From an uncultured Verrucomicrobiales bacterium (GTDB lineage: Bacteria > Verrucomicrobiota > Verrucomicrobiia > Verrucomicrobiales > Akkermansiaceae), in NCBI GenBank assembly GCA_937934595.1, contig CALGZA010000071.1, forward strand, positions 1 through 32,650: a DNA stretch of 32,650 nt, given 5' to 3'. Below, in pieces: positions 1 to 32,650 of this stretch; within the stretch, counting starts at the first letter, position 1; each line of letters begins with the position of its first letter. The position numbers and the translations under genes are program-made. The notes beneath the pieces are model-generated. The model ran no database searches and was not told the DNA's origin. It worked only from the letters and a program-made list of their open reading frames with translations.

Positions 1-99
1 GAGTATGAATTGTCTGTCGACGACGCGCGAGATGACGTGGTAGGTGGCGGATCTTTTATGTTGGTTGATCCAGGGTGCTAGTAGTCTTGCTTTAGCCAT
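1..99 (-). CDS. REP-associated-type (IS200-like, Y1) transposase, 5' part only
   Basis: Only the first 33 codons lie in the window and the rest is beyond the left edge. The reading frame opens at an ATG on the complement of 97-99 and contains YHVISRVVDRQF at residues 20-31, the opening signature of the REP-associated tyrosine transposase / IS200-like Y1 family common in PVC bacteria. In that family the HUH motif and catalytic tyrosine come later, so catalysis cannot be judged here. A 13-base perfect palindrome (124-136, TATTGA-A-TCAATA) lies upstream and could be an operator or chance. The assignment rests on this N-terminal motif. Whether the enzyme mobilises any repeat seen elsewhere in the window is unknown. 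Confidence 0.6.
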   Translation of the reverse strand, partial: MAKARLLAPWINQHKRSATYHVISRVVDRQFIL

Positions 100-221
100 G
101 GGTTGAGAATAGCAGGGTTGAGGTATTGAATCAATAGGAAATGTGTATAATTTGTCTGTCCACTTATGAGAAGATTCTAGGAGATCGCTTTGATTTCTTT
201 TATCACTGCCAGGACTTTAGT

Positions 222-494
222 TCATTTCCCTTCGGTCGAAAGATGGTCATATTGTTCGATGATATTCATTCTTTCTTTTGCATAACGACCTAGCATAGCT
301 AACTCCACGGAGAGAGCGATGATGAACGAAGATGTTGAGGTTATAATTACGTGAAACTTCGTATCTGAGAGGTTTTGCGCCATAACCCTGAGGGAAAGCA
401 GGTGGAAAAAAATGCTTTTAGTATAATCTACAAGCCAAAAAGTTAAAAAAGAAAATAGCCAAATTAGGTTGAAAATACCATAGCAATAACACAT
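222..494 (-). CDS. Small two-helix membrane protein, unknown function
   Basis: A 90-residue protein with two hydrophobic stretches, about residues 6-33 and 47-67, and a charged C-terminal end, so a small inner-membrane protein. The start is supported by an AGAGG Shine-Dalgarno-like sequence four bases before the ATG. The gene follows the sigma factor/membrane-protein pair on the same strand after a gap of under 50 bases and is probably cotranscribed with it. No family is recognised. It could be an accessory of the putative anti-sigma system or a holin-like protein, but nothing in the sequence decides this. Confidence 0.5.
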   Translation of the reverse strand: MCYCYGIFNLIWLFSFLTFWLVDYTKSIFFHLLSLRVMAQNLSDTKFHVIITSTSSFIIALSVELAMLGRYAKERMNIIEQYDHLSTEGK

Positions 495-541
495 TCAACC
501 TCTTTTTATGAGGCTAAGTGATGATTGCTTAAACTGCTCAA

Positions 542-886
542 TTATTTTGATAGTATTTCCAAAATTTTGGTATCGGAATATTTAGGCTTTTTGATGGGCT
601 CAAAGGTTAATAAAAGATTTTTATCATTTATGGCTATGAGTAATTTATCATCAATGTCCGTAGGTGTTACAGAGTGCTGATTTTTGCTGCTGCTTATTAG
701 GTTTTGATTATTAATTGTTTGAGTGTTGTTATCTGTTGATGTGAAAAAGTAAATGCTAGAAAATATCAGGAATAGCAAAATGGGAGCGGTGTATACTAGG
801 CGTGACTTTGCGCGACGAGTTTTTGCTGAATGCAGAAGCCTGTCAGATAAGATGTCCGTCATAAGCTTTTCATGATCTATGTTCAT
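542..886 (-). CDS. Single-pass membrane protein, putative anti-sigma factor
   Basis: A 114-residue protein with a charged cytoplasmic N-terminus of about 30 residues, one hydrophobic helix around residues 33-50 (APILLFLIFSSIYFF core) and a polar Ser/Asn/Thr-rich outer region. I chose the ATG at 886 because it overlaps the sigma factor stop codon as ATGA, the usual sign of translational coupling. A longer frame opening at 928 would overlap the sigma gene by 46 bases. Topology and position match the membrane anti-sigma factors that follow ECF sigma genes. No zinc-binding HxxxCxxC motif is visible in the short N-terminal part, so the anti-sigma role is inferred from context. Confidence 0.6.
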   Translation of the reverse strand: MNIDHEKLMTDILSDRLLHSAKTRRAKSRLVYTAPILLFLIFSSIYFFTSTDNNTQTINNQNLISSSKNQHSVTPTDIDDKLLIAINDKNLLLTFEPIKKPKYSDTKILEILSK

Positions 887-1440
887 TTCTTTAATTTCTG
901 CATGTGGTTGAATAATTTTTTTCGACATCGAGTAAGTCTGCTCTCGATGGCTTTTTCTGAAACGCTGAGTTGGGTTGCAATTTCACGAACTGATAAACGG
1001 TCGTTGTATTTTAGTTTTATCAGTAACTTTTCATTATCTCTTAGCATATTTAATGCATTATTCAAATGGTTATTTGGTAGTATTTTCAACTGTTCGTGGT
1101 CACTGTAATGTTTACTGAAACGCGTGATAAAGCCGAGAAAAGAATTACGGCGTCGGCCTTGATCAGCAACAGCAGACTTGGCCAAAACAGTTAACCAAGA
1201 CCACATTATTTCTTCTTCACTTAAAATGCGCATGTATTTTACAGCCCTGAGCAAGGTGTCTTGGACGATATCGTCAATAAGATGAGATTCACCATGCCAA
1301 GATTTAATGATGTATGCTCGAATTCTATGGTGATAGAGTTTAAAGAACTCTCGCCATGCTTCATCATGACCATGTGAGAGCGCAGTAGTGTATTTTCTAA
1401 AGTCACTACTGTTTTTTTTATTTATTAATTTTTTATCCAT
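883..1440 (-). CDS. ECF-type RNA polymerase sigma-70 family sigma factor
   Basis: A 185-residue sigma factor directing RNA polymerase to a dedicated promoter set. Region 2 spans about residues 16-90 (AWREFFKLYHHRIRAYI, then DDIVQDTLLRAVKYM and WSWLTVLAKSAVAD). Region 4 is a helix-turn-helix at about residues 130-180 (LLIKLKYNDRLSVREIATQL, then SEKAIESRLTRCRKKL). Size and domain order match the short sigma factors of the Rhodopirellula/Verrucomicrobium type. Its stop overlaps the next gene by four bases (ATGA), suggesting stoichiometric production with that membrane protein. A hairpin with a T/A tract lies in the 60 bases before the start. The regulon cannot be deduced from the window. Confidence 0.88.
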   Translation of the reverse strand: MDKKLINKKNSSDFRKYTTALSHGHDEAWREFFKLYHHRIRAYIIKSWHGESHLIDDIVQDTLLRAVKYMRILSEEEIMWSWLTVLAKSAVADQGRRRNSFLGFITRFSKHYSDHEQLKILPNNHLNNALNMLRDNEKLLIKLKYNDRLSVREIATQLSVSEKAIESRLTRCRKKLFNHMQKLKK

Positions 1441-1446
1441 TGAGCG

Positions 1447-1475
1447 AATAGACCTGAACTATGTCTATTTTTTTT
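1447..1475. terminator. Hairpin with T tract upstream of the sigma factor gene
   Basis: Arms AATAGAC (1447-1453) and GTCTATT (1463-1469) enclose a nine-base loop and are followed on the + strand by a T run, so the structure would terminate + strand transcription. On the minus strand, where all nearby genes lie, an A run precedes the hairpin, so it may instead act as a leader hairpin between the secreted paralogues and the sigma factor gene. Confidence 0.3.
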
Positions 1476-1499
1476 AAATAAGAACGGTTTGTTAAATAT

Positions 1500-1988
1500 C
1501 TAATTTGAGGTGATAGGTTCTCTTTTATATGCTCTGAATGCTTGATCGTTGAAGTCACCACCGCTGAATAGAATATCATTTTTTTTATCTTTGGTAGTTA
1601 CGAGCATGATGTTGAAGGATTCGGCATCATCGATAATTCCCTCTTTATTTTTTCTAAAGTAGACTACATGCGGGTTGCCTTTAATTTGGATCAGCAAAAA
1701 TGGGTATTTTTTTCCGTTTAAATTCATTGAACCGGCCATATACACTTCTTTATTTGCTAAGAGTGTTTTAAATTTTTTAGGGATCAGATCTCTAACAGAT
1801 TCATTAGATTTAAATATGATTACTTCTTTATTTGATCTTGATCTTAGTCTTTTAGTGATGTCATTATCTAATGTCCATTTGCCTTCTAGTCTTTTAGATA
1901 TTCTATTGTTTTTGGTTTTCTGGTTGATGGGTTTAAGAGAATTATCATTTGCTGCTCTTGAGAAAGCTTTATAGTAGTTTTTACCTTT
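1500..1988 (-). pseudogene. Second copy of the secreted paralogue, no start codon; in frame after the TGA of the first
   Basis: Read in the frame of the upstream gene, the sequence is open from the codon after its TGA (1989-1991) to the stop at 1500, about 162 codons. It repeats the neighbour's domain: KRLEGKW, then YMAGSMNLNGKKYPF and FNIMLVTTKDKKNDILF align with RLEGKW, YMAGFMNIDGEEYPF and MLVVAEKTQNDLLF. No ATG, GTG or TTG in a sensible place and no signal peptide precede the conserved part. The first in-frame ATG (1745) falls inside the domain. It is therefore either a decayed tandem duplicate or the second half of a two-domain protein broken by a nonsense codon. Readthrough of the TGA is possible but unsupported. 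Confidence 0.55.
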
Positions 1989-2444
1989 TCAATTATCACA
2001 AATAAATAGAAGGTCATTTTGTGTTTTTTCAGCTACTACAAGCATTGTGCTTACGTTAATTTTCATGTAATCATTTCCCTTTAGTTTATCAAAGCAAACT
2101 ATTGTGGGTATTCCGTTATGCTCTTGGAGTATGAAAGGATATTCTTCACCATCTATATTCATGAAACCAGCCATGTATGTAATTTTTTTACCATAGAATA
2201 GAGAATCTTTTTTGGAGATTTGCTTCAGCGCTTCTTCATCAGAGCGGAATGTTAAGATGATATTTTGTACAATTGTATTGTTTAATCTGTTATGTATTTG
2301 TTTATCTTCTATCCATTTACCTTCTAGTCTGCTAGAGACAATGTTTTGTTTGTCTTTTTGAATTTTGATTTGTGCTGGGCTTAATTGAGACATGACAATT
2401 AAGACTAGGAATGTTGAAATGATACTATTGCTGATGGTCTTCAT
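1989..2444 (-). CDS. Secreted lipocalin-like small protein, unknown function
   Basis: A 151-residue protein with a clear Sec signal peptide (hydrophobic residues about 8-22, MSQLSPAQ before likely cleavage near residue 24). The mature part has a GKW motif near its start, then alternating polar/hydrophobic segments (IILTFRSDEEA, YMAGFMNIDGEEYPFIL, IVCFDKLKG, MLVVAEKTQNDLLFI) that suggest a small beta-barrel of lipocalin-like type. That fold is a guess from pattern, not a recognised family. A degenerate second copy follows in the same frame. It shares strand and composition with the sigma factor cluster downstream and may be transcribed with it. Confidence 0.6.
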   Translation of the reverse strand: MKTISNSIISTFLVLIVMSQLSPAQIKIQKDKQNIVSSRLEGKWIEDKQIHNRLNNTIVQNIILTFRSDEEALKQISKKDSLFYGKKITYMAGFMNIDGEEYPFILQEHNGIPTIVCFDKLKGNDYMKINVSTMLVVAEKTQNDLLFICDN

Positions 2445-2829
2445 TTTGTAATTTTATGGTTAGGTTGTTAGTATGCTTTCAGATTGATATTTTTAGAGAT
2501 CAATCTGAGGCCTTCAACAATGATACACGTTATAAAGTCCGAAATCCTTCGTTAAGTTTTATGAATATGAGTATATTTTTTACTTTGGAGTATTTATTAT
2601 CTATTCTAATACACGGTTTTGGGTGGCATACTCATTAATAATGAGTGCATTACGGTGTGTATTTGCTGTGAGTGGACTTAAGTGAGAGGATTTCTTGGTG
2701 TGTTCTATTTTATGATGATGAAATAGTTTATTTGGGAAGATGTGTGATCACAATGAAATTAAGTGTGTAACCAAATTACAAAACCACCTTATTTATGATT
2801 ACAATATCGTTTTGTTACACACCTTTATT
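2445..2829. other. Divergent intergenic region with a small inverted repeat
   Basis: This 385-base AT-rich region separates the minus-strand secreted gene from the + strand gene starting at 2830 and should hold both promoters. The one clear structure is the inverted repeat ACTCATT-AAT-AATGAGT at 2630-2646, which could be an operator. A 60-codon open frame in the region has no homology cue or ribosome site and I do not call it a gene. Confidence 0.4.
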
Positions 2830-4758
2830 ATGAATAAAAATACCAGAATTATCAGCATTATAAGCCTTATAACTGCCGGCTCAATCTGCACATCGATTGC
2901 TCAGCGACCACCAGCAGCCCCCCAGCCAGCCAGAGACTCTAGGACTCACAGCCCCCAAGAAAACTCTGCATCCGTATTTGGCTCAGAAATCCCACAACTC
3001 GACTTCACGAACAAAACGTTCGAACACGGTGGCAAAACCCATAGCATGAGCGATAATCATATTGCTGGTCAATTCGAAGCCTATCTTTCAACAGACACAC
3101 TTTTAGAACAGGACGCTATAGAATACCGCAAAACCATCAGAGATATTCTCGACTTACTTGCTTATGATAAAACTGGAGGCTCCAAACTAAAATCCGCACA
3201 CAAGCTTTTAAGCAAAGCCGCCGAATACCCAGGAGATGCAAACATATGCGAATCACTCGCCAACGCAATCTTTTCAGCTCAACTTTCAAGCGAACACATC
3301 GGCAAAAGACGAGCACAAGCCAAAAAACTCAAAAAAGAACGTGCAAGACTCTACCGCAATCTCATGGTGCTTGGAGGTCACGAACAATTAAGTAAATCAG
3401 CTAAAGGGGCAAAGCCACAAGTAAGCGCTGAATCTAGCCATCTTAAAAAGAGTATAGCTGAAATCGAAGCGACACTCAAAGCCATAGAAATAAATGGCAT
3501 CATGGGACGTGTTCAATCTAAACTACACTTTCAATCGATGATTGTTCAGTTATTCGCTCAGCGCAGATTTCAGCACTGTATTATGGCTACTCGCTTTTAC
3601 ATGTTAATTTACAAAGATGGAGACGCCAAACTAGAACTTAAAAAGGGAGCTGACACAGAAAAAATCTTCTCTGAAACTCTGGGCGTCAACCCTACAATAA
3701 ACGGCATAGATGCGGCATCAGCAGAAATCATCAAAAAAGTAGAAACTCTAGTAAACTCATTTAACAACAATTTGAAAAAGAACAAAATCCATGCAGCATC
3801 AGAAAGGCTCATGGAAGCCTTCTTCATTGGAGAATTCCTTCCAGCACTTCACACTATCCCACTGAAAGACAAAGCTCCCATCCAGCAATATGTACAAGAC
3901 GCGAACGACTTGGTCAGAGTACTCGTAGCAAATGATCTAGAACGAGCTGAAACACTAAACCTTAGCCTTCAAAAACAAGCTTCAGATTATAACCCGTCAG
4001 AAGCGAAATCGTATATTGCAGGGAGAAAAAACGATTCAAAGTTCAACACTAGAGATGCTAAATTCGCCCTTCGCTTTATGATGAAAAGCAATAATGCAGA
4101 TGAAAGACGCACCGAGCAAGCCAGATTCAAAGCAGCCATGGCCCGAGCAGTCAAAGCATGGCCATCTAATCCAGAACTAGAATTACTCAATAAAGCAATT
4201 GATACGAAGTTCGATGAAGTGAGCATTTTAGACAATAAGCTCCTTGTAGCTCGAAAAGACTTTGACCGTTATGTCGAAACTAAATCTTGGGCAGCCGTCA
4301 TGAAAGATGAAAACCTCTCAAGATTCCTTGCCTCATTCCATTTGTCCACAGACATCGAAGACGTAGCTAGGGCTAACAAACTGAAACAAATCAAAGAGGA
4401 ATTTAGCTCTATGTTCGCTACTTTGAAAGAAGCTGAGACATACTACAAGAGAGGACATGTTCCAGCGGCTTGGGAGCTCGTTGACATTGCCATAAAAAAA
4501 CACAAAGACAGCATCGAGCTGGCTCAAGCTAAAGCACTGTATAGCGGTAAAGCTTCTAACTTCTCAAATACCATATCACAAGCTCAAGAACTCGAGAAGA
4601 AAGCACCCCAATCCGCTCACGCGCTGAGCTATTTCTTAAAGGCAGAAAAAATATACCCTAACAGCAAATACGCTAGAGAAGGAATTCAGCGTATTATTAG
4701 TGCCAAATTTAAACCTAACAGAGTAAACGCTGACCAAGAACTATCAGCGAACCACTAA
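2830..4758 (+). CDS. Secreted alpha-helical (TPR-like) protein, unknown function
   Basis: A 642-residue protein. I use the ATG at 2830, not the upstream one at 2740, because it places a good Sec signal peptide (hydrophobic residues about 6-24, SICTSIA before likely cleavage) at the N-terminus. A Pro/Ala-rich linker follows, then a long charged helical region with heptad-like, coiled-coil-prone parts (KRRAQAKKLKKERARLYRNL) and a C-terminal TPR-like stretch (ETYYKRGHVPAAWELVDIAI, ALSYFLKAEKIYPNSKYARE). It is probably a periplasmic or surface scaffold; no catalytic motif is seen. Its coding strand is A/C-rich, opposite to the G/T-rich + strand of the following 26 kb, suggesting inversion or acquisition. 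A mobile repeat copy begins at its stop codon. Confidence 0.75.
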   Translation: MNKNTRIISIISLITAGSICTSIAQRPPAAPQPARDSRTHSPQENSASVFGSEIPQLDFTNKTFEHGGKTHSMSDNHIAGQFEAYLSTDTLLEQDAIEYRKTIRDILDLLAYDKTGGSKLKSAHKLLSKAAEYPGDANICESLANAIFSAQLSSEHIGKRRAQAKKLKKERARLYRNLMVLGGHEQLSKSAKGAKPQVSAESSHLKKSIAEIEATLKAIEINGIMGRVQSKLHFQSMIVQLFAQRRFQHCIMATRFYMLIYKDGDAKLELKKGADTEKIFSETLGVNPTINGIDAASAEIIKKVETLVNSFNNNLKKNKIHAASERLMEAFFIGEFLPALHTIPLKDKAPIQQYVQDANDLVRVLVANDLERAETLNLSLQKQASDYNPSEAKSYIAGRKNDSKFNTRDAKFALRFMMKSNNADERRTEQARFKAAMARAVKAWPSNPELELLNKAIDTKFDEVSILDNKLLVARKDFDRYVETKSWAAVMKDENLSRFLASFHLSTDIEDVARANKLKQIKEEFSSMFATLKEAETYYKRGHVPAAWELVDIAIKKHKDSIELAQAKALYSGKASNFSNTISQAQELEKKAPQSAHALSYFLKAEKIYPNSKYAREGIQRIISAKFKPNRVNADQELSANH

Positions 4759-4964
4759 TACCATTTTCACAGTTATACTGGGTTGATAGTAGTTTCAATA
4801 TATTTGGAAACAGTAGCAGAGCTGATTTTTTGAAGTGCACAAGAATCTATCAAGATTAGCTTTGTTATTCATCAGTTGCAAAGTCCACTATGCGCTTTCC
4901 TCTTACCTTGTTACTCTTGCTATCTTGTTGTGCTATCAATTCTTTCTAACAGTTCAAATGGTAT
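4758..4964 (+). repeat. Dispersed TIR element, copy 1 (full length, 207 bp)
   Basis: This copy starts ATACCATTTTCACAGTTA and its right end, read on the other strand, is ATACCATTTGAACTGTTA: 15 of 18 positions agree, so the ends are terminal inverted repeats. The outermost TA on each side suggests a TA target, as in Tc1/mariner-IS630-like MITEs. It differs from copy 2 by scattered substitutions and one three-base gap. It begins one base inside the stop codon of the preceding gene. The element has no convincing gene. Confidence 0.75.
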
Positions 4965-4989
4965 AATCCAGAGATATAGCCTCCATCAG

Positions 4990-5049
4990 ACTCTCTACAC
5001 TATTCTCAGCGGCCTTTACAGAAACTGTCTGCCGCAGAATATGGAGAGT
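4990..5049. repeat. 60-nt imperfect palindrome between convergent genes
   Basis: Outer arms ACTCTC and GAGAGT, middle arms GCGGC and GCCGC, and an inner ACAG-AAA-CTGT hairpin nest inside one another, with a TATTCT/AGAATA segment between and small bulges. It lies right of repeat copy 1 and between two convergent genes, so it may be a bidirectional transcription stop or a REP-like palindrome. No T tract follows directly, and no second copy was found in the window. Confidence 0.4.
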
Positions 5050-5116
5050 TTGCGAGGTTATCTTCTTAATATTTGTAAGCGTGAGTGGATGTGGGTTTGG
5101 TAAGTGGTGTGGTTTT

Positions 5117-8101
5117 TTATGGGTATGTTTTGTTGAGCTCTTCTGGGGTGAATGCTGTTTGGCGGTTTTTGAGTTGCAGTCTTATTTTTTTGATGGTGTC
5201 TGATTTGACTGGGCCTTTGTTGTTGTTCCAGGCATGGCGGATGAATGTAGCGACATCGGCGAGATGTTGGTCATTGATTTGTGGTGCGTCTTTGAGTCCT
5301 GGCATTGCTGCTGCTGGGTTGTATTTTTTGCCGTTGACGGTGATGGGACCGATGAGTCCTTGGAGGAGGATGGCGGTAAGTTTTTCTTCTGATTCGTTGA
5401 CCCATTCGGAGTTTACGAGTGGTGGGCCGAGGTGTTCTAGTCCGTTTCCGTCTGGGCCGTGGCAAGCCATGCAGTTGGCGATGTAGAATGTTTCGCCTTT
5501 ATGGTATGATGCTCTGTGTGTTTTGTTAGATGGGGGTTTGAAGCTGGCGGCTGTTGTTTTTGGTGTAAGTGTGTGTTTGAGGTATTGTTTGAATTTGCTG
5601 TCTTTGAAGTTGTGTCCGAGGAGGTCGGAGAATTCTTGTTCGCGTTTGTGAAGGCTACTGATGGTGGCTTCTCTGATGTATGGCAGGTTGATGTTTTTGG
5701 TGAGGATTTTTTTGAGTATTGTGAGTGATTGTTTTGATGGGATGTGTCCGAGGCTGGCCGCGAGCTGTCTCTGGACGATGCCGCTGGGGTGTTCTGTTAG
5801 TTTTTGTAGGTTTGGTAGTAGGGTTATTGCGTCTGCTGGGGGGAGGAGTGTGGTGAGACGGATGGCGGATTCTAGGACGTATGGGTGGGTGGATTTTAGG
5901 GCGGCGGTGATGGCGGTTGGGTTGATTTCGCCTAGTCCTTCGAGTGTCCAGAGTGCGTGGATTTGGCCTAGTGGTTTGTTGTGGTTAGCGGCTAGTGCGT
6001 TGAGTTCTGGGGTGGTGGATGTGTCACCTGAGTCGATGATGAGTTGTTGTGCGGTGTCTCTGTGCCAGCCGTTTGGGTGTGCAAGGTGGGGTATGAGTTG
6101 TGGTGCTTTTTTGCCAAGCATGGTGGGTATTTTTCCGCGTGGGTTGTCCTGGTGTTTGATTCTGTATATTCTGCCGTGTCGTGGGTGGCTTTCGAGGTTT
6201 CTGTGTTTGATGTGTTGGCGTAGGTATTTGGTGAGGTAGTGTTTGTGCTGGATGATTCCGTGGTACATGTCTGTGATGTAGAGAGTTCCGTCTGGAGCGT
6301 TGAAGATGTTGACTGGGCGGAATCTTTCGTCAGTGGATGCGAGGAATTCTTTTTCTCCGAGGAGGTGTTCGCCCGATGTGATGCCGTTTTTGCGGTTGAT
6401 GTGGACTAAGCGGATGAGGTTGGCTGCTGGTTCACAGAAGAGGGCTGTGTCTTGGTATTCTTTAGGGAATTGGTCACCGCGGTAAACGACTGGGCCAGCT
6501 GCGCCGGTGGCTGCTCTTAGGAATCCGTCTTTGTCGATGGCGCCTTCACCGCCGCGGTTTACGCCTGGGGTCATATTAGCTGGGAATAGTTTGTCTCTGT
6601 AGGAGATGTTTTTGGTGTGTTTTCTGTGGAGGAGGTAGTTAGGGTTTTGGCGCAGGGTGTTAGGGAGGAGTTGGTCAGCTTTGATTCCGAACCAGTTTTC
6701 GTTGAAGTAGAGGCGTCCGTAGTTGTCTTGGTTGATTCCCCATTGGCCGCGGAATGTGGTGGTTTGCTTGGTCCATTTTCCGTTGATTTCTCTGTAGCGG
6801 GTGTCTGATTTTGCGTTATAGATCCAGTTGTCTAGTGCTCGGAATAGTCCGTTAGTGCGGTGTTCTACGTTTGCGTTTTGGGTGTAGTTTTCGTCGATGA
6901 GTGTCATTTTTCCTGCTTTGCCGTTGTTGTTTTCGACGAAGTAGAGTTTTTGGTGTCCGCCGTAGAGGATGCCGTTTTTGTAGAGTGCGATGGAGCGTGG
7001 CTGGTTGAGGTTGTCTAGGAATACGGAGGTTTTGTCGTAGAATCCGTCGTTGTTAGTGTCTTCGTGAATAGAGATTCGGCCGATGGGTTTGTCTTCGCCT
7101 GTTCCGTTGGCATCTGGCATGTAGGCGCGCATTTCGACGACCCACATTTTTCCGTCACCGTCGAATTGGAGTGCGAGTGGGTTCTGGACCATGGGCTCGT
7201 GGGTGACGGGTTTTATATTGAAGTCTTGGTGGAGTTGGAAGGATTTGAGCGCGGTTTTGGGGTCGAGTGCGGGTGATGGGGGGATTTTATCGAATGGGAC
7301 GACATAGGTGTAGCCTTTTTTCTTTGGTTTGTTTGGTTTAGGAACTTGTGGATCTAGGTTGAGGCGTTTGATCCAGACGTTACGGAATTTGACTTTGTTT
7401 TTGTGTCCTTGGAATTTGATGGGGAGTGGGTTAGGGCCTTCTTTTTTTCCTGCTCCTGTTTTGTTAGTGAGTTCGTAGTCGTTGTGGATGAGGATGCCGT
7501 TGTGTTTGACGCTAATTCTGGCGTTGGCTATTTTTTTGTTTCCGTTGAATCTGGCTGCCCGGAATGCGATGTCATATGTTTGCCATTGGCCTGCGGGTTT
7601 GGAGACGAGTTGGTCAGGTTTTTTTTGGCGGTAAAGGCTTCCTGCGTAGCTGGCTGTGTAGTCTTCTGGGGTTATTCCGTGTGAGTTGAGGATTTGTAGT
7701 TCATAGCGTTGTTGGATGTAGATTCCTGAGTTGCCATTTTGTTCTGGTGTGGCTCCTGGGACGTTGTTGACGTTGAATTCTACGTGCATTCTGAAGTCAT
7801 TGTATGTATTTGGGGTGATGAGGCTGTCCCAGAGTGGTGATGCGGTGAGGATGCTGTCTTTGAAGGTCCAGTTGTTTTTAAATTTTTTGTTTTCTGGAAT
7901 GAGGATGTGGCCTCTTTTACCGACGAGCTGGATGGCATCGTGGCTGCGTTTAAGGTTGAGTGCTTTTTTTGTTAGGCCGGCTGCTGATTGATCTAGTTCA
8001 GCGGCTTTGGTGCTGGCTGTTAGGGTGGTGCTAAATGATATTGCTACACAAATTGTAGCTGATTTTAGCCATTTTTTAGGTGTGTGAAGTAAGGTTTTCA
8101 T
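5117..8101 (-). CDS. Secreted DUF1080 / PVC-type dehydrogenase / HEAT / cytochrome c fusion
   Basis: A 994-residue exported protein: signal peptide about 1-33, DUF1080 (3-keto-disaccharide hydrolase, concanavalin-like) about 58-247 (NGNSGIYIQQRYELQILNS core), PVC-type membrane-bound dehydrogenase beta-propeller about 293-650 (QFDGDGKMWVVEMRAY, GGEGAIDKDGF), HEAT-like helices about 660-850, and a C-terminal cytochrome c domain with the haem site CMACH at 877-881 and a likely distal ligand Met933. The family is thought to oxidise sugars in the periplasm and pass electrons to a c-type cytochrome, and DUF1080 members cleave 3-keto-glycosides. Carrying hydrolase, dehydrogenase and haem in one chain would couple these steps. 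It is monocistronic. The exact substrate is unknown. Confidence 0.88.
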   Translation of the reverse strand: MKTLLHTPKKWLKSATICVAISFSTTLTASTKAAELDQSAAGLTKKALNLKRSHDAIQLVGKRGHILIPENKKFKNNWTFKDSILTASPLWDSLITPNTYNDFRMHVEFNVNNVPGATPEQNGNSGIYIQQRYELQILNSHGITPEDYTASYAGSLYRQKKPDQLVSKPAGQWQTYDIAFRAARFNGNKKIANARISVKHNGILIHNDYELTNKTGAGKKEGPNPLPIKFQGHKNKVKFRNVWIKRLNLDPQVPKPNKPKKKGYTYVVPFDKIPPSPALDPKTALKSFQLHQDFNIKPVTHEPMVQNPLALQFDGDGKMWVVEMRAYMPDANGTGEDKPIGRISIHEDTNNDGFYDKTSVFLDNLNQPRSIALYKNGILYGGHQKLYFVENNNGKAGKMTLIDENYTQNANVEHRTNGLFRALDNWIYNAKSDTRYREINGKWTKQTTTFRGQWGINQDNYGRLYFNENWFGIKADQLLPNTLRQNPNYLLHRKHTKNISYRDKLFPANMTPGVNRGGEGAIDKDGFLRAATGAAGPVVYRGDQFPKEYQDTALFCEPAANLIRLVHINRKNGITSGEHLLGEKEFLASTDERFRPVNIFNAPDGTLYITDMYHGIIQHKHYLTKYLRQHIKHRNLESHPRHGRIYRIKHQDNPRGKIPTMLGKKAPQLIPHLAHPNGWHRDTAQQLIIDSGDTSTTPELNALAANHNKPLGQIHALWTLEGLGEINPTAITAALKSTHPYVLESAIRLTTLLPPADAITLLPNLQKLTEHPSGIVQRQLAASLGHIPSKQSLTILKKILTKNINLPYIREATISSLHKREQEFSDLLGHNFKDSKFKQYLKHTLTPKTTAASFKPPSNKTHRASYHKGETFYIANCMACHGPDGNGLEHLGPPLVNSEWVNESEEKLTAILLQGLIGPITVNGKKYNPAAAMPGLKDAPQINDQHLADVATFIRHAWNNNKGPVKSDTIKKIRLQLKNRQTAFTPEELNKTYP

Positions 8102-8490
8102 AGCTTATGCTATGCGTGTAGGTTGTTTATGTAAATGCTTATTAAGGTGATTTGTGAGTAATCTTAAGTTGTTGATTTTGAATTGAATGTAGTGCTTGTT
8201 AGTGTGGTGCGCTTTCTAATTCATTTATTCATAATAGCCTTTTTGTATGAGTTTATCTCCTTAAGGGTGTAGCTGTTATCAGTGCGTGAGTTACTTCATA
8301 CAGTAAAGTAGACAACAAATGGTTTGTGTGATTTGTTTTTATTAGTGATATATTTCCTCATAGGGAATACATGATTGTTCTTTCTGGGTGCGTTTTTCGT
8401 CAGCTATGATGACTATATCATCCCTTTGCCTCTATGAGATAGAAAGAAAACTCACTCCATCAGTTGTCTTCATTGCCACGCAATATGATA
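8102..8490. other. Intergenic region upstream of the fusion dehydrogenase gene
   Basis: A 389-base region between the stop of the C39-like gene and the start of the DUF1080 fusion gene, both on the minus strand. It should contain the promoter of the latter and the end of the former transcript. I see only a weak hairpin (ACAAA-TGG-TTTGT around 8315) followed by a T-rich stretch on the + strand, and no coding potential. Confidence 0.3.
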
Positions 8491-9090
8491 TTAATCCTGT
8501 TTGAATCTGAGAAATCTCCTATGAGGAATAGGGTTTAGGGTAGGCTTGATATCGTTAGGAGAGAATATGACTAAAGTATGGCCTGTCCAGTGGGACATAA
8601 ATTTTTTTCTAGTCATGTTGAGTGAGCCAATGGATGGGTCTAGCACGTTTATTAAATCTTTATTGATAGAATTAACGATGACAAAATGGTAGCTAGAATC
8701 TTTAAGCTTTAATCTAGCGATCATGTAGAGTTGGTTTAGTTCTTGAAGTTCGCTGATTTGTTCTAGTTTGTAACCTTTAGATTCTATACCGAAAGACATT
8801 AAAGCTTGCTGGAGTTCTGCCATAGAGAAGCCTGTTCTATCATCTTTTAATTTAGGAAAGTGAGTTAATACTTCATTGTAGGTAACATTTTTATTACTAC
8901 TTTGTATGATTTCATGTACACAGACAACTCCGCACACGCGTATATCGTCTTGTTTGGCAATATTATTGAATTTCATCTCTTGCCAAGATGACAAGGTATC
9001 ATTTTGATGAGAGCATGAGGTGTCTAACAAAAATATAATAGAGGCCAGAACGATACAGCTCACTGATTTAATATCAAAACTCAATAACAT
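8491..9090 (-). CDS. C39-like (double-glycine) papain-fold peptidase, exported; FapD-like
   Basis: A 199-residue protein with an N-terminal hydrophobic segment (about 9-22) that should export or anchor it. The papain-like C39 residues are all present: oxyanion Gln47, nucleophile Cys53 in VCGVVCV, six residues later as usual, His135 in YHFVIVN and Asp151 in NVLDPSIG. It lacks the ABC transporter membrane and ATPase domains of bacteriocin exporters, so it is a stand-alone peptidase, like FapD of the Pseudomonas Fap amyloid system. Cys26 follows DTS, a poor lipobox, so lipidation is doubtful. Its start overlaps the barrel gene by 17 bases. The likely substrate is the peptide encoded at the head of this cluster. 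Confidence 0.75.
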   Translation of the reverse strand: MLLSFDIKSVSCIVLASIIFLLDTSCSHQNDTLSSWQEMKFNNIAKQDDIRVCGVVCVHEIIQSSNKNVTYNEVLTHFPKLKDDRTGFSMAELQQALMSFGIESKGYKLEQISELQELNQLYMIARLKLKDSSYHFVIVNSINKDLINVLDPSIGSLNMTRKKFMSHWTGHTLVIFSPNDIKPTLNPIPHRRFLRFKQD

Positions 9091-9811
9091 ATGTCAGCCT
9101 AGCTTGGAATTCCTCACGATCACCTCCAAAAGAAAGCGATGGCCTAAAGAGCATGTAGTGACTATCTTTTACTTCAATGCCGATGGGAAGTGATAGCCTT
9201 GAGTCAAGGCTTCTGAGGTCATCTCTTTTTCCTAAATAAGTTTCAATGCCTAGACTTATTTCTCCGTTAACTTGGAAGGCATATCCTGCAAATGCTCCAT
9301 ATTGTAATCTATTTTTTACATCCCGTATTGTCGCTCCGTAGTAGAATACTACGGGGGGAATAATGTGTGAATTTTGTATTGATAGGCCCCAGCCCAACCC
9401 AAATTTATCCGAGTATGTCACGCCTGGAGAAAGTGTTATTCTGGTTTTTTCTGGACGAATATTAACGCCCAAAGACATTGATGAGATACTTTGGTTATTC
9501 AAAGTATTTTGTGTTGATCGCGAGTAACTTTTTATCCAGCTTTGGGAGATGGTTGACTCTAGCTCTAGCCAGCTTTTGAGGCCGTAGTTCATTGCTAATG
9601 TTCCTGTGTAGCTTTGGGTGTCCACTCCATTTTCTAGGGAAGCTTGTTCAAAACCAAAGGAGCTAGCGAGGTCTAACTTTTTGACTCCTAGTAAGAAAGC
9701 GTCATCGACTATTCTCTCAACTGAATAGGAGCTATTATCGGAGGTTTCCGCGTCTAAGACAGGTGAACAGGCGCAGAGAAGTACAATAATTTTTGCATAC
9801 ATGTATTTCAT
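9074..9811 (-). CDS. Outer-membrane beta-barrel protein, FapF / Phenol_MetA_deg-like
   Basis: A 245-residue protein: Sec signal peptide (about 1-21, VLDA before cleavage), a short N-terminal segment (VERIVDDAFLLGVKKLDLAS), then alternating amphipathic strands typical of a 10-12-strand barrel (SYTGTLAMNYGLKSWLELES, ITLSPGVTYSDKFGLGWGLS, LQYGAFAGYAFQVNGEISLG), ending in aromatic Phe (TYVIEF), the usual outer-membrane insertion signal. The pattern resembles the barrel class that includes FapF, the pore exporting Fap amyloid subunits, but it is much shorter and lacks an evident coiled-coil domain. It lies between a secreted peptide gene and a C39-like peptidase gene, so a peptide secretion pore is the best guess. 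A generic porin is the alternative. Confidence 0.72.
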   Translation of the reverse strand: MKYMYAKIIVLLCACSPVLDAETSDNSSYSVERIVDDAFLLGVKKLDLASSFGFEQASLENGVDTQSYTGTLAMNYGLKSWLELESTISQSWIKSYSRSTQNTLNNQSISSMSLGVNIRPEKTRITLSPGVTYSDKFGLGWGLSIQNSHIIPPVVFYYGATIRDVKNRLQYGAFAGYAFQVNGEISLGIETYLGKRDDLRSLDSRLSLPIGIEVKDSHYMLFRPSLSFGGDREEFQARLTYVIEF

Positions 9812-9841
9812 ATTTAGTATGTAATATAGTAAAATGACAAG

Positions 9842-9884
9842 GATCTTGAGACTATCTGCTTAGTGGCTAGTCTATCTCAAGATC
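9842..9884 (-). terminator. Stem-loop between the peptide gene and the barrel gene
   Basis: On the minus strand, GATCTTGAGATAGACTA and TAGTCTCAAGATC pair, with a two-base bulge and a 13-base loop, just after the small peptide gene. There is no strong T tract, so it is likely a partial terminator or an mRNA-stabilising structure. Either would give more peptide than barrel and peptidase, as expected if the peptide is the exported substrate. Confidence 0.5.
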
Positions 9885-9919
9885 GTATTTAGTTATATAT
9901 CTAGTTACCTTACGATAAA

Positions 9920-10213
9920 TTAATGATCATCGTCATCTTCGTAGCAATATCTACATCTACCACTACCACGATAAACAAATGCTACACCGTTTTCCCTAAA
10001 TTTTCGACCTCCGAAAGCCGCTTTCATTTTTTTCATGTCTTTTGCAGACATTTTTTTAGAAGAAAACTTAGCCATTAATTTCTTCATATCAGCCTTTGAA
10101 AGCTGATGCTCTTTGGTGACAATTTTCTTAACATTTGACGGTTTTTTTTCAGCACCGAATAGAGGTGTGAGTAAAAAGGTCATGACGCACAAAACGATTG
10201 ATATTTTTTTCAT
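9920..10213 (-). CDS. Sec-exported small basic peptide precursor with internal repeat, GG site and CxxC tail
   Basis: A 97-residue precursor with a clear signal peptide (MKKISIVLCVMTFLLTPLFG, likely cut before AEKK). The mature part has two 17-residue direct repeats, LSKADMKKLMAKFSSKK and MSAKDMKKMKAAFGGRK. The second resembles a double-glycine leader (LSxxELxxIxGG) with three extra residues before GG. The tail after GG is 28 residues and contains RCRYCY (CxxC) and an acidic DDDDH end. The gene heads a minus-strand cluster with a barrel and a C39-like peptidase, the enzyme class that cuts after GG. I infer that it is the cluster's exported and processed product: an amyloid-like subunit, a toxin or a metal-binding peptide. 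No family is recognised. Confidence 0.7.
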   Translation of the reverse strand: MKKISIVLCVMTFLLTPLFGAEKKPSNVKKIVTKEHQLSKADMKKLMAKFSSKKMSAKDMKKMKAAFGGRKFRENGVAFVYRGSGRCRYCYEDDDDH

Positions 10214-10644
10214 AACGCATGAATAGTTAGTTAATTAGAGCTGTTGTGTCAATGGTTTTTTTACTTATCTAGAATCTCAATGTGTTTATTGGATGGCATG
10301 AATTTAGTTTTTTAAATTGTGTGTTAGCTATTGTTATATGTTTTTCATATAGAATTCATTAAAACTAAGTTATGACGATTGTTGTGCTGTAATTTAGTGT
10401 GGCATTGGTTTTCGCTAAGGAATGGTTAGATCTTGGGTGGGATTGGTTAAGTTGCTTAGAGCGAGCTAAATGTGGTGATTGCTGGTGAGTGGTTTATGGT
10501 TGGGTTGCTTTAAAGTGGAGGACTTCAGCTTATTTTTACGATAAAATATAATCGATGGGACTTTTTTGTGAATGTGATAATAGAGCTGGTCAATGTGATT
10601 TGAGCGTGTAAATTTGTTACTCAACTATAACGATATTTCATTTT
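10214..10644. other. Divergent intergenic region between peptide cluster and DUF6288 gene
   Basis: A 431-base AT-rich region that must hold the promoters of two diverging transcripts. Apart from the TTGACA box near the peptide gene, no operator-like inverted repeat, RNA gene or open frame stands out. Composition turns G/T-rich on the + strand from about 10420 onward, marking the right edge of the AT-rich cluster. Confidence 0.35.
10225..10252 (-). promoter_or_regulatory. Possible promoter of the small peptide gene
   Basis: On the minus strand a perfect TTGACA -35 box (10247-10252) is followed after 17 bases by TAACTA, a poor -10 match, only about a dozen bases before the ATG at 10213. No Shine-Dalgarno is visible, so the transcript could be nearly leaderless. 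The -35 is convincing; the -10 is not. Confidence 0.3.
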
Positions 10645-12912
10645 ATGTTTAAATTTTTTTCTGCGTTCGCGCTCATTCTTTTTACCTCTGTTAGTCTTCA
10701 GGCCCGTTTTTTCGAGCATAAGGAGCGTAGTTTAGGTCCTACTGGTTTGCATGGTGTTACGTCTCCGAATAATATAAAGATAACGAAGGTAGCTAAGGGG
10801 TCTCCGGCTGATGGTAAGTTAAAGCCTGGGGATGTGATAATAGGTGCTGGTGGTGTTCCTTTTAAGGGTGCGACTAGGAAGCAGCTTGCAGATGCGATTG
10901 ATTTTGCTGAGGGTTCAAAGGGCATGGGTAAGTTGAAGTTGACTTTAAAGGGGAATAAGATGGTTCATTTGGTGCTGCCTGTGCTGGGTAATTATTCTAG
11001 GACTGCGCCTTATAACTGTAAGAAGACGGATGCACTGATTACGAGAACGTCTGATTACATAGTGAAGCATAGAAAATATGGTAGGGGTGGGATGCAAATA
11101 GGTCTTTTGGGTTTACTGGCAACGGGAGAGGAGAAGTATATTAATGTGGTGAGGGATTTTCTTCATAATGCGAAGTGGGCTAAGCCTGATTTTAAAATGG
11201 TGGAGAGAAAGGCGTGGTATCTTTCTTACACGGGTATTTTGCTATGTGAGTATTATCTTCTGACTAAGGATGAGTATATTTTGCCTGCTATTAAGAATTA
11301 TGCTCTTCGTGCAGCTTATGGTCGTGATGGTGGTGGTTTATGGGGGCATACGATTGCTACTGATGGACGTTTGCCGGGTTATGCGCAGATGAATTGTACG
11401 AGTGGTGCGATGTTTTTGTTTCTTGAGCTGGCTGTGAAGTGTGGAATTAACCATCCTGAGGTTAGTGCATGCCTGAAGCAGAATAAGACTTTTTATGAGG
11501 GTTTTGTGGGCAGGGGGCGAATTCCTTATGGTGTTCATGGGGCTTCTGCAAAAGGTTTTGCTGATAATGGTAAGGGGGCTATTTTGGCGAGGGCTTTTGC
11601 TGTTAATGGTAATAAGGAGGGTGCGAAGTTTTTTTCTATACTAGCGTTAGCGAGTCACAATGCACTGGAGACTGGTCATACTGGTCATTACTTTAATCAG
11701 ATGTGGACTGGTTTAGCTGCGGATATATCTGGGCCTAGGGCAACTGCTTCTTTTTTCAAGGAGACGCGATGGCTGCATACGATGAACCGCAAGTGGGATG
11801 GTGGATTTACTTATGATTGTTCTGGTTATAGGAATGCTATATTTTCTTATAGGGGACTGAGTGATGAGGGGTCTCATTTATTGAACTATTGTCGTGGGCG
11901 GAGTAAGATCTATATAACGGGTAGGGGGTCGGATGCGTCTTTGTATTTGCCTGCTAAGGGTGTGGCTGAGGCTATTAAGTTGCCTCGTTATGGGGTGAAT
12001 AAGAAATCTGCGAGTGAGTTGTTGGCGTTGTTCCGACATCCGATGCCGCAGATTAGGTTACAGGCATTGTGGGCACTACGTTCTAAGAAGAAGCATGGAT
12101 TAGGAGGTAAGATATTGGAGATGTTGAGGACGGGGAATGATTTAGAGAGGATGAGTGCTGTTGGTTATTATGGATATGGTTGTCCACCTGAGCTTTCTGC
12201 GCCGGCACTGGTTGATGTGGCTAAGGTATTACAGAATAAGAAAGAGTTACCTGAGACACGGGCAGCGGCAGCGACTGTATTTGCTTACTGTGGGCCTGAG
12301 GGGAAGAAGTATTATAATACGATATTGAGAGTTATCATGGAGGATAAGCCTGAGGATAAGTTGGGTTATTTAGATGAGGCATTAGGAGGGGCTTTGAATG
12401 CGTTAAGTAAGGATGCGTTTAAGGATAAGTTGGTAACGGATAAGAAGTTGTTTTTTGGTGCAGCAGAGAAGTTGCTGAAGCACAAGCGTCATTCTGGACG
12501 TTCACAGGGAGCGATAATGGTTAAGGGGTTACCAGTTGAGGATTTTCATTTGGTTGCGGATGCAGCACAGGCGATCCTTGATGATAAGGATAAGACCTTT
12601 CATTCTTATCATGGTTTAGGTCCGCAGATGAATGTGATAGAGATGTTTGCTAATTTGAACATCAAAGGTGGTATAGATGCTGGTTATAAGATTCTGGAGA
12701 CACCGGGTGGTAAGGTTGGCTTTAAGCTTAGGTTGCTTATGAGTGTGATTCCGAAGTATGGTGCTAATGCTAAGTATGCGCTAGAGAAGATAAAAGCAAC
12801 CCATGCTGGGAAGTTTCAGCGCAAGTGGGATAGGATGGTTAAGGATATAGAGGCATCATCTGGAGCGCGTAAGATGATAACCATTGAGGAGGCGAAGGCT
12901 AAGGGCAAGTGA
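10645..12912 (+). CDS. Secreted DUF6288 protein: PDZ, alpha/alpha toroid and HEAT-like region
   Basis: A 755-residue exported protein. Signal peptide about 1-20 (SVSLQA before cleavage), PDZ domain about 29-115 (ITKVAKGSPADGKLKPGDVI is the characteristic PDZ core), a helical toroid-like region about 125-440 rich in Trp/Tyr/Gly (ERKAWYLSYTGILLCEYYLL, GGGLWGHTIATDGRLPGYAQ), and HEAT-like helices to the C-terminus (RHPMPQIRLQALWALRS). The order matches the DUF6288 proteins common in Verrucomicrobiota, whose activity is unknown; the toroid is reminiscent of polysaccharide-active enzymes. A terminator follows, so it is transcribed alone. Proximity to SASA and sulfatase genes suggests a glycan-related role, by inference only. 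Confidence 0.8.
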   Translation: MFKFFSAFALILFTSVSLQARFFEHKERSLGPTGLHGVTSPNNIKITKVAKGSPADGKLKPGDVIIGAGGVPFKGATRKQLADAIDFAEGSKGMGKLKLTLKGNKMVHLVLPVLGNYSRTAPYNCKKTDALITRTSDYIVKHRKYGRGGMQIGLLGLLATGEEKYINVVRDFLHNAKWAKPDFKMVERKAWYLSYTGILLCEYYLLTKDEYILPAIKNYALRAAYGRDGGGLWGHTIATDGRLPGYAQMNCTSGAMFLFLELAVKCGINHPEVSACLKQNKTFYEGFVGRGRIPYGVHGASAKGFADNGKGAILARAFAVNGNKEGAKFFSILALASHNALETGHTGHYFNQMWTGLAADISGPRATASFFKETRWLHTMNRKWDGGFTYDCSGYRNAIFSYRGLSDEGSHLLNYCRGRSKIYITGRGSDASLYLPAKGVAEAIKLPRYGVNKKSASELLALFRHPMPQIRLQALWALRSKKKHGLGGKILEMLRTGNDLERMSAVGYYGYGCPPELSAPALVDVAKVLQNKKELPETRAAAATVFAYCGPEGKKYYNTILRVIMEDKPEDKLGYLDEALGGALNALSKDAFKDKLVTDKKLFFGAAEKLLKHKRHSGRSQGAIMVKGLPVEDFHLVADAAQAILDDKDKTFHSYHGLGPQMNVIEMFANLNIKGGIDAGYKILETPGGKVGFKLRLLMSVIPKYGANAKYALEKIKATHAGKFQRKWDRMVKDIEASSGARKMITIEEAKAKGK

Positions 12913-12977
12913 TAGTATTTAGGTTGATTTTAATGTTTTCATTTTGATCGATGGTGTTGTAAGTTAGACTTAAGTAT

Positions 12978-13002
12978 AGCCACTGTGAAAGAGTGGCTTT
13001 TT
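12978..13002 (+). terminator. Rho-independent terminator of the DUF6288 gene
   Basis: Seven-base stem AGCCACT / AGTGGCT with a seven-base loop, followed directly by a T run, about 65 bases after the stop codon. It separates the DUF6288 transcript from the SASA gene. Confidence 0.8.
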
Positions 13003-13022
13003 ATTAACGTATAAAAAAGACT

Positions 13023-14195
13023 ATGATTATGAAACCCTACGACAAACCCAAGATATATAAAAGTGTTTTAATACTGGCATCTGCTGTGATGTTATTGACA
13101 GCTGGAGCTGAGGCAAGGACATGGACTAGCGCTGATGGGACCCAAACCTTTAAAGGTAAGGTCCGTTCTTATGATGATAAGACGGGGATAGTGAAGATAG
13201 TAAAGCCGAACGGGCGAGTGGTTGCATTTAAACAAAGTAAACTGTCTGAGGATGACATTGAGTATTTGAAGGAGAATGCTCCTGTGGCTGAGAAGAAAGA
13301 GAAGAAGGTCAAGACACGTGAGGTGCCTGAGGTTTTACCTGATCCGTCTGATAAGGAGTCTGATATGAAGAAGCCGATTAAGGTTTATTTTTTATCTGGT
13401 CAGTCTAACATGTGTGGATTTGGTAATCCTAAGACGTTGATGCCCTTAGCTAAGAGTGATGAGAAGTTTGGTTACTTGTTAGACGATGGTGGGGCATGGC
13501 ATACGCGTAAGGATGTGCATCATATTTATCATGTGATGGATAAAATGTCTTATAACGGGCCGTTAAGTGTTGGTAGGCGTTTTGGCCCTGAGTTAGGAAT
13601 AGGTCACATTTTAGGTTATTATCATGATGAGCAGGTTTTGTTACTGAAGGGTGCTTGTGGTAACCGTTCATTAGGGTATGATTTTATGCCGCCTAGTAGC
13701 CGTAAGCGTCTTAATGCGAAGACTGATGGTGGCTGGCCAGCGGGTATTTCATATGATCGGTATGTGAATAGTGCTAAGAAGGTGTTAGCTAATTTGAAGG
13801 ATTACGTGCCTAATTATCAAGACCAGGGTTATGAGATGGCTGGTTTTTTCTGGTGGCAGGGGCATAAGGATAAGGGCATGAAGAAGGCTGATTACCAGGA
13901 GTTGTTAGGTGAGCTTATTCATGATTTACGAAAGGATTTTGGAGCTAAGGAGGATACGCCGTTTGTGGTAGCTACAGTGGCATTCAACGGAAGTAATCTG
14001 GGACCTTGGAAGGGTGTTTTTGATGCACAGATGGGTATTAGTAAAGTGCCAGAGTTTAAGGGGACTGTGGGTTCTGTAGATATACGGGACATAGGAGGAG
14101 GCGGTTCACATTATGCGAACAATGGAGCTACTTATTTGAAGGTGGGAGACCGTATGGGTAGGGCGATGGCTGAATTACATAATGGCAAGAAGTAG
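13023..14195 (+). CDS. Secreted SHD1-SASA (sialate O-acetylesterase-like) carbohydrate esterase
   Basis: A 390-residue exported enzyme. Signal peptide about 1-31 (LLTAGAEA), then an SHD1-like (SLA1 homology 1) domain about 33-84 (RTWTSADGTQTFKGKVRSYD ... LSEDDIEYL), a Lys/Glu/Pro linker, and the SASA/SGNH esterase domain from about 119. The nucleophile is Ser128 in LSGQSNM, the middle block is FFWWQGHKD, and the catalytic His is probably His363 in GSHYANNGATY. SASA enzymes remove O-acetyl groups from sialic acids or other sugars; here the substrate is more likely an acetylated marine or plant glycan. SHD1 domains are frequent on secreted PVC proteins with an undefined role. An in-frame ATG two codons later is an equally good start. 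Confidence 0.85.
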   Translation: MIMKPYDKPKIYKSVLILASAVMLLTAGAEARTWTSADGTQTFKGKVRSYDDKTGIVKIVKPNGRVVAFKQSKLSEDDIEYLKENAPVAEKKEKKVKTREVPEVLPDPSDKESDMKKPIKVYFLSGQSNMCGFGNPKTLMPLAKSDEKFGYLLDDGGAWHTRKDVHHIYHVMDKMSYNGPLSVGRRFGPELGIGHILGYYHDEQVLLLKGACGNRSLGYDFMPPSSRKRLNAKTDGGWPAGISYDRYVNSAKKVLANLKDYVPNYQDQGYEMAGFFWWQGHKDKGMKKADYQELLGELIHDLRKDFGAKEDTPFVVATVAFNGSNLGPWKGVFDAQMGISKVPEFKGTVGSVDIRDIGGGGSHYANNGATYLKVGDRMGRAMAELHNGKK

Positions 14196-14286
14196 GGACA
14201 TGGTGGGTGCTTGATTGATGTTGTCAGGCACCTGTTATATTTGTTAAACCACTCCGCCATTTGTCTGAATAGTTTGACTGTTTGTT

Positions 14287-14490
14287 ATACCATTTTCACA
14301 ATTATTCTGGGTTGTTAGTAGCAATATATTTGGAAACAGTAGCAGCGCTGATTTTTTGAAGTGCAAAACAATATATCAAGATTAGCTTCGTTATACGTCA
14401 GTTGTATAGTCGATTATGCGCTTTCCTCTTGCCTTGCTGCTCTTGCTATCTTGTTGTGCTATCAATTCTTTCTAACAGTTAAAATGGTAT
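14287..14490 (+). repeat. Dispersed TIR element, copy 2 (full length, 204 bp)
   Basis: Collinear with copy 1 over its whole length, with a three-base gap after GTTAGTAG and scattered substitutions. The ends ATACCATTTTCACAATTA and (other strand) ATACCATTTTAACTGTTA are inverted repeats. It fills most of the 339 bases between the SASA and sulfatase genes. No terminator or other structure was seen in that gap. Confidence 0.75.
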
Positions 14491-14534
14491 TATTATTACA
14501 TAGGGAATCTTGGTTGTTTTTAGTATAGTTTTAG

Positions 14535-15923
14535 ATGATCAAGTTTCTGCTATTTTTTATATTGTCTGTTACGATAGTTCGATCTGGGACTCGTCCTAAC
14601 ATAGTATTTATATTTGCTGATGACTGGGGCTGGGGTGATCTGGGTTGTCATGGTCATCCTTATGTGAAGACGCCTAATATTGATAGGCTTGCGGCTGAGG
14701 GGACTGATTTTCATAGGTTTTCTGTGGCGAGTGGGGTTTGTTCACCGAGTAGGGCTGCTGTATTGACTGGTCATTTTCCTGCACGTTATAGGATAGATGG
14801 TCATTTTTCATGGGTGCATAGGAATGCGAAGCGTGGGATGCCTGACTGGCTGAGTCCGTCTGCTCCCTTACTACCACGGATGCTTAAGAGTGCGGGATAT
14901 GCGACGGGTCATTTTGGGAAGTGGCATTTGTCTAATAATATGGTTCCAGATTCTCCGTTACCGAGTGCCTATGGGTTTGATGTATATGGTGCTTATAACT
15001 GTGCAGGTGAGCAGATGCCGGTGCATGATGATGCTAGGCAGGCGGTGGCATTTATGAGGAAAAGTCATGCAGCGGGGAAGCCATTTTTTGTTAATCTGTG
15101 GGTGCATGAGCCGCATTTACCGTTTCATGTTGTGCCGAAGTATGAGTGGCGGTTTAGGGGCTTGTCTAGGGCGGATGGGATATATGCGTCTGTGTTGTCG
15201 CATGCTGATGAGCGGATAGGTGAGGTTTTAGGATGTCTTGATGATATGGGTTTGGCGGATGAGACGTTGGTTATTTTTAGTTCTGATAATGGGCCAGCTA
15301 GGGCTGGAGGAGGGAAGACTGCGGTGCTGGATTTTAAGTATGATTCTGCAACGGGTGTGGGTTATGGGATAGGTGCTGCGAGGGGAGTGACTGGAGGACG
15401 TAGGGGGTATAAGGGGGCGTTGTTAGAAGGTGGGATAGGAGTTCCTTTTATAGTGAGGTGGCCTGGGAAGGTAGCTGTAGGGAGGGTGGATAATGTGTCA
15501 TTGTTGTCTGCAGTTGATTTGTTGCCTACGTTATGTGAGGTGGCTGGAGCGAAGCTTCCTGATGGTTATGAGCCAGATGGAGTGAGTCAGGTGGGTGCAT
15601 TGATGGGGAGGGTGAGTGGGGTGGTTTCTAGGGAGAAGCCATTGTTCTGGAAGACGGATGCGGCATGGCCGGTGCGGAAGGGTAAGCCTGAGCACTGGGT
15701 GTGCTATGCGATTTTACATAAGCAGTGGAAGATGGTGATGAGTGCTGGGGGTGAGAGGGTGGAGCTGTATGATATAGGGCTGGATCCTTATGAGAAGAAG
15801 AACTTGGCAGCAGATAATGCGGGAGTGGTGGGAGCTTTGAGGGTGAGGCTAGAGAAGTGGAGGTCGACATTACCTGAGGAGGCGGATGCTGGTTGTTTTT
15901 CTGTAAAGCGGAAGAGAGGCTAG
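14535..15923 (+). CDS. Secreted sulfatase (formylglycine-dependent, type I)
   Basis: A 462-residue exported sulfatase that hydrolyses sulfate esters, most likely on a polysaccharide. Signal peptide about 1-17, then the N-terminal metal site RPNIVFIFADDWGWGD (Asp29, Asp30) and the active-site motif CSPSR at 69-73, where Cys69 must be converted to formylglycine. GHFGKWHL and a downstream FSSDNGPA segment complete the metal and sulfate pocket. Length is normal for the family. No anaerobic sulfatase-maturating enzyme or FGE gene is in the window, so maturation relies on a gene elsewhere. A role with the SASA enzymes in stripping acetyl and sulfate groups from glycans is plausible but inferred. 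Confidence 0.92.
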   Translation: MIKFLLFFILSVTIVRSGTRPNIVFIFADDWGWGDLGCHGHPYVKTPNIDRLAAEGTDFHRFSVASGVCSPSRAAVLTGHFPARYRIDGHFSWVHRNAKRGMPDWLSPSAPLLPRMLKSAGYATGHFGKWHLSNNMVPDSPLPSAYGFDVYGAYNCAGEQMPVHDDARQAVAFMRKSHAAGKPFFVNLWVHEPHLPFHVVPKYEWRFRGLSRADGIYASVLSHADERIGEVLGCLDDMGLADETLVIFSSDNGPARAGGGKTAVLDFKYDSATGVGYGIGAARGVTGGRRGYKGALLEGGIGVPFIVRWPGKVAVGRVDNVSLLSAVDLLPTLCEVAGAKLPDGYEPDGVSQVGALMGRVSGVVSREKPLFWKTDAAWPVRKGKPEHWVCYAILHKQWKMVMSAGGERVELYDIGLDPYEKKNLAADNAGVVGALRVRLEKWRSTLPEEADAGCFSVKRKRG

Positions 15924-15987
15924 ATAGCTATGGGGTAGAGTTTTGTGGGTGGAGTAGGATTTATGGTTTGCGGAATGGGGATAGTCT

Positions 15988-16968
15988 GTGCGAGTGTTTA
16001 GGGAGATGGTTGATGATGTGAATACAGGTGGTGAGTGGGCGATAGAGGCGGAGAATATGCGTGTGGATTATGGAGCTACGGTGGCTGTGAAGGGGCTGAC
16101 GCTGAGGATTCCATATGGTGAGGTGTATGGTCTGGTGGGAGCGAATGGAGCGGGTAAGACGAGTACGTTTAGTGTATGGGCGACTTTGATAGAGCCTACG
16201 TATGGGAATGTGAAGGTGGGAGGGGTTGATATATTAGAGGATCCGGATAGGGCGCGGAAGATGATATCTTACATGCCGGATTTGGCGCCTGTTCCTAGTG
16301 ATTTGAAGGTGTGGGAGTTTTTGGATTTGTTTGCGCGTAGTTATGGGTTTGGAGCAGTGGATGGACGAGAGCGATGGGTGGAGTGTTTGAAGATGGTGGA
16401 CTTGTGGGATAAGCGGAATGATTTTTGTAGGGATTTGTCACGAGGGATGAAGCAGCGAGTGAATTTAGCGAAGGCGATACTTCATGATCCGAAGGTGATC
16501 ATACTGGATGAGCCGGCTAGTGGGATGGATCCGCAGTCTAGGGCTAAGTTACGGATGATCTTGAAGAAGATGGCTGTTCAGGGTACGACGGTGGTGGTGA
16601 GTTCACATATATTGAATGAGTTGAGTGATATGTGTAGTTCTGTGGGTATATTACATCATGGTGAGCTAATAGATCATGGGGCTTTGCAGGAGGTGGTGGA
16701 TAGGGGTGGTGAGGATGAGACTGAGATGTTGATATTGGTGGCTGGGGAGCAGGTTGATGGGGTGTCTGATCTGAAGGCTATGATAGAGGAGAAGTGTGAG
16801 GATATGGAGCCTGTTGTGATGAGGGGTGGAGTGGCGGTAAGAGTGAGAGGTGGAATGGATGGACAGGCGGATTTTTTGACGATGTTAGTGGCTGAGGGTG
16901 TGCGGATACGATCTTATACGCCATTGGGTTCTGGGATAGAGCAGAGGTTAATGGAGATAAATGGATAA
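15988..16968 (+). CDS. ABC transporter ATP-binding protein (ABC-2 type exporter)
   Basis: A 326-residue ATPase. Walker A GANGAGKTS at 51-59, ISYMPD in the Q-loop position, signature LSRGMKQR at 150-157, Walker B VIILDEP at 170-176 and SSHIL for the H-loop; a C-terminal domain of about 90 residues follows. The layout matches the CcmA-like ATPases of ABC-2 exporters. The start given is a GTG; an ATG at 16006 would drop six residues, and the ribosome site does not clearly favour either. It overlaps the permease gene by eight bases, so the two are coupled. The cargo is unknown. Confidence 0.88.
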   Translation: MRVFREMVDDVNTGGEWAIEAENMRVDYGATVAVKGLTLRIPYGEVYGLVGANGAGKTSTFSVWATLIEPTYGNVKVGGVDILEDPDRARKMISYMPDLAPVPSDLKVWEFLDLFARSYGFGAVDGRERWVECLKMVDLWDKRNDFCRDLSRGMKQRVNLAKAILHDPKVIILDEPASGMDPQSRAKLRMILKKMAVQGTTVVVSSHILNELSDMCSSVGILHHGELIDHGALQEVVDRGGEDETEMLILVAGEQVDGVSDLKAMIEEKCEDMEPVVMRGGVAVRVRGGMDGQADFLTMLVAEGVRIRSYTPLGSGIEQRLMEING

Positions 16969-18706
16969 TATGAGTGATAGATCTGATAGAGGGCTGAGGC
17001 CAGTGGCGTTTTGGCAGCTGCATAAGAATCCTATATTACTGCGTTATATTCGATCACGGATGAGGTGGAATGGTTTGTTTGCTGCGTTGATTTTGACGTT
17101 AGTGGTATCTGTATTTACGTATGTAGTGAGTTATAATGCTGCGGTGAAGTTTGCTCAGGAGAGTAGTGTAGATGCGTATAGGGCTGCTTTTTTGCCGATG
17201 TTTTTGATCCAGGTAGTTATAATCATGTTTATAGGAACTGGATCTGTGACGTCTGGGATTACGCAGGAGTATGAGGATGAGATGGTTGATTACCATAGGC
17301 TGACACCGATGACGCCGATGGCTAAGATAGTGGGTTATGTGTTTGGGCTACCGATACGTGAGTGGTTTTTGTTTGGTGTGACGTCGGTTTTTGTAGGTAT
17401 TATAGTGGTGAAGGGAGAGGTTCCGATGAGTTCGGTATGGCCTGTTTATTCGATATTTTTCTTATCGATTTTGTTGTATCATTTGATGGCTTTGGTTGTG
17501 GTGCATAGTATGACGAAGAAGCGCGTAGCTGGGCGTGTGATTCAGTTATTGGTGTTGTTGTTATATTTTGCGTTTCCTTTGTTATCGCAGTTTGGGTTGG
17601 TTTTTTTTGAGTATTTGACGGTGCGACCTATTTTGAAGGAGTGCATGTTAGAATATATTCCGGAGAAGTCAGGATTTATCAAGTTACTCAATGGGGATGG
17701 AGGGGGCTCGACAGTTGCTTTTTTTGAATATAAGTTAGAGGCGTGGAGTTTTTCTGTGATATTGATGAGCTCGTTGATTATTTCATTTTTAGTGATGTTG
17801 TGCAGGAGGTGGAAGAGTATAACGAGTCATTTGATGAGTAAGCCGTTTGCGGTGTTATTTTTTGGTTTTTTCATGTTGTTTTTGGTAGGGAATACTTTGC
17901 CTATTGCGAAGGATGGGGAGATGAGTATTACGCAGAGTATAAGGGATTCACGGCAGTCGTTTTTTATAGATAAGCTCAGTGAGCATAGGCAATCTGATAG
18001 GATGAGGGAGCGATATGTGAAGAGGATGAGGGACTTTGATCAGGTGCTGAATTATTATAAGCCGTTGGAGCGGCCGTTTACTCAGACAATGTTTGGGGCT
18101 GTGTGTTTTTTACTGGCGTGTGTGGTGGTTTACATAGTGACGCCGCGGCATGATAAGTATTTGTTAGGTTTGAGGAGGGCGCGGAATTTGAAGAAGTGGT
18201 GGGTTCCTCTTCACTGGGATGAGGCGCCTGGGTTGTTGGCTACTTTGGTGGTTATAGGGACTCTATCGGTGGCCTTGTATAGTTTTAGCACGACGTTGTA
18301 TTCTGGGCCGACAATGCCTTTGCATGTTGTGGGGTTGGTTTCTTTTATTCCTGTAGTTATTGGGTATGCTGGTGTGGCGGTGTTGGTTTTTTATGCGGTG
18401 TATGAGGCATGGGAGAATAGGGGGCTGTTTTTTTTGATTTTGTTTGTTTGGGTATTACCGATTATGGTGGCGATGGTTATGGGATTGAAGACTGATCACT
18501 ATCCTACTTTGGTGTGGGTTTCTTCGGTATCGCCTTTGGCTGGTTATGGTTTTGGGATGACGGATTTTATTGGGTTACCGTGTAGGGAGGCTTTTTATTT
18601 TAGTTTTGGGTTACAGGTATTTATTGGTGTTTTTGCGATGATTGCTCTGGTAGGGAGGAAGCTGGAGGGGCGAAAGCTTATTTTAAAGAAGCCTGTGGAC
18701 CTTTAG
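16961..18706 (+). CDS. ABC-2 type transporter permease
   Basis: A 581-residue integral membrane protein with roughly 11-12 hydrophobic segments in two clusters (about 35-290 and 385-570) around a charged central loop (QSFFIDKLSEHRQSDRMRER). The segment SGITQEYEDEMVDYHRLTPM after the second helix is typical of ABC-2 permeases. It partners the ATPase whose gene overlaps its start. At the 3' end its last 24 bases overlap the convergent 5-formyltetrahydrofolate cyclo-ligase gene. The exported substrate cannot be inferred. Confidence 0.85.
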   Translation: MDNMSDRSDRGLRPVAFWQLHKNPILLRYIRSRMRWNGLFAALILTLVVSVFTYVVSYNAAVKFAQESSVDAYRAAFLPMFLIQVVIIMFIGTGSVTSGITQEYEDEMVDYHRLTPMTPMAKIVGYVFGLPIREWFLFGVTSVFVGIIVVKGEVPMSSVWPVYSIFFLSILLYHLMALVVVHSMTKKRVAGRVIQLLVLLLYFAFPLLSQFGLVFFEYLTVRPILKECMLEYIPEKSGFIKLLNGDGGGSTVAFFEYKLEAWSFSVILMSSLIISFLVMLCRRWKSITSHLMSKPFAVLFFGFFMLFLVGNTLPIAKDGEMSITQSIRDSRQSFFIDKLSEHRQSDRMRERYVKRMRDFDQVLNYYKPLERPFTQTMFGAVCFLLACVVVYIVTPRHDKYLLGLRRARNLKKWWVPLHWDEAPGLLATLVVIGTLSVALYSFSTTLYSGPTMPLHVVGLVSFIPVVIGYAGVAVLVFYAVYEAWENRGLFFLILFVWVLPIMVAMVMGLKTDHYPTLVWVSSVSPLAGYGFGMTDFIGLPCREAFYFSFGLQVFIGVFAMIALVGRKLEGRKLILKKPVDL

Positions 18707-19234
18707 GTCATGAGGTTCTGTGGGGATGTGATTGATAATTTGGATAGGGAATGCGATACCTATGGTGACTGCATGTGGGTTGATGCGAGGTAGGAATCTG
18801 TCATAGTATCCGCCGCCTTTTCCGAGTCTTTTGCCGTCTGTGGTGAATGCGAGTGCTGGGCAGAGTAGGAGGTCAATGGAGTGAGGGGGTATGAGGGGGT
18901 GGGATTCTGGGATAGGCTCGGGTATGCCGAGGTTTGAAGTGAGCATTTCTTTGGGGTCTGTTACGGAGTGGAATTCCATTTGTCCTTTTGCTGAGCATTT
19001 GGGGTAGCAGAGGGAAGCGTTAGGTAGGGCTGAGTGAAGGGAGGAGAGGTTTATTTCTGAAGGGGTAGCTGCGTAGGTGGCGATGGTTATGATGTGTGGG
19101 TTGGCCTTAACGAGGGATGTGATTTGATGGACGGTATTTATTGATTGTTGATTTTTTGATGATGGTGAGAGTGATTTTAGTTTTGCTCTCATATGCGATC
19201 TGAGTTGTTTTTTTGTGAGTTGGTATGGGTTCAT
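18683..19234 (-). CDS. 5-formyltetrahydrofolate cyclo-ligase
   Basis: A 183-residue cytosolic enzyme that converts 5-formyltetrahydrofolate to 5,10-methenyltetrahydrofolate with ATP, recycling folate. The diagnostic motif GKGGGYYDRF is at 138-147, with the N-terminal KKQLRSHMRAKL helix and LLLCPALAF strand as expected. It starts three bases after the glycerol kinase stop, so the two form an operon with no evident metabolic link. The C-terminus is compact and its coding region overlaps the permease gene end by 24 bases. Confidence 0.93.
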   Translation of the reverse strand: MNPYQLTKKQLRSHMRAKLKSLSPSSKNQQSINTVHQITSLVKANPHIITIATYAATPSEINLSSLHSALPNASLCYPKCSAKGQMEFHSVTDPKEMLTSNLGIPEPIPESHPLIPPHSIDLLLCPALAFTTDGKRLGKGGGYYDRFLPRINPHAVTIGIAFPIQIINHIPTEPHDLKVHRLL

Positions 19235-19237
19235 GTT

Positions 19238-20713
19238 TTATTGTTCTTCCCAGTTTTTGCTTCTTTGAATAGCTTTGTCCCAGTTTTTGCGTTGGTTAGC
19301 GAGGGTTTCATTCCATGGGTTAGGAGTGAATACGATGTCTTGTTTCCAGAGTTTGGAAATGTGTTCTTGTGATTCCCAGAATCCGATGGCGAGAGCAGCA
19401 AGTGCGGCTGCTCCGAATGCTGTGGTTTCGATATTTTTAGGGCGGATGATTTTACATTGCATGTGGTCTGCCTGGATACGCATTAGGAGTTTGCTGATGG
19501 AGGCGCCGCCGTCTGCACGGAGTTCGGAAATTTTGATAGAGCTGTCACGGGTGAAGCTTTCGAGTAGTTCTGCTGACTGGAAGCTGACTGCTTGAAGAGC
19601 GGCGAAGCAGAGGTGAGCGCGAGAGGAGCCTCTGGTAAGTCCTTGGATGGTGGCTCTGGCGAATGGGTCCCAGTGTGGTGCGCCTAGTCCTGTGAATGCT
19701 GGGATGAAGACAATGCCGTTGCTGTCTGTGACTGATTTAGCGAGTTGGTCAAATTCGTAGACGTCTTTGACGATGTTAAGGCCGTCACGTAGCCAGTTGA
19801 AGATGGCGCCACCCATGAAGACGGCACCTTCGAGGGCGAAGTGTCTTTTGCCGTTTATTTGCCATGCGACGGTGCTTAGGAGGCCGTGTTTGGATTCTAT
19901 GATACGTTCGCCTGTGTTCATTAGCATGAAGCAACCCGTTCCGTAGGTGTTTTTGATTTGGCCTGGGTTAAAGCATGCTTGGCCGAATAGTGCTGCTTGT
20001 TGGTCACCTGCGATGCCTGATATGGGGACGCCCTTCCAGGTTCCTACTGTTCCTGAGCTGTCTACTATTTTGGGAAGGATGGCGTGTGGGATGTCGAATA
20101 ATTCGAGTAGTTCCTTGTCCCATTGTCCGGTGTGGATGTTGTATATAAGTGTTCTGCTGGCATTGGATGCGTCTGTGACGTGTGTTTTTCCATCTGTGAG
20201 ATTCCATATGAGCCATGAGTCGATGGTTCCCATGCAGAGTTCTCCTGCTTGTGCTTTTAATCTGGCGCCTTTGACGTTGTCTAGTATCCAGGATATTTTT
20301 GTAGCAGAGAAGTAGGGGTCTGTGGTGAGGCCGGTAAGTGACTGGATGACTTTATGGATACCTGCGTCTTTGATTTGTTGGCAGGTGTTTGCTGTTCTGC
20401 GGTCTTGCCAGACGATCGCGTTGTGGATTGGTTTGCCGGTGTTTCTGTCCCAGAGGACGATGGTTTCACGTTGGTTTGTGATTCCGATAGCAGCGATGTC
20501 ATTGGGTGTGATGTTGGCAGTTTTTATAGCTTCCAACATGGTATGTATCTGGCTATTCCAGATATCATTTGGGTCGTGTTCGACTAGTCCTGGCTCTGGA
20601 TATATCTGTTTGAATTCTTTTTTGCTTACGGCGATGGTTTCGCCGTTTTTATTGAATATTACTGAGCGTGAGCTTGAGGTTCCCTGGTCAAGAGACAGAA
20701 TGTATTGTGGCAT
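19238..20713 (-). CDS. glpK: Glycerol kinase
   Basis: A 491-residue FGGY-family kinase that phosphorylates glycerol to sn-glycerol 3-phosphate. The phosphate-binding DQGTSSSRS motif (9-17), GITNQRETIVLWDR, WQDRRTA, the GTIDSWLIWNLT segment, GIAGDQQAALFGQ and FAALQAVSFQ are all in their family positions. Length is typical. It leads a two-gene operon with the folate cyclo-ligase gene. No glpF, glpD or glpR is nearby. An inverted repeat overlaps its start codon and may affect translation or bind a regulator. Confidence 0.96.
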   Translation of the reverse strand: MPQYILSLDQGTSSSRSVIFNKNGETIAVSKKEFKQIYPEPGLVEHDPNDIWNSQIHTMLEAIKTANITPNDIAAIGITNQRETIVLWDRNTGKPIHNAIVWQDRRTANTCQQIKDAGIHKVIQSLTGLTTDPYFSATKISWILDNVKGARLKAQAGELCMGTIDSWLIWNLTDGKTHVTDASNASRTLIYNIHTGQWDKELLELFDIPHAILPKIVDSSGTVGTWKGVPISGIAGDQQAALFGQACFNPGQIKNTYGTGCFMLMNTGERIIESKHGLLSTVAWQINGKRHFALEGAVFMGGAIFNWLRDGLNIVKDVYEFDQLAKSVTDSNGIVFIPAFTGLGAPHWDPFARATIQGLTRGSSRAHLCFAALQAVSFQSAELLESFTRDSSIKISELRADGGASISKLLMRIQADHMQCKIIRPKNIETTAFGAAALAALAIGFWESQEHISKLWKQDIVFTPNPWNETLANQRKNWDKAIQRSKNWEEQ

Positions 20714-20732
20714 GATTGATTTGATTCAATCA
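20713..20732 (-). promoter_or_regulatory. Inverted repeat overlapping the glpK start
   Basis: Arms TGATTGA (20713-20719) and TCAATCA (20726-20732) flank a six-base centre directly upstream of, and touching, the glpK initiation codon. In the mRNA this could form a hairpin at the ribosome site; in DNA it could be an operator. No purine-rich ribosome site is visible outside it. Confidence 0.3.
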
Positions 20733-20866
20733 TTGAGGTGCAGGTGCGTCAACAGCATAGAGTGTGATGGTGTGGTTGGGTAGATGTGGTATTTATTTGA
20801 TTTTATTTTGGACTCGTATGGCAAAGAGGTACTAGGAGTGTGGAACAGATCCGGTAAATGGTTGTT

Positions 20867-20972
20867 ATACTATTTTCAGAGTTATTCTGGGTTGATAGTA
20901 GTTTCAATATATTTGGAGCTACTTTTGTTATCTTGTTGTGCTATCAATCCATTCTAACAGTTCAAATGGTAT
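20867..20972 (+). repeat. Dispersed TIR element, copy 3 (internally deleted, 106 bp)
   Basis: The left 45 bases and the right 60 bases match copies 1 and 2, but the central 100 or so bases are missing, joined at TATATTTGGA/GCTACTTTTG. The left end is ATACTATTTTCAGAGTTA; the right end reads ATACCATTTGAACTGTTA on the other strand. It sits in the 404-base gap between divergent glpK and the Verru_Chthon gene and may separate or supply their regulatory sequence. Confidence 0.7.
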
Positions 20973-21117
20973 TATGCTACCATGATAATGATTCAGATAG
21001 GATTAGATGTTTTTTGGCTTTTTGGGATAGTGGTTTTTGTGTAAGAGTTTGGTTGTTGTGAGTTTTATATCAGTGTTCAGGATTAGTGTATGTGGTAGAA
21101 AGTTGGCAGGGGTGTTT

Positions 21118-24100
21118 ATGGTGCGCCGCCATGGTGGATTTGCGTTGATTTCTTGTTTGTTGGTTATGAGTTTATTGATGGTTGTGAGTGTGGGGTTACT
21201 TCGTTTTTCAGTAGTTGAGAGTGGTGGATTATCATCTGCTAGTCATGTTGTTAAGGCGCGGGCGAATGCTCGAGTTGCTTTGGTGATGGCATTGTCTCAG
21301 TTGCAGAGTTATGCGGGTAGGGATGAGGTGGTGACTGGGAGGGCTGATATGTTAGCTGATAGGCTGAGGGTATCTCATAGGAACTGGGTAGGAGCGTGGG
21401 GGACGGTGCGTAGGCAGAGTGGTGGTGAGATGGAGTGGCCATTGATAGGTAAGAAGACTATTGATGGGAATGGGGTTTATGCTGATGCGTATGGTTATAG
21501 CGATTTGAGGTATACTGATGAGGGGTTGAGTGATGGGAAGTGGCGGCGTGAGTTACACAGGGGTTGGTTGGTAAGTGGTTCTAATGTAATGGGTGATGTT
21601 TCTGAGGATTTGGATGTTGGGGGTGAGGGGGTGCTGGAGATATTAGGTAGGGGTGCTTTGGGGGCGGGTGTGAGTGAGGATGCGTATTTGTTAGGGCGTG
21701 TTTTGGTGAAGAAGCTTAGTCTAGGTGATGGTTCTGGTATAGCGTGGTGGACGTTTGATAATCATTTAAAGGCTGGGATTAAGTCTAGCCGGCTTGAGGT
21801 GTCTGATCATGAAGTGGCGCGAAGTGTGAGCCCGAATCTGAGTCATGTTGGGGAGGGTGGTGATTATTCTTTAAGGGGTTTTCAGGAGAATTTGTTAGAG
21901 AAAGAGGAAAAGGTTATTTCTATGGGGAGTGGTTTTTTGGCTCAGGAGGATGCGGTGTATGCACGGGTGGCATTTGGGAGGTATGTTCATGATTTGACTG
22001 ATTATTCTCCGGGGATGTTTATTGATACGGCGCGAGGTGGATTTCAGCGCGATCTTACTCCGCTTTTGTTTGGGAAGAAGGGTGAGAGGCGTATTGAATT
22101 TGAAGTTCCATATAAGGGTATGTCTGATGATGCTTTTACGTCTGAGCATCCGATAGTGTGTGGTATTCATCATGATGTGTTAGGGCCGACATTTTCTGCG
22201 TTGAGGTACTGGGGTTTACAGAAGTATATGGTGGGAGGTGAGTTTGATACTGTTTTAGATATAAGTGCGGGGCGGCATAGTCCGGGAGCTGGCTGGCCGC
22301 ATGGGGTTAGTGATGGGTTTACGTATGATGCTGCTAGATGGTCTGATGAGGTGCCGAAGCGTCATCCTGTGATGACGGATACGCGCTGGCATTATTATTT
22401 TTCTATTCATGGTGATAAGATTAGGACGCATATTATTCCGAGGGTATGTCTATGGAATCCGTATAATAGGGATATGGTGATGAGAGATATGATAGCGTTG
22501 ATGCCGAATCCTTTTTATAGGTCTGGTGGAGGGGTTCATTTTTATTTTGATGATGATGAGGTTGAGCGTTTAAGGGGCCTAGCGAGCGATGGTGGGGATG
22601 TGGTGCATCGCTGGGTTAAGAAGTCAGCGAATCCTCTTGGGGATAAGTATAAGGCGCGGTTGAAGGTCTCTGGAGAAAGTGGGTTATTTGTTGGTAGTCG
22701 GTATTTGGCTTTTACGCTGAAGGGGGTGAAGTTAGGTGCTGGTGAGTGTCATGTGTTTTCGCCCAGTATTGATAGTGGGAGTGTGAGTGGTGGAGATGTG
22801 AAACTGGCGCGTTATGAGGAGGAGGAGATTTCTAAGAATGTTTTGCGCTCGGACTCGAGGCAGGGTGGGGATCATTTTTATTATGATATGGGGTCTAGTG
22901 ATTTTGAGGTTCAGACGTCATCTGGTTGGCGTTTATTGAGTGGTGATACTAGGGCGAAGTTGGATTTGGGGGCGATTCATGATTACAGGTTAGAGACTGG
23001 GAGATTGGTTGAGAATTTTCCATTTATTTTAAAGTCGTCACGTGGGGAGATACCTTTGCTGAGTGTGCTAATGGCATCTGAGGAACATCCTACTTTGCAG
23101 TTGATTAATAATGGTTTGGGAGGCGTTTCTCCGGCTTATTATTTTGGTTATTCTGGTGCGTCTTGGGGCAGTGCGAATACGGTAGGTAGTTTTGGTTCTA
23201 TGCAGCGGTTTGTAGATGCACCAGGAAAGGATGCGCCGGCGACGCATCAGGTAGGTGCAAAGCTTTTATGGTTAGATGAGTCAACGACTGAGGGTAATAA
23301 GGCGCCTTTGCGTTATGGGACGACACGTAAGACGCGATGGGGATCTGAGCATATGGTTTATCATCCTGCGGTTATAGCGAACTGGAATGTGAGGTCACAG
23401 CTTACGAGTAGGTCACCTGCGTCTCAGTGTGGGAAGGCGTGGTATTTGTTTAGTGCTGGGCCGTGGATGTTACAATTTGTTCCGAAGAGTCCGCAGGATG
23501 CTAATGATAGTCCTCAATTGAATGCTACAGGTAGTGCGTTTATTAAGCATCCGTTTGGTTTGGCGGTTGATCATGCTGTTTCTCCGGAGGTGGTTTTGTT
23601 TGATATGCCGGATAGTGATTTTGGGATTCATTCTATGGCTACTTTGCGTCATGTGATGATGAGTCCATATTCATGGCATCCGAGTTATGTGGTGGGGCAT
23701 TCATTAAGGGATCTTCATGCTCCGAGTTATTCTACGGTGCATGCGGGTGTGGTAGCGGGTTTGGGTGAGGCTGGAGGTGGTCACAATCATTGGGATTTGG
23801 CTATAGGTGGGTATAGGTCTGGTTTTAGTTATGGTGCGGCTAATGCTGAGAATGATTCAGATGGGTTGTTGCAGTTAGGTGGCATGGAAACGACGCGGCA
23901 TGTGGGTATGCGATTGTTAAGGTCAGGTGATGATATATTGCCGTATGATATTGCTTATGAAGTGAATGAGAGCTTGTGGAATGGGTATTTTATTTCATCT
24001 TTACCGGTTTCTGGGGATGGTGAGGGTTTTTCATCTGCTAGTCCGGAGAATCAGCGATATGTGATGCAGGTGAATGAGGATGTGACGAGAGAGGTTATAG

Positions 24101-25059
24101 AGAGTCATTTATTGGATGGTGATGATGCTTTTGCCAATGGGTTTTGGATGAATGGATATTTTTACAAGAGGAAGGGAGCTTTTAATGTGAACTCGACCTC
24201 TGAGGTGGCGTGGAGTGCGTTTTTGTCATCGACTGTGGGAGTGAAGAGGGAGTTGCGGGATGGGTCTACAATGGAGGGTAGAGAGGGTAGTTTTTCAAGG
24301 TTTAGTAGGCCTGAAGGGTTGGCTTTATCGAGGGATTTGGAGCCGAGGGGTGAGGGTGCTTGGCAAGGATTACGGGTTTTAGATGGGGAGGAGATTAGAA
24401 GGTTAGCGTCTGCGATAGTGGATGAGGTGAAGCTGCGTGGTCCGTTTATTTCTTTATCTGATTTTGTGAATAGGAGGTTAACAGTGAGGGATGATGAGAC
24501 GTCTGAGATGGGTGCTTTAGATGCGGCTATTTATAAGGCTGGTTTGAATCAGGTATTTTACGATGATGATAGGTATAATACGAGTTTGATAGATCGAGGT
24601 AGTGATCCTTTATCTGCGGATAATAATCATCGTCTCTTTCGTGATGCGTATCTTTATTCTGATGGTGGCCAAGTTAAGAGTAGTCAGGCGGTAACGAAGA
24701 CGTGGGGTTTACCTAGTTTTTTGATGCAGTCTGATTTGCTTGAGCCGTTGGCGCCATCGATGACTGTGCGAGGAGATACTTTTACGATTAGGGCATATGG
24801 GGAATCTAGTGAGAATGGGCGTGTGGTGGCGAGGGCTTTTCTTGAGGCAGTGGTGGAGCGAAGTCCTCATTATATGAATCATCAGTCGGTTACGGATGAG
24901 AGTGAGAGAGAGTTTTACAATAAACCTACTGATATGGCACTGGATATATGTCCATTGACAGGTACTATAAAGGAGGGGGATTTAAGTGGTGTGAATAAGG
25001 TTTTTGGAAGGAGATATAGGGTAAAGTCTTTCCGATGGCTCAACGAAAATGAAGTTTAA
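21118..25059 (+). CDS. Verru_Chthon cassette protein A (pseudopilin-like N-terminus)
   Basis: A 1313-residue protein of the Verru_Chthon cassette A family, found almost only in Verrucomicrobiota. I choose the ATG at 21118 over an earlier in-frame one at 21037 because AGGGG lies six bases upstream and the protein then opens MVRRHGGFALISCLLVMSLL, a prepilin-type GF cleavage site and hydrophobic helix. The family hallmark ANARVALVMALSQLQSYAGR follows at about residues 50-69. The rest is a large extracytoplasmic region without recognised catalytic motifs. Cassette members B, C and D are also pilin-like; none is adjacent here. It likely assembles at a type II secretion/type IV pilus-like machine, by inference from the N-terminus. 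Confidence 0.85.
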   Translation: MVRRHGGFALISCLLVMSLLMVVSVGLLRFSVVESGGLSSASHVVKARANARVALVMALSQLQSYAGRDEVVTGRADMLADRLRVSHRNWVGAWGTVRRQSGGEMEWPLIGKKTIDGNGVYADAYGYSDLRYTDEGLSDGKWRRELHRGWLVSGSNVMGDVSEDLDVGGEGVLEILGRGALGAGVSEDAYLLGRVLVKKLSLGDGSGIAWWTFDNHLKAGIKSSRLEVSDHEVARSVSPNLSHVGEGGDYSLRGFQENLLEKEEKVISMGSGFLAQEDAVYARVAFGRYVHDLTDYSPGMFIDTARGGFQRDLTPLLFGKKGERRIEFEVPYKGMSDDAFTSEHPIVCGIHHDVLGPTFSALRYWGLQKYMVGGEFDTVLDISAGRHSPGAGWPHGVSDGFTYDAARWSDEVPKRHPVMTDTRWHYYFSIHGDKIRTHIIPRVCLWNPYNRDMVMRDMIALMPNPFYRSGGGVHFYFDDDEVERLRGLASDGGDVVHRWVKKSANPLGDKYKARLKVSGESGLFVGSRYLAFTLKGVKLGAGECHVFSPSIDSGSVSGGDVKLARYEEEEISKNVLRSDSRQGGDHFYYDMGSSDFEVQTSSGWRLLSGDTRAKLDLGAIHDYRLETGRLVENFPFILKSSRGEIPLLSVLMASEEHPTLQLINNGLGGVSPAYYFGYSGASWGSANTVGSFGSMQRFVDAPGKDAPATHQVGAKLLWLDESTTEGNKAPLRYGTTRKTRWGSEHMVYHPAVIANWNVRSQLTSRSPASQCGKAWYLFSAGPWMLQFVPKSPQDANDSPQLNATGSAFIKHPFGLAVDHAVSPEVVLFDMPDSDFGIHSMATLRHVMMSPYSWHPSYVVGHSLRDLHAPSYSTVHAGVVAGLGEAGGGHNHWDLAIGGYRSGFSYGAANAENDSDGLLQLGGMETTRHVGMRLLRSGDDILPYDIAYEVNESLWNGYFISSLPVSGDGEGFSSASPENQRYVMQVNEDVTREVIESHLLDGDDAFANGFWMNGYFYKRKGAFNVNSTSEVAWSAFLSSTVGVKRELRDGSTMEGREGSFSRFSRPEGLALSRDLEPRGEGAWQGLRVLDGEEIRRLASAIVDEVKLRGPFISLSDFVNRRLTVRDDETSEMGALDAAIYKAGLNQVFYDDDRYNTSLIDRGSDPLSADNNHRLFRDAYLYSDGGQVKSSQAVTKTWGLPSFLMQSDLLEPLAPSMTVRGDTFTIRAYGESSENGRVVARAFLEAVVERSPHYMNHQSVTDESEREFYNKPTDMALDICPLTGTIKEGDLSGVNKVFGRRYRVKSFRWLNENEV

Positions 25060-25077
25060 TATGAGGAGGAATAGGTC

Positions 25078-25896
25078 ATGATATATGGTAGTGTGAAGTA
25101 TGTTTTTATGTTTCTTTTTGGTGTGATGTTGTTGCGGGCGGAAACGGAGAGAAGTGGAGGTGGGGCTAAGCCTGCTAGGCTTGCTATTTTGGCATTGGGA
25201 GCCAAGCCTACGCGGAGTTATGTGAGGTCTGTGGAGTCTGGGAAAGACTCTGCGAGTGTGATGTTGGCTCCCAAGGTAGGAGTGATACCACCGCGGGTAT
25301 TGTATATAAATGCGGGTGATGATGAGGGTGATGCGTCTAGGATTCATTTAGCGTTCAATAATCCTCCACAGTATGTGGATGTTAGGTCTGGTCGTGAGCT
25401 TGTATTGTGGCGGAGGGGCGTGCTTGCACATAGTGAGAAGGTTGAATATTTACGAATAGCACCTTTGAAACCAGGTTCGTTTCACCTGTTGATTCTACGG
25501 GCTGGAGGACGAGGAGATGAGCGTTGGCTTGAGGAGCCGAGGAAGTCTATGTTGGATTTAGGAGGAGGTGATTTACTGAAGAAGAAGTTTGGGGTTTGGA
25601 ACTTGAGTAAGAGGAGTATAAAGAGCATTTATCATGAGGATTCTGTAATGATGAAGCCTGGATCGTTTATGTCTTATGATGCGTTGGCTGGTGTTCATTT
25701 ACACCGTGTCTCTGCCGCTTATGCAAAGTCTAAGAAACGGATTTATACGACAGCCTATAAGTTTCACAGGAGAAGAGATTTATTACTACATCTGCTGTAT
25801 GATGCGAATCCGCATACTAATGACAGGAGGACTGTCGGGTTGTTTACAATGAGTGTACGTCCGCGGATAGGTAAGGATGTGTCTGGTGGTGAGTGA
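25078..25896 (+). CDS. Secreted protein in operon with Verru_Chthon protein A
   Basis: A 272-residue protein with a signal peptide (about 1-21, FGVMLLRA before cleavage). It begins 18 bases after the stop of the cassette A gene and has a strong GAGGAGG ribosome site about 10 bases upstream, so it is translated from the same transcript. The mature part is basic, with beta-type segments (VLYINAGDDEG, YVDVRSGRELVLWRRG, FHLLILRAGGRG) and a conserved-looking C-terminus. I do not recognise a family. Functional dependence on the upstream gene is likely from spacing alone. Confidence 0.7.
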   Translation: MIYGSVKYVFMFLFGVMLLRAETERSGGGAKPARLAILALGAKPTRSYVRSVESGKDSASVMLAPKVGVIPPRVLYINAGDDEGDASRIHLAFNNPPQYVDVRSGRELVLWRRGVLAHSEKVEYLRIAPLKPGSFHLLILRAGGRGDERWLEEPRKSMLDLGGGDLLKKKFGVWNLSKRSIKSIYHEDSVMMKPGSFMSYDALAGVHLHRVSAAYAKSKKRIYTTAYKFHRRRDLLLHLLYDANPHTNDRRTVGLFTMSVRPRIGKDVSGGE

Positions 25897-25985
25897 GTAG
25901 CGGTGTGGTCAATCTGCTTGTAAAAAGATAGTTTCGATGTAGACTGTTAATTACTACTTTGGTGGCAACCTAATTATATAAAGCT

Positions 25986-27488
25986 ATGAAGATTACATTA
26001 CTATTTTACTCAATATTTTTACCGGTGATTACGATGATGTTGTCTGGGCAGACAGCTATGAAGGTTGATATGAAAGATGTTACTGACCACATTGACATGG
26101 ATGGGCAGTTTTTTATGGCTAACAATGTAGAGGGTGATTTAGAAAAGCTGGCTGCGTTAGGAACTGATTTTCTTAAGAATGCTAGAAAACATGGTAAGAA
26201 GAGGTTTCCTACGGGGCTGGACTTGAAGCTTATACTGGGTGATATGGGGCTGAATGATCTTGTATCGTATGGAAGGAGTGCGAAGTTTGCGGGAGATCAC
26301 TGGGTTAGTAAATTGTATTTGCAGAACCAAGGTAGTAATCGGGGCGTGTTTTCTATGATGGGTGAGAAGAATACAGAGTATGAGGTACTCAAGTTTGCGC
26401 CATCTGGTGCTGATTTTGTCATGGAGTGGCAGATAGATACTAGGCAGTTAGGTGCGGTGATGAAGCATGTGCCAGGATGTGTTCGTATGGAGAAGGCTAT
26501 GAAGCGAAATCTAACAGGAGGAGAGACCGTGGAAGACGTTTTGAATATGTATAAAGGTAAGGTGAGTCTGGCGGTTAAACTGGATGATAAGGTCAGAGAA
26601 GCTTGTCCGATCTATCCAGAGTATACTTTTCCGAAGTTGCATGGGTGTTTGAGATTGAAGGGGGTGACTCCGATCTGGAAGCATCTTGGTGCAGTGGCTG
26701 GTTTTATGATGAAGATGGTAAGGCAGGAGGATGGAACTCTATTAATGATACCACGCAAGCAGCCTAAGAAGATGAATGCTGCGTTTGTTTTAGATATGAA
26801 GAATGATGTATTGTGGGCTGGGACAAGTATTGAATTTTTGAATGAGTGCAGGGGTCGTAAGGCTGGTCTGTCAGTTGATAAGGGTTACAAGGCGTTATCT
26901 GGAGGTTCTAGAGATGGGTGTGGAGTAGTTTATATTTCTAAGCAGGCTTGTATGGAGCTGAGGCAGGTAAAGGAAGCGAAGTATAAGAAACGTGGCAAGA
27001 GCTGTCTGTCTGAGGAGATGAGGAAGAGGGTGTTGGATCATTTAACGGAATCTGAGAATGGCTATTACGCTGAGGTGCGGAAGAGTGAAAAGGGTATCAA
27101 TGTTTTGTTGAAAGCGCCGTGCCCAGTGAAAGAGATACTGTGTTTTAAGCGATGTGGTAAGAGGTATGGAAAGAAGTGCTGTTCAGCAGGTAAGGGAAAG
27201 TGCTGCTCACGTAGTAAATGCGGTGAATTAAAGAAACAATGCGGATCATGTGAGCGTAAGAAGCAAAGAGGTTGTCCATTAGGTGGCGGTTCAAAAAAGC
27301 AAAACGCTCTGTGTAATGATGGGTGTGTTAGTGGTTGTAAGAGTGGGAAGTGTTCAAAGGGAAAGAGGAAGTCTAATGGTGGCTGCGCAAGTAAATGTGG
27401 TAAAAGCGTTCCTAAGTCAGACGCTAAGGCATTAAAAGATGCTAAGAGGCTTGATCACACAGATGGTGGTGACCAGGGAGATATGTAA
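25986..27488 (+). CDS. Secreted protein with a 17-cysteine, lysine-rich C-terminal tail
   Basis: A 500-residue exported protein, signal peptide about 1-20 (MMLSGQT). Residues 25-375 form a mixed alpha/beta region without a recognised family (FMANNVEGDLEKLAALGTDF, DFVMEWQIDTRQLGAVMKHV). Residues 379-471 hold 17 cysteines in 93 positions, including two CC pairs and CxxC-type spacings, among many lysines and glycines (KKCCSAGKGKCCSRSKCG, CVSGCKSGKC). The tail ends in a charged Lys/Asp segment. Such density suggests a disulfide-rich surface domain or metal binding; it is not a standard metallothionein or EGF pattern. It stands 89 bases after the previous gene and probably has its own promoter. 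Confidence 0.7.
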   Translation: MKITLLFYSIFLPVITMMLSGQTAMKVDMKDVTDHIDMDGQFFMANNVEGDLEKLAALGTDFLKNARKHGKKRFPTGLDLKLILGDMGLNDLVSYGRSAKFAGDHWVSKLYLQNQGSNRGVFSMMGEKNTEYEVLKFAPSGADFVMEWQIDTRQLGAVMKHVPGCVRMEKAMKRNLTGGETVEDVLNMYKGKVSLAVKLDDKVREACPIYPEYTFPKLHGCLRLKGVTPIWKHLGAVAGFMMKMVRQEDGTLLMIPRKQPKKMNAAFVLDMKNDVLWAGTSIEFLNECRGRKAGLSVDKGYKALSGGSRDGCGVVYISKQACMELRQVKEAKYKKRGKSCLSEEMRKRVLDHLTESENGYYAEVRKSEKGINVLLKAPCPVKEILCFKRCGKRYGKKCCSAGKGKCCSRSKCGELKKQCGSCERKKQRGCPLGGGSKKQNALCNDGCVSGCKSGKCSKGKRKSNGGCASKCGKSVPKSDAKALKDAKRLDHTDGGDQGDM

Positions 27489-27760
27489 AATGAGTTTGCA
27501 GTATTTTTTATATAGATGGCTGCGGTAAGTGACTTTGGAGGTTTTATGAGTAGGTAAACGAAACCGACGATGTGGTATTTTGTGAAACAGGTTAGAGACA
27601 AGATGGTTATGAGAAATTTCAGAATGTTTCTCACACAGAGGGATGCTGGTGTTTTTTGCTGCTACGTGGTATAATACTATTTTTCGTTAGACATCAAAGA
27701 ATTTTTCTATTAGAAACTGTACTCAGAAAAATACACAATAAATAATATTTTCATCTCATT

Positions 27761-28516
27761 ATGCTCAAATTATCTCTAAAAGCAGTTTCAGTTGGTTGCG
27801 TAGCTTACTCATCATCATTGCAAGCAGCGGATGTGGATATTTTTCTAACTGGCGGTCAGTCTAATGCAGAATGGAATAGTTACGCATGGTATCAGGGAGT
27901 TTCAGATGAGATTACAAGTAGTGGGCTGTATAGTAATCCAGTTGTATTACAAACTTCTCATAGTGGTAGGCCGTTTGGGGATTGGTTCAACGATGGAGTG
28001 GCTGAGATTCATTATCAAGCTGATTTTTTTAATGATAGTGGAACGGGAGTATTGCAGTCTAAAATCAATGAGATCATTGCAGCTGGTGATACACCGCGCT
28101 TTAAGGGTTTATTTTGGTTTCAAGGCGAGGCAGATGCCAAGGGTAAGGACAGTGGATCAGTGGTGCTTTATCCAAGTAGGTGGAGCGATATGCTTGATGA
28201 GCTTGATTCAGACTTAGGTTATTCTGACTGGAATTATCTCATGAATACGGTAGGGCGCATAGATGCTGGTGAGAATACGGGTGAAGAGATAAACGCTACG
28301 TTTAAAGAAATTACGGACAATGATTCACGCGGTGTGCTTTTCGAAACGCAAAGTTTACCCTATAAGACTGCGCCTGAGGATATTCATGGTTATGATCATA
28401 ATTTGGTAGGTACTGACAACGTCACTTTATTTAATGCGACGTTTGTGCCTGAGCCGAGCACTGCATTGCTCTCGTTGATGTCTTTTGGTTTTTTAGCTCT
28501 GAGGCGTAGGAGGTAA
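27761..28516 (+). CDS. SASA (sialate O-acetylesterase-like) esterase with PEP-CTERM sorting tail
   Basis: A 251-residue exported SGNH-type esterase. Signal peptide about 1-22 (SSSLQA), nucleophile Ser34 in TGGQSNAEW, middle block LFWFQGEADAKG, and a likely catalytic His in the DIHGYDHNL region. The C-terminal 23 residues are a PEP-CTERM signal: PEP at 230-232, a hydrophobic helix, then RRRR. Exosortase would recognise and process this tail at the membrane, linking the enzyme to the cell surface or exopolysaccharide; no exosortase gene is in the window. It is a smaller relative of the SHD1-SASA enzyme at 13-14 kb. Composition is less G/T-skewed than its neighbours. Confidence 0.87.
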   Translation: MLKLSLKAVSVGCVAYSSSLQAADVDIFLTGGQSNAEWNSYAWYQGVSDEITSSGLYSNPVVLQTSHSGRPFGDWFNDGVAEIHYQADFFNDSGTGVLQSKINEIIAAGDTPRFKGLFWFQGEADAKGKDSGSVVLYPSRWSDMLDELDSDLGYSDWNYLMNTVGRIDAGENTGEEINATFKEITDNDSRGVLFETQSLPYKTAPEDIHGYDHNLVGTDNVTLFNATFVPEPSTALLSLMSFGFLALRRRR

Positions 28517-28524
28517 TAGGGGGG

Positions 28525-28634
28525 TGGAGTTGGGGAGTTTTGGGAGTTTGGGAGTTTGGGAGTTTTGGGAGTTTTGGAGTTTTGGAGTTTTGGGAGTTGG
28601 GGAGTTGGGGAGTTGGGGAGTTTTGGGGTTTTGG
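28525..28634 (+). repeat. GGAGTTTT-type tandem array 1 (irregular)
   Basis: About 110 bases of units GGAGTTTTG, GGAGTTTG, GGAGTTTT and GGAGTTGG in mixed order, beginning eight bases after the esterase stop codon and running into a four-helix-bundle gene fragment. It is more degenerate than array 2. Open frames through it (Pro/Lys/Ser/Thr-rich on one strand, Phe/Trp/Gly-rich on the other) are products of the repeat, not genes. Confidence 0.85.
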
Positions 28635-28680
28635 AAGAAGGCTAGGGTAGTTGCAGCAAAGATTTATAGAACTACGTGCA
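28631..28680 (+). pseudogene. Fragment of a four-helix-bundle (S23/IVS family) gene
   Basis: Forty-nine bases match the intact gene at 31614-31662 with three differences, encoding WKKARVVAAKIYRTTC. The start region is missing, fused directly to tandem array 1, and the remainder is lost at the junction with repeat copy 4, where TGC/GTGCA is shared by both sides. It is a scar of a deletion or recombination that joined a truncated gene to a truncated mobile repeat. Confidence 0.8.
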
Positions 28681-28805
28681 CAACAATCTATCAAGATTAG
28701 CTTCGTTAATCGTCAGTTGCATAGTCCACTATTCGCTTTCCTCTTGCCTTGCTGCTCTTGCTATCTTGTTGTGCTATCAAGCCATTCTAACAGTTCAAAT
28801 GGTAT
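28676..28805 (+). repeat. Dispersed TIR element, copy 4 (left part missing, 130 bp)
   Basis: Matches copies 1 and 2 from the internal GTGCACAA point to the right end (AACAGTTCAAATGGTAT), in the same orientation. The left roughly 75-80 bases, including the left inverted repeat, are absent and replaced by the four-helix gene fragment. It precedes the GbsR-type regulator gene and may carry or disturb its promoter. Confidence 0.75.
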
Positions 28806-28871
28806 TAGGCGGTGGTTTGGTGTTCATTTTATTTTGAACGTTATGGGGATTTGGGTTACATACTTATTAAG

Positions 28872-29381
28872 ATGTCAGGTGCAGATGATAAAGAGATGGA
28901 TTTCAGGGTTGGCGACGCTGATGTGAATGTTGAGCTTGAGGCTATGGTGAGGGAGTTTTTTGCGGATACGGTGCGGGTTTTGGGTTTGCCTAGGAGTGTG
29001 GGTGAGATATATGGCTCGTTGTTTATTAGTAGGGAGCCTTTGGCGCTGGATGATCTGGTTGATTTATTGGGGATAAGTAAGGGGAGTGGGAGTCAGGGGC
29101 TGAAGATGTTACGGACTCTAGGAGCTGTTAGTGAGGTATCAGGTATTGAGGGGAGGAAGATTTTTTATGAGGCTGATGTTGAGTTAAAGAGCTTGGTAGG
29201 TGGATTTATCCGTGAGGAGGTAAGACCGCATTTGCGGAGTGCTAGGGTGAAGATAGGTCATATGGATGCGTGTAATGAGGGTGGGGATGTTCACTATGAT
29301 GAGCGGATAAAGAAGTTGAATAATTGGCGTAAGCGGGCTGGGGTGATGTTGCCGATTTTACAGAAGTTACTGGGTAAGTAG
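28872..29381 (+). CDS. GbsR/MarR-type winged-helix transcriptional regulator
   Basis: A 169-residue DNA-binding protein. I choose the ATG at 28872 (MSGADDKEMDF); an upstream in-frame ATG at 28812 lies next to repeat copy 4 and would add an unlikely hydrophobic extension. The winged helix is about residues 40-110: LGLPRSVGEIYGSLFISREP, LALDDLVDLLGISKGSGSQG and LKMLRTLGAVSEVSGIEGRK match the GbsR family. The C-terminal helices probably dimerise. Its stop codon abuts the NusG-paralogue start with no gap, so the two are coupled and head an exopolysaccharide locus, which they probably regulate. The ligand, if any, is unknown. Confidence 0.82.
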   Translation: MSGADDKEMDFRVGDADVNVELEAMVREFFADTVRVLGLPRSVGEIYGSLFISREPLALDDLVDLLGISKGSGSQGLKMLRTLGAVSEVSGIEGRKIFYEADVELKSLVGGFIREEVRPHLRSARVKIGHMDACNEGGDVHYDERIKKLNNWRKRAGVMLPILQKLLGK

Positions 29382-29909
29382 ATGGTTGAGGATACTAAAG
29401 AGAGGTGGTATGTAGTGCGTTCACAGACGAAGCGTGAGCAGGCGGCAGCAGGTTATGTGCGAAGGGAGCTGGGGCTGGAGGTGGTGGCGCCGCAGATCCG
29501 TTATACTAAAGTAACGCGGAGGGGGAAGGTGTTGTGGAGGGAGGCGATGTTTCCTGGGTATTTGTTTGTTAAGTTTGATAGGGAGGTGGATGAGAAGGCT
29601 GTGTGTTATGCGCCTGGAGTCTTGAAGGTGTTACGGTTTGGTGACTATGTGCCAGATATTGAGGCGAGTTTTGTTTTGGGTCTTAGTGACTTGGTGGGTG
29701 ATGAGGGGGTGTTAGATTTAGCGCATAGTGTGGAGCTAGGGCAGGAGTGCGAGATGGCTGATGGGGCTTTCAAGGGGAGCGTGGGTGAGGTTGTGGAGGT
29801 TTTACCTGGTGGTGAGAGGGTTTTGCTTTTGATGGAGATGATTGGTGGTGAACGATTGGTGGAGGTGGATATTTTTTCACTGCTGCTGCCGAAGCCGGGT
29901 GGGATTTAG
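29382..29909 (+). CDS. NusG paralogue (RfaH/UpxY-like antitermination factor)
   Basis: A 175-residue protein with an NGN domain at about 9-105 (RWYVVRSQTKREQAAAGYVR, VLWREAMFPGYLFVKF) and a KOW-type domain at about 120-172 (GAFKGSVGEVVEVLPGGERV). It differs from housekeeping NusG in context: it follows a regulator gene directly and precedes sugar-nucleotide genes, as RfaH-, UpxY- and LoaP-type specialised paralogues do in polysaccharide or secondary-metabolite operons. It should bind RNA polymerase and keep it processive through the long downstream operon. An ops-like 12-mer in the next leader supports this. The final Ile and stop codon lie within a heptamer repeat. Confidence 0.88.
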   Translation: MVEDTKERWYVVRSQTKREQAAAGYVRRELGLEVVAPQIRYTKVTRRGKVLWREAMFPGYLFVKFDREVDEKAVCYAPGVLKVLRFGDYVPDIEASFVLGLSDLVGDEGVLDLAHSVELGQECEMADGAFKGSVGEVVEVLPGGERVLLLMEMIGGERLVEVDIFSLLLPKPGGI

Positions 29910-29938
29910 AATTTAGAATTTAGAATTTGGAATTTGGT
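29904..29938 (+). repeat. Heptamer tandem array overlapping the NusG-paralogue stop
   Basis: Five seven-base units: ATTTAGA three times, then ATTTGGA and ATTTGGT. The first unit supplies the last Ile codon and the TAG stop. It is a short tandem repeat of the kind seen at gene ends in many PVC and cyanobacterial genomes. Confidence 0.75.
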
Positions 29939-29947
29939 GTTTTTTTG

Positions 29948-29975
29948 ATTTAGTTCATTTTTAATTGAACTAAAT
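29948..29975 (+). terminator. Hairpin in the leader between NusG paralogue and ugd
   Basis: Ten-base perfect arms ATTTAGTTCA and TGAACTAAAT around an eight-base T/A loop. No T run follows on the + strand, so it is either a weak intrinsic terminator or a pause/attenuator hairpin. It stands about 110 bases before the ops-like site. Confidence 0.45.
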
Positions 29976-30084
29976 GAGAAGTATGATGTCTTAAGCCTCG
30001 AAGAGGATTTCGTTATGGCGAAGTTTAAAGCAGATTTAGTGATTTATTTGAAGGTTTCGCCTAGAAATTGGGGGTTTGACCAAT

Positions 30085-30096
30085 GGCGGCAGCGTG
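30085..30096 (+). promoter_or_regulatory. ops-like element in the ugd leader
   Basis: GGCGGCAGCGTG differs at one position from the enterobacterial ops sequence GGCGGTAGCGTG, which pauses RNA polymerase and recruits RfaH. It lies in the untranslated stretch 30 bases before the ugd start, on the transcribed (+) sense, and just after a NusG-paralogue gene. The changed base is the T that RfaH contacts, so recognition here may differ. Confidence 0.5.
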
Positions 30097-30125
30097 TCTA
30101 GGGTGCGTGACAAATTTTATTGATT

Positions 30126-31511
30126 ATGATAGAGGTAAAGAAGATATGTTGTATTGGGGCTGGATATGTAGGTGGTCCTACGATGGCGATGATAGCGGCA
30201 AAGTGTCCGGATATTGAGGTCACTGTGGTGGACATCAATGCGGAGCGGGTGGCGGCTTGGAATTCTGATGAGTTGCCGGTGTATGAGCCTGGTTTGTATG
30301 AGGTGGTGAAGTCGGCACGAGGACGGAATTTATTTTTCTCTACGGATGTTGATGGTGCGATAGTGGATGCTGATGTTATTTTTGTATCTGTAGGAACACC
30401 GACTAAGACGTATGGAATGGGTGCGGGGAAGGCTGCTGATTTATGTTATGTAGAGGGGGCTGCGCGGATGATTGCGAAGGTGTCAAAGGGTTCTAAGATT
30501 ATTGTTGAGAAGAGCACGATACCTGTGCGGACTGCGCAGGCATTGAAGACGATATTGGAGGCTAATTCTGAGGAGGGCAGGTTTCAGGTGTTATCAAATC
30601 CTGAGTTTTTGGCTGAGGGGACTGCGGTGGAGGATTTGACTCATCCGGATAGGATACTGATAGGTGGTAGTCCTTCTGAGCGTGGTCAGGCGGCAGTTGA
30701 GGCGTTGGCTAGTGTTTATAGGAGGTGGATACCTGATGAGCGAATCATAAGGACGAATTTGTGGTCATCTGAGTTGTCGAAGTTGGTGGCGAATGCGTTT
30801 TTGGCGCAGCGAATTTCTTCTATCAATTCTATATCTGCGTTGTGTGAGAAGACGGAGGCGGATGTGGATGAGGTTGCGAATGCGATAGGGATGGATTCTA
30901 GGATAGGGCCTAAGTTTTTGAAGGCTTCAGTGGGATTTGGCGGTTCATGCTTTCAGAAGGATCTGCTGAATTTGGTCTATTTGAGTGGTCATTTTGGGTT
31001 ACCTGAGGTGGCGAATTATTGGCAGGCGGTGATTGATATGAATGAGTGGCAGAGGTCACGTTTTTCTGCGAAGATAGTGGAGTCGTTGTTTAATACGGTG
31101 AGGGGTAAGAAGGTTGCGATTTGGGGTTTTGCTTTTAAGAAGGATACGAATGATACGCGTGAGTCAGCGGCGATATATGTATGCCGTGATTTGATCATGG
31201 AGGGTGCAAATGTGGCGATATATGATCCCAAGGTGAGTAAGGAGCAGGTCTTTACTGATTTAGAGTACTTGGGAATGGAACGAGATATGTTAGAGAGACA
31301 AATAACGTATTGTGGTTCATGCGAAGAGGCAGCGATGGATGCGCATGGAGTGGCTATCCTGACTGAGTGGGATGAGTTTAAGTCTGTGGATTTCAAGATT
31401 GTGTATGAGCATATGTTTAAGCCTGCGTTTATGTTTGATGGGAGGAATTTGATTGATGCTCAACAGGTCAGAGAGATTGGGTTTGATTTTTATTCGATAG
31501 GAAAGGGGTGA
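30126..31511 (+). CDS. ugd: UDP-glucose 6-dehydrogenase
   Basis: A 461-residue cytosolic enzyme that oxidises UDP-glucose to UDP-glucuronate with two NAD+. The ATG at 30126 is preferred to an in-frame TTG two codons earlier. The N-terminal Rossmann motif GAGYVGG, the VGTPTK and [10 protein letters not shown] segments, [11 protein letters not shown], and the active-site Cys275 in [10 protein letters not shown] are all present, with a C-terminal UDP-binding domain ([14 protein letters not shown]). The length is nearer the animal and plant enzyme than the shorter bacterial form. Its product feeds the UDP-glucuronate decarboxylase encoded downstream, giving UDP-xylose for exopolysaccharide. It may be controlled by the upstream NusG paralogue. 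Confidence 0.95.
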
Positions 31512-31576
31512 TTTTGGGAGTTTTGGAGTTTTGGAGTTTTGGAGTTTTGGAGTTTTGGAGTTTTGGAGTTTTGGAG
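31512..31576 (+). repeat. GGAGTTTT tandem array 2 (seven perfect 8-bp units)
   Basis: A nine-base variant unit followed by seven identical TTTTGGAG octamers, starting immediately after the ugd stop codon. The last unit places GGAG five bases before the start of the four-helix-bundle gene, where it serves as the Shine-Dalgarno sequence. Confidence 0.9.
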
Positions 31577-31581
31577 TACTT

Positions 31582-31947
31582 ATGAAAATTGAGAAGTTTG
31601 AGGATATTATAGCTTGGAAGAAGGCTAGGGTAGTTACAGCAAAGATTTATAAAACTACCTGCCAATCACCTTTTAATAGGGATTACGGTCTTACAGATCA
31701 AATCCGACGAGCTTCGAGCTCAATCATGCATAATATAGCCGAAGGCTTTGATGCAGGCAGCACGGCTGAGTTCATACGCTTTCTACGTTATAGCTATCGC
31801 TCAGCTGGCGAAGTGCAAAGTCAATTGTATGTGGCCTTGGATGTAGAATATATATCTCAACAAGATTTCAAACAATTTTATGAAGACTCAGCAGAAATAA
31901 AGAAACTAATCTCAGGCTTCATAAAGTACCTCCTTACTAAAAAATAA
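31582..31947 (+). CDS. Four-helix-bundle protein (S23 / 23S rRNA IVS family)
   Basis: A 121-residue protein of the S23/IVS four-helix-bundle family: FEDIIAWKKARVV, FNRDYGLTDQIRRASSSIMH, NIAEGF and FLRYSYRSAGEVQSQLYVAL are the family's conserved blocks. The start follows the last octamer of tandem array 2, whose GGAG is the ribosome site. Family members form pentamers and are often encoded in rRNA intervening sequences or scattered through genomes; related Avd proteins work with diversity-generating retroelements, but no reverse transcriptase is nearby. Base composition (A/C-rich) differs from ugd and uxs on either side, so it interrupts the polysaccharide operon as a probable insertion. A fragment of a sister copy lies at 28.6 kb. 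Confidence 0.88.
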   Translation: MKIEKFEDIIAWKKARVVTAKIYKTTCQSPFNRDYGLTDQIRRASSSIMHNIAEGFDAGSTAEFIRFLRYSYRSAGEVQSQLYVALDVEYISQQDFKQFYEDSAEIKKLISGFIKYLLTKK

Positions 31948-32000
31948 AATACCCATCACTTCCCTAGTTCGGAACTGCCCTACTACAAAAACTTTAATAT

Positions 32001-32650
32001 ATGTCTAAAAAAATACTGATTACTGGTGGTGCTGGTTTTTTGGGGTCGCACCTTTCAGAGCGATTGCTTGGTGAGGGGAATAAGATTTATTGTTTAGATA
32101 ATTTTTACACGGGGTTTAAGAAGAACGTGTCTCATCTTATGGATCATGCTGATTTTGAGTTGATTGAGCATGATGTGATGGAGCCATTTGATGAGTTGGG
32201 CTTGGATGTGGATGAGATATATAATCTGGCTTGTCCTGCGTCACCGCCGCATTATCAGCAAGATCCTGTTTTTACGACTAGGACTGCTGTTTTTGGAGTG
32301 ATTCATTGTTTGGAGCTGGCGCGTCGAACTGGGGCGAGGATGTTTCAGGCTTCGACCTCTGAAGTTTATGGTGATCCGTTGGTTCATCCGCAGCCAGAGA
32401 GTTATTGGGGGAGTGTGAATCCTATAGGGATACGATCTTGTTATGATGAGGGTAAGAGGGTTGGAGAGACACTGATGTTTGACTATCATAGGCAATATGG
32501 GGTTGATATACGAGTGGTGAGAATTTTTAATACTTATGGGCCGCGGATGAACCCTGAGGATGGAAGAGTGGTTAGTAATTTTATTGTTCAGGCATTGAGG
32601 GGTGAGGACATTACGATTTATGGTGACGGGATGCAGACGCGTTCTTTTTG
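32001..32650 (+). CDS. uxs: UDP-glucuronate decarboxylase (UDP-xylose synthase), 3' end beyond the window
   Basis: The first 216 residues of an extended short-chain dehydrogenase. NAD-binding GGAGFLG at 9-15, the [16 protein letters not shown] stretch characteristic of UDP-glucuronate decarboxylases, STSEVYGDP, and catalytic Tyr148/Lys152 in CYDEGKR. It converts UDP-glucuronate from the ugd product to UDP-xylose, consistent with an exopolysaccharide operon continuing past the right edge. The family is about 310-320 residues, so roughly 100 residues are missing. ugd, the four-helix gene and this gene lie in the same direction. Confidence 0.93.

Follow-up and report, generated by a model that had tools for sequence, protein, structure and literature searches.

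Metallothioneins carry clustered CC, CxC and CxxC motifs, and bacterial members of the SmtA type combine a high share of cysteines with few aromatic residues. In Chlamydiae, which belong to the same superphylum as Verrucomicrobiota, cysteine-rich envelope proteins are thought to be cross-linked by disulfides. A passage of PMC2811131 places the cysteine-rich OmcA and OmcB in the chlamydial outer membrane complex, and includes DsbA-like proteins among the predicted outer membrane proteins. Csp1 is described in excerpts of PMC7558416 as an exported, cysteine-rich copper storage protein, which forms a four-helix bundle and bears a Tat signal.

The window (the whole stretch of 32,650 nucleotides analysed here, from a 3.15-Mb genome split into 123 contigs, with a completeness of 95.9%) contains a gene for a 500-aa protein which is probably exported by the Sec route, as far as its N-terminus indicates. 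The gene has the following features:

25918 to 25945, + strand: possible own promoter (tentative), TTGTAA, 16 nt, TAGACT
25986 to 27488, + strand: whole gene, ATG start, 500 aa, probably exported protein with Cys-rich tail
25986 to 26048, + strand: apparent Sec signal peptide, residues 1-21, recognized by eye (ASAQ/ATAQ in orthologues)
26058 to 27134, + strand: head domain, residues 25-383, distant DUF3352 relative (alignment, head HMM)
26604 to 26606, + strand: codon of Cys207, a Cys in the four tail-clade rows covering the column and in no other of 43
26646 to 26648, + strand: codon of Cys221, a Cys in the four tail-clade rows covering the column, plus L035
26847 to 26849, + strand: codon of Cys288, common to many paralogues
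26949 to 26951, + strand: codon of Cys322, common to some paralogues
27120 to 27122, + strand: codon of Cys379 (in KAPCP), a Cys in the four tail-clade rows covering the column and in no other row
27135 to 27485, + strand: Cys/Lys/Gly-rich tail, residues 384-500, 16 Cys, pI 9.7, ending in QGDM

The likeness to SmtA-type metallothioneins, i.e. the high share of cysteines and the few aromatic residues, applies to the tail and not to the whole 500 aa. Unlike them, the window protein is probably exported, and its tail, with 0-1 His in each of the tails known, extends a head some 360 residues long; moreover, the tails have no family match, are not enriched in CC, CxC or CxxC, and their metal binding is a prediction. 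With Csp1 the protein shares probable export and cysteine-richness, but to the eye its signal is of the Sec rather than the Tat type, and the tail has neither a confidently predicted fold nor a Csp match in Pfam. OmcA and OmcB resemble it by description, as cysteine-rich envelope proteins.

The initial annotation had described a secreted protein with 17 cysteines in its last 120 residues. A recount agrees on 17 at residues 379-471 (379, 386, 390, 398, 399, 406, 407, 412, 419, 422, 430, 443, 447, 451, 456, 467 and 471), including the two CC pairs, while the last 120 residues contain 16. The odd number that had been remarked upon is correct within residues 379-471, but the whole protein has 24 cysteines, an even number, so the oddness is set by where the count begins. 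The region ahead of the tail had been called cysteine-poor; it is not cysteine-free, as seven cysteines (165, 207, 221, 288, 312, 322 and 340) precede residue 379. The cluster at 379-471 is not a matter of chance, since elsewhere in the window, over all six frames, stop-free stretches of 93 codons contain at most 9 cysteines. Secretion is made plausible, on inspection by eye, by the signal-like N-terminus and by ASAQ or ATAQ near the expected cleavage site in orthologues.

An orthologue was found in five genomes of a 12-genome genus sample that includes the window's own; the others are G004 (locus L004), G002 (L006), G001 (L010, without its 5' end) and G008 (L005, broken off by the contig end at residue 343, ahead of the tail). 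These four are 48-57% identical to the window protein, and the heads of the orthologues have 51-79% mutual identity. In the other seven genomes this search gave distant paralogues or, for G007, nothing. Each of the four orthologues that retain their 3' end has the tail in frame, which rules out an artefact and disposes of the frameshift origin that the initial annotation had considered; the tail-less homologues which it expected to speak against the tail are paralogues of 16-25% identity. Nor is the tail a fresh product of repeat slippage, because no DNA tandem repeat was found in the window's gene and both Cys codons are in use (exact repeats in the DNA of the tails reach 9 bases in the window, 15 in L004 and 10 in L006). 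Of 387 genomes sampled from the phylum, four had matches (E up to 1e-20), and the match extended into the tail only in the window's own genome. No relative was found among viral contigs.

As had been proposed as a check, the homologues were compared for tail variation, and the tail indeed varies in length (79-152 aa) and in number of cysteines (13-22), with 16 Cys in 117 aa in the window, 22 in 152 in L004, 13 in 79 in L006 and 14 in 119 in L010. The share of cysteines nevertheless lies at 11.8-16.5% in the four tails, versus 4.6% in the next-highest end among 62 related ORFs (those with at least 50 aa beyond the head and a stop codon; 58 are without a Cys tail). All four tails are Lys/Gly/Ser-rich, of low complexity and net positive charge (pI 8.9-9.7), poor in hydrophobic and aromatic residues, and have GDM (three tails) or TDM (one tail) at the C-terminus. 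Their alignment contains seven invariant Cys columns, and five of the six tail pairs score above shuffled tails (z 4.0-12.5), the pair of the window and G002 being no better than shuffles (z -0.5). The tail is thus most simply explained as one homologous module, whose length and number of cysteines would change fast while its cysteine-richness is kept.

None of the motifs CC, CxC and CxxC is enriched in any of the four tails (5000 shuffles); CC in the L004 tail is below the shuffle expectation, and Cx3C has an upward tendency only (P about 0.05 in two tails). The earlier statement that the spacing fits no known family holds for Pfam and NCBIfam. The whole window protein has no match in Pfam, and a Pfam search of the four tails at E up to 10 gave one weak match to DUF7659 and none to metallothionein families.

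The tail might instead be a disordered basic linker or bind polyanions, its cysteines being tolerated rather than used. The low complexity, the Lys/Gly/Ser-richness and the overall spacing, which is not conserved, would suit this reading; it is, however, quite improbable in view of the cysteine share of about 12-17% in all four tails as opposed to at most 4.6% in the other 58 ends, and of the general cost of free thiols outside the cell. Furthermore, the extra head cysteines 207, 221 and 379 accompany the tail (see the list above), which argues that the cysteines are used. A disulfide between Cys288 and Cys322 was also considered and dropped, as Cys288 is often present without Cys322.

When aligned, 43 relatives share a conserved head, beyond which their ends differ widely. 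Many genus paralogues end shortly after the head. In other relatives a hydrophobic stretch comes next, and then a region weakly resembling type IV pilins/T2SSG, with weak T2SSG and PilE1 matches. These Verrucomicrobiales proteins with a pilin-like end belong to the same head family, and the Cys tail takes the place of their end here; the family shows one head equipped with quite different ends. In six relatives (L012, L028, L058, L059, L062 and L122; last 109-124 aa) the head leads into a hydrophobic stretch and an end with a motif resembling CPxGGxYT, loosely so in some, along with more cysteines; this looks as if an exported head carried an internal pilin-like domain.

Of the known families, DUF3352 (PF11832) comes closest to the head. 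The own-genome paralogue L002 matches the C-terminal part of PF11832 with 23.7 bits (E 2.2e-05), while the window protein has no match and 9 of the 43 family members match at E up to 1. As the best score is below the Pfam cut-off of 26.8 bits, the head is related to DUF3352 and is no member by the rule of Pfam. Judged by these profile matches, it is a Verrucomicrobiales family distantly related to DUF3352, a domain on which no paper was found in the literature.

In a wider search of the order, 251 of 386 genomes matched, many of them through the pilin-like end of the profile alone; 38 further stretches, mostly with matches stronger than about 1e-25, were picked by hand among the matches listed. 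In the resulting survey of 87 head-matching ORFs (E up to 1e-5, duplicates and contained sequences removed; some fragments, contig-end pieces and doubtful weak matches included), Cys-rich tails were confined to one clade. In a tree of 72 of these heads, from which L010 was omitted as a fragment, the tail-bearing heads (L001, L004, L006 and L005) form a single clade with support of 100/100 and a long stem; L005 is labelled Cys-tailed by its head alone, as its tail lies beyond the contig end, and for L048, L102 and L125 an overlong domain or a contig end puts the 'no tail' label in doubt. The branch joining this clade to the tail-less paralogues of the genus is weak (84/48).

Whether the cysteines form disulfides depends on the redox setting. 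The DsbA family, sought by the single model PF01323, and the DsbB family (PF02600) matched none of the 12 genus genomes, whereas 8 and 6 of 14 control genomes, respectively, gave matches; in this the genus differs from the Chlamydiae with their predicted DsbA-like outer membrane proteins (see above). VKOR (PF07884) was found in two genus genomes, G004 and G002 (3 of 14 controls), i.e. in 2 of the 5 orthologue-bearing genomes versus 0 of the 7 others. Both VKOR genomes bear the tail, and disulfides may therefore form there. The window's own genome, 95.9% complete, has no match to any of the three models, which together with the missing DsbA and DsbB matches makes enzyme-made disulfides less likely here.

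According to a passage of PMC5403849, an even number of cysteines in an exported protein points to dependence on Dsb. Among 13 tail-less paralogues of the genus, nine have cysteines, six of them in odd number, and this count did not change after cysteines of the signal peptide were set aside by eye. As this lack of an even-number bias agrees with the Dsb and VKOR results, the making of disulfides by known enzymes in the window's organism seems doubtful.

These observations bear directly on the main rival explanation, according to which the tail serves disulfide cross-linking or is an adhesive tether: a basic Lys/Gly-rich chain would lie on anionic surface polymers, and oxidised thiols would lock protein molecules to one another or to the envelope. 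The positive charge of all four tails is in keeping with it, as are the head cysteines that accompany the tail, the whole-protein numbers of cysteines, even in two of the three full-length orthologues (24 and 30, versus 19 in L006), the tails in both VKOR-bearing genomes and the precedent of OmcA and OmcB. It is opposed by the unmatched DsbA and DsbB models, the VKOR not found in the window's own genome and the tail-less paralogues without even bias. We regard this explanation as possible, if on the unlikely side.

In the window, L004 and L005 the start is preceded, at a distance of 57-68 bases, by a TTGTAA box, and one can also be seen by eye upstream of L006; MAFFT did not align the window's TTGTAA with the other copies, and the window's box is absent from the list given by a consensus scan. 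Terminator-like hairpins were seen by eye past the stop in L004, L006 and L010, and the terminator scan found none past the stop of the window gene. The pair of genes upstream (21037-25059 and 25078-25896, both +) also precedes L005 (L005:14-4009 and 4009-4872), but not L004 or L006. The differing neighbours and the possible own promoter fit, without proving it, a gene that may be its own transcription unit.

The first gene of this pair codes for a large protein that weakly matches GspK and Verru_Chthon_A; the second codes for a 272-aa protein with no family match but with matches, some weak, in 10 of 12 genus genomes (E up to 0.001). Elsewhere in the window there are a PVC-type heme-binding CxxCH protein (5117-8101, -; TIGR02604, above cut-off) and, at 8491-9090 and 9074-9811 (-), a peptidase with C39/FapD-like NCBIfam matches far below the cut-offs and an overlapping gene without match. 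At 28812-29909 and 30120-31511 (+) lie, in succession, a regulator (CudC-like, below cut-off), an RfaH/LoaP/UpxY-like NusG relative and a nucleotide sugar dehydrogenase; with these genes a surface polysaccharide cluster may begin. They are followed by a four-helix-bundle/23S rRNA intervening-sequence protein (31531-31947, +; PF05635, above cut-off), whose listed ORF begins with the repeated peptide EFWSFGVL. The GC skew is positive nearly throughout the window from about 4000, reaching 0.57.

The neighbours are also relevant to the suggestion of the initial annotation that the tail could be a processed peptide, that is, the core of a modified peptide cleaved after export. The Cys/Gly-rich make-up and the common C-terminal GDM or TDM would suit such a product, but the large head is itself conserved, the orthologues are differently flanked, with no maturation enzyme shared, and a tail profile (E up to 0.1) found only the four known genes and no tail-only gene in the 12 genus genomes. 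The suggestion thus received no support, and we consider it very improbable. A search of the genus with the single tail sequence gave two weak matches, both discarded: one is interrupted by three stops, and the other, a 163-aa frame, shares its strand with a 1070-aa ORF that it overlaps.

Two AlphaFold2 runs with four rows each had mean pLDDT of 39.6 and 47.3, and in the sole model covering the tail, the tail is under 50 with no confident fold. With the second, low-confidence model (mean pLDDT 47.3), Foldseek found nothing at an E of 0.001 or better, and searching the PDB by sequence gave no useful match.

Based on these observations, we suggest, with a probability of roughly 45%, that the protein is an exported carrier with a thiolate metal-binding tail. 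It would leave the cytoplasm by the Sec route, with the flexible basic tail sitting on the conserved DUF3352-like head, which would act as carrier or anchor. The tail cysteines would stay reduced as thiolates and bind soft metal ions, e.g. Cu(I), Zn or Cd, so that the protein might soak up or buffer metal much as a metallothionein does, within the periplasm or on the cell surface. Of the three functions guessed in the initial annotation, metal binding is the most probable and cross-linking is possible.

Metal binding is favoured by the cysteine share kept in all four tails despite their varying length, by the seven invariant Cys columns in a tail poor in hydrophobic and aromatic residues, by the restriction of the tail to heads of one clade in a genus without DsbA or DsbB matches, and by the precedent of Csp1 as outlined in PMC7558416. 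On the other hand, it is weakened by the unenriched CC, CxC and CxxC motifs and the missing metallothionein family match, by VKOR in two tail-bearing genomes, by the tails of the window and G002, which align like shuffles, and by the fact that no metal-linked neighbour gene common to the orthologues was found.

Literature searches joining Rubritalea with cysteine-rich found nothing; those on Verrucomicrobia and metallothionein and on Rubritalea and secretion gave, among the matches listed, titles on other subjects and none on Rubritalea, respectively, and a search on bacterial metallothionein, periplasm, secreted and cysteine-rich gave general reviews only, judging by title.

More broadly, and tentatively, we hypothesize that one clade of Verrucomicrobiota might possess an extracytoplasmic metal sponge, i.e. 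a metallothionein-like tail on an exported carrier, with its thiols kept reduced where the usual disulfide-making enzymes are lacking. If the thiols are reduced, the phylum, for which the literature searches showed no such protein among the titles listed, would have an exported binder of metals that relies on thiols and matches neither the metallothionein nor the Csp families. It also poses the question of how a genus without recognisable DsbA or DsbB manages two dozen cysteines outside the cytoplasm.
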